From Halomonas salipaludis (GTDB lineage Bacteria > Pseudomonadota > Gammaproteobacteria > Pseudomonadales > Halomonadaceae): DNA of 64,000 bases. Position 1 is the first letter of the stretch; each line of letters opens with the position of its first letter. The stretch is from positions 372,001-436,000 of the forward strand of contig NZ_NSKB01000003.1 of assembly GCF_002286975.1 (NCBI RefSeq). The letters are read 5' to 3'. This document shows positions 1-64,000 of the stretch, piece by piece. The translations under genes were made by a program, and so were the position numbers. The notes beneath the pieces were generated by a model. It ran no database searches, was not told the DNA's origin, and saw only the letters and a program-made list of their open reading frames with translations.

Positions 1-306
1 GTGGAGACGCTCTACCGCGCCCCGGCGCACCCCTATACCCGGGCGCTGCTGACGGCGATGCCGTCGATGAATCCCGACCAGCGCACCCAGCAGGCGCCGC
101 TCGCCGGCGACCCGCCCAACCCCATCGACCTGCCGCCGGGCTGTCGCTTCTGCCCACGCTGCCCGATGGTCGAGGATGCCTGCCGCGCCGCAGAGCCGGC
201 GCTCGAAGACTGCGGTACCGCGCACCAGGTCGCCTGCCGGCGCGCCGATGAGGTGATGGCCGGCGCGGTGCCCGTCAAGCGCCTGTCAGAGGAGAGCCCG
301 ACATGA
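1..306 (+). CDS. Oligopeptide/dipeptide-type ABC transporter ATPase, C-terminal fragment
   Basis: This is the last ~101 residues of an ATP-binding subunit whose start lies left of the window. The visible part begins near A-HPYTRALL and contains the cysteine-rich oligo_HPY tail (CRFCPRCPMVEDAC) found at the C terminus of Opp/Dpp ATPases. No Walker motifs are present because they would lie upstream. Its stop overlaps the ATG of the next gene in an ATGA junction, so the two ATPases are translationally coupled, as in dppD-dppF-type operons. The partner permeases and binding protein must be upstream, so the substrate cannot be read from this window. Family assignment is firm; the peptide, opine or glycoside substrate is unknown. 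Confidence 0.85.
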   Translation: METLYRAPAHPYTRALLTAMPSMNPDQRTQQAPLAGDPPNPIDLPPGCRFCPRCPMVEDACRAAEPALEDCGTAHQVACRRADEVMAGAVPVKRLSEESPT

Positions 307-1310
307 CCCTAGCTGCTGCGAAGTCCGCCGCTACGGACACCAACCCGGCCCCGCTGGTCGAGATCAGCGACCTGACGGTGCGCTTTCGCACCCCGACCCG
401 CCAGGTACACGCCGTCAACGGCGTCGACCTGACCCTCGAGCGCGGCGAGGTGCTGACCATCCTCGGCGAGAGTGGCTCCGGCAAGAGCGTCACCCTGCGC
501 ACCCTGATGCGCCTGCTGCCGGAGCGTCGCACCCAGCTCTCGGGGCGTGTCAGCGTCGACGGCCAGGACGTGCTGGCCATGTCGCAGCGCCAGCTGACCC
601 GCTTTCGCGGGCGCACGGCGTCGATGATCTTCCAGGAGCCGATGCTGGCCTTCGACCCGGTCTACCGCATCGGCGAGCAGATCGCCGAGACGGTGTGCCG
701 CCATGAGGGAGTCAGCCACCGCGAGGGCATGGCGCGGGCACTGGAGCTGTTCGAGCTGGTACGTATCCCCTCGCCTCAGCGCCGCCTGGCCAACTACCCC
801 CATGAACTTTCCGGGGGCATGAGTCAGCGGGCGATGATCGCGCTGGCGCTCTCCTGCCGGCCCAAGCTGCTGCTCGCCGACGAGCCGACCACGGCGCTGG
901 ACGCCACGGTGCAGATCCAGATTCTGCTGCTGCTGCGCGACCTGCAGCGCGAGCTGGGGATGTCGGTGATCTTCGTCACCCACGACATGGGGGTCGCCAA
1001 TGAGATCTCCGATCGCATCGCGGTGATGTATGCCGGACGCATCGTCGAGTCGGGCCGGGTCGAGGAGCTGATTGGCGATCCGCAGCACCCCTATACCCAG
1101 GGCCTGATGGCATCGCGCGCCTCGGGAGCGCAGCGTGGTCAACGGCTGCAGGCGATTCCCGGGGCGCCGCCCGATCTCGCTGAACTGCCGCGAGGCTGCG
1201 CCTTCGCACCGCGCTGCCCAAAGGCCGGCGACGAGTGCCTGGCGGCGGTGCCTGCCTCACGAGGGTTGAGTGACACCCACTGGGCGGCCTGCTGCCGGCT
1301 GGGCGCCTGA
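303..1310 (+). CDS. Oligopeptide/dipeptide-type ABC transporter ATP-binding protein
   Basis: A full 335-residue ATPase of the OppD/DppD family that would power import through inner-membrane permeases. Visible motifs are Walker A GESGSGKS (about 55-62), Q-loop QEPM (about 111-114), signature LSGGMSQR (about 169-176), Walker B LLLADEP (about 189-195), H-loop VTHD, and a C-terminal oligo_HPY tail with the CAFAPRCPKAGDEC cysteine cluster. The ATG at 303 overlaps the stop of the upstream ATPase, and its own stop overlaps the following GntR gene (TGATG), so all three are one transcription unit. The substrate is not determinable here. The adjacency to a ureide catabolic block allows, but does not show, a nitrogen-compound substrate. 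Confidence 0.93.
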   Translation: MTLAAAKSAATDTNPAPLVEISDLTVRFRTPTRQVHAVNGVDLTLERGEVLTILGESGSGKSVTLRTLMRLLPERRTQLSGRVSVDGQDVLAMSQRQLTRFRGRTASMIFQEPMLAFDPVYRIGEQIAETVCRHEGVSHREGMARALELFELVRIPSPQRRLANYPHELSGGMSQRAMIALALSCRPKLLLADEPTTALDATVQIQILLLLRDLQRELGMSVIFVTHDMGVANEISDRIAVMYAGRIVESGRVEELIGDPQHPYTQGLMASRASGAQRGQRLQAIPGAPPDLAELPRGCAFAPRCPKAGDECLAAVPASRGLSDTHWAACCRLGA

Positions 1311-2032
1311 TGGACGAATCGCGTCGAGGGGCATCCGCCGGGGGGCGCGGCAAGGATGGTGACGGTGCCGCGCGCCACGAGGCGATACATCGAGCGATCA
1401 GCGAGGCGATCATCGAGCAGCGCCTCAAGCCCGGTGCACGGCTGCGCGAGGACGCCCTGGCCGAAGTGTTCGGCGTCAGCCGTACCGGGATCCGCAAGAT
1501 CCTGCAGCGTCTGGCGCTGGAGCGCATGGTCACGCTAACACCGCGCCGCGGGGCCAGCGTGACCCGGCCTACCGTGGAGGAAGCCAGAGAGGTCTTCGCG
1601 GCGCGTCGGCTGGTCGAGTGCGGCTTGATGCCATGTGCCGCTGCCAATATCAGTCCTGCCGAAGCCGGCGCCCTGCGCGACCTGGCCCGCCGCGAGCATG
1701 AAGCGCTGCGGTCCGGTAAGCAGAGTACCGCGATCAAGCTCTCGGCGATGTTCCACGAGCGGCTGGCCCAGCTTGCCGGCAATGCCACCCTGGCCGAATT
1801 CGTGGCCGGGCTGTGCTCGCGCTCGTCGCTGATCCTCGCCGTCTACGGCCACCCCGGGCACCTGGGCTGCGAATCCCATGACCACAGCGAGCTGCTTCGG
1901 CTGCTCGAAGCAGGCAACGGCGAGCGCGCCGCGATTTTCATGCGCCGCCACCTCAAGGCCATCGAGGCCTCGCTGTCGGTGGTCGAGGAGCTGGAGGACG
2001 CACCGGACCTGCACACTATTTTCGGTGCCTGA
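1310..2032 (+). CDS. GntR-family transcriptional regulator with FCD domain
   Basis: A 240-residue regulator with an N-terminal winged helix (about residues 23-88, including AEVFGVSRTGIRKILQRL) and a C-terminal all-helical FCD ligand-binding domain (about 95-225). Likely metal-ligand histidines occur in FHERLAQLAGN and HDHSELL. It is the last gene of the ABC ATPase operon, with a one-base TGATG overlap. Four TGTATACA palindromes, a shape typical of FCD GntR operators, lie at 3.57, 3.76, 4.54 and 7.14 kb in front of the permease, racemase-like, puuE and yfcC genes. This is the only GntR gene near them, so it is the best candidate to control that regulon. That link is inferred. Confidence 0.9.
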   Translation: MDESRRGASAGGRGKDGDGAARHEAIHRAISEAIIEQRLKPGARLREDALAEVFGVSRTGIRKILQRLALERMVTLTPRRGASVTRPTVEEAREVFAARRLVECGLMPCAAANISPAEAGALRDLARREHEALRSGKQSTAIKLSAMFHERLAQLAGNATLAEFVAGLCSRSSLILAVYGHPGHLGCESHDHSELLRLLEAGNGERAAIFMRRHLKAIEASLSVVEELEDAPDLHTIFGA

Positions 2033-2067
2033 AGACGCCTTGCGGCTGTCCTTTGGCCGATCACCAA

Positions 2068-2109
2068 AAACGCCAGCGCCTCGGGCCTGAGTCCAGGACG
2101 CTGGCGTTT
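2068..2109. terminator. Bidirectional intrinsic terminator hairpin
   Basis: Perfect 11-bp inverted repeat AAACGCCAGCG / CGCTGGCGTTT (2068-2078 and 2099-2109), preceded by an A-run and followed by T-rich sequence. It lies between the convergent GntR gene and NCS1 permease gene, so it can end transcription from either side. Confidence 0.85.
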
Positions 2110-2126
2110 GGTTGAGGGTTGTCGGG

Positions 2127-3497
2127 TTATTGGCGGAAGCGCTGGCAGGGCGCCCAGTGCTGCATCAGCAGGTAGTAGGTGATACCGGCGGGTATCAGGC
2201 TGGCGTACCAGGAGACCGCCGAGAACGTCAGTGCGGCGGCGATGCCCACCGCGGTGGCGATCAGCGCGGCGACGTTGACGCCTCGGTAGGGGCCTGCCTC
2301 GTCATACAGCTTGGCAATATCCAGCGTGCGGCGACGGATCACGTAGTAGTCGACCACCAGGATGGCGAAGATCGGGCCGAGGAATGCCGAGTAGGTCTGC
2401 ACGAACAGCTGCAGGCCGGCGGCGGATTCGGGCTGGACCAGCTTCCAGGGGAAGGTGGCGAAGGCCAGCAGGCCGACGATCACCGTGGCGACCGGGAATT
2501 TAAGCTTGAATACGTCCATCAGCACATAGGTCGGCGGCACCACGTTGTTGAGCACGTTGGTGGTGACCTGGGCAAAGGCGATAAAGAGCAGGGTGGTCAT
2601 CAGCAGCGGGGTGTTGTCCACGGCGTTGGCGAACACCTGGATGGGGTCGGCGGTGCCGGTGGCCTCGGAGACCATATAGCCGATCAGGCCCATGAACATC
2701 GTGCAGGGCAGGATCGACATGGCATAGATGGTGGTCAGCAGGCCCGGCCCGGTGCCTTTCTTGTGCTCGCGGGAGTAATCGCTGACGTTGAGCATCATGG
2801 TGCTGTAGATGCCCAGGAACAGCATGGTGGCGCCCCAGAAAGGCATGCCCCAGGAGCCTTCCATGGTCAGCAGGTTGGCCGAGAGCACATCGCCGTAGCG
2901 CTGCACCGTGGCATAGAACATATAGGTCAGGGAGGCGAGTATGAAGGCGCTGCCAATGTTCTCCAGCCACTTGATGCCCTGGAAGCCCATCACCGAAAGT
3001 CCGATCTGCAGGAACTGGAAGGTGATGAAGTAGAAGATCAGGTTATCGAAGCCGAACAGGGTCGCCGAGACCATGTTCAGCGCACCGGCGCCGATCCAGC
3101 TCTGGAAGCCGTACCAGACAATGGCAGGCACGGCGCGCACGAGGCCCGGGATGCGCGTGCCGGCAAAGCCGAAGGCGCTGCGTGCCTGGACCATGAAGGG
3201 AATGCCGTACTTATAGCCGGGAGCGCCATTGATGGCCAGGGCGATGCCGATCACGAAGCAGCCGATGGCGATGGCCAGGGTCGCCTGGATCAGGTTGAGC
3301 GTGCCGACCACGCTGGAGCCCATGGCGAAGGTGCCGATCGACACGCAGCCGCCGAACCAGGCCAGGAAATAGGATGGGCGACCCATGATGCGGGTCTGCT
3401 GGGGGGCCAGGCTTTCCTGTCCCGGTGCCTTGGTGGGGGAACCGGTGGTGGGGCCGCTGGGCGGGGCCTGTGCCGCTGATTGATCGCTGTTGGTCAT
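2127..3497 (-). CDS. NCS1-family nucleobase/allantoin permease
   Basis: A 456-residue inner-membrane carrier of the cytosine/uracil/allantoin/thiamine (NCS1) family with about 12 hydrophobic segments. Family-like stretches include YFLAWFGGCVSIGTFAMGSS near the N terminus and PAIVWYGFQSWIGAGALN. I chose the ATG at 3497 over the in-frame ATG at 3560 because CGAGGA lies a correct distance upstream of it. It is divergent from the racemase-like gene and allantoinase, and an operator palindrome TGTATACA at 3574-3581 lies in its promoter region. Context suggests uptake of allantoin or a related ureide/purine. Sequence alone cannot separate allantoin from uracil, cytosine or hydantoin. Confidence 0.88.
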   Translation of the reverse strand: MTNSDQSAAQAPPSGPTTGSPTKAPGQESLAPQQTRIMGRPSYFLAWFGGCVSIGTFAMGSSVVGTLNLIQATLAIAIGCFVIGIALAINGAPGYKYGIPFMVQARSAFGFAGTRIPGLVRAVPAIVWYGFQSWIGAGALNMVSATLFGFDNLIFYFITFQFLQIGLSVMGFQGIKWLENIGSAFILASLTYMFYATVQRYGDVLSANLLTMEGSWGMPFWGATMLFLGIYSTMMLNVSDYSREHKKGTGPGLLTTIYAMSILPCTMFMGLIGYMVSEATGTADPIQVFANAVDNTPLLMTTLLFIAFAQVTTNVLNNVVPPTYVLMDVFKLKFPVATVIVGLLAFATFPWKLVQPESAAGLQLFVQTYSAFLGPIFAILVVDYYVIRRRTLDIAKLYDEAGPYRGVNVAALIATAVGIAAALTFSAVSWYASLIPAGITYYLLMQHWAPCQRFRQ

Positions 3498-3571
3498 ATC
3501 GCGGTCCTCGCAAGGGTAGGGTTGTTGTGCTTCGACCTGCGCTACGTGCTTCGTGGACAATATAATTTTTA

Positions 3572-3583
3572 TTTGTATACAAA
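3572..3583. promoter_or_regulatory. GntR-type operator, site 1 (NCS1 permease)
   Basis: Perfect palindrome TTTGTATACAAA with core TGTATACA at 3574-3581, about 75 bp upstream of the permease start. It is one of four copies of the core in this block. Confidence 0.7.
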
Positions 3584-3756
3584 AATAGGCAAGGCTATGC
3601 TGAATTGCAAGTGCTGAATGCTGCCCAGGTGAAAATTTATATCTAATATAAAACAGTTAGTTACACCTATCGCCTGGAGAGTTTTCATAGTGGAAGAGAG
3701 TGATGGCAATGCGTTTAGCGACTTGAGCGGCAGTGGTGTCGCCATTTTTATTTGAT

Positions 3757-3770
3757 GAATGTATACAATT
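3757..3770. promoter_or_regulatory. GntR-type operator, site 2 (racemase-like gene)
   Basis: GAATGTATACAATT with core TGTATACA at 3760-3767, about 50 bp upstream of the chosen start at 3817. Confidence 0.7.
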
Positions 3771-3816
3771 GATCTGGCCGGGCAACCCGCTCGGCGACGT
3801 GCTTGAGGAGGCGCTC

Positions 3817-4497
3817 ATGCGTTTACTGCTACTTAATGGCAATGCCAATCTCGCCATGACCGAGCAAATGGCTGCCAAGGCCCGTGGGTTGCTTGGGGCA
3901 GACGTCGATGTGGTCGCAGAGACCGCCGTCGATAGCGTTGCTTACATTGCATCGCGGCGTGACTGTGCGCTGTCTGCGGCTGCGGTGGTGGGCTTGGCCG
4001 AGGATCATCTGGGCAACGATGCCGAGGGGTTCGATGCCATTCTGCTGGCCTGCTTCGGTGAGCCGGGCATCAGTGCGGTGCGTGAGATCAGTTCGGTACC
4101 GGTGGTGGGAATGCTCGAGGCGTCGGTGCTGAGCGCGCTGCAGCTGGGCGGGCGCTTCTCGGTGATTACCCCGGGGCAGCGCTGGCCGCGGATGATCGAG
4201 GACCAGCTCAACGATCTCGGTGTGGCGCGACACTGCCTGGGGATCGACGCCATCGCCATCGACGACCTGGACCTGCCGGCCCAGCGCGATCTGGCCAGGC
4301 AACGGCTGGCGGCGACCCTTGAGGCGCAGCGCTCACGCCTGGCGCCGGACGTGGTCATCGTCGGGGGCGCGGCGTTTGCAGGCCTGGCCGCGCAGCTGAC
4401 CCAGGCGCAAGGGTGTCGGGTGATCGACTGCCTGGATGCTGCGCTGGTTCAAGTGCAAGCCATGATGCTACTTGCCACTGCGCACGGTAAGGGCTAG
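3817..4497 (+). CDS. Asp/Glu/hydantoin racemase-family protein (possible allantoin racemase)
   Basis: A 226-residue member of the Asp/Glu/hydantoin racemase superfamily. The start at 3817 is preferred because AGGAGG lies just upstream; an in-frame ATG 28 codons earlier has no such site. Between an NCS1 permease and allantoinase, the expected role is interconversion of allantoin enantiomers. The first catalytic loop is intact (LLACFGEPG, C79). The second loop, normally GCAGM with a catalytic Cys, reads VGGAAFAGLA, with Gly at about 184. A cysteine appears instead in VIDCLDAA (C205), where the family usually has Gly. True two-base racemase activity is therefore uncertain; a decarboxylase, isomerase or relocated-Cys racemase are alternatives. 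Confidence 0.8.
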   Translation: MRLLLLNGNANLAMTEQMAAKARGLLGADVDVVAETAVDSVAYIASRRDCALSAAAVVGLAEDHLGNDAEGFDAILLACFGEPGISAVREISSVPVVGMLEASVLSALQLGGRFSVITPGQRWPRMIEDQLNDLGVARHCLGIDAIAIDDLDLPAQRDLARQRLAATLEAQRSRLAPDVVIVGGAAFAGLAAQLTQAQGCRVIDCLDAALVQVQAMMLLATAHGKG

Positions 4498-4535
4498 AGG
4501 CTTGCAAGGCTGGTGAGTACACTCTATCTTTGTAT

Positions 4536-4543
4536 TGTATACA
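4536..4543. promoter_or_regulatory. GntR-type operator, site 3 (puuE)
   Basis: TGTATACA within TTGTATACATAA, about 50 bp upstream of the puuE start, in a short A+T-rich gap between the racemase-like gene and puuE. Confidence 0.65.
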
Positions 4544-4592
4544 TAAAGTGTTGCCAGCATAGCGCCCAGAATAGACAAAGAGAGGCTCGACC

Positions 4593-5519
4593 ATGCCCCA
4601 GGACTACCCACGTGACCTGATCGGCTATAGCCGTACCCCGCCCCAGGCCAACTGGCCGGGCAAGGCCAAAATTGCGGTGCAGTTCGTGCTCAACTACGAA
4701 GAGGGGGGCGAGAGCTGTGTGCTACATGGCGACAGTCACTCCGAGAAGTTCCTCTCCGAGATTGTCGGCGCCGAGGCCTATCCTGAGCGTCACCTGAGCA
4801 TGGAGTCGATCTACGAATACGGCTCTCGAGTCGGGGTTTGGCGGGTGCTCAACGAATTCGACAAGCGTGGCCTGCCGCTGACCGTGTTCGGTGTGGCCAT
4901 GGCGCTGGAGCGTCACCCCGAGGTGGCCCATGCCTTCCAGGAGCTGGGCCACGAGATCGCCTGCCACGGCTACCGCTGGCTGCACTACCAGGGCATGCCC
5001 GAGAGTCTCGAGCGCGAGCACATGCAGCGTGCCATCGAGATCTTCCAGACCCTCTATGGCGAGAAACCGCTGGGCTGGTACACCGGCCGCGACAGCGTCA
5101 ATACCCGGCGGCTGGTGATCGACGAGGGCTCCTTTCTTTACGACAGCGACTACTACGGCGACGACCTGCCGTTCTGGACCCGCGAGCAGGACAGCCAGGG
5201 CGAGACCCATGACCACTTGGTGGTGCCCTACACCCTGGATACCAATGATATGCGCTTCGCCACGCCCCAGGGCTTCAACACCGGTGATCACTTCTTCGCG
5301 TACCTGCGTGACGCCTTCGATGTGCTCTACGCCGAGGGTGAGGACGCGCCGAAGATGATGTCGATCGGCCTGCACTGTCGCTTGATCGGCCGCCCTGGAC
5401 GCTTCCGCGCCCTGCAGCGATTCCTCGACCATATCGAGTCGCATGATCGGGTCTGGGTGACGCGGCGGGTGGACATCGCTCGCCACTGGGCCGAGCAGCA
5501 TCCGGCACCGGCACGCTGA
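4593..5519 (+). CDS. puuE: Allantoinase, PuuE type (polysaccharide-deacetylase fold)
   Basis: A 308-residue protein that closely resembles PuuE, the allantoinase that hydrolyses allantoin to allantoate and is unrelated to the amidohydrolase-type AllB. Recognisable stretches are RDLIGYSRTPPQANWPGKAK at the N terminus, NYEEGGESCVLHGD, ESIYEYGSRVGVWRVL, and the NodB-type CHGYRW motif. A GAGAGG ribosome-binding site precedes the ATG. It lies downstream of the racemase-like gene with its own TGTATACA operator. Together with allE and allA it places this block in ureide degradation. The product allantoate needs an allantoate amidohydrolase, which is not encoded in this window. Confidence 0.93.
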   Translation: MPQDYPRDLIGYSRTPPQANWPGKAKIAVQFVLNYEEGGESCVLHGDSHSEKFLSEIVGAEAYPERHLSMESIYEYGSRVGVWRVLNEFDKRGLPLTVFGVAMALERHPEVAHAFQELGHEIACHGYRWLHYQGMPESLEREHMQRAIEIFQTLYGEKPLGWYTGRDSVNTRRLVIDEGSFLYDSDYYGDDLPFWTREQDSQGETHDHLVVPYTLDTNDMRFATPQGFNTGDHFFAYLRDAFDVLYAEGEDAPKMMSIGLHCRLIGRPGRFRALQRFLDHIESHDRVWVTRRVDIARHWAEQHPAPAR

Positions 5520-5556
5520 GCGGGCATGCCGGGGACGATGATCGCATCGCCCAGGC

Positions 5557-5587
5557 TTGCCCCCCGCCTGATGTGGCTGGGGGGCAA
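5557..5587. terminator. Hairpin between convergent puuE and yfcC-type gene
   Basis: Perfect 9-bp stem TTGCCCCCC / GGGGGGCAA (5557-5565 and 5579-5587) with a 13-nt loop. There is no good T-run, so it may act as a bidirectional transcription barrier rather than a classic terminator. Confidence 0.6.
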
Positions 5588-5612
5588 TCGCCTAGGGGCG
5601 ACGGCTAGCCGC

Positions 5613-7049
5613 TCAGCCTACCCATTGGGTTGCTTGGGCGAAGGCCAGAAGGGCCAGAGCGATCAGTACCCAGACGCAGAACAGTGGGAAGAAGAACTTG
5701 ACCCACTTTTGCCAGGGTACGCCGGCAATGGCCAGGGTGGCCATGAAGTAGCCGGAGGTCGGGTAGAGGATGTTGCCCATGCCGTCGCCGAGCTGGAAGG
5801 CAAGCACGGCGGTCTGGCGAGTGACCCCGATGAGGTCGGAGAGCGGCGCCATGATCGGCATGGTCACCAGCGCCTGGCCGCTGCCGGAGGGCACCACGAA
5901 GTTGAAGGCCAACTGGGCGAAGTACATGCCGATTGCCGAGAGCAGGGTCGGCAGTTCACCTACCAGGTTACCCAGCCCCATGACCATGGTGTCCATGATC
6001 TGGCCGTCCTCGAGGACCACGGCCACGCCGCGGGCGACACCGGCAATCATGGCGCCGACCAGCACGTCGCGAAAGCCCTTGTTGAAGGCCTCGCAGATAC
6101 TCTCGGTAGTCAGGCCGGCGATCAGCCCGACGACGATGCCCATGAGGATGAACAGGCCGGCCATCTCCATCATGAACCAGCCTTGCTGCAGTACGCCGTA
6201 GACCAGAATGCCGAAGAAGGCGAACGTGGCCAGGGCCGCCAGTTTCTGGCGTGTATTAGCGACCAGTGCGCCTTCGTCGCCGGCATGCTGGTAGGTGGCA
6301 CGCTTTTCCGCCTCGACGGCGTCACCGGCCATCAAGCTCAGTTCCGGATTGTCGCGGACCTTGCGCGCATAGCGCATCACAAAATAGATGCCCGCGCCGA
6401 GCACGATGGCGAAGGCAACGGCGCGCAGGCCGAAGCCGGAATAGAGCGGCAGGTCCGAGAGCTGCTGGCCGAGCCCGGTATTGATCGGGTTGAGCACGCC
6501 GGTGGCAAAGCCGGCGGTGGTGGCACACAGCGCGACGGCCGCGGCGGTCACCGAGTCGAAGCGCAGCGCGATCATCAGTGGCAGGATGACCGGGACATAG
6601 ACCAGCGCCAACTCCTGGGTGCCGATGACGGTGGCGACCAGTGCGAATACCGTCATCAGCACCGGTATCATCAGCAGGCTCTGGTTGGCGAAACGCCGGG
6701 TCAGCTTGTCGACGCCAATCTCGATGATACCGGTGCGCCGCAGAACCATGAACATGCCGCCGATCATGAAGGTAAAGAACACCACCTCACCGGCGCTCAT
6801 CAGGCCATTGGGGATGGCCAGCATGAAGTCGACCACCCCCACCGGCGAAGGCTCGACGTGCTGGAACGACGCTGGGTCGATAGTGATGCGTCCCTCCGGG
6901 CCGGGGATACGTTCGAATTCACCGGCCGGAACGAAGTGGGTCGCCACCGCGGCGATGGCGATGAAGACGAACAGGATCACGTAGATGTGAGGGATTCTGA
7001 AGGATCCCGCGTGTGGGTTGCTGCTGTTGCTGTTTGAGTGTGAAGGCAT
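5613..7049 (-). CDS. YfcC-family membrane transporter
   Basis: A 478-residue polytopic inner-membrane protein of the YfcC family, related to C4-dicarboxylate/short-chain-acid carriers. It starts with a cytoplasmic Ser/Asn-rich tail (SHSNSNSSN), followed by IPHIYVILFVFIAIAAVATHF and the family stretch FFTFMIGGMFMVLRRTG; roughly a dozen hydrophobic segments follow. The ATG at 7049 is chosen because CGAGG sits just upstream; the longer reading frame to 7172 has none. It is transcribed divergently from allE, and the shared gap holds a TGTATACG near-palindrome and an IclR-type operator. Placement inside the ureide block suggests a ureide, allantoate or related anionic substrate, but the family's substrates are poorly defined. 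Confidence 0.85.
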   Translation of the reverse strand: MPSHSNSNSSNPHAGSFRIPHIYVILFVFIAIAAVATHFVPAGEFERIPGPEGRITIDPASFQHVEPSPVGVVDFMLAIPNGLMSAGEVVFFTFMIGGMFMVLRRTGIIEIGVDKLTRRFANQSLLMIPVLMTVFALVATVIGTQELALVYVPVILPLMIALRFDSVTAAAVALCATTAGFATGVLNPINTGLGQQLSDLPLYSGFGLRAVAFAIVLGAGIYFVMRYARKVRDNPELSLMAGDAVEAEKRATYQHAGDEGALVANTRQKLAALATFAFFGILVYGVLQQGWFMMEMAGLFILMGIVVGLIAGLTTESICEAFNKGFRDVLVGAMIAGVARGVAVVLEDGQIMDTMVMGLGNLVGELPTLLSAIGMYFAQLAFNFVVPSGSGQALVTMPIMAPLSDLIGVTRQTAVLAFQLGDGMGNILYPTSGYFMATLAIAGVPWQKWVKFFFPLFCVWVLIALALLAFAQATQWVG

Positions 7050-7141
7050 GGGTACCTCGACGTGTTGAGAGTGGTGCCGTTGCTGATGCAGGTTGCGTGC
7101 CGATCTGATGCCGGCATTGTTACTCTGGATGAGCTGGCGCC

Positions 7142-7149
7142 TGTATACG
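7142..7149. promoter_or_regulatory. GntR-type operator, site 4 (yfcC-type gene)
   Basis: TGTATACG, one base off the TGTATACA palindrome found at three other sites. It lies about 95 bp upstream of the leftward yfcC-type start. Confidence 0.5.
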
Positions 7150-7191
7150 ATGACGCGTCTCACTTGTTGCATGCTTGAGTGAAGACTATTA

Positions 7192-7206
7192 TGGAAATTA
7201 TTTCCA
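7192..7206. promoter_or_regulatory. IclR/AllR-type operator, site 1 (allE)
   Basis: Perfect 15-bp palindrome TGGAAATTATTTCCA ending 21 bp before the allE start codon. It matches the published consensus for E. coli IclR, TGGAAATNATTTCCA, as I recall it. AllR, the allantoin-pathway repressor, is also an IclR-family protein, so an AllR-like repressor encoded elsewhere is the likely ligand. Confidence 0.75.
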
Positions 7207-7227
7207 ATATTTTCTAGGAGACTGCTT

Positions 7228-8061
7228 GTGAAGCACCGTTCCTACTACGCGCCCCACGGCGGACACCCGCCCCAGACCCAACTGCTCAGCGACCGCGCGG
7301 TATTCACCGAGGCCTATGCGGTGATCCCCAAGGGCGTGTTCGGCGATATCGTCACCAGCAACCTGCCGTTCTGGCATGACACTCGGCTGTGGGTGCTGGC
7401 ACGGCCGCTGTCCGGCTTTGCCGAGACCTTCTCGCAGTACATCATGGAGGTGGCCCCGGGCGGCGGCAGCGAGCGGCCCGAGCTGGACCCGGCCGCCGAG
7501 GGCGTGCTGTTCGTGGTCGAGGGCGAGATGACCCTGACCCTGGCGGGCGAGCGTCACCACATGATGCCGGGCGGCTATGCCTTTATCCCACCCGGCAGCG
7601 ACTGGCAACTGCGCAACGAGTCCGCGGCGCCGGTGCGCTTCCACTGGGTGCGCAAGGCGTTCGAGTTCGTCGACGGCCTCGAGGTGCCGAAGGCCTTCGT
7701 CACCAACGAGAACGATATCGCGCCGGTCGAGATGCCGGATACCGAGGGGCGCTGGGCTACCACGCGTTTCGTCGACCCTGCGGACGTGCGCCATGACATG
7801 CACGTCAATATCGTCACCTTCCAGCCGGGTGGCGTGATCCCTTTCGATGAGACCCATGTGATGGAGCACGGCCTCTACGTGCTTGAGGGCAAGGCGGTCT
7901 ATCACCTCAATCAGGACTGGGTGGAGGTCGAGGCCGGCGACTTCATGTGGCTGCGCGCCTTCTGCCCGCAGGCCTGCTATGCCGGCGGGCCGGGGCCGTT
8001 CCGCTATTTGCTCTACAAGGACGTCAACCGCCATCCGGCGCTGCGACTGGGTAGTCGCTGA
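7228..8061 (+). CDS. allE: (S)-ureidoglycine aminohydrolase
   Basis: A 277-residue bicupin protein resembling AllE (YlbA), which removes ammonia from (S)-ureidoglycine to give (S)-ureidoglycolate. The N terminus KHRSYYAPHGGHPPQTQLLS and the stretch VIPKGVFGDIVTSNLPFW are characteristic. The first cupin spans about residues 60-140; the second, with likely metal ligands in ETHVMEHGLYVLEG and a later conserved AFCPQACYAGG, spans about 175-265. The start is GTG at 7228, with TAGGAG eight bases upstream. It heads the allE-allA pair behind an IclR-type operator. The function depends on allantoate amidohydrolase supplying ureidoglycine. Confidence 0.92.
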   Translation: MKHRSYYAPHGGHPPQTQLLSDRAVFTEAYAVIPKGVFGDIVTSNLPFWHDTRLWVLARPLSGFAETFSQYIMEVAPGGGSERPELDPAAEGVLFVVEGEMTLTLAGERHHMMPGGYAFIPPGSDWQLRNESAAPVRFHWVRKAFEFVDGLEVPKAFVTNENDIAPVEMPDTEGRWATTRFVDPADVRHDMHVNIVTFQPGGVIPFDETHVMEHGLYVLEGKAVYHLNQDWVEVEAGDFMWLRAFCPQACYAGGPGPFRYLLYKDVNRHPALRLGSR

Positions 8062-8089
8062 GACCGAGCAGAGCGCTTTGGATAGCGAG

Positions 8090-8196
8090 AGGCGCCGGGG
8101 ACAGGTCGTAGAGGGGGTTTGCGCCATGGATGGCGCAAGGTAGCGCCCAAGGACGGGTTTATAGCGCCCCCTCGTAGGCCTGTCGCCGGATCAGCC
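8090..8196. repeat. Structured palindromic intergenic repeat, copy 1 (allE-allA gap)
   Basis: An imperfect long hairpin. The outer arms are 8095-8117 and 8167-8189; the inner hairpin is a perfect 9-bp stem, TTGCGCCATGGATGGCGCAA (8119-8138). The outer stem is broken by a 3-nt internal loop whose two strands both read GTA. Related elements occur near 10.8-11.0 kb and 11.84-11.95 kb with compensating sequence changes. It lies inside the presumed allE-allA transcript. It may be a REP/BIME-like element or a non-autonomous mobile repeat. Confidence 0.8.
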
Positions 8197-8259
8197 TCGA
8201 GTGGCGATACTCGCCATTGCGTTGCCATGCACATTAAAGGCCTGGGAAATGGAGTCTAC

Positions 8260-8748
8260 ATGCTGGAACTCAACGCCGCACCGCTGACGCCGGAGGCCTT
8301 TGCGCCTTACGGTGATGTCATCGATACGCGCACCGCGGACTACTTCCATATCAACGCCGGGCGCACCCGCCGCTATCACGACCTGGCCAAGGTCGAGACC
8401 CTGGGTGAGCAGGCGCATGCGCTGATCAGCATCTTCGTCAGCCAGCCGGTGGACGTGCCGCTCGAGCTCGACTTCCTCGAGCGCCACCCCCAGGGCAGCC
8501 AGGCCTTTATGCCGCTGCACCAGGAGCGCTTTATCATCGTGGTCGCTCCGCCGGGGGATAGCATTGACCCTGGCGACGTGCGCGCCTTCGTCACCGACGG
8601 TCGCCAGGGCGTCAATTACCGTGCCGGCACCTGGCACGCCATCCAGTCGGTGCTCGAGCGCGAGGGCGAGTTCCTGGTCGTCGATCGCGGCGGCGCCGGC
8701 AATAACTGCGACGAGTATCCGCTGGCGCTGCGCGTCAGCCTCGACTGA
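8260..8748 (+). CDS. allA: Ureidoglycolate lyase
   Basis: A 162-residue AllA homologue, the enzyme that splits (S)-ureidoglycolate into glyoxylate and urea. It aligns well by eye with E. coli AllA: LTPEAFAPYGDVIDTR, YFHINAGRTRRYHDLAKVE, ERHPQGSQAFMPL, RAFVTDGRQGVNY and FLVVDRGGAGNNC. The start at 8260 is chosen because it matches the family's N terminus and has GGAG upstream; the longer open frame begins inside the palindromic repeat. It follows allE after about 200 bp filled mainly by repeat copy 1. Its product glyoxylate is the substrate of the gcl-hyi-glxR genes that follow, so gene order follows pathway order. Confidence 0.94.
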   Translation: MLELNAAPLTPEAFAPYGDVIDTRTADYFHINAGRTRRYHDLAKVETLGEQAHALISIFVSQPVDVPLELDFLERHPQGSQAFMPLHQERFIIVVAPPGDSIDPGDVRAFVTDGRQGVNYRAGTWHAIQSVLEREGEFLVVDRGGAGNNCDEYPLALRVSLD

Positions 8749-8799
8749 CGCATCAGGTCGCCGCCGAGCATGGCGGTGTCGATCAGCAACTGCTCTAGC

Positions 8800-8823
8800 G
8801 GGTGGGGGGCTTGCCTCCCACCC
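8800..8823 (+). terminator. Terminator-like hairpin after allA
   Basis: GGGTGGGGGGC (8800-8810) pairs with GCCTCCCACCC (8813-8823) with one mismatch and a tight loop, followed by CCTTTGG. It probably ends or attenuates the allE-allA transcript. Confidence 0.55.
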
Positions 8824-8927
8824 CTTTGGCGTGCCCGTCTGAGGGGCGGCCATGAAGCGTTTTTGCCTGTTGTTTCATGGCGATATGCTTGAATAAAAAA
8901 GCCAAATAACCGCTATAAGAGTTTTAG

Positions 8928-8942
8928 TGGAAATATTTTCCA
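8928..8942. promoter_or_regulatory. IclR/AllR-type operator, site 2 (gcl)
   Basis: TGGAAATATTTTCCA, the same TGGAAA-N3-TTTCCA shape as the site before allE, differing from the recalled IclR consensus at one base. It lies just upstream of a possible -35 box and about 80 bp before gcl. Confidence 0.7.
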
Positions 8943-8949
8943 TAAAATA

Positions 8950-8978
8950 TTGACGCCCGTTCGGCGGCGGTCTAGCTT
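8950..8978 (+). promoter_or_regulatory. Possible gcl promoter
   Basis: TTGACG (8950-8955), a 17-bp spacer, then TAGCTT (8973-8978), a weak -10. The adjacent IclR-type operator ends eight bases upstream of the -35 box. Assignment is by eye only. Confidence 0.4.
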
Positions 8979-9020
8979 GGTATGCAACAACCGTTGCTCA
9001 CGTCACTGAGGAGAATCGTC

Positions 9021-10796
<1,776 letters not shown>

Positions 10797-10813
10797 AACC
10801 TGCACACTGACCA

Positions 10814-11003
10814 AGGGGCGCTTGGGACAGGCCGCAGAGGAGGTCCGATTCCAGGGGTGAGGAGCACTGCTCCGAACGGGCTGGCCATGGATGGCCAGCA
10901 CCGGCCCTGCAAGCGGAGCAGGATGCGAGAGCGCCGCAGGGAATCGGTAGCGTACAGGGATGTATTCACAGCGCCTCCTCGCAGGCCTGTCACAAGACAA
11001 GCC
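10814..11003. repeat. Structured palindromic intergenic repeat, copy 2 (gcl-hyi gap)
   Basis: A longer version of the repeat. Outer arms are GGGACAGGCCGCAGAGGAGG (10824-10843) and CCTCCTCGCAGGCCTGTC (10974-10991), with a GCA/GCA internal loop. The inner 9-bp hairpin is GCTGGCCATGGATGGCCAGC (10880-10899). Extra arms not seen in the other copies include CCGATTCC/GGAATCGG and a small hairpin GGAGCAC-TGCTCC at 10861-10873. Confidence 0.78.
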
Positions 11004-11038
11004 CCGAGCAATGACGTACGACCCAACGGAGATTCGAT

Positions 11039-11818
11039 ATGCCCAAGTTTGCCGCCAACCTCAGCATGCTATTTACCGAGGAGGAGTTCCTCGACCGCTT
11101 CGAGGCCGCCGCCCAGGCCGGCTTCAAGGGCGTCGAGTACCTGTTTCCCTACGACTACCCGGCCAGCGAGATCAAGGCCAAACTCGATGCCAATGGCCTG
11201 ACCCAGGTGCTGCACAACCTGCCGGCCGGCGACTGGGCCGCCGGCGAGCGCGGCATCGCCTGCCATCCGGATCGCGTCGAGGAGTTTCGCGCCGGGGTCG
11301 AGCAGGCCATCGACTACGCCACGACGCTGGGCTGCAAGCAGGTCAACTGTCTGGCCGGTATTCAGCCCCAGGGCGTCAGCCAGGAGCAGGCGCGCCAGAC
11401 GCTGATCGACAACCTGCGCTATGCCGCCGACAAGCTCGAGGCGGCAGGCATCCTGCTACTCGCCGAGCCAATCAACACCCGCGACATCCCGGGCTTCTTC
11501 CTCAACCGCACCGAGCAGGCATTGGCGCTGTTCGAATCGGTAGGAAGCGCTAATCTCAAGCTGCAGTACGATATCTACCACATGCAGATCATGGAGGGCG
11601 ATCTGGCCCCGACCATCGAGGCTCATCTGGCGCAGATCGCTCACGTGCAACTGGCCGACAACCCCGGGCGCCATGAGCCGGGAACGGGCGAAATCAACTA
11701 CCCGTTTCTGTTCGCACATCTCGACCGGCTCGGCTACGACGGCTGGATCGGCTGCGAGTACAAGCCGGCCACCACCACCCGTGAGGGCCTGGGCTGGCTG
11801 GATAGCGTGCGCGGCTGA
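11039..11818 (+). CDS. hyi: Hydroxypyruvate isomerase
   Basis: A 259-residue TIM-barrel protein of the xylose-isomerase-like family, closely resembling Hyi (GIP), which interconverts hydroxypyruvate and tartronate semialdehyde. Diagnostic stretches are KFAANLSMLFTE at the N terminus, CHPDRVEEFRAGVEQAI, LLAEPINTRDIPGFFLN (metal-ligand Glu), KLQYDIYHMQIMEGDL and DNPGRHEPGTGEINYPF. A GGAG site precedes the ATG. It lies between gcl and glxR as in enterobacterial allantoin clusters. The intergenic spaces on both sides are filled by copies of the palindromic repeat, so the genes are spaced more widely than a typical operon. Confidence 0.93.
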   Translation: MPKFAANLSMLFTEEEFLDRFEAAAQAGFKGVEYLFPYDYPASEIKAKLDANGLTQVLHNLPAGDWAAGERGIACHPDRVEEFRAGVEQAIDYATTLGCKQVNCLAGIQPQGVSQEQARQTLIDNLRYAADKLEAAGILLLAEPINTRDIPGFFLNRTEQALALFESVGSANLKLQYDIYHMQIMEGDLAPTIEAHLAQIAHVQLADNPGRHEPGTGEINYPFLFAHLDRLGYDGWIGCEYKPATTTREGLGWLDSVRG

Positions 11819-11835
11819 AGACGCCGCGCGAAGCG

Positions 11836-11946
11836 AGGGGCGCCGGGAGCAAGGCCGAAGAGGAGGTTCGACGCCATGGATGGCGTCGGTAGCGCCCAGG
11901 GAGGGGTTTACAGCGCCTCCTCGAAGGCCTTGCTGCCGGATCAGCC
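11836..11946. repeat. Structured palindromic intergenic repeat, copy 3 (hyi-glxR gap)
   Basis: The outer arms are 11843-11866 and 11916-11939 (20 of 24 positions pair), with a GAA/GAA internal loop. The inner 9-bp hairpin is CGACGCCATGGATGGCGTCG (11869-11888). The element ends with CCGGATCAGCC, shared with copy 1. Confidence 0.8.
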
Positions 11947-12016
11947 CCGTGCGGTGACGTTATCTGCCAAAGTCTTCTGCCCGAGATGACAACGACAGTT
12001 CAGATGGAGACATAGT

Positions 12017-12904
12017 ATGAGCAAGATCGGATTTATTGGCCTGGGTATCATGGGCCGCCCCATGGCCGGCCACCTGCTGGATGCCGGCCACCAGATCGTC
12101 AGCGTCGAACACGGCAAGCCGATTCCCCAGGAGCTGGCCGACAAGGGGGCGACGGTCGCTGCCAACCCCAAGGCGGTCGCCGAGCAGGCCGAGGTGATCA
12201 TCACCATGGTGCCGGACACCCCGGACGTCGAGCTGGTGCTGTTCGGCGAGGGCGGCGTGATCGAAGGCCTCAAGCCCGGCACCCTGGTGATCGACATGAG
12301 CTCGATTGCACCGATCGCCACCCAGGACTTCGCCAAACGCATCCATGACGCCGGCGGCGAATACGTCGATGCCCCGGTTTCCGGCGGCGAGGGCGGCGCC
12401 ATCAACGCTGCCTTGACCATCATGGTGGGGGCCACGGCGGAAGGCTTCGAGCGCGCTCTGCCCATCCTCGAGGTGATGGGCAAGACCATTACCCATATCG
12501 GCGACCACGGCGCCGGCCAGACCTGCAAGGTCGCCAACCAGATCGTCGTCGCGCTGACCATCGAGGCGGTGGCCGAGGGCTTGCTGTTCGCCTCCAAGGC
12601 CGGTGCCGACGTGGCCAAGGTGCGCGAGTCGCTGCTCGGTGGCCTGGCCCAGTCGAAGATCCTCGACGTGCACGGCGAGCGCATGATCAAGCGCACCTTC
12701 GACCCCGGCTTCAAGATCAAGCTGCACCAGAAGGATCTTAACCTGGCGCTGGAGGGCGCGCGCAGTCTCAAGCTGTCGCTACCGGGGACCGCCAACGCCC
12801 AGCAGCTGTTCCAGGCCTGTGCCGCCCACGGCGGTGACGACTGGGATCATGCCGGTATTCTGCGCGCCCTCGAGCAGCTCGCCGATCACGAAATCGGTAG
12901 CTGA
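12017..12904 (+). CDS. glxR: Tartronate semialdehyde reductase (2-hydroxy-3-oxopropionate reductase)
   Basis: A 295-residue beta-hydroxyacid dehydrogenase that reduces tartronate semialdehyde to D-glycerate. It shows the N-terminal Rossmann motif GFIGLGIMGRPMAGHL (about 5-20), the substrate-binding DAPVSGGEGGA (about 118-128), the catalytic lysine K171 in CKVANQIVVA, and the C-terminal FKIKLHQKDLNLAL. GGAG precedes the ATG. Context after gcl and hyi makes GlxR more likely than the closely related galactarate-pathway GarR. Its product glycerate is the substrate of the kinase downstream, which is separated by an intrinsic terminator and so is probably a distinct transcript. Confidence 0.94.
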   Translation: MSKIGFIGLGIMGRPMAGHLLDAGHQIVSVEHGKPIPQELADKGATVAANPKAVAEQAEVIITMVPDTPDVELVLFGEGGVIEGLKPGTLVIDMSSIAPIATQDFAKRIHDAGGEYVDAPVSGGEGGAINAALTIMVGATAEGFERALPILEVMGKTITHIGDHGAGQTCKVANQIVVALTIEAVAEGLLFASKAGADVAKVRESLLGGLAQSKILDVHGERMIKRTFDPGFKIKLHQKDLNLALEGARSLKLSLPGTANAQQLFQACAAHGGDDWDHAGILRALEQLADHEIGS

Positions 12905-12914
12905 GCCTCGCGCC

Positions 12915-12937
12915 TCGCCGAGGGGCGCTAGAACAGG
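12915..12937. repeat. Truncated left end of the palindromic repeat
   Basis: GAGGGGCGCTAGAACAGGG matches the left boundary of the three full repeats (AGGGGCGC then ACAGG), but the rest of the element is absent. It appears to be a degenerate or truncated copy just after glxR. Confidence 0.45.
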
Positions 12938-13011
12938 GAGTGCGCAAGCGCTCCGCATGAGTTGGCAGGCGTCGGGTCGTCGTCTGCCATCGCCACGGCA
13001 TGTGGCCTTCC

Positions 13012-13061
13012 ACCGGTGACAGGTGCCCCCCTGCGACATGTGGCTTGTCACCGGTTTTTTT
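13012..13061 (+). terminator. Intrinsic terminator after glxR
   Basis: Perfect 10-bp stem ACCGGTGACA (13012-13021) / TGTCACCGGT (13046-13055) followed by a run of seven T. It should end the gcl-hyi-glxR transcript. Confidence 0.88.
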
Positions 13062-13126
13062 GCTTCCCCGATACGCGATCCCGCTTTCACTTGCGACGCG
13101 CGCTGCGTGCTGTGAGGAGTTGACCG

Positions 13127-14449
13127 ATGAATGCCTTTACCCCCCCTGCCCCTTTTACCAGTTCGGAGGCGACACGCCAGTGGCTATTGCGTCTTGCACA
13201 GGGCGCCGTTGCTGCCGTCCATCCCGACAGCCTGCTACCGGATAATCTGCCGGCGCCGCCCGCCGGCCGCACCGTGGTGGTAGGGGCCGGCAAGGCCGCG
13301 GCGGCCATGGCCCAGGCGCTTGAGGATGCCTGGCTAAAGCGCTACCCGGATGCCGCTCTCGACGGTGTAGTGGTGACCCGCTATGGCCATGGGGTACCGT
13401 CACAGGGCCGCACGCGGCGCATCGAGGTGCTGGAAGCGTCGCACCCCATGCCCGACGACCTCGGCGAACAGGCGGCCCGACGCATGCTCGATAGCGTCAC
13501 TGGGCTCGGTGAGGAGGACCTGGTGATCGCGCTGGTCTCGGGCGGCGGCTCGGCGTTGATGACGCTGCCGGCGCCGGGCCTGGCGCTGCGCCAGAAGCAA
13601 GCCATCAACCGCGAGTTGCTGCGCTGCGGAGCGCCGATCCGCGAGATCAACACCGTGCGCCGCCACCTGTCGGCGATCAAGGGCGGCCGCCTGGCCGCCG
13701 CGGCGCATCCGGCCCGTGTGGTGACCTACCTGATCTCCGACGTGCCCGGCGACGACCCGACCCTGATCGCCTCGGGGCCAACGCTGCCGGATGCCACGAC
13801 CCCGCGCGATGCGCTGGCGATTCTCGAGCGCCACGCCATCGAGATTCCCGATAGCGTGCGCCGCCACCTGGTCAGTGATGTCTCGGCGCCCCAGGTCGGC
13901 GCGCCGGGCTTTGCCCGCGACGCTTCGCACGTGCTGGCCAAGGCCAGCGATGCCCTGCGTGCCGCCCAGGGGCGCGCCGAGCGTAGCGGCTTGCAGGTGC
14001 GCCTGCTCGGCGACGACCTCGAGGGTGAGGCCCGCGATCTGGGGCGTGCCCAGGGGCGCATGGCGCTTACCGCCCAGGGTGAGATCACAGCGCCGCTGCT
14101 GATCCTCTCCGGCGGTGAAACCAGCGTCACCGTGCAGGGCGACGGCCGCGGTGGGCGCAACGTCGAGTACCTGCTGGGGCTGTTCGAGACGCTCAAGGGC
14201 ACCGAGGGCATCTACGCCCTGGCCATCGATACCGACGGCATCGACGGCTCCGAGGACAACGCCGGGGCGCTGTTCGGTCCCGATTGCTGGGACCGCGCCC
14301 GGGCCGTGCGGCTGTCGGTGGCCGACCACCTCGCGCGCAACGACGCCTACAGCTTCTTCGCCGCGCTGGACGACCTGATCATCACCGGGCCGACCCGCAC
14401 CAATGTCAATGACCTGCGCGCCATCCTGGTGCTGCCGAGGGCCTCATGA
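13127..14449 (+). CDS. Glycerate 2-kinase (MOFRL/TtuD-GckA type)
   Basis: A 440-residue protein of the GckA/TtuD family, whose members phosphorylate D-glycerate to 2-phosphoglycerate; older annotation calls them hydroxypyruvate reductase. The N-terminal DUF4147-type domain contains [16 protein letters not shown] and the phosphate-loop-like [17 protein letters not shown]. The C-terminal MOFRL domain contains [21 protein letters not shown] and [22 protein letters not shown] precedes the ATG. Its stop overlaps the pyruvate kinase ATG (ATGA), so the two are translationally coupled. This places glycerate entry and PEP-to-pyruvate conversion on one message, with enolase supplied from elsewhere. Confidence 0.92.
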
Positions 14450-15900
14450 GCAACGACCCGTCTACCATCCGCCGCACCAAGATCGTCGCTACCCTGGGCC
14501 CGGCCAGCGACCGCGACGGCGTCCTCGAGGCCATGCTCGAGGCCGGCGTCGACGTGGTCCGCCTCAACTTCTCCCACGGCTCCGCCGACGACCACCGCCA
14601 GCGCCTGGCCCGGGTCCGCGAGATCGCCGCACGCCTCGGCAAGAGCGTTGCCGCCCTCGGCGACCTGCAGGGCCCCAAGATCCGTATCGCCCGCTTTGCC
14701 AACGGCCCCGTCACGCTCGATGAGGGCGCTCCCTTCATCCTCGACATGGCGCTGGACAGCGACGCCGGCGACGCCACCCGGGTCGGCTGCGACTACAAGA
14801 CCCTGGCCGCCGACGTCACCGTCGGCGACCGCCTGCTGCTCGACGACGGCCGCCTGGTGCTCGAGGTCAGCGCGATCCAGGGCGACGAGGTCCATACCAC
14901 GGTGATCGTCGGCGGCAAGCTGTCCAACAACAAGGGCATCAACAAGCAGGGCGGCGGCCTCTCCGCCGCGGCGCTCACCGACAAGGACAAGGCCGATCTC
15001 GCCACCGCCATCGACATCGGCGTCGACTACCTGGCGGTCTCCTTCCCGCGCTCCGCCGCCGACATGCAGGAAGCGCGCCGCCTGCTCGGCGACGCCGGCC
15101 GCGAGATCGGCCTGGTGGCCAAGGTCGAGCGCGCCGAGGCGGTGGCCGACCCCGAGACCCTCGACGGCATCATCCTCGCCTCCGAGGCGGTGATGGTGGC
15201 GCGCGGCGATCTCGGCGTGGAGATCGGCGACGCCCAGCTGATCGGCGTGCAGAAGCGCATGATCAAGCGCGCCCGCAGCCTCAACCGCGCGGTAATTACC
15301 GCCACCCAGATGATGGAGTCGATGATCGACTCGCCGCTGCCGACCCGCGCCGAGGTGTTCGACGTCGCCAACGCGGTGCTCGACGGCACCGACGCGGTGA
15401 TGCTCTCCGCCGAGACCGCCGCCGGCGACTACCCGGTGGAGACCGTCGAGGCGATGCACCGGCTGTGCCTGGGCGCCGAGCGCGAGCGCACCGCCCAGGA
15501 GTCCGGCCACCGCATCCACGAGGGCTTCACCCAGGTCGACGAGACCATCGCGCTGTCGGCGATGTACGCCGCCAACCACCTCGAGGGCGTGGCCGCCATC
15601 GCCTGCATGACTGCCACCGGCTACACGCCGCTGATCGCCTCGCGCATTCGCTCGGGGCTGCCGATCGTCGGCCTGGCCCACAGCGCCACCGCCCAGCGGC
15701 GCATGGCACTGTATCGCGGCGTGGTATCGCTGCCCTTCGATACTGCCGACATGGATCCCACCGAGCTCAATCGCCAGGCCATGACGATCCTCAAGGACCA
15801 CGGCATTGCCGAGACCGGCCAGCTGATGATCCTCACCCGCGGCGACCACATGAACGCCCACGGCGGCACCAATACCCTGAAGATCCTCGAGGTGCGCTGA
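14446..15900 (+). CDS. pyk: Pyruvate kinase
   Basis: A 484-residue pyruvate kinase converting PEP and ADP to pyruvate and ATP. It shows the N-terminal [17 protein letters not shown], the barrel sequence [14 protein letters not shown], catalytic [14 protein letters not shown], the lysine loop [22 protein letters not shown], and the family signature [29 protein letters not shown]. The B domain and C-terminal allosteric domain are complete. The ATG overlaps the glycerate kinase stop by four bases. A pyk gene attached to a glycerate kinase at the end of a glyoxylate pathway is a logical terminal step and may be an isozyme specialised for this route. Confidence 0.96.
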
Positions 15901-15959
15901 CAGGCGCGGCATCTGGCGTCACACTAGCGTGAGTAACCCACCTGCAACGGGAGTCATGC

Positions 15960-17168
15960 ATGGCGCGAGCAGGGTGCTGTGACAAGGGCACGCCGGAGGG
16001 CGGCGATGCGCTACTGATGGATGTCAGCCTACCGGCGGCGGTGATCCACGAGGCGCCGCTGGCGCACAACCTGGCCTGGATGCAGCGCTTTGCCGACGCC
16101 CACGGTGCGCGACTGGCGCCGCATGGCAAAACCAGCATGGCACCGGCGCTGTTCCGACGTCAGGTCGCCGCCGGTGCCTGGGGCATTACACTGGCCACGG
16201 CGGCGCAGTGCCGGGCGGCCTTCGTCCACGGCACCAGACGTCTGCTGATGGCCAATCAGCTGGTGGGCGAGGCCAATATGGCGATCATCGGCGACCTGCT
16301 CGAGGCCGGCGCAGACGTCTACTGCGTGGTCGATAGCGGCGCTAATGTCCGCCATCTGGGGCGCTACTTCGCCGCCCGCGGCCTGCGGCTCAAGGTGCTG
16401 ATCGAACTCGGCATAGAGGGCGGCCGCTGCGGCTGCCGCGATCACGACCAGGTGCTGGCGCTGGGCGAGGCGATCGATGTCGAGCCGGCGCTGGTGCTTG
16501 CTGGCCTGGAGGGCTACGAAGGCGTGGTGCATGGCGACGACCCGGAAAGTGCCGTGCGCGACTACGCCTGGCAGCTGGTGGAGGCCGCACGAGCGCTCGA
16601 TCAGGATGGCTTGATCGAAGCCGAAACGCCGCTCATTACGGCTTCCGGCTCGGCCTGGTATGACCTGATCGCTGAAGCCTTCCGCGATGCACGCCTCGAC
16701 GGGCGGATTGTCGCAGTGCTGCGGCCCGGCTGCTACGTGGTGCACGACCACGGCCTCTACCGCGAGGCGCAGCGCGGCGTGCTGGCGCGGCGCCCCGAGC
16801 TGCAGCAGGGCCTCGAGCCGGCGCTGGAGGTGTTCGCCCAGATACAGTCGTTACCCGAGCCCGGGCTGGCCATCGCCACCCTCGGCAAGCGCGATATCGC
16901 CGCCGACCAGCTGCCGCTGCCGCTGCGTCGCTATCGCGAGGGCGGCAGCCCAGACCAAGTGCTCTCGGTGGAGGGCTGGCGGGTGACCAAGCTGATGGAC
17001 CAGCACGCCTTCATTCATCTGCCCGATGAGATCGACGACGACATCCGCATCGGCGATATCGTCGCCTTTGGTGCCTCCCATCCCTGTCTAACCTTCGACA
17101 AGTGGCGTCAGCTGCTGCTGGTCGACGAGCGACTGCGCGTGCGTGAGTCTCTGGTAACCCTGTTTTGA
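15960..17168 (+). CDS. PLP-dependent D-threonine aldolase / D-serine dehydratase-like protein
   Basis: A 402-residue fold-III PLP enzyme. The N-terminal alanine-racemase-like barrel has the Schiff-base lysine in LAPHGKTSMAP (about residues 52-62), and the C-terminal beta domain ends with FGASHPCLTFDKW, where His and Cys are likely metal ligands as in eukaryotic-type D-serine dehydratase. Related proteins are annotated as D-threonine aldolase or amino-acid deaminase. The substrate (D-threonine, D-serine, 3-hydroxyaspartate) cannot be fixed. The ATG at 15960 has CGGGAG upstream; an internal ATG at 16017 is an alternative. It is 59 bp after pyk and could be cotranscribed. Confidence 0.82.
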   Translation: MARAGCCDKGTPEGGDALLMDVSLPAAVIHEAPLAHNLAWMQRFADAHGARLAPHGKTSMAPALFRRQVAAGAWGITLATAAQCRAAFVHGTRRLLMANQLVGEANMAIIGDLLEAGADVYCVVDSGANVRHLGRYFAARGLRLKVLIELGIEGGRCGCRDHDQVLALGEAIDVEPALVLAGLEGYEGVVHGDDPESAVRDYAWQLVEAARALDQDGLIEAETPLITASGSAWYDLIAEAFRDARLDGRIVAVLRPGCYVVHDHGLYREAQRGVLARRPELQQGLEPALEVFAQIQSLPEPGLAIATLGKRDIAADQLPLPLRRYREGGSPDQVLSVEGWRVTKLMDQHAFIHLPDEIDDDIRIGDIVAFGASHPCLTFDKWRQLLLVDERLRVRESLVTLF

Positions 17169-17250
17169 ATCGCGCTTCTGCGATCCCGCTTTAGCCCTCT
17201 GCTGGCGCACCTTGCTCGACTAATGTATAGCCAAATGCCACTAGGGCGAT

Positions 17251-18063
17251 TCAGATACTTTGTTTGCCAACGCCACAAGCTTTTCCGGAAACTTGTTTTC
17301 GCTTCATGAGTTTCCCGAACAGCAGGCCTATTTCATAAAGTAAATACATAGGCATCGCCAGCAAGCTCTGGGAGATGATGTCCGGCGGGGTCAGCAGCAT
17401 GCCGATCACGAAGCAGCCGAGGAAGATATAGGGACGCTTCTGCGACAGGCTCTCGACGCTGGTCGCGCCGGAGAAGATCAGCAGGAAGGTGGCGATGGGA
17501 ATCTCGAAGGCCACGCCGAAGGCGAAGAACAGCTTGAGCACGAAATTCAGGTAGGCGTTGATATCGGTCATCACCGCCACGTTCTCCGGCCCGGTCTGGG
17601 TGAAGAACTGGAACAGCAGCGGGAACACCACGTAGTAGGCGAAGGCCGCGCCGGCATAGAACAGCGCCACGCTGGAGGCCAGGATCGGAATCGCCAGGCT
17701 CTTCTCGTTGTCGTACAGCCCCGGCGCGATAAAGGCCCAGGCCTGGTGCAGCACGAACGGCACGGCGATGAACACCGCCACCACCAGCGTCAGCTTGAAG
17801 GGCGCCAGGAACGGCGAGGCGACCTCGGTGGCGATCATCTGCGAGCCTTCCGGCAGCATGTCCACCAGCGGCTGCGACACGAAAATGTAGATATCGTTGG
17901 CGAAGGCGTAGAGGCCGAGGAAGATCACCACGATCACCAGTACCGAGCGCATCAGCCGCGAGCGCAGCTCGATGAGGTGCTCGATCAGCGGTGCCTGGGA
18001 CGCTTCGTTCTGCTGGCTGCGCTGCTTGTCGCGCTGAGTATCGCGAGAGCCGTCGTCGCTCAT
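17251..18063 (-). CDS. tatC: Sec-independent protein translocase TatC
   Basis: A 270-residue, six-helix inner-membrane protein that binds twin-arginine signal peptides. It has the conserved N-terminal LIEHLIELRSRLMRS, YDNEKSLAIPILASSVALFYAGAAFAYYVVFPL, FGVAFEIPI and the final LTPPDIISQSLLAMPMYLLYEIGLL. The N terminus is preceded by a charged extension (SDDGSRDTQRDKQRSQQN). The start overlaps the tatB stop (ATGA), so translation is coupled. It is the last gene of a leftward tatABC operon. Two substrates with twin-arginine signals are encoded in the adjacent island. Confidence 0.97.
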   Translation of the reverse strand: MSDDGSRDTQRDKQRSQQNEASQAPLIEHLIELRSRLMRSVLVIVVIFLGLYAFANDIYIFVSQPLVDMLPEGSQMIATEVASPFLAPFKLTLVVAVFIAVPFVLHQAWAFIAPGLYDNEKSLAIPILASSVALFYAGAAFAYYVVFPLLFQFFTQTGPENVAVMTDINAYLNFVLKLFFAFGVAFEIPIATFLLIFSGATSVESLSQKRPYIFLGCFVIGMLLTPPDIISQSLLAMPMYLLYEIGLLFGKLMKRKQVSGKACGVGKQSI

Positions 18064-18503
18064 CGTGAGGGCGAATCCTTGTCACTGGGGGGCGATGATG
18101 TGGAGGCCTGCTCGGCGGTCGTCGCATCGCGCCGCGCCTTGCTCGCCAGGGCCTTGTCGAGGCGCTCGCTGGCCGGCGGCTCATCGTTGCCGGCCTCAGT
18201 GGCGCCGTGCTGGTCGTTACCCTCGGGCGGCGTGGCGTCATCGGGCTCGGCGTAGCGTTCGACGTCGCGCTTGACCCTACCCAGGCTCTCGTCGAGCTTC
18301 TTCTGCTGCTCGTCGAGTTTCTGGCGCAGCTCCTCCGCCTCTAGCTGGGCGTTGATCTCGCGCTGCATGCCCGACACGGTGCGCTTGATCTTGCCGATCC
18401 ACAGGCCGGCGGTGCGTGCCGCCTTGGGCAGGCGCTCGGGGCCCAGCACCAGCAGGCCAACCACGCTGATGATCAGCAGTTCGAGAAAGCCGATATCAAG
18501 CAT
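18060..18503 (-). CDS. tatB: Sec-independent protein translocase TatB
   Basis: A 147-residue protein with one N-terminal membrane helix (IGFLELLIISVVGLLVLGPERLP), followed by an amphipathic helix (AARTAGLWIGKIKRTVSGMQREI), a coiled-coil-prone stretch rich in E, K and Q, and a low-complexity acidic tail. The LGPERLP turn distinguishes TatB from TatA. TatB works with TatC in recognising twin-arginine precursors. It starts six bases after the tatA stop and overlaps tatC. The long, acidic, Ser/Thr-rich C-terminal tail is in keeping with a halophile. Confidence 0.95.
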   Translation of the reverse strand: MLDIGFLELLIISVVGLLVLGPERLPKAARTAGLWIGKIKRTVSGMQREINAQLEAEELRQKLDEQQKKLDESLGRVKRDVERYAEPDDATPPEGNDQHGATEAGNDEPPASERLDKALASKARRDATTAEQASTSSPPSDKDSPSR

Positions 18504-18509
18504 AATGAT

Positions 18510-18758
18510 CTACTTGTTCTCGCCTTGTCCCTTGGCCTGGGTGTCATAGGATGCGTCCATGCCCAATTCTTCGTGGCCGACCTGCGTAAGGGGAGAAGGT
18601 GTGCTGGTATCTTTGCCATCAGCGCTCATGGCCTGTTTGAAACCCTTCACGGCACCGCCTAAGTCGCCGCCCACATTGCGCAGCTTTTTGGTACCGAAGA
18701 TCAGGATGATGATGCCGAGTACGATTAACAGCTGCCAGATACTGATTCCGCCTAACAT
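18510..18758 (-). CDS. tatA: Sec-independent protein translocase TatA
   Basis: An 82-residue protein with the TatA pattern: one membrane helix ([22 protein letters not shown]) with the conserved FGTKKL hinge, an amphipathic helix [14 protein letters not shown], and an acidic tail. The start at 18758 has GGAGA upstream and gives the expected MLGGIS terminus; the longer frame to 18803 would add unlikely residues. It oligomerises to form the translocation pore. It is first in tatABC, and the amidase gene upstream is in the same orientation after a 110-bp gap. This gap is also the apparent left edge of the island. Confidence 0.95.
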
Positions 18759-18868
18759 GGTGATTCTCCGCCGGAGTATAATAGTGGACTTGGCCAATGA
18801 CATGACATTGGCTATAAAGGGCCATACGCTGAAAAAAGTGCATGGCGCCCTCTAAAGACCGTGACTTG

Positions 18869-20215
18869 TCAATTGCGTTGGGTCATCCATCTTGCCTGTC
18901 GTGCGAGATGATAATCTTGCCCAGGGAAACCCACGAGCTGGAGCCCGAAGGGCATACCGGCGGCGGTCATTCGTGGGACAGAGAAGGCTGGCGCTCCCAG
19001 GAGGGTGCTGTACACCAGAAGGCGACGAGAGCCGGTAAATTCGAAGCCATGTGGCGCCGGCCCAGATGCCGCGGGCAGGATAAAGGCATCATAATCGCCA
19101 GCGAGTGCCTGCAGCCGTTCCTTTAACTGGTACTGGTCGATGAGTAGCTGACGGTACTGGGCGCGCGTCATACGGGAAGCGCTCTCCATCAAGCCGTGTA
19201 TGCGTTCGCCGACCATGTTAGGATGCTTTTCCACATAGTCTTGGAAGGGCCAGCGCATTTCATAGGCCAGCAGCTCCAGTGAGCGCTCTGGGGCATCATG
19301 TAGGGCGTCTACCAGTGCCTGCAGCAGCGGGTCATTTTCCGGCTCGACGAGGGTGATGCCGTCGAGGCGCAAGGCGTCGAGTTGCTGCTCGAAGGCACTC
19401 AGGCTGGTGGCATCCAGATCCTCGAAACCATTGGTGCGCAGCACGGCCAGGTTGGCAGGTTTTCCTGGCGCTACTGGACCCTGCAAGGGCCCTGATAGTC
19501 CTGGGTGACACTGTTCCGGAGCGTACTCTGATACCCATCTGGCCAGCCACCAAGCATCGTCCACGCTGTCGGCTATAACACCTAAATGGTCGTGCGACTT
19601 CGACAAAGGATGTACCCCATTCAGCGACAGGGAGTTCAGTGTCGGCTTGAAACCCACCACGCCACAGAACGATGCCGGCCGAATGATCGAGCCCTGTGTT
19701 TGGGTGCCGAAACCAGCCGGAAACATCCCTGCGGCGACCCCTGCCGCTGTCCCCGACGATGACCCACCTGGCGTGTGTTCAGGGTTGTGAGGATTTGTCG
19801 TTGGGCCTGAGCGACCAATAGCGAACTCGGTGGTCACGGTCTTGCCGATGGCAAAGGCGCCACCCTCATTGATGGCGCGGACGCAAGCGGCATCGGTCAA
19901 GGGGCGGTGCCCAATGAAGATACTGCTGTTCATTTCTGTAGGCATATCGCGCGTGTCGATGATGTCCTTGATACCGACTGGCATCCCGTCGATGGGAGAA
20001 AGGGGGCGTCCTTCGGCGTAACGCCGGGAAGACGCATCGGCCCTCTCGCGAGCCTGCTCGAAGTCGTAATAGGTGAAAGCTTTTACTAACCCTTCGCGGT
20101 TCTCGATGGCCTCAATGCAGAGCTCCAAGTAATCCCTCGGCGAGCGGGATCCGTCGCGAAAATCTTTTGCAAGGTCGCTAAACGCAGGCTGTGTAGCAAG
20201 CAGAGGTGACGCCAT
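18869..20215 (-). CDS. Amidase-signature-family amidase
   Basis: A 448-residue amidase-signature enzyme. The start at 20215 is chosen for its strong AAGGAG site; the longer frame to 20281 lacks one. The Ser-cisSer-Lys triad is intact: K83 (PVGIKDIID), S152 in TPGGSSSGTAAG and S176 in TQTQGSIIRPASFCGVVG. The spacings (69 and 24 residues) match those of malonamidase E2 as I recall them. It should hydrolyse an amide, possibly a small carboxamide, carbamate or ureido compound; the substrate is unknown. It is divergent from the first TctC gene, and the shared gap contains a copy of the island-wide motif CTGTTGACA. It is probably the first gene of the island. Confidence 0.88.
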   Translation of the reverse strand: MASPLLATQPAFSDLAKDFRDGSRSPRDYLELCIEAIENREGLVKAFTYYDFEQARERADASSRRYAEGRPLSPIDGMPVGIKDIIDTRDMPTEMNSSIFIGHRPLTDAACVRAINEGGAFAIGKTVTTEFAIGRSGPTTNPHNPEHTPGGSSSGTAAGVAAGMFPAGFGTQTQGSIIRPASFCGVVGFKPTLNSLSLNGVHPLSKSHDHLGVIADSVDDAWWLARWVSEYAPEQCHPGLSGPLQGPVAPGKPANLAVLRTNGFEDLDATSLSAFEQQLDALRLDGITLVEPENDPLLQALVDALHDAPERSLELLAYEMRWPFQDYVEKHPNMVGERIHGLMESASRMTRAQYRQLLIDQYQLKERLQALAGDYDAFILPAASGPAPHGFEFTGSRRLLVYSTLLGAPAFSVPRMTAAGMPFGLQLVGFPGQDYHLARQARWMTQRN

Positions 20216-20271
20216 GAGCGCTCCTTTTCCTGTTGTTGGATGTACTGCCCCGAGCTTAGCCTGCATGTCAT

Positions 20272-20286
20272 CTGTTGACAATCTTC
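20272..20286. promoter_or_regulatory. Island operator, site A (amidase / tctC-1)
   Basis: CTGTTGACAATCTTC, matching the first nine bases of the 15-bp island motif CTGTTRACAGTTKAC. It sits in the divergent gap between the amidase and the first TctC gene. Confidence 0.5.
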
Positions 20287-20444
20287 ATTTTTGGTCTAGC
20301 CTTTGGTAGGGTGCATAGCACATGATCTGTGGTCACATAACTCTCCTGTGGGCCACTTCAACAGGCTATCTCATGCCGATAGACATATTATGCAGTATGT
20401 TTATCCTATTGAATTATCAATAATTTCAACTACAGGGGCTAATA

Positions 20445-21476
20445 ATGTCTGATAAGTTAAACACTAGCCGCCGCCGTTTCCTACAGGGCTCGGTTGCGAC
20501 AGTTGCTGGCGTAGCATTCGGTGGCAGCCTGCTTACCAAGCCCGTATTTGCCAACGAATTTCCCAGCGGTCGCATTGAAGTGCTGGTTCCCTTTTCGCCA
20601 GGTGGAGGTACCGACCGCTCGGTACGACTTGTGACGCCTGCGTGGCAAACCACCCTGGGTATGAGTGACCCCTTCCGCCTCAATCACTCTCCCGGTGCAG
20701 GGACTCTTATCGCACAGAATGCATTGAAAGACGCCTCACACGATGGTCACACCGTATTGTTCACGCCTGCACCACACGTGGCCTGGCTAAGCGTATTGCA
20801 GTCCGATGAATTTTCTCTAGGGCAGGTCGCCTGGCTTGGCTCTTACTTCCAGGATCCCAACGTCCTACTGGTGCCCTCAGATTCACCTTATCAGACTGCG
20901 CAAGAACTTATCGATGATGCGCGTGAGACTGGTAGAACCCTTACTGCCTCGGTGTCAAGCCCCATGTCAGCTGCGCACGCTGCAACTGTAGTGCTGCGGG
21001 AGAGAGCTGGTATTAATATTCGCATCGTTCCGTTCGATGGCGGGGGGGAGGCACGCAACGCCGTTGCGGGCGGCCACGTTGATTTGTGTATGGCTCCTTA
21101 TTGGTCGGCCATCAACGTTCTCGAACTTACTCGTGCCCTGTGCATCTTTGCCGATGAAGACCCCTCCACTGGCCTGTGGGATGCACCCCCGGCTAAAGAA
21201 GAGCTCGATTTTGAGATGCCTAATCTTTATGAGCCCTATGGCGCCATGGTATCGGCGCAGGTCAGGGATGATCATCCCGATACTTTCGAGCGGCTTTCTT
21301 CAACTTTCATGAAAGCCCTTGAGTCCGATGAGTTTCGTGAAGCCGCAGAAGATCAGGACATCCACTTCTTTGCTCAGGCCTGGGGCCCGGACAGGATGAA
21401 CCAATTCATCGAAGAATATATTGCTCTGCTTGACGAATTTCGTCCGGCCATGGAGCAGGACCTAGAAGAGATGTAA
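20445..21476 (+). CDS. Tripartite tricarboxylate transporter receptor TctC (Bug family), system 1
   Basis: A 343-residue periplasmic solute receptor of the Bug/TctC family. It carries a twin-arginine signal: SRRRFLQG at residues 8-15, a hydrophobic stretch VATVAGVAFGGSLL, and a probable cleavage near residue 36 (PVFA-NEF). Family stretches include RIEVLVPFSPGGGTDRSVRL and PGAGTLIAQNALKDA, which form the carboxylate-binding pocket. It would capture an organic acid in the periplasm and deliver it to the TctAB pair immediately downstream. A 34-bp perfect palindrome separates it from tctB. The Tat signal means export in folded form, probably through the neighbouring tatABC products or an equivalent system. 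Confidence 0.9.
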   Translation: MSDKLNTSRRRFLQGSVATVAGVAFGGSLLTKPVFANEFPSGRIEVLVPFSPGGGTDRSVRLVTPAWQTTLGMSDPFRLNHSPGAGTLIAQNALKDASHDGHTVLFTPAPHVAWLSVLQSDEFSLGQVAWLGSYFQDPNVLLVPSDSPYQTAQELIDDARETGRTLTASVSSPMSAAHAATVVLRERAGINIRIVPFDGGGEARNAVAGGHVDLCMAPYWSAINVLELTRALCIFADEDPSTGLWDAPPAKEELDFEMPNLYEPYGAMVSAQVRDDHPDTFERLSSTFMKALESDEFREAAEDQDIHFFAQAWGPDRMNQFIEEYIALLDEFRPAMEQDLEEM

Positions 21477-21491
21477 TAAGATTTTCCAACA

Positions 21492-21525
21492 GCGCATTAT
21501 GGCAGCCGCGGCTGCCATAATGCGC
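21492..21525 (+). repeat. 34-bp perfect palindrome between tctC-1 and tctB-1
   Basis: The 17-nt half GCGCATTATGGCAGCCG is followed directly by its exact reverse complement. In RNA it would form a very stable stem. It is not followed by a T-run, so it is more likely an mRNA stabiliser or processing site that raises receptor level relative to the membrane genes than a full terminator. Confidence 0.85.
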
Positions 21526-21553
21526 CACACGCTATGGAAAGAGAAGAGGCAGA

Positions 21554-22057
21554 ATGTCCACCCAAGCTATTTTGCGAGTGCTGTTGGTACCGGCATTAAT
21601 TCTGCTGGCCACTGCGCTCTACTGGTACAGCATTCAGGATGCTGCAAGTGGTGCAAGGCGCGTACCTGACGTGGTCATGATCTTCATAATGATCATGTCT
21701 ATGGTAGTAGTTGTACGCGATTTTATGATGGGAGCAAGAGATAGCAAAAAGCGACCTGCGCCGGACGAGGGCGCGTTAATGGATAGCCTCCGTCGCTGGG
21801 AAAGAGCACATCGGAAGAGAATTGTCTTCACCGTAATTAGCTTGGCATACTTCCCTGTTTTCTTGTCACTTGGCTTTAATGTTGCAAATTTCTTGTTTCT
21901 TGCCTTAGCCCTGCCTCTATCTGGTCTGGGTGGGGAACGATCAATGGGGCTACGCATTGGCTTAAGCCTGAGCATTTCCTTGTTCGCTACGCTGGTCTTC
22001 CATTTGCTGGCTCAAGTAATGGACTTCAATGTCCCGATATCCCCACTCGGCTTCTAA
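21554..22057 (+). CDS. Tripartite tricarboxylate transporter small membrane subunit TctB, system 1
   Basis: A 167-residue protein with about four membrane helices (LVPALILLATALYWYSI, DVVMIFIMIMSMVVVV, FTVISLAYFPVFLSLGFNVANFLFLALALPL and LSLSISLFATLVFHLLA), the usual TctB layout. A basic cytoplasmic loop (ARDSKKRPAPDEG) lies between helices two and three. AAGAGG precedes the ATG. Sequence conservation in TctB is low, so the call rests on size, topology and its position between TctC and TctA. It acts with TctA as the secondary transport unit driven by an ion gradient. Confidence 0.85.
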   Translation: MSTQAILRVLLVPALILLATALYWYSIQDAASGARRVPDVVMIFIMIMSMVVVVRDFMMGARDSKKRPAPDEGALMDSLRRWERAHRKRIVFTVISLAYFPVFLSLGFNVANFLFLALALPLSGLGGERSMGLRIGLSLSISLFATLVFHLLAQVMDFNVPISPLGF

Positions 22058-22069
22058 AGGGTACCACCC

Positions 22070-23575
22070 ATGTATGATATCGATGCCATCTTGATGGGTT
22101 TATTTGCCCTGTTTCAAGCTCACACTCTGACTTTCCTTTTGCTAGGCTTCTTTCTCGGCTTCTTCGTTGGTGCTATACCTGGATTCAACGACGCCAATAT
22201 TATGGCGATTTTACTGCCTTTCACACTTCTGATGGAACCAGTGGTTGCTATCGTATGCATGGCAGCTATCTATGCTGGTGCCCAAGCCGCAGGATCGATA
22301 CCTGCTATTCTGATGAATATTCCCGGGACGCCTGGCAACGCTGCGACCACCTTGGAAGGCTACCCTATGTCTAAGGCTGGTCGCTCGGGTTATGCTCTTG
22401 GTATCTCTCTGGCCGGATCTTCTATTGGAGCCATGCTGGGCGCGATCCTCGCCCTCATCTTTGCTCCAGTTCTTGGTATGTTCGCCTTGCGCTTTGGTCC
22501 AGCCGAAATGTTCATGGTGGCAGTATTGGGGCTGACGGTCGTCAGTACGCTGTCTGCAGAGAACATGAGCAAGGGACTCCTTGTGGTTGGCTTTGGAATT
22601 CTGGTCTCGCTAATCGGTGCAGATTCCATGACGGCTTTTCCGCGAGGTACTTATGGTATTTCGTTCCTTTATGACGGCATGCCTTTGATCCCCGTTCTGC
22701 TAGGCCTCTTTGGCTTCTCAGAGTTACTACTTTTGCTTGGTAAGAAGAGTATTTCTAGTCAGGATGGCAGCCAAGCACAGGGCTGGTCTGAGATCATTCT
22801 TGGTGCGAAGGACGCTATCAAGCAAAGGATCAACCTTGTTCGCTCTTCTGTACTAGGCTTCTTTGTCGGAGTCATTCCCGGTGCTGGTGCCACCATTGGT
22901 TCGTTTTTAGCCTATGGCCAGGCTCGGCAATGGTCTCGCATGCCTGAAAAGTTTGGGACGGGACACAACGAAGGGCTTGTGGCTACCGATTCTGCTAATA
23001 ATGCTACTGCTACCGGAGCGATGGTGCCCATGTTAACACTAGGCTTGCCCGGTAGCGCCTCTACCTTAGTGATGTTGGCGGCTCTGGTGTTGCATGGCGT
23101 TCGGCCGGGGCCACAGTTCTTCAATAACTTTCAGGTCGAGGCCTACACTATTTTGCTCTCATTGTTTGTTGCATCTCTTCTGATCGGGATTCTGGGGATT
23201 TTTCTGAGTCGGGTAGCGCAGCGCGTAGTCTTTGTTCCCACGGCTATTTTGGTACCAATTGTCACCGTGTTGGTTTTTACTGGCGCATATGCATGGCGTT
23301 TCCTGGCCTTTGACATCATGCTGATGATAATCTTCGGTTTGATCGGGGTTCTGATGCGTGTGCACCGCTATCCTGTCCCGGCACTGATGCTGGCAATTAT
23401 TCTTGGTCCAATGCTAGAGTCGAATTTCTTGAGAGCTACACGAATCGGTGGCTTAGAATCGCTAATCGCTAGCCCAATCTCAATGGTTATATTGGCAATG
23501 ATTATTATATCATTGGTGGCGCCCGGCATCATGTCTTTATCGCGCAGTTTGCGTAAAAATGCAAGGAGGACTTGA
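22070..23575 (+). CDS. Tripartite tricarboxylate transporter large membrane subunit TctA, system 1
   Basis: A 501-residue protein with about 11-12 membrane helices and strong TctA motifs: FFVGAIPGFNDANIMAILLP, AGSIPAILMNIPGTPGNAAT and GVIPGAGATIGSFLAYGQAR, with NEGLVATDSANNATATGAMVPMLTLGLPGS near the middle. It is the ion-coupled translocating subunit. It starts 12 bp after tctB. The early motif GAIPGFNDAN has Asn-Asp where many TctA proteins have GxT, possibly relevant to substrate choice. No clear terminator follows; about 320 bp of unrecognised sequence and an IS remnant lie downstream. Confidence 0.93.
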   Translation: MYDIDAILMGLFALFQAHTLTFLLLGFFLGFFVGAIPGFNDANIMAILLPFTLLMEPVVAIVCMAAIYAGAQAAGSIPAILMNIPGTPGNAATTLEGYPMSKAGRSGYALGISLAGSSIGAMLGAILALIFAPVLGMFALRFGPAEMFMVAVLGLTVVSTLSAENMSKGLLVVGFGILVSLIGADSMTAFPRGTYGISFLYDGMPLIPVLLGLFGFSELLLLLGKKSISSQDGSQAQGWSEIILGAKDAIKQRINLVRSSVLGFFVGVIPGAGATIGSFLAYGQARQWSRMPEKFGTGHNEGLVATDSANNATATGAMVPMLTLGLPGSASTLVMLAALVLHGVRPGPQFFNNFQVEAYTILLSLFVASLLIGILGIFLSRVAQRVVFVPTAILVPIVTVLVFTGAYAWRFLAFDIMLMIIFGLIGVLMRVHRYPVPALMLAIILGPMLESNFLRATRIGGLESLIASPISMVILAMIIISLVAPGIMSLSRSLRKNARRT

Positions 23576-23895
23576 ATTATAGCTTGGTATCCAACTTGCC
23601 GCGTGTTAAAATAAGGCCGCGAGCTGAGCGGTGCCGGGATTCCATGAGGCTCCAAACCTTGAAGAGGGCGGAGCCATGGAGTGAATTCGAAACGTTACTT
23701 CCCTAAAGTGAGTTAGCGAGCGGTTCGTCTGGCCTTTTAGCATATAGCCGATTTTTATATGCCAGTGGGCGGCTGCCGCTGCCATTGCCCCAAGTCGGGT
23801 GTACACGAGAAGCCCGCATAGCTGGTTCTGCGAGGCTGAACGTGATGCCGGGAGCAAGGGCACGATTACCACCAATCGTGAGCGAATCAAATTGC
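23576..23895. other. Gene-free stretch between tctA-1 and IS remnant
   Basis: No intact gene recognised. It contains an inverted pair TCCATGAGGCTCC / GGAGCCATGGA (23640-23681) and no long conserved frame. It is probably decayed mobile-element or deleted-gene sequence. Confidence 0.5.
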
Positions 23896-24362
23896 CTCAC
23901 GGCCGGATGAGCGCTGGGCCACCGAGCTGACGGATGTGTGGTGCGGCAAGGATCGGCGGGCTAACCTGCGGAGATCATCGGCTGATGCACGCGGGAGATC
24001 CTTGGCTGGCGATTATCGGACAACGGCAGCAGCAAGACCGCTGAAGCTACGCAGGAAGAGACTCTGGTGCGTCGATTCGGCGCACTGGGCCGTATTCATC
24101 AGCCGTTGGCTCTGCGCTCCGATAATGGCCTCCGCTTCAGCAGCCAACTAAACGGGGACGGTGAAGGCCTACAGACTCACCCAGGAGTTCACGACGCCCT
24201 ACACGCCGGTAGCAGAATGGGCTCGTTGAGCGCTTTTCCAGTCCTTGAAGGAGGAGTGCATTTGGCAACATCGGTTCGAGTCGCTGGGCCAAGCTCGATC
24301 GGTCATCAGCCGCTGGGGCCGGTACTATAAAGATGAGCGGCCACATCAGTAGTTGGGTTATG
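23896..24362 (+). pseudogene. Decayed IS3-family transposase (orfB) remnant
   Basis: Pieces of an IS3-type DDE integrase domain can be read in successive frames: ERWATELTDVWCGKDR, then ILGWRLSDNGSSKTAEA, LVRRFGALGRIHQPLALRS plus DNGLRFSS, QEFTTPYTP, and KEECIWQHRFESLGQARSV followed by ISRWGRYYKDERPHQ. They are separated by frameshifts, and a stop precedes LGY. These pieces match the catalytic Asp, the second Asp (RSDNGL) and the Glu-proximal region of IS3 transposases. No orfA or terminal inverted repeats were recognised. It is non-functional and supports acquisition or rearrangement of this region. Confidence 0.8.
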
Positions 24363-24460
24363 TGGCACCCCGCGCGCACCCGGCATTAGCCACGTAGGGG
24401 GCTGCGCAAACTAGGAGGTCATTACATGCCGATAGATGCGGCTGTCTCAGGTGATATTGG

Positions 24461-25198
24461 ATGTCATTAATATCAGGCTTCCTGTTTGTGGCCGTGGTTT
24501 TTACGACCTCCGCGTTATCAGGTGTTTTTGGCATGGCCGGTGGGCTTGTGCTGCTCTGGTTTCTTTTACTACTGTTCCCAGTTGCTACGGCGATTGCGGT
24601 ACATGGTGTCATCCAGCTTACAGCGAATGCTTCTCGTGCCTGGCTTTCACGGCGTTTCATTGTGTGGCGAATCGTGGCACTGATGACTTGTGGTGTGGTA
24701 ATAGCCGCAATTTGCCTGCTTTTGGTCAACTACACGCCGAATGCAGTGACTGTCTCGCTACTGATCGGGCTGATGCCGATCCTGGTGTGGATGCCCAAGA
24801 CCTGGTTCCACTTTAATGCAGCGAAAACTAGCCATGCTTTGAGCTGTGGCTTCGTGGCAGGAGGGCTGACCATCGCCGCCGGCTTGTCAGGGCCGCTGAT
24901 CGATATCTTTTTTATCCGCACCGACATGGATCGGCGTCAGGTGGTGGCCACCAAGGCAATGATCCAGGTGATATCTCACGGTATAAAGATCGTGTTCTAC
25001 CTAGGGGCCGCATTGAGCTTGAGCAAGGGGGACTGGACTATGATCTTGCTTGCTGCCCCCTTCGCAATGCTGGGTACTCAGGCCGGTAACCGCATTTTGC
25101 AGCGTCTCACAGATGCCAATTTCCGTACCTGGACGCGTTGGATCGTTACCGCTATCGGCGGTTTCTATTTTATTCAGGGCGTTGCCATGGCTTTGTGA
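24461..25198 (+). CDS. TauE/SafE-family membrane exporter
   Basis: A 245-residue membrane protein with seven to eight helices and the two-repeat layout of the TauE/SafE family. Family-like features are the N-terminal SALSGVFGMAGGLVLLWFLL and the second repeat CGFVAGGLTIAAGLSGPLIDIFFI. Members are proposed to export sulfite, sulfonates or other small anions. AGGTGA precedes the ATG at the right distance. It lies between an IS remnant and the first MmgE/PrpD gene, alone in its unit. A sulfur link is suggested only by the family and by a rhodanese-like protein at the island's other end. Confidence 0.82.
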   Translation: MSLISGFLFVAVVFTTSALSGVFGMAGGLVLLWFLLLLFPVATAIAVHGVIQLTANASRAWLSRRFIVWRIVALMTCGVVIAAICLLLVNYTPNAVTVSLLIGLMPILVWMPKTWFHFNAAKTSHALSCGFVAGGLTIAAGLSGPLIDIFFIRTDMDRRQVVATKAMIQVISHGIKIVFYLGAALSLSKGDWTMILLAAPFAMLGTQAGNRILQRLTDANFRTWTRWIVTAIGGFYFIQGVAMAL

Positions 25199-25251
25199 AG
25201 CCTGGCGGGTCAGGGTACAAGCTGGCTTGGAAGCAAAAAAATCGGCCAAAC

Positions 25252-25268
25252 AACTGTTAACAGTTGAC
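25252..25268. promoter_or_regulatory. Island operator, site B (MmgE/PrpD-1 unit)
   Basis: The perfect 14-bp palindrome AACTGTTAACAGTT (25252-25265) overlaps the full 15-bp motif CTGTTAACAGTTGAC (25254-25268). It lies about 105 bp upstream of the first MmgE/PrpD gene. It is the most symmetric copy of the motif. Confidence 0.7.
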
Positions 25269-25371
25269 AGAAGGCAAGTGGGCGTTGATAGTCATGCTTG
25301 AGCGAGTTCATGCCGGGTCGGGAGACTCCCCCCCTTTCACAACGTTAACTGGTTCGACCTAAGGAGCCCAT

Positions 25372-26817
25372 ATGTCAGAGAACACCAAAGCGTCCATCGA
25401 GAAGTTCACCCCGGATATCGAATCCAAGCACGGTGAAGGCTTGACTCGAGAAGTAGTGCAGTTCATTCGCGATATTGACTATGACTCACTGCCTGATGAG
25501 CTGATCGAAGTTGGCAAGAAGTCGATCCTTGACGGGATTGGCCTGGCATTGTCTGGGTCGGTCGCTGAGTCGGGTCGTATCGTGCAGCAATATCTGAAGG
25601 GCCAGGGCGTATCCGGCGAAGCTACCGTGATCGGGACTGGCATGCGCGTGCCGGAGCGTTTCGCGGCCTTTGCTAACGGTGTGGGTATCCACGCTGACGA
25701 TTATGACGACACTCAGCTCGCAGTAGGGCCAGATCGCGTTTACGGCCTGCTGACGCATCCGACTGCGCCCTGCCTGCCAGCAGCCCTTGCGATTGCCGAA
25801 ACCCAGGACATGAGTGGCAAGGATCTGATGCTTGCCTATCATATTGGAGTTGAGGTCGAGACCAAGGTCGCTGAAGCGATTTCGCCACGCCACTATCAGC
25901 ATGGTTTTCATGCCACTGCTACATGTGGCACCTTGGCAGCGGCTTCTGCTGCTTCACGCCTGCTGGGCCTCGACGAGGAAACTACGCTTCGTGCATTGGC
26001 AATCGCTGCCAGCCAGTCGGCGGGCTTGCGCGAGAATTTTGGCACTATGACCAAGCCATTCCACGCTGGTCGATCGTCTGAGTCAGGTGTGGTAGCTACC
26101 GATTTTGCACGTGCCGGCTGGACTGCCACGGACAAGATCCTTGAGTCGCCGCGCGGTTTCTTCCAGGCACATGGTGGCGGTTACATGCTTGAAGCGATCT
26201 CGGGCAAGCTTGGCTCACCATGGACCTTCCTTGACCCGGGTGTATCCATCAAGCCGAACCCCTCTGGCTCATTGACCCATCCGGGTATGACTAAAATGAT
26301 GGAGCTGATCCTTGAGCACGATATCAAGCCTGAGCAGGTTGATTACGTCGACGTGGGCACCAACCATAACATGCCCAACGCGCTGATTCATCATCGCCCT
26401 AAGAATGAGCTGCAAGCTAAGTTCTCCATGGAATTCTGCATGGCTATCTTGCTGCTTGAGCGCCGTGGCAGCCTGCCGGAATTCACCGATGAGGTCGTCA
26501 ATCGTGCCGACGTGCAAGAGATGATAGGTCGCGTGCACTTTGGCGTTCATCCAGAGGCCGAGGCCGCCGGCTACGACAAGATGACCACCATCATTGACAT
26601 CCATCTCAAGGATGGCCGCACCATCTCTGGTCGCGCCGATTTCGGAAAGGGCAGCCCGGCTAATCCGATGAGCTACGATGAAGCGGCTGACAAGTTCCGC
26701 GGATGTGCCGAGTTTGCCGGCTGGAGCAAAGAGAAGACCGAGGCACTGATTGAGGCGGTGCGCAACCTAGAGACGCTTTCGTCGGTGCGCGAGTTGACCA
26801 AGCTGATGAGCGCTTGA
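25372..26817 (+). CDS. MmgE/PrpD family protein 1
   Basis: A 481-residue protein of the MmgE/PrpD family, whose characterised members include 2-methylcitrate dehydratase, cis-aconitate decarboxylase and iminodisuccinate epimerase. Family stretches are GIGLALSGS, HADDYDDTQLAVGP...LTHPTAPCLPAALAIAE, GVEVETKVAEAISPRHYQHGFHATATCGTLAAA and GTMTKPFHAGRSSESG. AAGGAG precedes the ATG. It opens the rightward unit PrpD-SDR-AbrB-hydrolase-GntR. A dehydratase, decarboxylase or epimerase acting on a polycarboxylic acid is expected; which one cannot be told. Only moderate similarity to the second MmgE/PrpD protein at 32.6 kb is seen. Confidence 0.88.
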   Translation: MSENTKASIEKFTPDIESKHGEGLTREVVQFIRDIDYDSLPDELIEVGKKSILDGIGLALSGSVAESGRIVQQYLKGQGVSGEATVIGTGMRVPERFAAFANGVGIHADDYDDTQLAVGPDRVYGLLTHPTAPCLPAALAIAETQDMSGKDLMLAYHIGVEVETKVAEAISPRHYQHGFHATATCGTLAAASAASRLLGLDEETTLRALAIAASQSAGLRENFGTMTKPFHAGRSSESGVVATDFARAGWTATDKILESPRGFFQAHGGGYMLEAISGKLGSPWTFLDPGVSIKPNPSGSLTHPGMTKMMELILEHDIKPEQVDYVDVGTNHNMPNALIHHRPKNELQAKFSMEFCMAILLLERRGSLPEFTDEVVNRADVQEMIGRVHFGVHPEAEAAGYDKMTTIIDIHLKDGRTISGRADFGKGSPANPMSYDEAADKFRGCAEFAGWSKEKTEALIEAVRNLETLSSVRELTKLMSA

Positions 26818-26842
26818 GCTTCACCGAAGTGCTGAACTTCTA

Positions 26843-26869
26843 CTGCCCCGGTGCCATGGCCCGGGGCAG
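26843..26869 (+). terminator. Hairpin between MmgE/PrpD-1 and the SDR gene
   Basis: Perfect 9-bp stem CTGCCCCGG (26843-26851) / CCGGGGCAG (26861-26869) without a T-run. It may be an attenuator or RNA processing site within the operon rather than a full stop. Confidence 0.5.
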
Positions 26870-26902
26870 TCGGTTTGATACGAACGAAACGAGAGGTGAC
26901 TC

Positions 26903-27649
26903 ATGAGCTGGACCTTGGACCTGGAGGGGCACACTGCCGTAGTAACCGGTGGGACACGCAACATCGGGTTAGCAATTGCCCAAGGCCTGCAATATCACGG
27001 CGCCAGGGTATGCATCGTTGGCGGCACCGACCGTGCCGCGCTGAATCGGGCGCTGGAAGTGCTTGGTGGCGAGAGCGATACTGTTACTGGGCTATTGGCT
27101 TCGGTTGAAGATGAGCGCGATGTAGAGTCTATCTTCGATCATGCAGAGACACGACTCGGTATAGCTTCGATACTAATCAATGGGGCGGCTAGCCGGCCAC
27201 ACAACGTACTGGTGGACATCACCCGAGAGCAATGGCAAGAGGTGATCGATGTAATCTTGACAGGGGCTTTCCTGACTGCGCAGCAGTTGTTCCGTCGCTT
27301 GCCGGAGGGGCGCCAGGGGGCGATCGTCAACCTCGGTGGATTGAGCGCCCACGTGCCCAAGGTCCAGCGTCCCCATGTAATAGCCGCTAAGGCTGGCCTG
27401 ATCGGATTGACACGAGCGCTGGCCGAGGAGGGCGTTGGGCGGATTCGTGCCAATTGCGTGGTGCCAGGCACCATCGAGACCGAGCGGAAGCCCGGTCAAT
27501 CCAACCCTACTGCAGCCGAGACCGGCAAGGGCCGGCCAGTGGGCAGCAGTGAGGACGTGGCACGTCTAGTGTTGTCGTTTACCGACCCGCGAGACTACTA
27601 CGTCACGGGGCAGACAGTACACGTTAACGGCGGTCGGTTCATGCCGTGA
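26903..27649 (+). CDS. Short-chain dehydrogenase/reductase family protein with altered active site
   Basis: A 248-residue SDR-fold protein. The nucleotide-binding motif TGGTRNIGLA (residues 15-24) is normal, and the C-terminal PGTIETE and DYYVTGQTVHVNGG match 3-oxoacyl-reductase-like SDRs. The catalytic pattern is not canonical: the lysine K163 is present in VIAAKAGLIG, but the Tyr four residues before it is Val159, the Ser thirteen residues before that is Gly146, and NNAG reads NGAA. It may be a non-classical reductase, an isomerase/lyase using the fold, or inactive. GAGAGG precedes the ATG. Its stop overlaps the AbrB-family start (GTGATG). Confidence 0.85.
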   Translation: MSWTLDLEGHTAVVTGGTRNIGLAIAQGLQYHGARVCIVGGTDRAALNRALEVLGGESDTVTGLLASVEDERDVESIFDHAETRLGIASILINGAASRPHNVLVDITREQWQEVIDVILTGAFLTAQQLFRRLPEGRQGAIVNLGGLSAHVPKVQRPHVIAAKAGLIGLTRALAEEGVGRIRANCVVPGTIETERKPGQSNPTAAETGKGRPVGSSEDVARLVLSFTDPRDYYVTGQTVHVNGGRFMP

Positions 27650-28737
27650 TGGCTAAACGTGCGCTAATTGTTGCCGGGGTGCTAGCGCTAGCGTTGGCTA
27701 CGGGCTATCAAGGTGCGGTAGTTGGGGTCCCTTTGCCATGGATCCTCGGCCCGATGCTGATCAGCGCGCTGGCGGCACTGACTGGCCACGGCTTGCCTGA
27801 GCCCAAGGCGGTGCGACAATGGGCCCAGGTGGTGCTGGGGGCGGCGATTGGCCAGAGTTTTACTATTGCGATTCTGGTCTCGCTTACCTGGCTGATACCC
27901 TGGATGGTGCTGTTTTCACTCTGGTCATTGGCGATGTCGGCGATAGGATCATTGCTGCTGGCGCGCTGGGCTCGGCTGGATCGACATACCGCACTGCTCG
28001 CCAACCTGCCAGGTGGGGTAGCGGAAATGGCCTTCCTTGGCGGCAAAGCAGAGGGTGCCAGCACCGCCATTGCACTAGTACAAGCGATGCGACTGAGCTC
28101 GCTGGTGTTGATCTTGCCGTTTGCGATGACGCTATTACTGGATGAGGCCTCAAGCCCGCTAGCGGTACCGTTGGCCGGAGGCGAGCTGGGTCTGGGTACG
28201 TTGATCGTACTGGGCGTTGGGTTCGTGCTGGGGTGGAGCATTGATCGTTTTGGTGTGCGAAATGCTTTCATCGTTGGGGCGTTGGCCGTTTCGGTGGCAA
28301 CCACCGTCTCTACTGGACTCGACGTAGGGATTCCCGACCCCCTTTTTATCGCCGGTCAGGTGGCGATTGGACTGGCGCTGGGCTCTCGTTTCGAGCGTCG
28401 TGATGTGGCCCGCATGCCGCGCTTGGTCGCCGCTGGACTAGCTGCATCCCTATTCACATCGGTTTTGACTATTGTCTCGGCGATATTGGTGGCGCTTCCG
28501 CTGGGGATCGCGGTACCAGTGATGGTTCTGGCAGGTGCACCAGGTGGGGTCGCCGAGATGGTCATCACCGCTGCGGCCCTCGGGTTGGGGATCGCCCACG
28601 TGGTCGCATTTCAGACCGTACGTATCTTCGTCGTCAACCTCTTTGCCGCGCCAGTCGCCACCTTATGGCTGCGGGTAACAGACGCGCTCTGGCCTGAAGC
28701 GGTCGTCCAGGGGAGGGCAGGCGATTCGAAACGCTAA
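27649..28737 (+). CDS. AbrB-family integral membrane protein 1 (putative transporter)
   Basis: A 362-residue membrane protein with the duplicated AbrB (AbrB-like/ammonia monooxygenase-associated) domain and about ten helices. Each half carries the family pattern: VPLPWILGPMLISALAALTG...VLGAAIGQSFT, then LLANLPGGVAEMAFLGG; the second half ends with VLAGAPGGVAEMVITAAALG. These proteins are often found beside Tct systems and organic-acid catabolic genes, and their transport role is still unclear. ATG at 27649 or GTG at 27646 can start it; both overlap the SDR stop. A paralogue is at 31.5 kb. Confidence 0.82.
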   Translation: MAKRALIVAGVLALALATGYQGAVVGVPLPWILGPMLISALAALTGHGLPEPKAVRQWAQVVLGAAIGQSFTIAILVSLTWLIPWMVLFSLWSLAMSAIGSLLLARWARLDRHTALLANLPGGVAEMAFLGGKAEGASTAIALVQAMRLSSLVLILPFAMTLLLDEASSPLAVPLAGGELGLGTLIVLGVGFVLGWSIDRFGVRNAFIVGALAVSVATTVSTGLDVGIPDPLFIAGQVAIGLALGSRFERRDVARMPRLVAAGLAASLFTSVLTIVSAILVALPLGIAVPVMVLAGAPGGVAEMVITAAALGLGIAHVVAFQTVRIFVVNLFAAPVATLWLRVTDALWPEAVVQGRAGDSKR

Positions 28738-28773
28738 TCATGACCCCAGCATCATCACAAGAAGGACATGTCT

Positions 28774-29694
28774 ATGAATGATCGTTTACACCTCCCTTCC
28801 TCTGCCCGGCCTGTAGAAGGGGGTATGTTTCCCGGCTTCCATCAGGTGAGGGTTACTACCTCTGGAACCGATATCAACCTGGTGTGCGGGGGTGAAGGGC
28901 CACCCTTGCTGTTGCTGCACGGCAACCCCCTCACTCATGTAAGTTGGCACAAGGTCGCTCCGCAACTGGCCCGTCATTTTACGGTTGTGGCCCCTGATCT
29001 GCGGGGCTATGGCGATAGCGGTAAGCCTGAAGGTGGTTCTGACCATGGCGCTTATTCATTTCGCGCAATGGCCCAGGACCAGGTTGAGGTAATGGAGGCA
29101 TTAGGGTTTGAGCGCTTCAGGGTGGCTGGTCACGACAGGGGGGGGCGTGTAGGCCATCGCATGGCGCTCGACCACTCGGAAAAGGTCCAGCGACTAGCGG
29201 TGCTAGACATCGTGCCTACTCATCACTTGCTGACACACATCAGTAAAGGCTGGGCTACCGAGTCGTATCACTGGTTCTTTATGGCGCAGGCTGCGCCGTT
29301 TCCCGAGAAGTTACTTGGGGCTGACCTTGAGTACTACATTCGCTACAAGCTGGCTAAGAAGGGTGTCGGTCTTGGGCCGTTCACGGAGGAGGCGATGTCT
29401 GAATACATTCGCTGCTGCACACCGGAGAATATCCATGCGGTGTGTGAGGATTACCGTGCGACTCTCACGATCGACTTTGAACTCGATGCAGCGGACCGTG
29501 GCAAGCATTTCGTCGAATGCCCCCTGTTGGCGATATGGGGGGAAAATAGCCATGTTGGTCGTCATTTTTCGCCAGTCGAGGCCTGGCGTGAATGGGCACG
29601 CGATGTGACCGGCGTCCCACTGGCCTCCGGTCATTATCCAGCAGAGCAATGTCCGGACGAGACAGTCGAGGCTTTATTAGGTTTTATGGCTTAG
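28774..29694 (+). CDS. Alpha/beta hydrolase resembling haloacetate (fluoroacetate) dehalogenase
   Basis: A 306-residue alpha/beta hydrolase. The ATG at 28774 is better spaced from GAAGG than the ATG at 28768. Numbered from it, all residues I recall as diagnostic of fluoroacetate dehalogenase are present: nucleophile D121 with R122 and R125 (GHDRGGRVGHR), triad acid D145 (VLDIVPT), the halide-binding pair H166-W167 (YHWFFMAQAAPFPE), Y227 (CEDYRA) and H287 (SGHYPAEQ). This supports a haloacetate dehalogenase or a close relative that hydrolyses small 2-halo acids or esters. Epoxide hydrolase is less likely. It sits between AbrB-1 and a GntR regulator in the island. Confidence 0.85.
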   Translation: MNDRLHLPSSARPVEGGMFPGFHQVRVTTSGTDINLVCGGEGPPLLLLHGNPLTHVSWHKVAPQLARHFTVVAPDLRGYGDSGKPEGGSDHGAYSFRAMAQDQVEVMEALGFERFRVAGHDRGGRVGHRMALDHSEKVQRLAVLDIVPTHHLLTHISKGWATESYHWFFMAQAAPFPEKLLGADLEYYIRYKLAKKGVGLGPFTEEAMSEYIRCCTPENIHAVCEDYRATLTIDFELDAADRGKHFVECPLLAIWGENSHVGRHFSPVEAWREWARDVTGVPLASGHYPAEQCPDETVEALLGFMA

Positions 29695-29783
29695 GTCTGT
29701 GGTTTGCCGGCAATCGCCTATGTTGAAGGCTTGCGGTATAATATTGTGCACTGTCGACCAAATGACCTTTCAGTGGTGACCAT

Positions 29784-30512
29784 ATGGCGCTCTCGACGGA
29801 TAGACCTAAAGTTGCTAAGACACCGGCGAATCGGACCATACGTGCTCCGTCTCTTACCGAGTTGGCCTTTCGAGAGATCGAGGGGATGATTATTACCGGC
29901 GAGCTGGAGACTGGCGAGCGGATCAATGACTCGCAGCTTGCTAAGCGTTTTGGGATCAGCCGTGGGCCGGTCCGCGAGGCGATCGGGCGCCTAGCTGCCG
30001 CGGGGCTTGTAGAGATGATCCAGAATCGTGGCGCCTACGTCCGAGTGATCGATGTCGAGGACGCACTGGAGATCTATGACATTCGTGCAGCCCTTGAGCG
30101 CGCCGGGGTGGCGGGCGCTGCACGAAACATGTCCCCCGAGTTATTGGCGCGCTTGCGTGAGCAGGTTGCTACCATGGATCGCTGCGAGCAGGAGGGCGAT
30201 CGCGAGGGTTATTTTGATAGCAACCTGCAGTTCCATCGTATTATCCATGAGGCGGCTGGCAATGCTCGCTTGCTCGAGCTCTGCGAACGCTTTGCTCGGG
30301 AGCTCAAGTTGTTCCGCCACCTCTCGCTCATTACCGCCGGTATCCACCAGTCTAATCAAGAACATCATCAGATCTTGGCTGCGCTAGAGGAAGGCGATGC
30401 CAATAAGGCGGCTGATGCGATGGAAGCTCATGTTTGGCAAGCAAAAGCGCGCTTGGTGGCGTTGGCGGAGAGTCTAAAGGGCAAGCCTCACGATCTGAGA
30501 GCCCCCCACTAG
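29784..30512 (+). CDS. GntR-family regulator with FCD domain (island regulator 1)
   Basis: A 242-residue FCD-type GntR regulator. The winged helix spans about residues 28-95 (LTELAFREIEGMIITGEL...LAKRFGISRGPVREAIGRL), and the FCD domain about 105-230, with likely metal ligands in HRIIHEAAGN and QEHHQILAALEEGD. It is paralogous to the convergent GntR gene three bases away. It probably controls the CTGTTRACAG sites of the island, alone or with its partner. Its ligand would be the pathway substrate or an intermediate. Start: ATG at 29784, with GGTGA close upstream (a short spacing). Confidence 0.9.
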   Translation: MALSTDRPKVAKTPANRTIRAPSLTELAFREIEGMIITGELETGERINDSQLAKRFGISRGPVREAIGRLAAAGLVEMIQNRGAYVRVIDVEDALEIYDIRAALERAGVAGAARNMSPELLARLREQVATMDRCEQEGDREGYFDSNLQFHRIIHEAAGNARLLELCERFARELKLFRHLSLITAGIHQSNQEHHQILAALEEGDANKAADAMEAHVWQAKARLVALAESLKGKPHDLRAPH

Positions 30513-30515
30513 CTG

Positions 30516-31241
30516 CTAGCTGTAAGGTTCTAGATGATCAAAACTCTTTCCTCTGCTAGTGGCCAGAGAGTGTTTGGCCGCGCCGCCTAGGGCTCGACGC
30601 TGACCGGCCTCGACGTGTCCTGCCATCGCCTTGAAGGCACGCTGGGGATTGCGAGCCTCAAGCGCGGCGACTATGTCTCGGTGCTCGCGGTTGGAGTCAA
30701 GCATACCGTCGCCGCTGACCAGCCCGCGTGAACGGAATAAATGTAGTTGTCGCACCAGATCATGGTAGGTCGCAAGCAGCCTTTGGTTGCCAGTCGCAGA
30801 CACCAGGAAGTCGTGGAAGGTCAGGTTCGGTGCATAATACCGATCAAAGTCGTTAGCTTGTGCCGCCGCCTCCATCTGCCCAACTAGCCGCTTCAGGTAG
30901 GCCAGTTGGGTATCGTCTATATGATGGGCCAATAGCATCCCAGCATAGCCAAATATACCCGCTCGCATCTCGTAGACTTCGCGTGCTTCTTCCTCGCTAA
31001 TCACTCGAATAAAGACGCCCCTGTTGGGTACCAGCTGCACTAGTCCCATGGCTGATAGGGATCGACAAGCTTCTCGGACAGGGCCACGGCTGATGCCCAG
31101 TTGGTTGGCCAGAGCGTTCTCGTTGATGCGCTCCCCCGGCATGAATTGGCCACCAAGGATCATGCGCTCAATTTCATTCTGGGCAAGGTTAGTAAGCGAG
31201 TGGGCCTGCAGCGGGCCGTTTGCGGGGGCTATGTTGTTCAC
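30516..31241 (-). CDS. GntR-family regulator with FCD domain (island regulator 2)
   Basis: An FCD GntR regulator paralogous to the neighbour (shared LT-LA--EIE-MI--G---GERIN, GISRGPVREA and NRG---RVI patterns). I prefer the GTG at 31241 (241 residues, CGAGAG upstream) over a TTG at 31274 because it matches the paralogue's length and leaves the motif at 31258-31272 in the promoter, suggesting autoregulation. The HTH is near residues 20-85 and the FCD domain follows. The two genes converge with a 3-bp gap and no terminator, so their transcripts must overlap. It is divergent from AbrB-2, and the shared gap holds two island motifs. Confidence 0.88.
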   Translation of the reverse strand: MNNIAPANGPLQAHSLTNLAQNEIERMILGGQFMPGERINENALANQLGISRGPVREACRSLSAMGLVQLVPNRGVFIRVISEEEAREVYEMRAGIFGYAGMLLAHHIDDTQLAYLKRLVGQMEAAAQANDFDRYYAPNLTFHDFLVSATGNQRLLATYHDLVRQLHLFRSRGLVSGDGMLDSNREHRDIVAALEARNPQRAFKAMAGHVEAGQRRALGGAAKHSLATSRGKSFDHLEPYS

Positions 31242-31257
31242 GGTTGTTGCTCTCGGG

Positions 31258-31272
31258 CTGTTAACTGTAAGC
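31258..31272. promoter_or_regulatory. Island operator, site C (GntR-2 promoter)
   Basis: CTGTTAACTGTAAGC; read on the minus strand it matches 11 of 15 positions of the inverted motif, including GTTAACAG. It lies immediately upstream of the preferred GntR-2 start. Confidence 0.5.
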
Positions 31273-31355
31273 AATCTTCTATTAAGACTTTAGCATAATT
31301 TTCACCGTCGTTACAGCCAAACAGACAAGAGTGTTAGTGACGGGCGACTGAATAT

Positions 31356-31370
31356 TGTTGACAGTTTACG
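31356..31370. promoter_or_regulatory. Island operator, site D (AbrB-2 unit)
   Basis: TTGTTGACAGTTTAC, 14 of 15 to the motif CTGTTRACAGTTKAC, about 90 bp upstream of AbrB-2. Confidence 0.65.
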
Positions 31371-31457
31371 GCAGGCGTGGTTCCTTGTGGCAATAATATT
31401 ACGTGCGACCGGTAGACCCGGTGCATCACCAAGATCGAGAAGACTCGTGATACGCCC

Positions 31458-32537
31458 ATGATCAACAGCGCTCCATCAGATACCAAGCGTCAGCGGATTG
31501 ACATGGTCTTGGCCATAGTGATCGGCACGATGGGCGGTGCAGTGGCGAGTGCTTTGGGTGTGCCGCTGCCTTGGATGCTAGGGCCGTTCCTTGCATGTGC
31601 AGCGTCTTCGATCACCGGGCTCAGGCTAACGGGATTGCCAAAGGGTCGTGAGATAGGGCAAGTGGTGGTTGGGCTGGCGATCGGTATGCGCATGACCACC
31701 GCCGCCTTGGCCACCACCCTTACCCTGCTGCCGGCAATGTTTGCTGGCACGCTGTTCGTGGTTGTCATGACCATGCTGGCGGCGCTGCTGTTGATGCCAT
31801 TGGCGCGGGTCGATGCTCGGACTGCTTTCTTCGCCACGGCGGCCGCGGGCATGGCAGACATGGCTACAGTGGCTCAGCAACGTGGGGGTGACCCAGATGT
31901 CGTTTCTCTTATGCATGCAATTCGCGTTGCATCAGTAGTGGCAGTAGTGCCGGTCATGGTAATTGCTTTCGGTGAACCCGGCGTGCTGGTAGAGAGTGCT
32001 TCGCAGGCCAGCCACTCGCTGGCAGCTCTGGGGTTGGCGCTTGGATTGGCGCTGGCCACCGCGCTTTTGATTCGCCCGCTGCCGTTTCCAAACCCTTGGT
32101 TGGTTGGGCCGATTTTCCTGGGTGCAGCGATGAGTGGCTCGGGCCTACTGACAGTAGCGATCCCTGAACTCCTGATCATACTTGCGCAATGGCTGATTGG
32201 AATCTCGCTGGGGTGCAGGTTCAAGCGCACGCTTATGTTTCGTCTACCGAGGGTAGTATTGGCGGCCCTGATAGTATCGGCCTACATGATCGGGGCGTCA
32301 GCTGTAGCCGCCTGGATCATGGCGGCATTGAGCGGATTGCCCTATGTGACAAGCTTCCTAGCGCTGGCTCCGGCGGCCGTGACCGAGATGGTGATCACTG
32401 CCAAGGTAATGAACCTGGATGCCGAGGTGGTCGCGGCCTTTCACGTGATGCGTATTGCTGTGATCGCCTCAACCATCCTTTTGACCTTCTCCCTGTTCGA
32501 ACGAATCGAGAGGCGGCTGCGTAGCGCGCTTTGCTAG
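31458..32537 (+). CDS. AbrB-family integral membrane protein 2 (putative transporter)
   Basis: A 359-residue membrane protein, paralogous to the one at 27.6 kb. The first half has LGVPLPWMLGPFLACAASSITG and GQVVVGLAIGMRMT, then AAAGMADMATVAQQRGGDP. The second half has NPWLVGPIFLGAAMSGSGLL, LIGISLGCRFKR and LALAPAAVTEMVITAKVM. About ten helices are visible. The first-repeat loop, which reads PGGVAEMA in the paralogue, reads AAGMADMA here, so the two are well diverged. It begins the rightward unit AbrB-PrpD-dehydrogenase-dehydrogenase. The ribosome-binding site is weak. Confidence 0.82.
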   Translation: MINSAPSDTKRQRIDMVLAIVIGTMGGAVASALGVPLPWMLGPFLACAASSITGLRLTGLPKGREIGQVVVGLAIGMRMTTAALATTLTLLPAMFAGTLFVVVMTMLAALLLMPLARVDARTAFFATAAAGMADMATVAQQRGGDPDVVSLMHAIRVASVVAVVPVMVIAFGEPGVLVESASQASHSLAALGLALGLALATALLIRPLPFPNPWLVGPIFLGAAMSGSGLLTVAIPELLIILAQWLIGISLGCRFKRTLMFRLPRVVLAALIVSAYMIGASAVAAWIMAALSGLPYVTSFLALAPAAVTEMVITAKVMNLDAEVVAAFHVMRIAVIASTILLTFSLFERIERRLRSALC

Positions 32538-32611
32538 CGTGGCGTGGCGCCAAATGCGACCGGATACAATGCCACGATGCTGCGTGCCGGCCTAACCAAG
32601 AGGAGTAAACC

Positions 32612-33961
32612 ATGTCTCTACGCTCTGATGTAACGTGTGCCCTGGCTGAATGGATCGTTGACTGCGATTTGGAAAAGATACCTGCTGAGGTCCAGCGCGA
32701 AGGCGTACGCACCTTTGTGAACTGGCTGGGTTGCGCGGTAGGCGGTGCTAGCCATGAGACAGTCGACCGTGCACTAGCAGCGGTGACGCCATTTTCGGGT
32801 CAGCCGACCTCCACGGTGCTGGGCCGGGGTGAAAAACTCGATGCACTGCATGCTGCATTGCTCAACGGCATCACCTCGCATGTGCTCGACTATGACGATA
32901 CTCACCTAAAGACCATCATCCATCCGGCCGGACCGGTGGCTTCGGCGCTCATGGCGGTGGCCGAGACTCGCCCGGTCTCGGGCCGTGAATTCCTCAACGC
33001 ACTGATTGTCGGCGTTGAGGTCGAGTGTCGGATTGGTAACTCTGTTTATCCTCACCACTATGACCGCGGCTGGCACATCACCGGTACCGCCGGAGTGTTT
33101 GGTGCCGCTGCCGCAGTGGGGCGCCTGCTGGGCCTGAACGTACAGCAGATGACTTGGGCGCTGGGCATCGCCGCTACACAGTCGTCTGGGTTCCGCGAAA
33201 TGTTTGGCACCATGTGCAAGAGTTTCCATCCAGGCCGCGCCGCCCAAAACGGTGCTTTGGCGGCCTATTTGGCACAGGCCAACTTCGACTCATCTGAGCA
33301 GTCAATCGAGGCGCCGCGTGGCTTCGCCAACGTCATGTCGGACAAGCAGGACTATCGGGAAATTCTTGGCGGACTGGGCGAGAGCTGGGAAGCCTGCCTC
33401 AACTCTTATAAGCCGTTCGCCTGCGGTATCGTGATCCATCCCACCATCGATGGCTGCATCCAGCTCCGCGAGGAGTTAGGCGACAATGTGGGGAAGATAT
33501 CGCGTGTTGAACTAGTGGCGCATCCACTGGTGCTGGAACTCACCGGCAAAACCGAGCCTAAGACCGGCCTTGAGGGTAAGTTCAGTGTCTTTCACTCGGC
33601 TGCGGCGGCCCTTCTGCGCGGCGATGGCTCACCCACTGCCTTCACCGACGAGGCTGTCACAGATCCCGAGTTGATGGCCATGCGACGTAAGGTCGAGGTA
33701 ACTACGGACAAGGCCTGCCACGAAGCCTCGGTCACCATAACAGTGACGTTGGAGGGCGGAGAGCGCCTGGAGAAGCACATCGAACGCGCCATCGGTTCGC
33801 TCGAGAAACCACTCACCAATGAGCAGATCGACACTAAATTTCGTGGCCAGGCAGTGCTGGTGATCGGCGAGGCAGCCTGTGAAGCGCTGCTCGCACAGGC
33901 TTGGACACTGCCCGAGATGGCAAGCGTCGGCAAGCTGGCCGCTACCAGCCTGCCACGTTGA
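32612..33961 (+). CDS. MmgE/PrpD family protein 2
   Basis: A 449-residue MmgE/PrpD protein with FVNWLGCAVGG, SHVLDYDDTHLKTIIHPAGPVASALMAVAE, GVEVECRIGNSVYPHHYDRGWHITGTAGVFGAAAAVG and GTMCKSFHPGRAAQNG. AGAGGAG precedes the ATG. It is shorter than the first paralogue and differs at many positions, so the two probably act on different substrates or at different steps. Directly downstream are two NAD(P)-type beta-decarboxylating dehydrogenases. The order suggests isomerisation or dehydration/hydration of a hydroxy-polycarboxylate followed by oxidative decarboxylation. Confidence 0.88.
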   Translation: MSLRSDVTCALAEWIVDCDLEKIPAEVQREGVRTFVNWLGCAVGGASHETVDRALAAVTPFSGQPTSTVLGRGEKLDALHAALLNGITSHVLDYDDTHLKTIIHPAGPVASALMAVAETRPVSGREFLNALIVGVEVECRIGNSVYPHHYDRGWHITGTAGVFGAAAAVGRLLGLNVQQMTWALGIAATQSSGFREMFGTMCKSFHPGRAAQNGALAAYLAQANFDSSEQSIEAPRGFANVMSDKQDYREILGGLGESWEACLNSYKPFACGIVIHPTIDGCIQLREELGDNVGKISRVELVAHPLVLELTGKTEPKTGLEGKFSVFHSAAAALLRGDGSPTAFTDEAVTDPELMAMRRKVEVTTDKACHEASVTITVTLEGGERLEKHIERAIGSLEKPLTNEQIDTKFRGQAVLVIGEAACEALLAQAWTLPEMASVGKLAATSLPR

Positions 33962-34005
33962 ACTCGCCGCGTCACACAACCACGACGATTCGAAAGGAGA
34001 GCAGC

Positions 34006-35097
34006 ATGTCACAGCATCACCTCACTCTTGGCGTCCTCAACGGCGACGACATCGGCCATGAAATCGTGCCGGCCTCGGTTCAGGTGGCTCAGGCCGCAGC
34101 CGAGCATTGTGGGCTGTCAATCGACTGGAGGCACATGCCCCTGGGGCGCAAAGCCCTCGACGAACTCGGCACCACCATGCCCGAGGGCACCTTGGAAACG
34201 CTGGCCACTTTTGATGGCTTCATACTGGGCCCGATAGGCCACCGCGAGTATCCCAAGGTGGACGGTGCGATCAACCCGCACCCCATCCTGCGCAAGAAGT
34301 TTGACCTGTTCGCCAACGTGCGGCCGACCCGCTCCTACCCGGATATTGGCTGCATCTACGACGATATCGACCTAGTGATCGTGCGCGAGAACAACGAGGG
34401 CTTCCAGCCCGACCGCAATGTGGTCGCTGGTTCGGGCGAGTTTCGACCCACCGAGGAAGTGACCATCTCGGTGCGCGTGATTTCCCGCGAGGGCAGCCGC
34501 AAGGTTGCCACTGCGGCCCTTGAGCTGGCGCGTGCCCGCAACAAGCGTCTCACCGTCGTGCACAAGAATACCGTCTACAAGTTGGGATGCGGCATGTTTG
34601 TCGAGGAGTGCTATAAGGCGGCGGAGGACTATCCGGATGTGACTGTTGACGAAGCCATCGTTGATACCTTCGCCATGCACTTGATCCGTAATCCTCAGCA
34701 GTTCGACGTAGTGGTCACCACCAACATGTTCGGCGACATCCTTACCGACGAGGCCGCCGGCCTGGTGGGCGGATTAGGGATGGCTCCAGGTTTATGCATT
34801 GGGCGCGGCGATATCGCGATGGCTCAGGCGACACACGGTTCGGCCCCCGACATTGCCGGCACTGGTCTGGCCAACCCCTATGCAATGATAGAGTCGACAC
34901 GCATGCTCATTGAGTGGTTAGGGCGGCGTCACGAACTGCCCCAGGCTCAGGCTACAGCCGACCTGATGCGAAAAGGCATCGAGGCGGCGCTCGCTGATCC
35001 AGCCAAGCGCACTCCTGACATTCGTGGGACTGGTCGCCTAAGCGACATGGTAGAAGGCATGCTATCTGCCATCGATAAGGAAGCTCGCCATGCGTAA
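34006..35097 (+). CDS. Isocitrate/isopropylmalate dehydrogenase family protein 1
   Basis: A 363-residue beta-decarboxylating dehydrogenase. AAAGGAG sits upstream of the ATG at 34006; the open frame upstream overlaps the PrpD end and is discarded. Visible motifs are GDDIGHEIV, the substrate arginines [21 protein letters not shown], the catalytic-lysine region [15 protein letters not shown], the metal-binding [21 protein letters not shown], and the NAD loop [13 protein letters not shown]. It acts on a 2-hydroxyacid with a 3-carboxylate such as isocitrate, isopropylmalate, homoisocitrate or tartrate. Where most members have TDG, it reads GCG, which may alter substrate choice. It overlaps the next gene by eight bases. 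Confidence 0.88.
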
Positions 35098-36184
35098 TCA
35101 TCGGATCGCCGCGATTCCGGCGGATGGCATCGGGCCGGAAGTGATTGGGGCCGGTTGCGAGGTGCTGGAGGCCCTAGCGAAGGCCGACGGTGGCTTTTCA
35201 TTAGATATCGAATGGTTCAACTGGGGCTCAGACTACTATCGTCGGCATGGCGAAATGATGCCTGCCGATGGTGTCGAAAGAGTCAAAGGCTTCGACGCCA
35301 TATACTTTGGTTCGGTAGGCGACACGGATATTCCCGACGACATTACGTTGTGGGGGCTGCGCCTGGCGATCTGCCAAGGCCTCGATCAGTATGCCAATGT
35401 GCGGCCTACGCGGTTGCTTCCAGGTATTTCTGGGCCGTTGAGGCCTGCACTGGGAGGGGCTATTAACTGGCTGATTGTGCGTGAAAACTCAGAAGGTGAG
35501 TACGCTGGAGTGGGAGGGCGCGCCCACCACGGGCTGCCGCTAGAAGTTGGTATGGACGTGGCGGTATTCACTAGGGGGGGGATTGAGCGTATAGCACGCT
35601 TTGCTTGTGAAGCAGCTATGGGGCGCTCTCGTCGTAAGCTGACGGTAGTCACCAAATCCAACGCACAGCGACATGGCATGGTGATGTGGGATCAGGTGTG
35701 CCGCGAGGTGATACGCGATTATCCGAAGCTCGATGTTGACTGGATGCTGGTCGATGCAATGACCACACGTATGGTGCTCGACCCTGGCAGTATCGACACG
35801 GTATTGGCTACCAATCTGCATGCTGACATCCTCTCCGACCTTGCGTCGGCGCTTGGCGGCAGTCTAGGCATCGGCGCTACAGGTAACATCAATCCTGAGC
35901 GTGACGTACCCTCTATGTTCGAACCGATCCACGGTTCTGCTTTTGATCTGGTGGGCCAAGGAGCGGCCAATCCGATAGGGGCATTTTGGACGGCAAGCCT
36001 GATGCTTGAGCACCTGGGCGAGATCAAGGCTGCTGAAAATCTGATGCGGGCAATCGAGTCTGTCACCGGGCGTGATGATGCGGTTTTGCCGCGAGATCTG
36101 GGCGGGCAAGCAGGTACCGCATCAGTCACGCAGGCTGTGATCGAACAGCTCCGACAAATATATCTGAATACTGTTGACAGTTGA
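35090..36184 (+). CDS. Tartrate/D-malate dehydrogenase-like protein (isocitrate/isopropylmalate dehydrogenase family 2)
   Basis: A 364-residue enzyme resembling E. coli DmlA and tartrate dehydrogenases: IAAIPADGIGPEVIGAG, GEMMPADGVERVKGFDAIYFGSVGD, ITLWGLRLAICQGLDQYANVRPTRLLPG, VRENSEGEYAGVGGR, TKSNAQRHGMVMWDQV, ATNLHADILSDLASALGG and FEPIHGSAFDLVGQGAANP. It is likely to oxidise and decarboxylate D-malate, tartrate or a 3-substituted malate. Its ATG overlaps the upstream dehydrogenase; AAGGAAG is the ribosome-binding site. Its last codons coincide with an island operator motif, so the binding site for the next unit lies across this gene's stop. Confidence 0.9.
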   Translation: MRNHRIAAIPADGIGPEVIGAGCEVLEALAKADGGFSLDIEWFNWGSDYYRRHGEMMPADGVERVKGFDAIYFGSVGDTDIPDDITLWGLRLAICQGLDQYANVRPTRLLPGISGPLRPALGGAINWLIVRENSEGEYAGVGGRAHHGLPLEVGMDVAVFTRGGIERIARFACEAAMGRSRRKLTVVTKSNAQRHGMVMWDQVCREVIRDYPKLDVDWMLVDAMTTRMVLDPGSIDTVLATNLHADILSDLASALGGSLGIGATGNINPERDVPSMFEPIHGSAFDLVGQGAANPIGAFWTASLMLEHLGEIKAAENLMRAIESVTGRDDAVLPRDLGGQAGTASVTQAVIEQLRQIYLNTVDS

Positions 36185-36185
36185 C
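36171..36185. promoter_or_regulatory. Island operator, site E (TctCBA-2 unit)
   Basis: CTGTTGACAGTTGAC, a perfect match to the 15-bp motif CTGTTRACAGTTKAC, about 170 bp upstream of the second TctC gene and overlapping the stop codon of the dehydrogenase. Confidence 0.7.
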
Positions 36186-36353
36186 TGTGGTGGGGCTTAC
36201 ATTCAAAGGGTTAGTGGCTTATGGACATTCTCTGACGCTGATCGACCGATGAGGTTTGTCGTAGTGGCCATCTAGCCATGGTTGAATGGTTAACCAAAAA
36301 GCAGAACGCCAGCAGCGACAGTGTCGCCGAATAATCCTTAGGGAGATATCATA

Positions 36354-37364
36354 ATGACAAATTACTCACGCCGAACCGTCTTGAAATTTGCTGCCGCCGG
36401 TGCTGCATCAACCGTGCTGACGCCGACTATGCTAATGGCCCAAGGCAACGGTTGGCCGGAGCGACCGCTAAACATGGTGGTACCCTTTGCAACTGGCGGT
36501 TATAACGACCGCTTGGCTCGCGCTTTTATTCCATTTCTCCAGGAAGAGCTCGGCCAACCACTAAGTGTTGCTAATCGTCCGGGGGCGGGCACTCAGTTAG
36601 GTAACACTTATTTTCTACAGCAGCCAAACGATGGCTATACACTGAAATGCAACTCTGTAGCTCCCTACATTCCGCTGACCATCTTGCTGCAGGATGCACC
36701 CTATTCGGCGGAAGATTTCCAGATGATTAACCTGCCGTCAAGGGACTTTACGTTAGCTGCAGCCCCTGGTGACACCGATCTGGAAAGTATGGAGGAAGTT
36801 ATCTCGCGCCTGCGTCAAGACCCTCGCAGCCTGAGCCTGGGTGTGCAGCCAGCGTCTGCAGACTATCTCAATTTAATGCTAATGCTAGATGCAGCGGGCA
36901 TCGATAGTTCAGAAATTCGCCTGGTAACGTATGACGGTGGCGGACCAGCCCGCAATGCTGCGGCAGGGGGACATGTCGATGTCGCCTTCGTAGGCGGTGA
37001 AGGCTTCTTACCATTGATTGATCGCATCAAACCATTGATGGCGTTCTCTGATAATCGTGTAGATGTCTATCCAGATACTATGTCCTCAGGTGAGCTTTCA
37101 GAGTCTATCGGCGAAGAAGTCGAATCAGTAGAAGGTTCTCAGCGCGGGTGGGTTGTCTCCAAGGCCTTTGTTGATGAGCACCCTGACCGTTACGAAATAC
37201 TGGTTGATGCTATTGAGCGTGCTACTAAGAATCCTGAGTGCATCGAAGCGCTTGAGGAACAGCAGCTGGCCACTACTTGGTATGGTCCGGAACAATCTCA
37301 GGAAGATTACTTGGCTAATTTCGAGTCGCTCGAGCGGCATATCGATCTACTTCGCGAATCTTAA
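36354..37364 (+). CDS. Tripartite tricarboxylate transporter receptor TctC (Bug family), system 2
   Basis: A 336-residue periplasmic receptor with a twin-arginine signal: SRRTVLKF at residues 5-12, hydrophobic AAAGAASTVLTPTML, cleavage near residue 29 (LMA-QGN). Mature-domain features include LNMVVPFATGGYNDRLARAF and NRPGAGTQLGNTYFLQQ. GGGAG precedes the ATG. It is followed by its own TctB and TctA. It differs widely from the first TctC, so the two systems probably take different acids or act under different conditions. Its unit is preceded by the best-matching copy of the island operator. Confidence 0.88.
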   Translation: MTNYSRRTVLKFAAAGAASTVLTPTMLMAQGNGWPERPLNMVVPFATGGYNDRLARAFIPFLQEELGQPLSVANRPGAGTQLGNTYFLQQPNDGYTLKCNSVAPYIPLTILLQDAPYSAEDFQMINLPSRDFTLAAAPGDTDLESMEEVISRLRQDPRSLSLGVQPASADYLNLMLMLDAAGIDSSEIRLVTYDGGGPARNAAAGGHVDVAFVGGEGFLPLIDRIKPLMAFSDNRVDVYPDTMSSGELSESIGEEVESVEGSQRGWVVSKAFVDEHPDRYEILVDAIERATKNPECIEALEEQQLATTWYGPEQSQEDYLANFESLERHIDLLRES

Positions 37365-37372
37365 TGCGTCTG

Positions 37373-37407
37373 CCCTCTGGCCAGTTTTGGCTAGGGGGCT
37401 AGTTTTT
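37373..37407 (+). terminator. Attenuator-like hairpin between tctC-2 and tctB-2
   Basis: CCCTCTGGCCA (37373-37383) can pair, with G-U pairs, with the TTGGCTAGGGGG segment ending at 37398, followed by a run of five T at 37403-37407. It resembles a partial terminator and could reduce TctBA relative to the receptor. Confidence 0.55.
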
Positions 37408-37438
37408 ATGTTTGCTTTCGGTCGTGGAGTATTCTGCC

Positions 37439-37945
37439 ATGCGAATCGGCAATAATCGTTATACCGTCGATTGGGGGCACTTGCTGGTCGTCACTGTGAT
37501 CGCGGTCATTTCTGCGGCATACTTGCGTGATACACTTGCCACCTCGACACATGTCAACAACATTCTTTTTGTATTGCCTGCTGTAATCGTAGCGTTGCTG
37601 CTTTGTCTTGCAATCCTACCGCAAATTGTACGTCGGGTAGATCCAGTCAAGGGAGCGCGAGAAAAGACCCGGCTAGATGTTAAGCCAGGTGAGCAGGTTA
37701 CAACCCAAAGTTGGACCGAACTGGGCTGGATAGCGCTCTTAATTGTTTGCTTTGGGACCTATGTCTATTTATTAGATCGTATCGGCTTTGATGTGGCCAG
37801 TTGGCTGTTTATTACTTTGGGGTTGTTCATATGCGGTGAGCGTCGCCCATTGCCTTTGATGATTTATCCGCCAATTGCGACCACATTGATTGTCGTCGGC
37901 TTTAATGCCCTTATCCCTTATCCTATGTACACGCTGATTTTCTGA
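37439..37945 (+). CDS. Tripartite tricarboxylate transporter small membrane subunit TctB, system 2
   Basis: A 168-residue protein with about four to five membrane helices (LLVVTVIAVISAAYL, NNILFVLPAVIVALLLCLAIL, LGWIALLIVCFGTYVYLL and VASWLFITLGLFICG), matching the TctB layout. The ATG at 37439 has GGAG nine bases upstream; the longer frame from 37412 overlaps the attenuator-like region. Position between TctC and TctA supports the call more than sequence does. Codon use is markedly A/T-rich relative to the flanking chromosome. Confidence 0.83.
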   Translation: MRIGNNRYTVDWGHLLVVTVIAVISAAYLRDTLATSTHVNNILFVLPAVIVALLLCLAILPQIVRRVDPVKGAREKTRLDVKPGEQVTTQSWTELGWIALLIVCFGTYVYLLDRIGFDVASWLFITLGLFICGERRPLPLMIYPPIATTLIVVGFNALIPYPMYTLIF

Positions 37946-37953
37946 GGTCCATT

Positions 37954-39468
37954 ATGATTGATTTAGTCGCTTCCAGCGCGGCATTACAGTTACTGGCCTC
38001 CTCTCCTGATGCCTGGCTGTGGGTTATACCTGGGCTAATGATCGGCTTAGTATTTGGCGCTATGCCAGGTATTTCCATTACCATGGCAATGGCAATTTTC
38101 TTGCCCGCCACTCTATATATGGATTTCCTGCCGGCTATTATTTTTCTAACTTCAATGTATACTGGTGCAGGATTTGGTGGGTCCGTGCCCGCTATTCTTA
38201 TGAATATTCCCGGGACGTCATCAGCAGTTGCAACGACTTTTGATGGCTATCCGATGGCTCGAGACGGACGACATAATGAGGCCATGGGGGTTGCGCTGAC
38301 CTCATCAGTTTTTGGCATGTTGCTAAGTTATTCAGTGCTATTTCTAGTTATTTCACCGCTGGCTGATATTGTACTGGGTATTGGACCGCTTGAGATGCTC
38401 GTGATTGCTCTATGGGGCATTCTGCTGCTCGGTTCACTAGCGGGAAAGCATATGACTAGGGGTATATTAGCCGGAATATTTGGTTTAATACTGGGTACCG
38501 TGGGAATGAACACAGCCGGCTATATGCGAGGTACTATGGGAGTGCCTTGGCTACTCGACGGTATTCCTGTTGTGCCAGCAATGATGGGGCTGCTGGCTGC
38601 TAGCCAGTTATTCAATCTAGTGAACTCTAATTTTCTAGTAGAAGATGAGTCTAAGCGCGGGATTAATGCTGGAAAAATATTTTATGGGTTTAGATTAGCA
38701 TTCAAGCATCCTATCGTCATTCTCCGTGGTTCTTTCATTGGGGTTTTTATAGGGGCAATACCAGGCGTCGGGTCCTCAATTTCTAATTTGCTTTCATATG
38801 CTTATACCAAGCGCGGAGATGACAATCCTGAAACCTTCGGCGAAGGTAATCCCAAGGGTGTTGTAGCTGCAGAAAGTGCCAATTCAAGTTCGGAGGGTGG
38901 CGCTATGGCTACCATGTTGGCACTGGGCATCCCTGGGGGAGGAGCGACGGCTATACTGCTAGCGGCTTTTGCCATGCACAATATCGTTGGTGGGCCTAGC
39001 TTTATCGCTAATAATCAAGAGATTGTCTATGCGATCTTGTTTTCCAATTTTGCTCAAGGGATTTTGCTGTTAGGAGTCGGTCTCGGTTTTGTATTCGTTG
39101 CCAGCTCTGTAGTGAGAGTGCCGCTACGTTATCTAGTTCCAACGGTTCTTTCAGTGGCTTGCTTCGGCGCCTATGCGGTAGATGGAAGTATGGCAGGTCC
39201 CATTACTTTATTTGTGTTCTCAGTGATCGGCTGGATGATGGCGCGATACGGTTATCCGGTGGCAGCTGTTGTGGTGGGTTTGCTTTTGGGAGGATTAGTA
39301 GAAACACAGCTCTTACGTTCTAACCAGGTGAGTGGTGGTGACTTTACTTATTTGTTTGATCGTCCTGCAGCGATGGCGATTATTGGTGTCATTGTATTCT
39401 CAATGGCATTTACTGCTTGGGCCAAGCGTCGTCGTAAACGTCGGGAGCTGACAGCCGCTAGTCGTTAA
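37954..39468 (+). CDS. Tripartite tricarboxylate transporter large membrane subunit TctA, system 2
   Basis: A 504-residue TctA protein with about 12 helices: GLVFGAMPGISITMAMAIFLP, AGFGGSVPAILMNIPGTSSAVATTFDGYPM, GVFIGAIPGVGSSISNLLSYAYTK and the central EGNPKGVVAAESANSSSEGGAMATMLALGIPGGG. GAGG precedes the ATG, eight bases after tctB. Compared with system 1, the first re-entrant motif is the more typical GxPGISITMA. An intrinsic terminator lies 14 bp downstream, so the unit ends here. Confidence 0.93.
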   Translation: MIDLVASSAALQLLASSPDAWLWVIPGLMIGLVFGAMPGISITMAMAIFLPATLYMDFLPAIIFLTSMYTGAGFGGSVPAILMNIPGTSSAVATTFDGYPMARDGRHNEAMGVALTSSVFGMLLSYSVLFLVISPLADIVLGIGPLEMLVIALWGILLLGSLAGKHMTRGILAGIFGLILGTVGMNTAGYMRGTMGVPWLLDGIPVVPAMMGLLAASQLFNLVNSNFLVEDESKRGINAGKIFYGFRLAFKHPIVILRGSFIGVFIGAIPGVGSSISNLLSYAYTKRGDDNPETFGEGNPKGVVAAESANSSSEGGAMATMLALGIPGGGATAILLAAFAMHNIVGGPSFIANNQEIVYAILFSNFAQGILLLGVGLGFVFVASSVVRVPLRYLVPTVLSVACFGAYAVDGSMAGPITLFVFSVIGWMMARYGYPVAAVVVGLLLGGLVETQLLRSNQVSGGDFTYLFDRPAAMAIIGVIVFSMAFTAWAKRRRKRRELTAASR

Positions 39469-39482
39469 GCTTTATATTTGTA

Positions 39483-39513
39483 AGCCGGCGCTCTATTCGG
39501 AGGGCCGGCTTTT
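39483..39513 (+). terminator. Intrinsic terminator after tctA-2
   Basis: AGCCGGC (39483-39489) pairs with GCCGGCT (39504-39510), extended by CTC/GAG, and is followed by TTTGTTGTTG. It ends the TctCBA-2 transcript. Confidence 0.8.
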
Positions 39514-39624
39514 GTTGTTGATATTTTATTGAGCCTATGATGAAGTTGTGATCTCTCGATACAGATGCTTGCAGTTACAAGTAATTAGTTTTTAAACCAT
39601 GTCATACAAACCGGAGGTTTATTT

Positions 39625-41196
39625 ATGCTTGCAGTGACACCCCAAGCTCTAAAGCAGTGCTTGGCCACTGTTGGAAAGGAAATCGCCTTGCTTGACATCC
39701 GGGAGTTTGGTGAGTATGGCATGGGTCACCCATTTCATGCTGTTAATTTACCTCTAAGCCGACTTGAAATAGGTATCTGGCGTTTGGTGCCACGTCTCTC
39801 CACGCCCATTGTAGTAATAGATGAGAAGGATGAAGGGCGTGCCCGTCACGCTATACAGTGCCTAATGCACCTTGGCTATTGCGACGTTTCATGGTTGGAG
39901 GGAGGTATTGTAGCTTGGCGGGAAGCGGGCCATGGTGTTTTTTCTGGTGTCAATGTGGTAAGTAAAGCGTTCGGTGAGCTGGTGCATGAGCGCTATCATA
40001 CCCCGTCGATACATGCCGTTACGTTGGCTGATTGGCAGCAAAGAGGGAGAAGCGTATACGTCATTGACGGTCGACCTATTGACGAGTATCGCAAGATGAA
40101 CATCCCTAACAGTACTTGTTGCCCTAATGGCGAGTTAGTCAAACGACTCCCGTCGATACTTGATGGTGATACCGCGACCCCTGTAGTGATCAACTGTGCG
40201 GGCCGCACCCGCAGTATCATTGGTGCCCAGACTCTGCGATGGTTAGGAATTGAGAATCCTGTTTATGCCCTCGAGAACGGCACCCAAGGCTGGAGGCTAG
40301 CAGGTTTCGAGCTCGAACATGGTAGTGAGCGAAATCTTCCACCCCAAATACGAAATGAGTCATCATTTGGTGTTTCGGCACGTCAGCTTGCCGAAGCAAA
40401 TGGTGCTAGAGCTATTGAAGCCCGGACCGCGCGCTCATGGTTAGATGACAGTCATCGCACTACCTATCTTTTCGACGTGCGCAGCGCTGAAGAGTACTGG
40501 AAGGCTAGTGCCGTTGGAGCTATACATGCTCCAGGAGGCCAACTGATCCAAGCCACGGATCAGTGGGTCGGGGTATATCGCTCACGAATTGTACTAATTG
40601 ATGACGATGAGTGTCGTGCCCCTGTTGTTGCCGCTTGGCTGGCGTTGATGGGTATAGAGGTTGCTTGGCTAAAGGGTGGAAAGTCAGAGTGGACCGAGTT
40701 GGCGTCGTCGTACCCACCGATGCAGCCCTTCTCTGCTCCATCCCCTCCGGCTATTACTGATATCGAAACCGCTCTCGATCCACGAACCCTTACGCTGGAT
40801 GTTAGATCGGCTATGGAATTTCGAAATGGCCACTTACCTGGCTCGCGATGGATTAACCGCGCACTGCTCGAATGCCAACTGGTAGACGTGGATATCACTC
40901 ACCCGGTAGTGCTTGTCGGCGATGCAGGAAGAGCCGCTTGCTTAGCGCCGGATCTTACAGCAAAGGGGTTCAAGAAAATCGGTTGGCTCAGAGACGATAT
41001 TGTTTCATGGAAGAAAAGTGGCGTTCGGCTAGAAAGCAGCCCTGATGACCCCAGCGACGCAAGCTGCATAGACTATTTATTTTTCGTCCATGATCGACAC
41101 GATGGAAACCTAGAAGCATCTCGTCGCTACTTGGCTTGGGAGCTTGGCTTACTTGCACAGTTAGATGCCGATGAGCGCGCTTCTTTTTTGATTTAA
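39625..41196 (+). CDS. Four-domain rhodanese-like protein
   Basis: A 523-residue protein made of four rhodanese-like domains, at about residues 1-105, 115-232, 248-362 and 372-470. Only domain 2 keeps the active-site cysteine loop, C191-AGRTRS after the strand VVIN. At the equivalent position domain 1 has Glu (VVIDEKDEGR), domain 3 Asp (VLIDDDECR) and domain 4 Gly (VVLVGDAGR). It has no signal peptide. The role would be sulfur transfer or, given three inactive domains, scaffolding. CGGAGG precedes the ATG. It stands alone at the right end of the island, after a terminator, in the same A+T-rich context as TctCBA-2. Confidence 0.85.
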   Translation: MLAVTPQALKQCLATVGKEIALLDIREFGEYGMGHPFHAVNLPLSRLEIGIWRLVPRLSTPIVVIDEKDEGRARHAIQCLMHLGYCDVSWLEGGIVAWREAGHGVFSGVNVVSKAFGELVHERYHTPSIHAVTLADWQQRGRSVYVIDGRPIDEYRKMNIPNSTCCPNGELVKRLPSILDGDTATPVVINCAGRTRSIIGAQTLRWLGIENPVYALENGTQGWRLAGFELEHGSERNLPPQIRNESSFGVSARQLAEANGARAIEARTARSWLDDSHRTTYLFDVRSAEEYWKASAVGAIHAPGGQLIQATDQWVGVYRSRIVLIDDDECRAPVVAAWLALMGIEVAWLKGGKSEWTELASSYPPMQPFSAPSPPAITDIETALDPRTLTLDVRSAMEFRNGHLPGSRWINRALLECQLVDVDITHPVVLVGDAGRAACLAPDLTAKGFKKIGWLRDDIVSWKKSGVRLESSPDDPSDASCIDYLFFVHDRHDGNLEASRRYLAWELGLLAQLDADERASFLI

Positions 41197-41563
41197 TAAC
41201 GAGTGTTGAGTTTTTCGTGTTATCTGCTCTTATGCTGTGGCCACTAAAGTTTTCATTCAAGACGTTAGTGTTGCTTCCAATATATTTATATGTAAGAAAG
41301 AATGTCGGTATATGGCTGAAGGTGCCTCGCCGCTTCCAGCGAAGACATCTTTTTCTGTTTTTTACAAGAGTATTCGAATACTAATCGGCGAGCGTTAAGT
41401 GATTGATGTATTGTTCAAATGGTATTCTATGCTTCTTATCTAGACTCAGGTTTGACATTGCTGTTTGCGAGGATATAAATTTTTATTCATTTTTCTTCGT
41501 GTTTCAGTTTGTTAGTGATAAAGTGGCAGGGCGAGTGTGATAGTAAAGCACGAGGAGACAATA
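41197..41563. other. A+T-rich gene-free stretch at the island's right edge
   Basis: No gene seen. Composition changes from A+T-rich to the G+C-rich chromosome at its right end. It contains a good promoter at 41452-41479 for the operon that follows. No tRNA, integrase or attachment site was recognised. Confidence 0.6.
41452..41479 (+). promoter_or_regulatory. Sigma-70-type promoter for the dapA-like operon
   Basis: TTGACA (41452-41457), a 16-bp spacer and TATAAA (41474-41479). A transcript starting near 41486 would have a leader of about 78 nt before the ATG at 41564. Confidence 0.6.
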
Positions 41564-42472
41564 ATGAATTCCAGCAGCGCCAGCGGCAAGGTGTGGTCAC
41601 CAGTAGTAACGCCGTTTCACGAAGACTTGTCCCCCGACCTGCGACGCTATATCGAGCACTGCCAGTGGCTGGTCGACAATGACGTGGGGTTGGCCGTCTT
41701 CGGTACCAACTCCGAGGCCAATTCGCTGAGTGTAAGTCACAAGCAGCAGCTGCTCGATGGCCTGGTTGAGGCCGGCATACCGGGCAACCGACTGATGCCG
41801 GGTACCGGCAGCTGCGCCATCGAGGATGCCGTGACGCTGAGCCGGCACGCCCTGGAGGCGGGTTGCCACGGCGTGCTGATGCTACCGCCGTTCTACTACA
41901 AGAACGTGCCCGATGAGGGGCTTTATCGCTATTTCGCCGAAGTGGTCGAGCGGGTCGGCGATGCGGCGCTCAAGATCTATCTCTACCACATTCCGCCGGT
42001 GGCCCAGGTACCGATCAGCCTTGGCCTGATCGAGCGGCTGCGCAAGGCCTATCCCGAGACCTTCGTCGGTATCAAGGACAGTTCCGGCGATTGGGATAAC
42101 ACCCGGACCATGATCCAGCAGTTCGCCGGCGATGGCTTCCAGGTCTACGCCGGCAATGAGCGATTCCTGCTGCAAACCATGCGCGAGGGTGGCGCAGGCT
42201 GCATCAGTGCCACCGCCAACGTCAACGGCCGGGCTATCGTAGCGCTGGCCAGGCAGTGGCAGCAGAGCGACGCCGACCAGGCACAGCTGGCGCTGAATGC
42301 CACCCGTGAGGTGTTCGAAGGCTTCCCGATGATCCCTGCGCTCAAGTCGGCGATTGCCGACTTCCGCGACAGCGACGACTGGTGCCGGGTGCGCCCGCCG
42401 CTGGTGGCGCTGGATGCAGCGCAGCGTCGTCAGCTCGCCACCGTGCTCGATGAGCACGGCTTCTCCATGTGA
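41564..42472 (+). CDS. Dihydrodipicolinate synthase/N-acetylneuraminate lyase family protein
   Basis: A 302-residue class I aldolase-fold protein. The ATG at 41564 has GAGGAG seven bases upstream, better than the ATG at 41537. Visible are the carboxylate-binding loop GTNSEANSLS (about 47-56), the catalytic tyrosine in IYLYHIPP (Y141) and the Schiff-base lysine K171 in GIKDSSGD. Family members cleave or condense 2-keto acids, for example dihydrodipicolinate, sialic acid or 2-keto-3-deoxy sugar acids. With a 2-hydroxyacid dehydrogenase and an enolase-superfamily gene downstream, a sugar-acid or hydroxy-acid pathway is likely. The precise substrate is unknown. Confidence 0.87.
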   Translation: MNSSSASGKVWSPVVTPFHEDLSPDLRRYIEHCQWLVDNDVGLAVFGTNSEANSLSVSHKQQLLDGLVEAGIPGNRLMPGTGSCAIEDAVTLSRHALEAGCHGVLMLPPFYYKNVPDEGLYRYFAEVVERVGDAALKIYLYHIPPVAQVPISLGLIERLRKAYPETFVGIKDSSGDWDNTRTMIQQFAGDGFQVYAGNERFLLQTMREGGAGCISATANVNGRAIVALARQWQQSDADQAQLALNATREVFEGFPMIPALKSAIADFRDSDDWCRVRPPLVALDAAQRRQLATVLDEHGFSM

Positions 42473-42488
42473 GTGCAGGAACCCTTCG

Positions 42489-43673
42489 ATGACGCAACGC
42501 AACCGCAAGCTGGCCGGTATCCTCAATCTCCACGACTTCGAGGTGGCGGCCAGAAAGAAACTGCCGCGGCCGATCTTCGGCTACGTGTACAACGCCGCCG
42601 AGGACCGCAAGACCTATCAGGCCAACCGCAGTGCCTTCGACGACTACCGCTTCGTGCCGCGCACCTTCGTCAATGTCTCGTCGATCTCGCTCGAGACCAC
42701 GCTGTTCGGTGAGACCCACCAGGCACCCTTCGGCATCGCGCCAATGGGCATCAGCGCCATCTCTGCCTATCGAGGCGACCTGGTGATGGCTCAGGCAGCC
42801 AAGCAGGCGGGCATCCCGATGATTCTCAGCGGCACCTCGCTGATTCCCATGGAAGAGGTCGCCGCCCAGGGGGCTACCGATTGGTTCCAGGCCTATCTGC
42901 CGGGCACGCCGGATGCCATCGAGGCGCTGATCAAGCGTGTCAAGCGCGCCGGTTTCCAGAACCTGGTGGTGACCCTGGACTACCCGGTGCCCCCCAATCC
43001 CGAGCACAATATCCGCAGTGGCTTCTCATCACCGCTCAAGCCCAGTCTGCGGCTGGCGCTGGACGGTCTGCTGCGGCCGCGCTGGCTGCTGGACACCTTC
43101 TGTCGCACGCTGCTGCGCCACGGCATGCCGCACTTCGAGAACAACTACGCCCAGCGCGGCGCGCCGATCATCTCGCGGCACGTGGCCCGTGACTTTTCCG
43201 GCCGCAGCCACTTCGACTGGGAGTACCTCGACCTGGTGCGCCGGTTGTGGCCGGGGCGCCTGGTGGTCAAGGGCGTGCTGCACCCCGAGGATGCGGTGCG
43301 CGCGCGTGATGCCGGGGTCGACGGCATCATCCTCTCCAACCACGGCGGGCGCCAGCTGGACGGCAGCGTCTCGCCGCTGCAGGTGCTGCCGCGGGTGGTG
43401 GCCGATGTGCCGGATATCCCGATCATGATCGACAGCGGCTTCCGCCGCGGCAGCGACGTGATCAAGGCGCTGGCGCTGGGGGCCAGCTTCGTATTCCTCG
43501 GGCGGCCCTTCAACTATGCCGCGGCCTGCGCCGGCGAGGCCGGGGTGCGCCATGCCGCGACCCTGCTGGCCGATGAGGTGCGCCGCGACATGGCGCTGCT
43601 CGGCGTCACCGAGATCGGCGGCCTGAGCCGCGAGCATCTCTACGAGACCAGCCGCCTGGCCCGCGGCGCCTGA
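42489..43673 (+). CDS. FMN-dependent alpha-hydroxy-acid dehydrogenase (LldD family)
   Basis: A 394-residue flavoprotein of the L-lactate dehydrogenase/glycolate oxidase/mandelate dehydrogenase family. The start at 42489 gives the usual LNLHDFEVAARKKLP N terminus; the open frame upstream lies within the preceding gene. Key features are YVYNAAEDRKTY, FGIAPMGISAI, the flavin-proximal lysine in VVKGVLHPEDA (K261), catalytic H285 in LSNHGGRQLDG, and the FMN-phosphate loop IDSGFRRGSDVIKAL. It oxidises a 2-hydroxyacid to a 2-keto acid, passing electrons to quinone or oxygen. The substrate could be lactate, or a product of the adjacent enzymes. It lies 16 bp after the dapA-like gene. Confidence 0.9.
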   Translation: MTQRNRKLAGILNLHDFEVAARKKLPRPIFGYVYNAAEDRKTYQANRSAFDDYRFVPRTFVNVSSISLETTLFGETHQAPFGIAPMGISAISAYRGDLVMAQAAKQAGIPMILSGTSLIPMEEVAAQGATDWFQAYLPGTPDAIEALIKRVKRAGFQNLVVTLDYPVPPNPEHNIRSGFSSPLKPSLRLALDGLLRPRWLLDTFCRTLLRHGMPHFENNYAQRGAPIISRHVARDFSGRSHFDWEYLDLVRRLWPGRLVVKGVLHPEDAVRARDAGVDGIILSNHGGRQLDGSVSPLQVLPRVVADVPDIPIMIDSGFRRGSDVIKALALGASFVFLGRPFNYAAACAGEAGVRHAATLLADEVRRDMALLGVTEIGGLSREHLYETSRLARGA

Positions 43674-43704
43674 CCGCAACCAAAAGCCACCAGGAAGCCT
43701 TGTC

Positions 43705-44856
43705 ATGCGTATTACCGATATTCGCGCCTCGATCCATGCTCTCAACGTCGATGTGCCCGGCGTCGAGGCGTCGGTGGAGCGCCGCGTGTTCGTGTTCGTC
43801 GAGGTCGAGACCGACGCCGGCATTACCGGATTCGGCCTGACCGGCGCCATGCTGCCGGCGGCGGCGGTGGCCTGCATCGAGCATCACCTCAAGCCGGCGC
43901 TGCTAGGCATGCCGGCGCTGTCCCGCGAGCGCATCCACGCCCACGTCTGGCGTAAGCTCAATATTCGCGGCTATACCGGGGTGATCTCCAACGCGCTGTC
44001 GGCCATCGATATCGCGCTGTGGGATATCTGGGGCAAGCAGGAGCAGCGCTCGGTGCACGAGCTGATCGGTGGCTATCGCGACTGGGCACCGACCTACGCC
44101 ACCTTCGGCTATCCGTTCTTCGATACCGACCAGCTTGCCGAGCACGCCAAGCGCTTCCTCGCCGATGGCCACCGGATGCTCAAGATGGTGGTGGGCGGCG
44201 ATCCGTCACGCAGCTGGAAGGATGACGTGGAGCGAGTGCGCTGCGTGCGCGAGGCGATCGGCGGCGCCGCCGACCTGATCATCGACGCCAACTGCTGGTT
44301 CGATCCCTTCGAGGCGCGCCAGCTGGCCCAGGCGGTGGCCGACTGCCGGCTGCTGTGGTTCGAGGAGCCGATCCAGCAGAACGACGTGCGCGCGCTGGCC
44401 GACTTGCGCAGCCAGGTCAGCATGCCGCTGGCGGTCGGCCAGATGGAGGGTAACCGCTGGCGCTACCGCGAGTTCATCGCCGAGCGGGCGGTGGACATCA
44501 TCCAGCCCAACGTGATCTACAACGGTGGCTTCACCGAGTCGATCAAGGTGGCGCACATGGCTCAAGCCTTCAATATGCCGATGACCAACGGCGGCGGCTG
44601 GCCGATCTTCAACATGCACCTGCTGTGCGGCTTGATGAACGGCGGCGCGGTGGAGTTCCACTACGGCATCTGGCAGGTCGGCAAGCACTTCTTCCACGGC
44701 ACTCCCGACCCCGAGAACGGTCGCATGCAGCTGTCAGGGGCGCCGGGGCTCGGCTTCACACCCAACTACGACGCGCTCGAGGCGGCGCGTCTCGATGCAA
44801 CCCAGCTCGCCACCTCGAGCAGCCACGATGCCCACGGCTATCGCCTGAGGGGCTGA
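43705..44856 (+). CDS. Enolase-superfamily (mandelate racemase/muconate cycloisomerase-like) protein
   Basis: A 383-residue enolase-superfamily protein with the N-terminal capping domain and a C-terminal barrel. Metal ligands D194 (LIIDANCWFD) and E220 (WFEEPIQQND) are present, with Q246 or E248 (VGQMEGNRW) at the third position. The usual KxK motif on the second strand reads KMV (K160, V162), so the second, base-acting lysine is absent. This argues against a mandelate-racemase two-base mechanism and for an acid-sugar dehydratase-like activity. AGGAA precedes the ATG. It is the last gene of the three-gene operon; the substrate is unknown. Confidence 0.87.
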   Translation: MRITDIRASIHALNVDVPGVEASVERRVFVFVEVETDAGITGFGLTGAMLPAAAVACIEHHLKPALLGMPALSRERIHAHVWRKLNIRGYTGVISNALSAIDIALWDIWGKQEQRSVHELIGGYRDWAPTYATFGYPFFDTDQLAEHAKRFLADGHRMLKMVVGGDPSRSWKDDVERVRCVREAIGGAADLIIDANCWFDPFEARQLAQAVADCRLLWFEEPIQQNDVRALADLRSQVSMPLAVGQMEGNRWRYREFIAERAVDIIQPNVIYNGGFTESIKVAHMAQAFNMPMTNGGGWPIFNMHLLCGLMNGGAVEFHYGIWQVGKHFFHGTPDPENGRMQLSGAPGLGFTPNYDALEAARLDATQLATSSSHDAHGYRLRG

Positions 44857-44863
44857 GCGCGGC

Positions 44864-45151
44864 TCACTGCTCGATACCGTTCTCCTTGAGCTTCGTGGCC
44901 AGGCGGTTGGCGACGCGATCCATCTGCCAGGGGTCGACGCCGGGCAGCATGCGCCGGGCCTCGGCGAATAGCGTGGCGGCCTTGGTGTGGCGGCCGGAGT
45001 AGATCAGCATGATCAGCGTGCCTTCGATCTGCTTCTCGGTATGGGCCGGCTCGTTATGCTTGTCGCGGCGTCCACCGCTGCTACGGGAAATTCTCACGGG
45101 CTGATTCTCACGGGGATTCGGCGCACGCCTCTCAAGCGGGCGTTTGATCAT
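44864..45151 (-). CDS. Small conserved-looking hypothetical protein
   Basis: A 95-residue frame converging with the enolase-superfamily gene. The N-terminal half is basic and low-complexity (RRAPNPRENQPVRISRSSGGRRDKHNEPAH); the C-terminal half looks helical and structured (EKQIEGTLIMLIYSGRHTK, DPWQMDRVANRLATKLKENG). I do not recognise a family. The start is uncertain: the ATG at 45151 has no good ribosome-binding site and is preceded by a 19-bp palindrome. A shorter start (for example at MLIYSG) is possible. It looks like a soluble cytoplasmic protein. Confidence 0.55.
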   Translation of the reverse strand: MIKRPLERRAPNPRENQPVRISRSSGGRRDKHNEPAHTEKQIEGTLIMLIYSGRHTKAATLFAEARRMLPGVDPWQMDRVANRLATKLKENGIEQ

Positions 45152-45170
45152 GCATTATGGGCAATAATGC
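45152..45170. promoter_or_regulatory. Palindrome upstream of the small hypothetical gene
   Basis: GCATTAT-GGGCA-ATAATGC, seven-base arms. On the minus strand its right arm resembles a -10 box (CATAAT), so this may be an operator overlapping a promoter. Confidence 0.4.
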
Positions 45171-45192
45171 CTGCCGGGTCATCCTCTCGAGG

Positions 45193-46080
45193 CTAGCGCG
45201 GCGGGGCGGCCAGCCGCGCCAGGCGGTCGCCGAACAGATAGGCACCCAGTGCGGTCAGGATCAGCAGCGCGCCGACCACCATCGACGGCGATGGCTGTTC
45301 GGCGTTGAAGGCCATGCCCAGGCCCAGCGCCAGCACCGGGGTGATCAGCGTCACCAGGGCGACCGTAGCGGCGCTCAGCCGTGACAGGATCAGGTAGTAG
45401 CATAGAAAGCCCAGCAGCGAGCCGAATACCCCGAGGTAAAGCACCGACCAGAGTCCGCGCTGGCTCAGTGGCACCATGAGCGGCTCGCCGCTGGCCAGCC
45501 ACAGCGCCGCGAAACACGGCATGCTCAGCAACAGCGCACCGACGGTCTGGTTGAGCGGGTGCAGGCCGGCGGCAACGCGTTGCACGGCGATGCCGCTGCC
45601 GCTGAACAGCGTCACCGCGACGACCATCAGCGCCAGGGCGCCGAGTTGCTGGCGGCCGACCTGTAGCGAGTCGGCGAAGATCACCGCCAGCCCGACCACC
45701 CCCAGCACGCAGCCGATCCAGTGCCAGCGGGCCAGCTTGTTGGCGCCGGGCAGCAGCTGCAGCATCAGCCCCGAGAGCAGCGGGGCCAGGCCGAACATCA
45801 CCGACATCAGCCCCGAGGCGAGGGTCTGGGAGGCGTGATAGCTCAGCGCCATGGCGCCGAACACCCCGGGCACTGCCGCGACATAGCTGGCCAGGGCGCG
45901 CTTGGAGAGGCTCAGGCGCCGGCCGCTGGCGTAGAGGATCGCCAGCCCCAGCAGCACCGCAATCGCCATGCGCAGCCACACGCTGCCCACCGGCGCGCCG
46001 GCCTCGGCGCTCCACTTGATGGCCAGCGGCGTGGTGGCCCACACCAGTACCACGATGAGATAGGCCGCTGAGGTGGGCAT
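45193..46080 (-). CDS. EamA-family (drug/metabolite) transporter
   Basis: A 295-residue membrane protein with ten predicted helices in two EamA repeats: LIVVLVWATTPLAIKWSAE and AIAVLLGLAILYASG in the first, LGALALMVVAVTLFSGSGIAVQR and TPVLALGLGMAFNAEQPS in the second. The ATG at 46080 has AAGGA upstream and gives the standard short cytoplasmic start; the longer frame to 46128 does not. Such carriers export or import metabolites, and the substrate is not predictable. It is a single-gene unit on the minus strand. Confidence 0.85.
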   Translation of the reverse strand: MPTSAAYLIVVLVWATTPLAIKWSAEAGAPVGSVWLRMAIAVLLGLAILYASGRRLSLSKRALASYVAAVPGVFGAMALSYHASQTLASGLMSVMFGLAPLLSGLMLQLLPGANKLARWHWIGCVLGVVGLAVIFADSLQVGRQQLGALALMVVAVTLFSGSGIAVQRVAAGLHPLNQTVGALLLSMPCFAALWLASGEPLMVPLSQRGLWSVLYLGVFGSLLGFLCYYLILSRLSAATVALVTLITPVLALGLGMAFNAEQPSPSMVVGALLILTALGAYLFGDRLARLAAPPR

Positions 46081-46175
46081 GGCATCCGTCCTTGGTAAGC
46101 TGGGCCGGCGGGATATGCTGCGCAGCAATACGCGTCACAGCAGTGAATCCTCCCGGGGGATGTTATCAGCATAAC

Positions 46176-46203
46176 AAAAACCGCCGCCCTTTGATGGGGC
46201 GGA
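46176..46203 (-). terminator. Intrinsic terminator after trhO
   Basis: Read on the minus strand, CCGCCC pairs with GGGCGG across a short loop and is followed by CGGTTTTTG. It lies about 55 bp after the trhO stop. Confidence 0.78.
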
Positions 46204-46255
46204 AGGACGGAGTCAGTGCCGAGCGGTGATAGCCATAGAGTGTGAGGGTGTCCGC

Positions 46256-47221
46256 TCAGCGCTCGGTGACGGCATTCTTCATGGTGCGCGGGTCGCGGCC
46301 GATTGGATGGGGCTCGCCGCGGGCCTTGGCCAGATCGATCTGGCGCTGGCGCTCACGGGCGGCGGCGCGGGTCTTCTCCGGCAGCGAATCGATGCAGTGC
46401 GGGCAGCTCACCCCGGGCTCATAGGCGGCGGAGCGCATCTCCTCGACGGACACCGGCATGCGGCAGGCGTGGCACTGCTCGTAGTCGCCCTCGCTGAGGT
46501 CGTGGCGCACGGTGACGCGGTTGTCGAACACGAAGCACTCGCCGCGCCACAGCGACTGCGCCTCGGGCACCTTCTCGAGGTAGTTCAGCACCCCGCCCTT
46601 GAGGTGGTAGACCTCCTCGAAGCCCTCCTTGAGCATGAAGCTCGAGGCCTTCTCGCAGCGGATGCCGCCGGTGCAGAACATCGCCACCTTCTTGTGGCGG
46701 GCCGGATCGTAGTGCTGGCGCACGTAGTCGGGAAACTCGCGGAAGGTGGTGGTGCGAGGATCGATGGCGCCCGCGAAGCTGCCGATGGCGACCTCATAGT
46801 CGTTGCGGGTATCGATCACCAGCACCTCGGGGTCGCTGATCACCTCGTTCCACTGCTCGGGCTCGACATAGGTGCCTACCGTATCGTTGGGGTCGATATC
46901 GGGCACGCCGATGGTGACGATCTCGCGCTTCAGCTTGACCTTGGTGCGGTAGAAGGGCGGCTCGTCGCAGTACGATTCCTTGTGATCGATATCGGTCAGG
47001 CGCGGGTCGGCGGTGAGCCAGGCGAGCAGGGCATCGATGGCCTCGCGGCTGCCGGCCACGGTGCCGTTGATGCCTTCGCGGGCCAGTAGCAGGGTGCCCT
47101 TGACCCCGTGCGCGAGCATGGTCTGACGCAGCGGCTCGCGGAGTGCCTCGAAATCATCCAGGGTGACGAACTTGTACAACGCCGCGACCACGATCCGCGG
47201 CGAATCGACGCTTTCTTGCAT
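46256..47221 (-). CDS. trhO: tRNA uridine 5-oxyacetic acid synthase (rhodanese-related TrhO/YceA)
   Basis: A 321-residue protein matching TrhO (YceA), which performs prephenate-independent hydroxylation of U34 in tRNA. Visible features are the N-terminal acylphosphatase-like domain ([15 protein letters not shown]...[12 protein letters not shown]), the central rhodanese domain with [19 protein letters not shown] and the active Cys in [13 protein letters not shown], and the C-terminal cysteine cluster CHACRMPV...CPHCIDS. AGGAG precedes the ATG. It is monocistronic, flanked by terminator-type hairpins on both sides. It is a housekeeping gene and unrelated to the island rhodanese. Confidence 0.93.
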
Positions 47222-47341
47222 GCTTGGCTCCTGGTTGTCGCCCTCGCAAAGGGCGGACCATGGGTTGAGGCGGGCATTCTACGACAGCACCACGGGCGCT
47301 GCATCTCCTGCTGGCTGATCCAGGTCAAGCCGATACAAGAA

Positions 47342-47368
47342 GGCCTCGTCACCGGTGGTGACGAGGCC
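47342..47368 (-). terminator. Terminator hairpin after serA
   Basis: Perfect 12-bp stem GGCCTCGTCACC (47342-47353) / GGTGACGAGGCC (47357-47368) with a 3-nt loop. On the minus strand it is followed by TTCTTGT, a weak U-tract. Confidence 0.75.
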
Positions 47369-47394
47369 AGGTTGAGCCTCGAGCAGCGGCTGGC

Positions 47395-48645
<1,251 letters not shown>

Positions 48646-48889
48646 CGTCGAATCAACCCTTTGTGCGGCGCAGCCGCTTGCTATCGGTATCGTGGTGAGC
48701 CTGTTGCAACAGGGTCGCTATCCTAGCACAGCAGGCCCGCGCCTCGGCCGGTGGCAGCGATGAAAATCCTGCGCCGTTACTATGAGCGGGCTGCATGTAG
48801 CGGCTGGCATAACCTGGGGCAGACGACCCCGGGGGTGGAGCGTGTATACTGTGGCATCATTTTCCCACGTGCGAAGAGCAACATACGCC

Positions 48890-49153
48890 ATGGTCGATAG
48901 CCCGGCTGACATGCCTCCGGCGCCGCAGGATTTCGCCGCCACCCTCGAACGCCTCGAAGCGCTGGTCGCCCAACTCGAGTCCGGCTCGCTGTCGCTGGAA
49001 GACTCGCTGGCCGCCTTCGAGCAGGGCGTGGGCCTGACCCGCGATGCCCAGCAGCGCCTCGACGCCGCCGAACTCAGGGTACGCCAGTTGATCGAGCAGC
49101 CCGCCGGCGAGCTTGGTGAAGCACCGTTCGACGCCGAGGGCCCGGCGCAGTGA
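48890..49153 (+). CDS. xseB: Exodeoxyribonuclease VII small subunit
   Basis: An 87-residue protein with the XseB core [20 protein letters not shown] and [34 protein letters not shown], a pair of helices that bind the large subunit XseA. The ATG at 48890 gives the family length; the open frame further upstream lacks homology. Its end overlaps the ispA GTG start (GTGA), the conserved xseB-ispA-dxs arrangement of gammaproteobacteria. It takes part in single-strand DNA degradation during repair. Confidence 0.94.
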
Positions 49154-50031
49154 CGGCACCGCTGGCGCTGCGTCTCGTCGAGGACCGCAAGCGGGTCGAT
49201 GGCTGCCTCGAGGCCCTGTGGCAAGCGCGGCCGTCGGTCGAGCCACGCCTCGAGGCGGCCATGCGCTACGCTGTACTGGGCGGCGGCAAGCGGCTGCGCC
49301 CGGTGCTGGTGTATGCCGCCGGGCGTGCCCTGGGGGCGACCGATGCCGAACTCGATGCACCGGCGGTGGCGATCGAGCTGATTCACGCCTATTCGCTGGC
49401 GCACGACGACCTGCCGGCGATGGACGATGATGACCTGCGCCGCGGCCAGCCCACGCTACACAAGGCTTTCGACGAGGCCACCGCGATCCTCGCCGGCGAT
49501 GCCCTGCAGGCGTTGGCCTTCGAGGTGCTGGCAGGTACCCGGCATGCGCGTCTCGCCGCCTTGGTGGCTACCCTGGCCAGCGCCGCAGGGCGTCAGGGCA
49601 TGGTCGCCGGCCAGGCGCTGGATCTGGCGGCGGTGGGTGGGCAGCCCGATGTCGCCGCGCTGGCGCATATGCACCGCCACAAGACCGGGGCGCTGATTAG
49701 CGCCGCGCTGCGCCTGGGGGGAGTGATTGCTGTCGCCGAGGACGATCCGCGGCTGGCAGCGTTGGCGGCCTATGGCGATGCCATCGGCCTGGCCTTTCAG
49801 ATTCACGACGATGTGCTCGACGTCATCGGCGATACCCAGGTGCTGGGCAAGACCTCCGGCGCCGACGCCGCACGCGACAAGCCGACTTACCCGAGCCTGC
49901 TCGGCCTCGATGGCGCCCGCGCCAAGGCCGACGGGCTGCTCGATGACGCCCTGGCGGCGCTGGTGCCGCTCGGTGAGCGTGGCACGGTGCTTGCCGAGCT
50001 GGCTCGCTACATGATCGAGCGCGACCACTGA
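49150..50031 (+). CDS. ispA: Farnesyl/geranyl diphosphate synthase
   Basis: A 293-residue short-chain prenyl transferase. The first Asp-rich motif is in [17 protein letters not shown], and the second is [12 protein letters not shown], followed by [21 protein letters not shown]. The GTG start overlaps the xseB stop. It condenses IPP with DMAPP and GPP to give farnesyl diphosphate for quinones and cell-wall carrier lipids. It lies 12 bp upstream of dxs, which makes its precursor pathway's first intermediate. Chain length (C15) is inferred from family and context. Confidence 0.95.
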
Positions 50032-50043
50032 CGACGGTACTCC

Positions 50044-51969
50044 ATGAAGCTGTTCGACGAAATTCCCGCCGAGCGCCCGGCCACGCCGCTGCTCGACACG
50101 CTCGACACCCCGGCCGGGCTGCGCGCCATGAGCCCGGCCCAACTGGTCCAGGTGGCCGATGAGCTGCGCGCCTATCTGCTCTACAGCGTGGGTTGCAGCG
50201 GGGGGCACTTCGGCGCCGGGCTCGGCGTTGTCGAGCTGACCGTGGCGCTGCACCACGCCCTCAGCACGCCGCATGACCGGCTGGTGTGGGACGTTGGTCA
50301 CCAGGCCTACCCGCACAAGATCCTTACCGGGCGTCGCGAAGCGATGCTCGGCATTCGCCAATATGGCGGCCTGGCGGCGTTTCCGCGCCGCGCCGAGTCG
50401 GAGTACGACACCTTCGGCGTGGGCCACTCCAGCACCTCGATCTCCGCGGCGCTGGGCATGGCCCTGGCCGCTCGCGTTCGCGGCGAGCGGCGGCGGGTGT
50501 GTGCGGTGATCGGCGATGGAGCGTTGACCGCCGGCATGGCCTTCGAGGCGCTGGCCCACGCCGGCCACGTCGATGCCAACCTGCTGGTGGTGCTCAACGA
50601 CAACGAGATGTCGATCTCCGAGAACGTCGGCGGTATTGCCAGCTACCTGGCGCGGATCCTCGCCAGCAAGCCCTATACTGCGATGCGCGAAAACAGCAAG
50701 CGGGTGCTGTCGCATCTTCCCGGTGCGCTGGAACTGGCGCGGCGCACCGAAGAGCACATGAAGGGCATGATCAGCCCCGCCACGCTGTTCGAGGAGATGG
50801 GCTTCAACTATATCGGGCCCATCGATGGCCACGACCTCGACGCCCTGACCCATGCGCTGAACAATATGCGCGACCTCGACGGCCCGCAGTTCCTGCACGT
50901 CAAGACCCGCAAGGGGCGTGGCTTCCAGCCCGCCGAGGCCGACCCCATCGGCTACCACGCCATCACCAAGCTGGAGAAGCGCGATCCGGCGCCGCTGGCA
51001 CCGGCCCAGACCCAGCAAGCGACGCCACGCAACGACGTAATACGTGCCAAACCGCGCAAGTATTGCAACGTCTTCGGTGACTGGATCTGCGATATGGCCG
51101 CCACCGACGAGCGGCTGATCGGCATTACTCCGGCGATGCGCGAAGGCTCCGACCTGGTCCGCTTCTCGCAGGTGTATCCCGAGCGCTACTTCGATGTCGC
51201 AATAGCCGAGCAGCACGCCGTGACCATGGCCGCCGGGATGGCCTGCGAGGGCGCCAAGCCGGTGGTGGCGATCTACTCGACCTTCCTGCAGCGCGGCTAC
51301 GACCAACTGATTCACGACGTGGCGGTGCAGCACCTCGATGTGACCTTCGCCATCGACCGCGCTGGCTTGGTCGGCGAGGACGGCCCCACCCACCACGGCA
51401 GCATGGATCTCTCTTATCTACGCTGCGTGCCGGGCATGGTGATCCTGGCGCCGGCCGACGAGGCCGAGTGCCGCGCCATGCTCAGCGCCGCCTATCGCCA
51501 CCCTGGCCCGGCGGCGGTACGCTACCCGCGTGGTACCGGTCCCGGCAGCGAGATCCCCGAGCACCTCGAGCCGCTCGCTATCGGTCAGGCCGAACGGCGG
51601 CGCCAGGGGCAGGGTGTGGCGCTGCTGGCGTTTGGCAGTCTCAATGGCCCGGCCGCCGAGGTCGCCGAGCGGCTCGATGCCAGCCACCTCAACATGCGCT
51701 CGGTCAAGCCGCTGGACCGCAACGCCGTACTGGCCGCGGCCCGCGACCACGACCTGCTGGTGACCCTGGAGGAGAACGTGGTGGCTGGCGGCGCCGGCAG
51801 CGCGGTCAATGAGCTGCTGGCCGCCGAGGGCGTGGCGGTCGAGATACTTAATCTCGGCCTGCCCGACGCCTTCGTTGAACACGGCAAGCCCGGCGAACTG
51901 CTCGCCGAGTGCGGGCTCGACGCAGCGGGTATCGAGGCGTCGATTCGGCGACGTCTGACGGGCAGCTAG
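50044..51969 (+). CDS. dxs: 1-deoxy-D-xylulose-5-phosphate synthase
   Basis: A 641-residue thiamine-diphosphate transketolase-like enzyme, making DXP from pyruvate and glyceraldehyde 3-phosphate as the first step of the MEP isoprenoid pathway. Visible features are [37 protein letters not shown], the ThDP motif [14 protein letters not shown]...NDNEMSIS, the catalytic Glu in [16 protein letters not shown], and [26 protein letters not shown]. It is the last gene of xseB-ispA-dxs and is followed by a strong terminator. Confidence 0.97.
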
Positions 51970-52003
51970 TCCATCTCTCTCATAACGTCTTGCGTGGCAT
52001 AGC

Positions 52004-52036
52004 AACGCCCCGGCCCTCGGTCGGGGCGTTCTTTTT
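52004..52036 (+). terminator. Intrinsic terminator after dxs
   Basis: AACGCCCCGGCC (52004-52015) pairs with GGTCGGGGCGTT (52019-52030) with one mismatch, followed by CTTTTT. Confidence 0.88.
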
Positions 52037-52410
52037 AGCACGCAAGGGTCTGAAGTTATTGTTTTTAGTTATCTAAAGCGCCAATAGCATTTCCCTACGC
52101 TTCTCGTGAGGCGACGTTATGGATGAGGTCAGGCGAGGAAATTGCCGTCATTTTATGTAAGACATATCTGACATTTAATGTAGTCAGTGGTGGTGTCGTG
52201 AGGGCGATGAACGCTGAAAAATTCAGCCAAATTCCGGCAAGATTGGCGATCACAAGAGCAATATCGCCTATCGTGCATCCACTTGTTTCTCGTCGGTATC
52301 CCTTGGCCGGCCAGTACCCCCTCTGGATTCCCCGGTTGCGTCTGCCTACCCTCGCGCCCTCGATACTAAGATCATTCGATCATTCAGGATTCACCGCAGA
52401 GGGTCGCAGC
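52037..52410. other. Upstream region of the type VI secretion cluster
   Basis: No convincing gene. The first half is A+T-rich and likely holds the tss promoter; no clear sigma-54 (-24/-12) element was found. A tandem direct repeat GATCATTC-GATCATTC lies at 52370-52385, 25 bp before the tssB start, and may be a small regulatory site or chance. Confidence 0.45.
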
Positions 52411-52926
52411 ATGGCGAAGGAAGGGACCGTCGCGCCGAAAGAGCGCATCAATATCAAGTACGTGCCTGCCACCGGCGATCAGCAGGCCGAAACCGAGCTG
52501 CCGCTGAAGCTACTGGTGGTCGGCGACTTCAAGGGCGGTGCCGAAGAGACGCCGATCGAAGAGCGCGATGCGGTCTCGGTCGACAAGAACAACTTCCAGT
52601 CAGTGATGCGCGAGGCCGGGCTTGGCCTGCAGGCCAGCGTACCCAATCGTCTCACCGATGGTGACGACGCCGCCGACCTGGCGGTGGATCTCGAATTCAA
52701 GTCGCTCAGCGACTTTGCCCCGGACAGCGTGGCCCGCCAGGTACCCGAGTTGCGCAAGCTGGTCGAGCTGCGCGAGGCACTGGTAGCCCTCAAGGGGCCG
52801 CTGGGCAACGTGCCGGCGTTCCGCGACCGGCTGCAGAAGCTGCTGGAGAGCGAAGACGCGCGCCAGCAGCTGCTCGCCGAACTCGAGCTGCTCGACGGCG
52901 ATAGCGACGCCAAGGGCGACAGCTGA
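52411..52926 (+). CDS. tssB: Type VI secretion sheath small subunit TssB
   Basis: A 171-residue TssB (VipA/ImpB). It has the typical KERINIKYVPATG N terminus, ELPLKLLVVGDFKG, DKNNFQSVMREAGL and the FKSLSDFAPDSVARQVPELRKLVELREAL region that interlocks with TssC in the contractile sheath. The ATG at 52411 has AGAGGG upstream; a much longer upstream frame is non-homologous. It opens the tss cluster, with tssC 55 bp downstream. The acidic C-terminal tail (ELELLDGDSDAKGD) suits a halophilic host. Confidence 0.95.
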   Translation: MAKEGTVAPKERINIKYVPATGDQQAETELPLKLLVVGDFKGGAEETPIEERDAVSVDKNNFQSVMREAGLGLQASVPNRLTDGDDAADLAVDLEFKSLSDFAPDSVARQVPELRKLVELREALVALKGPLGNVPAFRDRLQKLLESEDARQQLLAELELLDGDSDAKGDS

Positions 52927-52981
52927 TTTCTCCGCTGGTGCCCTAGGGCGCCGCGGTCATCCATGAATTCGAGGCATAGTG

Positions 52982-54463
52982 ATGAGTGATACGGCACAGC
53001 AGCAGGGCCAGGCCAGCGAGGCCGTGGCCGAGGAATCCCTACTCGACCAGGTCATGGCGCAGACGCGCATGGCACCGGCTGACGAGGGCTATGACGTCGC
53101 CAAGCAGGGCGTGGCGGCCTTTATCGCCGAGCTGCTCAACAGCGACAGCGAGGCCCCTCAGGTCAACAAGTCCGTGGTCGACCGCATGATCGTCGAGCTC
53201 GACCGCAAGATCGGCGGCCAGGTCGACGAGATTCTCCACGACCAGGGCTTCCAGCAGATCGAGTCGGCCTGGCGCGGTCTCAAGCTGCTGGTGGATCGCA
53301 CCGACTTCCGCGAGAACATCAAGCTCGACCTGCTGCATGCCACCAAGGAGGAGCTGCTCGAAGACTTCGAATTCGCCCCGGAGCTGAGCCAGAGCGGCCT
53401 CTACCAGCACGTCTACGCCTCGGGCTATGGGCAGTTCGGCGGCGAGCCGGTGGGCGGCATCATCGGCCACTACGACTTCTCGCCCTCGACCCCCGATATC
53501 AAGCTGCTGCAGTACACCTCGGCGGTGGGGGCGATGGCCCACGCGCCCTTCCTGTCCTCGGTGGCGCCCAGCTTCTTCGGTGTCGACAGCTTCGAGGAGC
53601 TGCCCAATATCAAGGACTTCAAGGCAATCTTCGAAGGGCCCAAGTATGCCCGCTGGCGCAGCCTGCGCGAGTCGGACGATGCCCGCTACCTGGGCCTGAC
53701 CGCGCCGCGCTTCCTGCTGCGCATGCCCTACGACCCGGTCGAGAACCCGGTCAAGAGCTTCAACTATCGCGAAACCGTCAGCGAGGACCACGAGCACTAT
53801 CTATGGGGCAACACCGCCTACCTGCTCGCCGAGCGACTCACCGACAGCTTCGCCAAGTACCGCTGGTGCCCCAATATCATCGGTCCGCAGAGCGGCGGCG
53901 CGGTGGAGAACCTGCCGGTGCATACCTATGAGGCGCTGGGTCAGATCCAGGCCAAGATTCCCACCGAAGTGCTGGTCACCGACCGGCGCGAGTTCGAGAT
54001 GGCCGAAGAGGGCTTCATCTCGCTGACCATGCGCAAGGGCAGCGACAACGCCGCCTTCTTCTCCGCCAACTCGGTGCAGAAGCCCAAGGTCTTCCCCAAC
54101 ACTGCCGAGGGCAAGGCCGCCGAGACCAACTTCAAGCTCGGCACCCAACTGCCCTACATGTTCATCATCAATCGCCTGGCGCACTACATCAAGGTGCTGC
54201 AGCGCGAGCAGATCGGCTCATGGAAGGAGCGCCAGGACCTCGAGCGCGAGCTCAACGCCTGGATCCGCCAGTACGTCGCCGACCAGGAGAACCCGCCGGC
54301 CGACGTACGCAGCCGCCGGCCGCTGCGCGCCGCCTCGATCCAGGTCTCCGACGTCGAGGGTGAGCCGGGCTGGTATCAGGTCTCGCTCGCCGTGCGCCCG
54401 CACTTCAAGTACATGGGCGCCAACTTCGAGCTGTCGCTGGTCGGGCGTCTCGACAAGGAATAA
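52982..54463 (+). CDS. tssC: Type VI secretion sheath large subunit TssC
   Basis: A 493-residue TssC (VipB/ImpC). Characteristic stretches are DRMIVELDRKIGGQVDEILHD, IESAWRGLKLLVDRTDF, GEPVGGIIGHYDFSPSTPDIKLLQ, APRFLLRMPYDPVENPVKSFNY, and the C-terminal EGEPGWYQVSLAVRPHFKYMGANFELSLVGRL that forms the sheath handshake with TssB. GAGG lies seven bases before the ATG at 52982. TssB and TssC form the contractile sheath around the Hcp tube; hcp is not in the window. Confidence 0.97.
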   Translation: MSDTAQQQGQASEAVAEESLLDQVMAQTRMAPADEGYDVAKQGVAAFIAELLNSDSEAPQVNKSVVDRMIVELDRKIGGQVDEILHDQGFQQIESAWRGLKLLVDRTDFRENIKLDLLHATKEELLEDFEFAPELSQSGLYQHVYASGYGQFGGEPVGGIIGHYDFSPSTPDIKLLQYTSAVGAMAHAPFLSSVAPSFFGVDSFEELPNIKDFKAIFEGPKYARWRSLRESDDARYLGLTAPRFLLRMPYDPVENPVKSFNYRETVSEDHEHYLWGNTAYLLAERLTDSFAKYRWCPNIIGPQSGGAVENLPVHTYEALGQIQAKIPTEVLVTDRREFEMAEEGFISLTMRKGSDNAAFFSANSVQKPKVFPNTAEGKAAETNFKLGTQLPYMFIINRLAHYIKVLQREQIGSWKERQDLERELNAWIRQYVADQENPPADVRSRRPLRAASIQVSDVEGEPGWYQVSLAVRPHFKYMGANFELSLVGRLDKE

Positions 54464-54479
54464 GGGGAGCGCCACCGCC

Positions 54480-54908
54480 ATGGCTGATGAGATTGGCGGC
54501 GTGCTCGGAAGCCGGCTGTTCGAGCGCCTCGCGGCGCCCGAACGGGCCGCTGCAGCAGGGGAAACTGGCCTGGCCGAGGCCGTTGAGTCGATCAAGCGCC
54601 ACCTGGTGGATCTGCTCAACAGCCATCCGGGGCACAGCGAATGTGCCCCGGCGCTGGGACTGCTCGACTTCAATGACGCGACCATCGGCGTGCTCGATCT
54701 GGAGCTCAATATCCAGCGCGCGATACGCCAGTGCATCGAGCGCTTCGAGCCCCGGGTGCGTCGCGTCGAGGTCGAGTCGGTGCCCAATCGGGGCGACCCC
54801 CTGCAACTGCACTTCCAGGTGCACGCCACCCTGGCGCTGGGCCGCGAGAACGCCCAGACCACCATCGATCTACTGCTCAATAACAAGCGCTATCAGTGTC
54901 TTGATTGA
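54480..54908 (+). CDS. tssE: Type VI secretion baseplate protein TssE (gp25-like)
   Basis: A 142-residue gp25-like baseplate wedge subunit. Visible are GSRLFERLA at the N terminus, VESIKRHLVDLLNSHPGHSECAPALGLLDFND, INIQRAI-like LNIQRAIRQCIERFEPRVRRVEVE, and the conserved LHFQVHATL close. GGGGAG precedes the ATG, 16 bp after tssC. The EPR triad typical of gp25 proteins is present in RFEPRV. It starts sheath assembly at the baseplate. Confidence 0.94.
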   Translation: MADEIGGVLGSRLFERLAAPERAAAAGETGLAEAVESIKRHLVDLLNSHPGHSECAPALGLLDFNDATIGVLDLELNIQRAIRQCIERFEPRVRRVEVESVPNRGDPLQLHFQVHATLALGRENAQTTIDLLLNNKRYQCLD

Positions 54909-54931
54909 TCGCCGTTGCCACCGAGGCTTGC

Positions 54932-56695
54932 ATGCTCAATCGTTATTATCGGGATGAGCTCAACTTCTTGAAGCGCCAGGGACGGGAATTTGCCGAGGGC
55001 AATCCCGGCCTGAGTCGCTTCCTGTCCGAGCGTAGCACCGACCCCGACGTCGAGCGGTTGCTGGAGGGCTTCGCCTTCCTCACCGGGCGCATGCGCGAGA
55101 AGGTCGAGGATGAGTTTCCCGAGCTGACGCATTCGCTGCTTGGCATGCTGTGGCCCAACTACCTGCGCCCGGTGCCGAGCATGACGGTGGTGCAGTTCAC
55201 GCCGACCTGGCATGCGCTGAGCGCCAGCCAGCAGGTGCCGCGAGGTACCGCCCTGGCCAGTCGCCCGGTGGAGGGCACCGCGTGCCGCTTTCGCACCTGT
55301 CACGAGGTGGCGCTGTATCCGCTGGCGCATGCCGGGGTCGAGGCGCGCCATTCGCGGGAGTCCTCGGTCGTCGAGTTGGCGCTGGACGTGCACAGCGACC
55401 AGCCGCTGGATGCCCTGGGGGTCGACGACCTGCGCCTGCACCTGGGCGGCGATGGCTACACGGCGCGTACGCTCTACCTGTGGCTGAGCCACTACCTGGC
55501 GCGCCTCGAACTGGAGGTGGATGGCCAGGTGGTGCCCTTGCCCAGCAAGCTGCTCCAGCCGGTGGGCTTCTCTCGCGAGGATGCGCTGCTGCCCTATCCG
55601 CGCAACGTCTACCAGGGCTACCGCATCCTGCAGGAGTACCTGTGTTTTCCCGAAGCATTCCAGTTCTTCGACCTGGTGGGGCTGGGGCAACACCTGCCGG
55701 CACGTCACGCCGGGCGGGTCACGCTGCGGCTGGTGTTCTCGCGCACGCTGCCGGCGGATGCCAGGGTCCGCGACGAGCATCTGGCACTCTACTGCACGCC
55801 GGCCATCAACCTGTTTTCCCACGATGCCGATCCGGTCGACCTCAGCGGCGAGCGCAGCGAATATCGTATCCATCCCAGTAGCCGCTACCCGTCGCACTTC
55901 GAAGTGTTCAGCGTCGATGCGGTACACGGCTGGCTGGAGAGCGACGCGGGCAAGGTGCGCGGCGAACCGCGCAGCTATGTGCCGTTCGAGAGCTTTCAGC
56001 ATCAGATCGAGCGCGACCGCCAGCGCGAAGCGCTCTACTACCGGGTGCGCGTGCGCGACAGCCTGCGCGGCGACGGCTTCGACCACGATATCGCCTTCGT
56101 GCGCGGCGACGAACGCGCCTGCCTGGGCCTGCGCGAGACCGTCTCGCTGCGCCTGACCTGCAGCAACCGCGAGCTGCCCGAGCGCCTCACGGTGGGGGAT
56201 GTCTGCGTGCCTACCGAGGATAGCCCGGCCTATGCCGGCTTTCGCAATATCACCCGACCGACCCCGGCGCTGCGCCCGACCCTCGACGGCAGCCTGCTGT
56301 GGACCCTGATCTCCAACCTGTCGCTCAACTACCTGTCGCTGCTCGAGCGCGACGCCCTGTGCTCGGTGCTGCGCGCCTACGACTTCCGGGCCCTGGTCGA
56401 CCGCCAGGCCGAGCGGGTCGCCCAGAAGCGCCTGACCGGCATCCTCGATATCGAGACGCGCTCCGTCGACCGCCTGGCGCGCGGCTTGCCGGTGCGCGGG
56501 CTGCGCTCGGTGATGACCCTCGACCAGGAGGCGTTCGGCGACGAGGGCAGCCTGTATCTGTTCGGCAGCGTGCTGGCACGCTTCTTTTCGCTCTACGCCA
56601 GCATCAACTCGTTCCATGAGCTGCACGTCATCAATCGCCACAACCGCGAGCGCTACACATGGACCTTGCAGTCGGGACAACAGCCACTGATGTAG
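54932..56695 (+). CDS. tssF: Type VI secretion baseplate protein TssF
   Basis: A 587-residue TssF (VasA/ImpG). It starts with the hallmark YYRDELNFLKRQGREFAEGNPGLSRFL, followed by DPDVERLLEGFAFLTGRMREKVEDEFPELTHSLLGMLWPNYLRPVPSM. The C-terminal half contains RLTCSNRELPERL and LWTLISNLSLNYLSLLERDALCSVLRAYD. The ATG at 54932 has GAGG upstream and gives the family N terminus. Its last 37 bases overlap tssG, an arrangement seen in many tss clusters. It forms the baseplate wedge with TssE, TssG and TssK. Confidence 0.96.
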   Translation: MLNRYYRDELNFLKRQGREFAEGNPGLSRFLSERSTDPDVERLLEGFAFLTGRMREKVEDEFPELTHSLLGMLWPNYLRPVPSMTVVQFTPTWHALSASQQVPRGTALASRPVEGTACRFRTCHEVALYPLAHAGVEARHSRESSVVELALDVHSDQPLDALGVDDLRLHLGGDGYTARTLYLWLSHYLARLELEVDGQVVPLPSKLLQPVGFSREDALLPYPRNVYQGYRILQEYLCFPEAFQFFDLVGLGQHLPARHAGRVTLRLVFSRTLPADARVRDEHLALYCTPAINLFSHDADPVDLSGERSEYRIHPSSRYPSHFEVFSVDAVHGWLESDAGKVRGEPRSYVPFESFQHQIERDRQREALYYRVRVRDSLRGDGFDHDIAFVRGDERACLGLRETVSLRLTCSNRELPERLTVGDVCVPTEDSPAYAGFRNITRPTPALRPTLDGSLLWTLISNLSLNYLSLLERDALCSVLRAYDFRALVDRQAERVAQKRLTGILDIETRSVDRLARGLPVRGLRSVMTLDQEAFGDEGSLYLFGSVLARFFSLYASINSFHELHVINRHNRERYTWTLQSGQQPLM

Positions 56696-57675
56696 CGCTG
56701 GCGCCCCTGCTGCGAGGGGCCCGCCGCTACGACTTCTACCAGCTCGTCGAGCTGCTGCACCGCCACCACGAGGATGACCTCGAGGCTGGTGGGGGCGGTA
56801 GCGTGGCCGAACGGGTGCGCTACAAGGCCTCGGCATCGCTGGGCTTTCCCGGTAGCGACGTGGTGGCCCTGGCGCCGACCGCGGCGGGCCACTACGACCT
56901 GGAGGTGAGCTTCTTCGGCCTGCAGGGCGCCCAGTCGCCGCTGCCGGGCTACTACCTCGAGACGCTGGCCCACGAGGCCGCCCACCGCGAGGGGGTGGCC
57001 GGGGACTTTCTCGATTTCTTCAACCACCGCCTGCTGACCCTGGTACACCGCAGCTGGCGCAAGTATCGCCACTACGTGCGCTACCAGGATGGCGCCAGTG
57101 ACGGCTTCTCGGCGGCGGTGTTCGCGCTGGTCGGCCTGGCCGACGGCGAGCTGCGCGGCGAGACGCCGATCAACTGGAGCAAGATGCTGGCCTATGCCGG
57201 CCTGCTGGCCGGGCGCTCGCGCTCCCCGGAGGTGGTCAGCAGCGTGGTCGGCCACTGCTTCGATCTCGACGGCGTGGAGGTCGAGGAGTGGGTGATGCGC
57301 TGGGTCGAGATCCCCGCGGACCAGCGCAGCCGCAGCGGCATGAGCGGCATGACCCTGGGTCAGGACATGGTCGCCGGCGAGCGGGTCGCGGATGTCGGCG
57401 GCAAGTTCGCGCTGTGCCTGCGCGGCCTGAGCCTCGAGCGCTTTCGCGACTTTCTGCCCGACGGCCGTGAGCACGCGCCGCTCAAGACACTGGTCGACTT
57501 CGTGCTGCGTGAGCCGCTCGCCTACGACCTCGAGCTGGAGCTGCTGGAGAGCGCGGTGCGCCCCATGCGACTCGGCGAGGCCGGCAGCTGCCAGCTCGGC
57601 TGGACCACCTTCGTCAATCCCGAATCCGGCGGTGCCGCGCGGCGCCGCCGAGTGCGCATCCAGATGACAGGTTAA
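56659..57675 (+). CDS. tssG: Type VI secretion baseplate protein TssG
   Basis: A 338-residue TssG (VasB/ImpH). Family features are RRYDFYQLVELLHR, RVRYKASASLGFPGSDV, VSFFGLQGAQSPLPGYYLETL, FLDFFNHRLLTLVHRSWRKYRHYVRYQDG and MSGMTLGQDMVAGERVADVGGKF. The start lies inside tssF (37-nt overlap). Its stop overlaps the ATG of the FHA gene by one base (TAATG). It completes the TssEFGK baseplate set encoded here. Confidence 0.95.
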   Translation: MDLAVGTTATDVALAPLLRGARRYDFYQLVELLHRHHEDDLEAGGGGSVAERVRYKASASLGFPGSDVVALAPTAAGHYDLEVSFFGLQGAQSPLPGYYLETLAHEAAHREGVAGDFLDFFNHRLLTLVHRSWRKYRHYVRYQDGASDGFSAAVFALVGLADGELRGETPINWSKMLAYAGLLAGRSRSPEVVSSVVGHCFDLDGVEVEEWVMRWVEIPADQRSRSGMSGMTLGQDMVAGERVADVGGKFALCLRGLSLERFRDFLPDGREHAPLKTLVDFVLREPLAYDLELELLESAVRPMRLGEAGSCQLGWTTFVNPESGGAARRRRVRIQMTG

Positions 57676-59045
57676 TGCCCATGCACGCGACCCGACACTC
57701 GGCCATCACCCTGGTGGTCACCAACAGCGAGCGCCTCGAGGGGCGCTCGACCAGCAGCCACGTGTTCCACGAGGCGGGCGGCACCCTGGGCAGCGGCGGC
57801 AGCGACGACTGGCTACTGCAGGACCACGCCGGGCGTATCCAGCCGGGCCACGCCCAGCTGCAACGCCAGGACGGGCGCTTCTGCCTGGTCGACCGCAGCG
57901 GCCAGACCTTCGTCAATCACGCCACCCTGCCGGTCGGCCGCGACCGGCGAGTCGCACTACGCGATGGCGATGAGCTGCTGGTCGGCGAGTACCGGCTGCG
58001 GGTTCACCTCGGCGACCGCCAGGCGGCCCAGCCCGGCGCCCAGCCGCTGGCCGCACTGGTCACCGAGGAGCAGGAGGCGCTGGACGGCAGCGGGGCGCCG
58101 CTCAAGCAGGCTGTCCCGGCACGCCATGACGACCCGCTCGAGGCGCTCGGCGAGTCGACCCCGGGAGCGCGCCAGCGCGACCCGCTCAGCGCGCTGGCCG
58201 ACCCGGCCGGCGACGACGAGACGGTAATCGATGTGCTCGACAGCGCCTGGGACGAGTCCCAAGCCCCGGGCGACAGGGCATATGACCTACACGATCGGCG
58301 TCAGGCGGCGATGCGCATGCCGGCCATCAAACAACGCGAGGAGACGGGCATGGACAGGAGTACGCAAATGGACGAACGGCTGCTGGACGATCTGGAACGC
58401 TCGGTGGGCGAGCAGCTCGAGGACCGCTGGCAGGAGCCGGCCCCCTCGGCGGCAGGGCACGTCGGCGCCGATCCGCTGCTGCGCGCCATGGGCGCCGAGC
58501 TGCGCTTTCGCGACACGACCGAGCAGCAGGCCTTCCTGCAGGAAGCCGGCAACACGCTGCGCGCGGCCATCGAAGGCCTGCAGGCGCTGCACCAGGCCCA
58601 GGACGACAGCCGCTACCCGCTGCGCGACCGCCGCCTGCAGCCCATCGAGGACAACCCGCTGCGCCTGGGCCAGCCCTACCGCGAGACCGTCTCCACCCTG
58701 TTTGCCGCCGAGCGCAGCCCAGTGCACCTCTCGGCGCCGGCGGCGGTGGCCGAGTGCCTGGCCCACCAGGGCCAGCACCAGGCGGCGGTGGAGGATGCCA
58801 TCGGCGAGGCGCTGCAGGCGATTCTCTCGGCCTTCGCTCCCGAGGCGCTGCTCAAGCGTTTTCACGCCTACCGCGGCGCCGGCAGCCGGGTCGAAGACGA
58901 AGGCGGCTGGGCCTGGGACATGTACCGTCACTACTTCCAGGAGCTCAACTCCGGACGCCAGCAGGGCTTCGAGAAGCTGTTCTGGGAAGTCTTCGAGCAG
59001 GCCTATGACCAGTCGGTGCGTCGCCAGCAGCGGGAGGGAGCATGA
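57675..59045 (+). CDS. tagH: Type VI secretion-associated FHA domain protein (TagH)
   Basis: A 456-residue protein with an N-terminal forkhead-associated domain (about residues 10-115: GTLGSGGSDDWLLQDHAGRIQPGHAQL and FVNHATLPVGRDRRVALRDGDELLVGEYRLRV). A long acidic, probably disordered linker follows, then a C-terminal domain (about 280-455) matching TagH/ImpI proteins: EALLKRFHAYRGAGSRVEDE, WAWDMYRHYFQELNSGRQQGFEKLFWEVFEQAYD. FHA proteins of T6SS clusters are often regulated by Thr phosphorylation, but no PpkA kinase or PppA phosphatase gene lies within the window. Translation is coupled to tssG and tssJ. Confidence 0.92.
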   Translation: MPMHATRHSAITLVVTNSERLEGRSTSSHVFHEAGGTLGSGGSDDWLLQDHAGRIQPGHAQLQRQDGRFCLVDRSGQTFVNHATLPVGRDRRVALRDGDELLVGEYRLRVHLGDRQAAQPGAQPLAALVTEEQEALDGSGAPLKQAVPARHDDPLEALGESTPGARQRDPLSALADPAGDDETVIDVLDSAWDESQAPGDRAYDLHDRRQAAMRMPAIKQREETGMDRSTQMDERLLDDLERSVGEQLEDRWQEPAPSAAGHVGADPLLRAMGAELRFRDTTEQQAFLQEAGNTLRAAIEGLQALHQAQDDSRYPLRDRRLQPIEDNPLRLGQPYRETVSTLFAAERSPVHLSAPAAVAECLAHQGQHQAAVEDAIGEALQAILSAFAPEALLKRFHAYRGAGSRVEDEGGWAWDMYRHYFQELNSGRQQGFEKLFWEVFEQAYDQSVRRQQREGA

Positions 59046-59587
59046 CTCAACTGACCTCCCGCTACGCCGGCTGGTGCTGTGTGGTACTGGTCGCTCTGCT
59101 GCTCAGCGGCTGCGCCTCGACCCGTGAGGCCGGCAGCAAGACCTGGCAGGTGCTGCGCGATCCGTCGATACCGGTGGGCCACCCCGAGGACCGCCCGACG
59201 CGGGTCGACCTGGCGATGATCGCCGAGCCCGACGTCAATCCCAACGTCGACGGCGAGGGCACGCCGCTGCGTTTCCAGATCCTCCAGCTCAAGGACGACT
59301 CGATGCTGATGGCCGCCGACCTCGGCCAGCTGCGCGACGACCTGGAGGAGGCGCTGGGCACCAACTACCTGGCCCATGACGACTTCACGCTGCTGCCCGG
59401 TCAGTGGAAGTTCTACGAACCGTTCGAGGTCGACGAAGAGACGCGCTATATCGGCCTCATCGCCTTCTACGCCAACACCCAAGAGGCGGAGTGGAAGAAG
59501 GTGGTCAAGGTGCAGTCGCGGGGCCAGCACTATCACCTGCTGGTGCATCTGCGCGCCCTGGAAGCCGAGCTGAGGAAGGAAGACTGA
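59042..59587 (+). CDS. tssJ: Type VI secretion outer-membrane lipoprotein TssJ
   Basis: A 181-residue lipoprotein. The signal sequence GWCCVVLVALLLSGC gives a lipobox LLSG-C with the lipidated Cys at residue 24. The mature part has a transthyretin-like fold pattern with TPLRFQILQLKDDSMLMAADLGQLRDDLEEALGTNYLAHDDFTLLPG and IGLIAFYANTQEAEWKKVV. It anchors the TssLM membrane complex to the outer membrane. Its ATG overlaps the FHA gene stop (ATGA), and its own stop overlaps tssK (TGATG). Confidence 0.94.
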   Translation: MTQLTSRYAGWCCVVLVALLLSGCASTREAGSKTWQVLRDPSIPVGHPEDRPTRVDLAMIAEPDVNPNVDGEGTPLRFQILQLKDDSMLMAADLGQLRDDLEEALGTNYLAHDDFTLLPGQWKFYEPFEVDEETRYIGLIAFYANTQEAEWKKVVKVQSRGQHYHLLVHLRALEAELRKED

Positions 59588-60921
59588 TGGCCAGCCGCAA
59601 CCGAGTGGTCTGGAGTGAGGGGCTGTTCATCAAGCCGCAGCACTTCCAGCAGCAGCAGCGCAGCCTCGAGGGGCTGGTCGACATGCGCCTGCGCGGCGTC
59701 AGTCATGACCTCTACGGCTTTCTGACGCTGGCGCTCAACGCCGAATTCCTCAGCTTCGGGCGCATCGCTATCAGCCGCGCCAGCGGGGTGATGCCCGACG
59801 GCACCGCCTTCCAGCTGCCGGACGATGACATCGAGCCTGCGCCGCTGGAGATCGACGATGCCTCGATCACCAATCAGGTGGTCTACCTGGGCCTGCCGCT
59901 GGCCACCGATGCGGTGGGCGAAGTGCACTGGCCCGACGACGCGTTGCCGGCGCGCTACCGCGCCTCGACCCGCCAGGTGCGCGACCTGCACTCCCGCGAC
60001 GGCGACCACGCCGATCTCGAGGTGGCGCGGGTGGCGCCGCGGCTACTGCTCGAGCGCGACGACCGCAGCGCCTACGCCTGCCTGGCGGTGGCGCGCATCG
60101 TCGAGCGGCGCGCCGACGGCAGCCTGGTACTCGATGACCAGTTCCTGCCGACCCTGCTTAACGTCCAGGCCGCCAGCGGCCTGCAACGCTTCGTCGGCGA
60201 GATGGCCGGGCTGATGCGCGAGCGCGCCCGCAATATCTCGCAGCGCCTGGCCACGCCGCACCAGACCGGCGTCGCCGACGTCTCGGATTTCATGCTGCTG
60301 CAGCTGCTCAACCGCGCCCAGCCGCGCTTCCAGCATCTGGCGCGGCTCGGCCAGCTGCACCCCGAGCGGCTCTACGACACCATGCTCGAGACCGCCAGTG
60401 AACTGGTCACCTTCACCGATGAGTCGCGGCTGCCGCCGGAGTTTCCGGCCTACGACCACGACCACCCCGAGCGCGCCTTCCGGCCGCTGATGCAGAGCCT
60501 GCGCCAGTCGCTGTCGACGGTGCTCGAGCCGCGCGCGCTGGCCATCCAACTGCAGTCGCGGCGCTTCGGCCTGCTGGTGGCGCCACTCTCGGACCCGAGC
60601 CTGCTCGACGCCGCCGACTTCATTCTCGCGGTGCGTGCCGATATGCCCCACGAGCGGCTGCGCAAGCTGTTCCTGCAGCAGACCAAGGTCGCCAGCGTCG
60701 AGCGCATTCGCGACCTCATCAGCCTGCAGCTGCCCGGGGTGCCACTGACACCGCTGCCGGTAGCGCCGCGTGAGTTGCCCTATCACGCCGGCTACAGCTA
60801 CTTCCAGCTCGACCGCCAGAGCCAGGCCTGGCAGATGCTCGATGGGGCCAGCGGCTTCGCCTTCCACGTGGCGGGCGACTTCCCTGGATTGGAAATGCAG
60901 TTCTGGGCGATCAGGAGCTAA
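59587..60921 (+). CDS. tssK: Type VI secretion baseplate protein TssK
   Basis: A 444-residue TssK (VasE/ImpJ). It has the N-terminal NRVVWSEGLFIKPQHFQQQQR, VSHDLYGFLTLALNAEFLSFGRIAI, FMLLQLLNRAQPRFQHLA, and the C-terminal LPYHAGYSYFQLDRQSQAWQML...FAFHVAGDFPGLEMQFWAIR. The ATG at 59587 overlaps the tssJ stop; the longer open frame lies within tssJ. TssK joins the baseplate to the TssL-TssM membrane complex. Only two bases separate it from tssL. Confidence 0.96.
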   Translation: MASRNRVVWSEGLFIKPQHFQQQQRSLEGLVDMRLRGVSHDLYGFLTLALNAEFLSFGRIAISRASGVMPDGTAFQLPDDDIEPAPLEIDDASITNQVVYLGLPLATDAVGEVHWPDDALPARYRASTRQVRDLHSRDGDHADLEVARVAPRLLLERDDRSAYACLAVARIVERRADGSLVLDDQFLPTLLNVQAASGLQRFVGEMAGLMRERARNISQRLATPHQTGVADVSDFMLLQLLNRAQPRFQHLARLGQLHPERLYDTMLETASELVTFTDESRLPPEFPAYDHDHPERAFRPLMQSLRQSLSTVLEPRALAIQLQSRRFGLLVAPLSDPSLLDAADFILAVRADMPHERLRKLFLQQTKVASVERIRDLISLQLPGVPLTPLPVAPRELPYHAGYSYFQLDRQSQAWQMLDGASGFAFHVAGDFPGLEMQFWAIRS

Positions 60922-60923
60922 GC

Positions 60924-61760
60924 ATGCAAGACATCACAATGACCGGCGGCAGTGGTGCCCCGGAGCGCTACAGTCCGCTACGCCACGAAGACCGTATCGA
61001 CAACAAGGGCCTCGACCAGCTGATTCACAGCCACGCCGAGCATCTCGATGCCGACGAGGACTACTGGTTCCGGCTGCGCGGCCACAGTCTCAACCCGCTG
61101 GTGGATGCGGCGAGCTCATTGCTGGGCATGGTGGTGCGGGTACGCCAGCTCGACAGCATGGATGACATCGAACGGCTCTACCGCCAGGTGGTCGACGAGA
61201 TCGCCGCGATCGAGGTCGAGCTCACCGAGCAGGGCTACGACCGCCCGACCCTGCTCGCCTACCGCTACGTGCTCTGCTCGTTCATCGACGAAGCGGTGAT
61301 GGGCAGCGACTGGGGGCAGCAGAGTGCCTGGGCGGAGCACTCGCTGCTGACCCGCTTCCACAACGAGACCTGGGGCGGCGAGAAGGTCTTCTCGATCCTC
61401 GCCCGCCTGCAGCAGGAGCCGCAGCGCTACCGCGACATGCTGGCCTTCATCTACCTCTGCCTGTGCCTGGGCTTCGAGGGGCGCTACCGGGTCATGACCC
61501 AGGGGCGCGAGGAGTATGAGCAGGTGGTGCGCGCCCTGGGCGACCAGCTGGCGGCCCTCGGTGAAGCGCCGGACGACATGCTCACCCGGCCGCTCGACAA
61601 CGTGGTGCGTGGTCGCCGCCGCGGCGGCCGTGGCCTGCCGATATGGGCGATCTTCGCGCTGTTTGGCGTGGCCATGGTGGGCATCTATCTGGGGCTTGCC
61701 TGGTCCCTCGACCAGCAGGCCGGCCAGGTCGGTGCCTTGCTCGATCAGATTCATCGTTAG
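60924..61760 (+). CDS. tssL: Type VI secretion membrane protein TssL (DotU family, short form)
   Basis: A 278-residue DotU/TssL protein. The cytoplasmic part shows ENPLVDAASSLL-like LNPLVDAASSLLGMVVRVRQL, RYVLCSFIDEAVMGSDWG, WAEHSLLTRFHNETWGGEKVFSIL and YLCLCLGFEGRYRVMTQGREE. One C-terminal membrane helix (about 236-260, PIWAIFALFGVAMVGIYLGLAW) anchors it, and only about 16 residues follow, so it lacks the OmpA-type peptidoglycan-binding extension. Cell-wall anchoring must come from another protein. tssM, its usual partner, is not in the window. Confidence 0.95.
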   Translation: MQDITMTGGSGAPERYSPLRHEDRIDNKGLDQLIHSHAEHLDADEDYWFRLRGHSLNPLVDAASSLLGMVVRVRQLDSMDDIERLYRQVVDEIAAIEVELTEQGYDRPTLLAYRYVLCSFIDEAVMGSDWGQQSAWAEHSLLTRFHNETWGGEKVFSILARLQQEPQRYRDMLAFIYLCLCLGFEGRYRVMTQGREEYEQVVRALGDQLAALGEAPDDMLTRPLDNVVRGRRRGGRGLPIWAIFALFGVAMVGIYLGLAWSLDQQAGQVGALLDQIHR

Positions 61761-61768
61761 GAGACGAC

Positions 61769-64000
61769 ATGCTCAGGGTAGCGCTTCCGGCACTCATCGG
61801 CCGACTCAATGCCATCGCCCGCCAGGGCCTGGAGCAGGCCGCCGTGCTGTGCGCCGAACAGCAGGCGCCGGAGGTCACCGCCGGGCACCTGCTGCAGGCG
61901 CTGATCGACCAGCCGCTGTGCGACCTGCGCAGCCTGCTCGACACGCTGGAGATCGACGCCGAGACGCTGCGTGCGCGGCTGGCCGAGGAGACTCGCCCGG
62001 CCCAGGATCTCGAGGTCGCCACGCCAAGCTTCTCGCCGCTGCTGGTCGAGCTGCTGCAGGACGCCTGGCTGCTGGCCGCCACCGAGTATGGCCACCAGAC
62101 GCTGCGTAGCGGGGTGATCTTCACCGCGCTGTTGCACAACGCCTCGCGCTACCTGGGGCCGCGTAGCCAGGCGCTGCTCGCCGGGATCAACCGCGAGAGC
62201 CTGCGCGCCAATCTCGAACGCCTCAGCGCGGATTCCGCCGAGGCCCCGCGTGACAGCGACGCAGCGCCAGCGCGGCGCAGCAGCGCCGCCGGCGAAGGCG
62301 ACAGCGCCCTGGCGCGCTTCGCCACCTCGCTCACCGAGCAGGCCCGGCGTGGCGAGCTCGACCCGGTACTGGGCCGCGATCCCGAGATCGACCAGATGCT
62401 CGATATCCTCGGTCGGCGGCGCAAGAACAACCCCATCGTGATCGGCGATGCCGGGGTCGGCAAGAGCGCCGTGGTCGAGGGGCTGGCGGCGCGCATCGTG
62501 GCCGGCGAGGTACCCACGGCGCTGGCCGATGTCGAGCTGATGACCCTCGACCTCGGCGCGCTGCAGGCCGGTGCCGCGGTCAAGGGCGAGTTCGAGAAGC
62601 GTCTCAAGGCGGTGATCGACGAGGTCAAGCATGCCGCCAAGCCGACCCTGCTGTTCATCGACGAGGCGCACACCCTGATCGGCGCCGGCAACCAGGAGGG
62701 CGGCGGCGATGCCGCCAACCTGCTCAAGCCGGCACTGGCGCGGGGCGAGCTGCGCACCATCGCCGCCACCACCTGGCGCGAGTACAAGAAGTACTTCGAG
62801 AAGGACCCGGCGCTGTCGCGGCGCTTTCAGCCGGTGGCGTTGGCCGAGCCCAGCGTCGACCAGGCACTGGTGATCCTGCGCGGCCTGCGCGACGTCTACG
62901 AGCGTGCCCACGGCGTGCTGATCGGCGACAGCGGCCTGCGCGCTGCCGCGGCCCTCTCGGCGCGCTATCTGGCCGGTCGCCAGCTGCCCGACAAGGCCAT
63001 CGACGTGCTGGATACCGCCTGCGCGCGGCTCTCCCAGGCGCTGGAGACGCCGCCGCGACGGCTCAGCCACCTCAAGAGCGAGCATCTGGCCACGCTGCGC
63101 GAGCGCGACCAGCTCGAGCGCGAGGCGCTGCTGGGCCGCAGCCCCGACGCCGAGCAGTGCGACGAGTTGGCCGCACGCCTGGAGCGCCTCAACGACGAAC
63201 TGGCCAGCCTCGAGGCGGCCTGGCAGCAGCAGCGCGAGTGCGTCGATGCCATCGTCGCCCTGCATCGCCAGCTGCTCGACGGCGAGGAGGACACGAGCGA
63301 GGAGCAGGACGCGGCCGATCCCCACGCCGCCCTGGCCGGGCACGAGGCGCGCCTGCGCGAACTGCAGCAGGAGTTCGCGCTGGTCAATGCCAGCGTCGAG
63401 GAGGCGCAGATCGCCCAGGTCATCGGCGACTGGACCGGAGTGCCGGTGGAGCGCATGACCAGCGACGAGCTGACCCGCCTCACCGAGCTGCCCAGCCACC
63501 TGGGGCGGCTGGTGCAAGGCCAGGAGATTGCCATCGAGCGGGTGCATCGCCACCTGCTCACCGCGCGTGCCGACCTGCGCCGCCCCGGCCGGCCGCTGGG
63601 CGCCTTCCTGCTGGTTGGGCCCAGCGGCGTAGGCAAGACCGAGACCGTGGTGCAGATCGCCGAGCACCTCTACGGCGGCCGCCAGTTCCTCACCACCATC
63701 AACATGTCCGAGTACCAGGAGAAGCACACCGTATCGCGGCTGATCGGCTCGCCGCCGGGCTATGTGGGCTTCGGCGAGGGCGGCCTGCTGACCGAGGCGA
63801 TCCGTCAGCGCCCCTACTCGGTGGTGCTGCTCGACGAGGTCGAGAAGGCCCACCCCGACGTGCTCAACCTGTTCTACCAGGCCTTCGACAAGGGCGAGCT
63901 GGCCGACGGCGAGGGGCGCCTGATCGACTGCAAGAACGTGGTGTTCTTCCTGACCTCCAACCTCGGCTATGAGGCCATCGTCGCCCATGGCGATGACCGC
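61769..64000 (+). CDS. tssH: Type VI secretion AAA+ ATPase TssH (ClpV), right end cut off
   Basis: The first 744 residues of a ClpV-type double AAA+ ATPase that disassembles contracted TssBC sheaths; the frame is open to the last base of the window. It has a Clp N-domain (about 1-150), the first Walker A GDAGVGKS (226-233), Walker B LLFIDEAHT, a coiled-coil middle domain (about 430-520), and the second Walker A GPSGVGKT (about 617-624), followed by LLDEVEKAHPDVLNLF. The start is an ATG eight bases after the tssL stop with TTAGGAG upstream. The N-terminal TssC-binding region and middle domain favour ClpV over ClpB, given context. About 100-200 residues are missing. Confidence 0.96.
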   Translation, partial: MLRVALPALIGRLNAIARQGLEQAAVLCAEQQAPEVTAGHLLQALIDQPLCDLRSLLDTLEIDAETLRARLAEETRPAQDLEVATPSFSPLLVELLQDAWLLAATEYGHQTLRSGVIFTALLHNASRYLGPRSQALLAGINRESLRANLERLSADSAEAPRDSDAAPARRSSAAGEGDSALARFATSLTEQARRGELDPVLGRDPEIDQMLDILGRRRKNNPIVIGDAGVGKSAVVEGLAARIVAGEVPTALADVELMTLDLGALQAGAAVKGEFEKRLKAVIDEVKHAAKPTLLFIDEAHTLIGAGNQEGGGDAANLLKPALARGELRTIAATTWREYKKYFEKDPALSRRFQPVALAEPSVDQALVILRGLRDVYERAHGVLIGDSGLRAAAALSARYLAGRQLPDKAIDVLDTACARLSQALETPPRRLSHLKSEHLATLRERDQLEREALLGRSPDAEQCDELAARLERLNDELASLEAAWQQQRECVDAIVALHRQLLDGEEDTSEEQDAADPHAALAGHEARLRELQQEFALVNASVEEAQIAQVIGDWTGVPVERMTSDELTRLTELPSHLGRLVQGQEIAIERVHRHLLTARADLRRPGRPLGAFLLVGPSGVGKTETVVQIAEHLYGGRQFLTTINMSEYQEKHTVSRLIGSPPGYVGFGEGGLLTEAIRQRPYSVVLLDEVEKAHPDVLNLFYQAFDKGELADGEGRLIDCKNVVFFLTSNLGYEAIVAHGDDR

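What the first reader, a model, noticed from the sequence alone, without database searches (positions are those of the whole stretch)
8090..11946. Palindromic intergenic repeat with covarying stems and a symmetric GNA/GNA internal loop
Three elements lie in consecutive gaps (allE-allA, gcl-hyi, hyi-glxR). Each has an inner hairpin with an exact 9-bp stem around a GG loop, but the stem sequence differs: TTGCGCCAT, GCTGGCCAT, CGACGCCAT, each with its exact complement. The outer stems also change on both arms (GACAGG/CCTGTC against GCAAGG/CCTTGC). The outer stem is interrupted at the same place in all three by a 3-nt internal loop whose two strands are identical within a copy: GTA/GTA, GCA/GCA, GAA/GAA. 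This would form G-A, N-N, A-G mismatches, a pattern kept while N changes. Sequence drift with structure kept indicates selection on the fold, as DNA or RNA. A truncated left end lies at 12915-12937. I do not know a described family with this symmetric loop.
Basis: seen in the sequence. Interest (0 to 1): 0.8.

Follow-up and report, generated by a model that had tools for sequence, protein, structure and literature searches.

The report
Repeated RNA hairpins likely binding CsrA
Three folded repeats between metabolic genes belong to a family of about a hundred dispersed copies in this bacterium whose RNA copy would carry two hairpins matching the docking site of CsrA, a global gene regulator, although binding has not been shown.

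Summary
The three palindromic elements are real and belong to a dispersed family with 105 model matches in this Halomonadaceae genome. A broader model finds relatives in 126 of 293 genomes of the order and 56 of 323 of the class, own genome included. Each element is a long stem enclosing two hairpins. In 89 copies from other genomes the stems change compensatorily (1162 two-sided changes, 314 shuffled) while both loops keep A-N-GGA (86 of 89; 57 of the 58 not used to build the model) with the N free: the ANGGAN hexaloop of CsrA/RsmE. In stems found strand-neutrally, G·U outnumbers A·C 53:10 on the GGA strand, pointing to RNA. Known relatives: Rfam TwoAYGGAY, predicted in print to bind CsrA, and Yersinia YPAL (shared 25-mer). 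The GNA/GNA loop is a lineage feature; its identical-strand rule is chance (10 of 86). REP/RAYT is not supported. Against a simple mRNA role: sense orientation prevails here (61:18) but not outside the family (36:39), and antisense copies keep their loops. CsrA binding is untested.

The parts
8083..8206 (+). Element 1, short form, between ureidoglycine aminohydrolase and ureidoglycolate lyase genes
   Evidence: R1 140.2 bits; fold z -5.5
8119..8138 (+). Hairpin 1 of element 1; loop octamer CATGGATG at 8125-8132
   Evidence: sequence; octamer position
8140..8162 (+). Hairpin 2 of element 1; loop octamer CAAGGACG at 8148-8155
10809..11013 (+). Element 2, long form with an extra branched inner arm, between gcl and hyi
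   Evidence: R1 79.8 bits; fold z -5.7
10886..10893 (+). CATGGATG loop octamer in the inner arm of element 2
10952..10963 (+). GTACAGGGATGT in hairpin 2 of element 2: exact match to the 12-nt CsrA SELEX consensus RUACARGGAUGU (consensus from PMC4347634, passages)
11831..11956 (+). Element 3, short form, between hyi and glxR
   Evidence: R1 125.5 bits; fold z -6.2
11875..11882 (+). CATGGATG loop octamer, hairpin 1 of element 3
11897..11904 (+). CAGGGAGG loop octamer, hairpin 2 of element 3
7228..8061 (+). (S)-ureidoglycine aminohydrolase gene, upstream of element 1
   Evidence: NCBIfam NF008373 541 bits
8260..8748 (+). ureidoglycolate lyase gene
   Evidence: NF009932 195.5 bits over cut-off
9021..10796 (+). 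glyoxylate carboligase gene (gcl)
   Evidence: TIGR01504 1190.9 bits
11039..11818 (+). hydroxypyruvate isomerase gene (hyi)
   Evidence: TIGR03234 421.7 bits
12017..12904 (+). 2-hydroxy-3-oxopropionate reductase gene (glxR)
   Evidence: TIGR01505 386.5 bits

Best explanation
The element is a dispersed intergenic repeat whose GGA-bearing strand acts as RNA. Transcribed, here most often as the 3' untranslated or intercistronic part of the mRNA of the gene just upstream, it folds into a long stem that closes a three-way junction and presents two hairpins, each with an ANGGAN hexaloop closed by C-G. I infer that one CsrA/RsmA dimer clamps both hairpins. The two octamers are separated by a median of 15 nt, within the 10-63 nt bridging range but below the stated optimum of over 18. 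Each copy could thereby place an mRNA under CsrA control or protect its 3' end, and the copies together could compete for CsrA like CsrB/RsmZ sponges. Shown: copy number, architecture, covariation, loop conservation, an RNA-strand signal (outside this bacterial family), an intact csrA gene. Inferred: transcription of these copies, CsrA binding, any effect on mRNA or on free CsrA, and how the repeat spreads.
For: 105 model matches in this genome, none inside a gene called by my codon-usage caller. Structure: A4 (33 copies) 95.2% of cells paired, 271 two-sided changes against 59 shuffled; A6 (89 copies, 73 loci in other genomes, 31 of them training copies of R2) 91.2%, 1162 against 314; the 58 untrained copies alone pair at 89.4%. 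Loops: ANGGA in hairpin 1 in 87, hairpin 2 in 88, both in 86 of 89 (57 of 58 untrained), among the most conserved columns although stems differ; the N positions take all four bases. ANGGAN hexaloops and bridging at 10-63 nt: PMC7652899, passages. Two closed hexaloops are present in 82 of 89 (A6), 90 of 92 (A8) and 85 of 94 (A7) copies, and lie 10-63 nt apart in 81, 90 and 85 of them. Exact SELEX consensus in the window at 10952-10963, in 1 of 105 copies here and 21 of 181 elsewhere. Strand test: G.U 53 against A.C 10 (p 3e-8) in arms found with a Watson-Crick-only rule. One csrA gene. 55 of 56 element-bearing genomes of the class sample have CsrA against 231 of 267 without a match (lists compared by eye; Fisher p 0.01). 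Sense bias here 61:18. The related TwoAYGGAY family was already predicted to bind CsrA (PMC4333381, passages).
Against: No sense bias outside the bacterial family (36:39); a first cross-genome sample that mixed family members and others gave 32:34. Antisense copies here keep both loops as often as sense copies (15 of 16 against 54 of 58, solo palindromes left out). At gaps occupied in both this genome and its congener G002 the orientation is the same in 10 and opposite in 9 of 19 listed matches, one gap counting twice because G002 has two copies there; over all genome pairs compared it is 24 and 15 of 39. The strand test has no power inside the family (2:3; 7:2, p 0.18), and a strand-biased mutation process would mimic it. 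R1 and R2 themselves prefer GGA loops, so loop conservation is partly ascertained. CsrA co-occurrence is confounded by phylogeny and has one exception (G494, a draft with 8 R2 matches). The median spacing of 15 nt is under the stated optimum. 6 of 105 matches lack the inner domain. The exact SELEX word is rare (1 of 105 here). I had no transcription or binding data.
Confidence: 0.58

Rival explanations
1. A purely DNA-level mobile palindrome (YPAL-type MITE): an unidentified enzyme recognises the two hairpins as single-stranded DNA, and the ANGGA loops are its mark. Any resemblance to CsrA sites is incidental.
For: High copy number and intergenic placement; no orientation bias outside the family; loops kept in antisense copies; in G225, G262 and G530 a near-identical core sits in palindrome arms of 21-56 nt (0-4 mismatches) that differ from copy to copy; YPAL is described as recently mobile, with target duplications of 3-26 bp (PMC2229807, passages).
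Against: The G.U excess over A.C on the GGA strand (53:10) is not expected for DNA; the freely varying N positions match CsrA specificity; the one enzyme looked for, a Y1 transposase, has its own different repeats. No wider search for a mobilising enzyme was made.
Confidence: 0.22
2. An orientation-independent stem that protects mRNA 3' ends or helps termination (as proposed for REP/BIME and other palindromes), with no role for CsrA.
For: Among copies in other genomes with one gene 3' end and one 5' end as neighbours, the median distance is 32 nt to the 3' end and 96 nt to the 5' end, and 100 of 128 are closer to the 3' end; outer stems are long; the element stays in the same gap while its orientation differs.
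Against: Does not explain why ANGGA loops are kept while stem sequences change, nor the strand asymmetry of wobble pairs.
Confidence: 0.15
3. A REP/BIME family spread by a REP-associated tyrosine transposase (RAYT), as the first reader suggested testing.
For: One Y1_Tnp match in the genome, in a 154-aa RAYT-like open frame.
Against: That gene's locus holds 7 REP-like words with the core GGAGCGGCTT; the corresponding REP pattern occurs 0 times in 424 kb of fetched DNA round the elements, and the element's core word is absent from the RAYT locus. The element is about 124 nt, not 20-40.
Confidence: 0.02

Closest known systems
TwoAYGGAY RNA (Rfam RF01731, clan CL00106)
   Same: Long outer stem and two adjacent hairpins with GGA loops (alignments). 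R1 also hits 10 of the 12 RF01731 loci fetched, in G019, G030, G055 and G056, and R2 and RF01731 hit the same two places in L149. Predicted CsrA-binding in print (PMC4333381, passages).
   Different: RF01731 finds 0 matches in this genome at E<=0.01 (39 of 242 candidates scored) and nothing in window 7900-13100 at E<=10. Two of its 12 fetched loci (L131, L133) are not R1 hits. Loops here are ANGGAN, often AGGGAN, not AYGGAY. The main text of PMC4333381 holds neither 'copies' nor 'dispersed'.
YPAL / RU-2 (Yersinia palindromic sequence)
   Same: Intergenic palindrome; the printed RU-2 sequence (PMC2759123, passages) holds two GGA hairpins in the same order and shares the 25-mer AGCCTACATGGATGTATTTACGGCG with two copies in G272.
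   Different: 168 nt against about 124; outer arms differ. CsrA and RsmA occur 0 times in the main texts of PMC2229807 and PMC2759123.
CsrB/CsrC/RsmX/Y/Z sponge RNAs
   Same: Several GGA hairpins that would bind CsrA.
   Different: Those are single dedicated small-RNA genes (recalled); here there are about a hundred dispersed copies, mostly with two sites each.
REP/BIME with RAYT
   Same: Dispersed intergenic palindromes.
   Different: Length, tag and the repeats at the RAYT locus do not fit.

Membership tests
TwoAYGGAY (RF01731) | Covariance-model score over the gathering cut-off | tested here: not met
   0 matches in own genome at E<=0.01, 39 of 242 candidates scored with stricter filters; none at E<=10 in window 7900-13100. 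6 of 58 genomes have a match, 2 of 58 over the cut-off.
TwoAYGGAY (RF01731) | Two adjacent hairpins with AYGGAY loops inside an outer stem | tested here: inconclusive
   Architecture met; the second loop base is any of A, C, G, T, so the Y rule is not met.
YPAL/RU-2 | Sequence homology to RU-2 | tested here: inconclusive
   Met for relatives in G272 (shared 25-mer); for this genome the link is only through the common model and a weak antisense Ysr224 match (22.5 bits, E 0.097).
YPAL/RU-2 | Target-site duplications of 3-26 bp | tested here: inconclusive
   Empty or altered sites in related genomes showed deletions and rearranged gaps, no clean duplication seen by eye.
CsrA-binding RNA | ANGGA in hairpin loops, in pairs | tested here: met
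   86 of 89, 57 of 58 copies not used for the model; two or more CANGGANG octamers in 81 of 89 (A6) and 90 of 92 (A8).
CsrA-binding RNA | Binding by CsrA | not testable with these tools
   No binding data; csrA gene present.
REP/RAYT | 20-40 bp GTAG-tagged palindrome linked to a RAYT | tested here: not met
   Element about 124 nt; the RAYT locus carries different REPs.

The most novel reading that the evidence does not exclude
A mobile RNA-encoding repeat, spread through Gammaproteobacteria and present in about a hundred copies in this genome, that carries the docking site of the host's global regulator CsrA. It would rewire mRNAs into the Csr network wherever it lands and, as a crowd, set the level of free CsrA. 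YPAL, TwoAYGGAY and this Halomonadaceae repeat would be branches of it. In some lineages each copy also sits in its own near-perfect palindrome, hinting at an undescribed way of spreading.
Probability: 0.33. Interest if true: 0.9.

Novelty: new variant of a known kind. Interest (0 to 1): 0.66.

Why it matters
If the RNA binds CsrA, a global post-transcriptional regulator would have up to about two hundred extra sites in one genome, supplied by a repeat and not by dedicated sponge RNAs. That would link repeat spread to regulatory evolution, offer an explanation for palindromes so far described as MITEs, and give TwoAYGGAY a wider host range and a test bed. The prediction is simple to test in a non-pathogenic halophile.

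Tried and rejected
Symmetric GNA/GNA loop as the signature: rejected as general. RAYT/REP: rejected. Rfam at gathering threshold: no match in the window. Inversion in place as the cause of flipped orientation: the flanks are not cleanly collinear in the 9 pairs looked at, and at window site 1 G001 and G004 look by eye like products of differential loss from a paired locus, so left open. Target palindrome or inverted flank duplication as origin of the copy-specific arms: the one clear empty site (in G225, a gap that looks like hisH/hisA by eye) holds no trace of the arms; G640 sites were too diverged, R2 finding none there at E<=1. Replichore rule for strand: strands look mixed along the G002 places listed, by eye, not tested. 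Viral contigs: 0 matches to the core pattern. Paper searches for a link between dispersed repeats and CsrA; none seen in the listings, which were partial (20 of 70 papers, 6 of 6, 8 of 8, 10 of 210, 6 of 6, 8 of 68, 8 of 21), in a library that lacks most subscription papers.

Rows dropped: L078:2003-2126:+ and L074:2003-2126:+ (opposite-strand echoes) from the A7 counts; copies under 90 nt from loop counts on A7; long forms, short matches and arms scoring under 8 from the strand test (in one search, A6 78 of 89, A8 79 of 92 and A7 48 of 103 copies used; one search applied the same rule to A6 and A8). One search's A7 line (81 of 105) still holds the two echoes and the solo forms. In one search only pairs that are mostly Watson-Crick were counted (34-36 of 41). 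One search crashed after printing the short derivatives and was redone.
Full report
WHAT IS THERE. The window carries three elements on the + strand: 8083-8206, 10809-11013 and 11831-11956. They lie between genes for ureidoglycine aminohydrolase and ureidoglycolate lyase, glyoxylate carboligase and hydroxypyruvate isomerase, and hydroxypyruvate isomerase and 2-hydroxy-3-oxopropionate reductase. The flanking genes run the same way, and the elements start 21, 12 and 12 nt after the stop codon upstream. Each folds much better than its shuffles. The middle one is a long form: its inner arm is enlarged and branched and carries a CATGGATG hairpin. By a word test, 26 of the 105 matches in the genome are long forms.

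COPY NUMBER. A 30-nt core pattern with up to 3 mismatches hits 56 places in the genome against 0 for the reversed pattern. A covariance model (R1, 19 short copies) finds 105 places at E<=0.01, with only 150 of 4544 candidates scored, so more may exist. My codon-usage gene caller places all 105 between genes; in other genomes a few fall inside a called gene (1 of 89; 3 of 72 family members). Six of the 105 are solo outer palindromes without the inner domain.

STRUCTURE. R1 hits 28 of 58 genomes (own included) at E<=0.001. From these I built R2 (33 copies). On that alignment 95.2% of cells pair, 38 of 41 pairs change on both sides, and 271 cells are two-sided changes against 59 in shuffles and 36-64 in slid controls. 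R2 hits 126 of 293 genomes of the order (61 of 118 genera) and 56 of 323 of the class, own genome included, both at E<=1e-4 with stricter filters and at most 12 or 10 candidates scored per genome. An alignment of 89 copies from 73 loci in other genomes gives 91.2% paired and 1162 two-sided changes against 314 shuffled and 198-268 in slid controls. 31 of the 89 were training copies of R2; the other 58 alone pair at 89.4%. These alignments are fitted to the model, so the counts lean towards it; the slid controls do not show the effect.

THE CONSERVED PART. In those 89 copies the most conserved columns are the C-A, the G-G-A and the closing G of both hairpins, with a short AG...GCG motif at the junction. 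ANGGA stands in hairpin 1 in 87, in hairpin 2 in 88, in both in 86, and in both in 57 of the 58 untrained copies. The base between A and GGA and the base after GGA take all four values. The innermost A of hairpin 1 is kept although its would-be partner varies, so the loop behaves as the hexaloop ANGGAN. A review describes this as the RsmE/CsrA target: a hairpin with an ANGGAN hexaloop whose A and GGA are contacted and whose N are variable; it also says that one dimer can bridge two sites 10-63 nt apart, with an optimum over 18 nt (PMC7652899, passages). Here the octamers are separated by a median of 15 nt. Hairpin 2 of the middle window element contains GTACAGGGATGT, an exact match to the SELEX consensus RUACARGGAUGU (PMC4347634, passages). 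Exact matches are found in 1 of 105 copies here and 21 of 181 elsewhere. In the 64-kb window only 4 CANGGANG hairpins with at least 3 further Watson-Crick pairs exist on the + strand, and 3 of them are in the elements; the - strand has none.

RNA OR DNA. Read on the GGA strand, a C-to-T change in a G-C pair leaves G.U, which RNA tolerates; a G-to-A change leaves A.C, which would be G.U only on the other strand. In arms of copies from other genomes found by a Watson-Crick-only, strand-neutral rule, G.U outnumbers A.C 53:10 (p 3e-8), alike in copies sense (18:2) and antisense (20:3) to co-directional neighbours. The signal comes from outside this bacterial family (51:7); inside it the test has no power (2:3; 7:2, p 0.18, in this genome). 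With the model's own alignment the ratios are 72:26 (A6), 65:23 (A8) and 90:48 (A7, this genome), but those lean to the model. A strand-biased mutation process is not excluded.

ORIENTATION. In this genome copies between co-directional genes are sense 61 times and antisense 18 times (p 1.3e-6). Copies from other members of the family give 36:17 (p 0.013), copies from genomes outside it 36:39. Antisense copies here keep both loops as often as sense ones (15 of 16 against 54 of 58). Between this genome and congener G002, 19 matches at shared occupied gaps show the same orientation 10 times and the opposite 9 times, one gap counting twice. At the three window sites among four congeners: site 1 is + in G002 and G003, - in G004 and, by eye, reduced to a short palindrome in G001; site 2 is + in all four, long in G001 and G003 and short in G002 and G004; site 3 is - in G001, G002 and G004 and absent in G003. 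These results weaken the idea that every copy works in the mRNA of its neighbour; they fit a mobile element with an RNA stage or an RNA product of its own at least as well.

RELATIVES IN PRINT. Rfam TwoAYGGAY has the same plan; R1 also hits 10 of its 12 fetched loci, in G019, G030, G055 and G056, and R2 and TwoAYGGAY hit the same places in L149; it does not match this genome. One paper predicts that TwoAYGGAY binds CsrA (PMC4333381, passages). The Yersinia YPAL/RU-2 repeat, printed in PMC2759123 (passages), carries both hairpins in the same order and shares a 25-mer with two copies in G272; the Rfam family Ysr224 is its reverse complement (105 of 107 identical). De Gregorio et al. 2006 was not read; I rely on PMC2229807 (first of three parts and passages). 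I saw no paper that links a dispersed repeat to CsrA in the partial listings of searches, and CsrA is not mentioned in the main texts of PMC2229807 and PMC2759123.

CSRA. One csrA gene is present. In the class sample 55 of 56 R2-positive genomes and 231 of 267 R2-negative ones have CsrA (lists compared by eye; Fisher p 0.01, not corrected for phylogeny). G494 is the exception, a draft of about 270 contigs with 8 R2 matches.

VERDICT. A real, abundant and structurally selected family whose signature is a pair of CsrA-type hairpins. CsrA binding is the best single explanation (0.58) but is untested, and the orientation pattern outside Halomonadaceae is unexplained.

Noticed in passing
L221-L238 (G225, G262) and L252-L259 (G530): A near-identical core of about 52-64 nt sits at the centre of palindromes whose 21-56 nt arms (0-4 mismatches) differ from copy to copy. 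The origin of such copy-specific arms is unexplained.
   Followed up: partly
L145, L148, L149, L150, L157, L160, L162, L169, L174, L136, L240, L242, L255, L258, L259: Two copies in divergent (-,+) order, 34-416 bp apart, recur outside the bacterial family.
   Followed up: no
Rfam RF02770 (Ysr224) against RU-2: The Rfam family Ysr224 is the reverse complement of a YPAL/RU-2 copy, 105 of 107 positions.
   Followed up: yes
L031 1429-1893 and flanks: A RAYT-like gene with 7 REP-like words (GGAGCGGCTT core, preceded by GTA or GTG) around it, unrelated to the element.
   Followed up: partly
window 7189-7209 and 8925-8945: Two near-palindromic TGGAAAT...TTTCCA boxes ahead of the ureidoglycine aminohydrolase and gcl genes, possibly operator sites of an allantoin regulator (recalled, untested).
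   Followed up: no
L257 3419-3543 and the matching gap in G640 contig C71: By eye, the gap in G640 (flanks 70-72% identical) seems to hold another two-hairpin GGA element with different stems, though R2 did not score it at E<=1.
   Followed up: no
L113, L115, L108, L119, L120, L125: Solo outer palindromes of 62-72 nt that lack the two-hairpin domain.
   Followed up: partly
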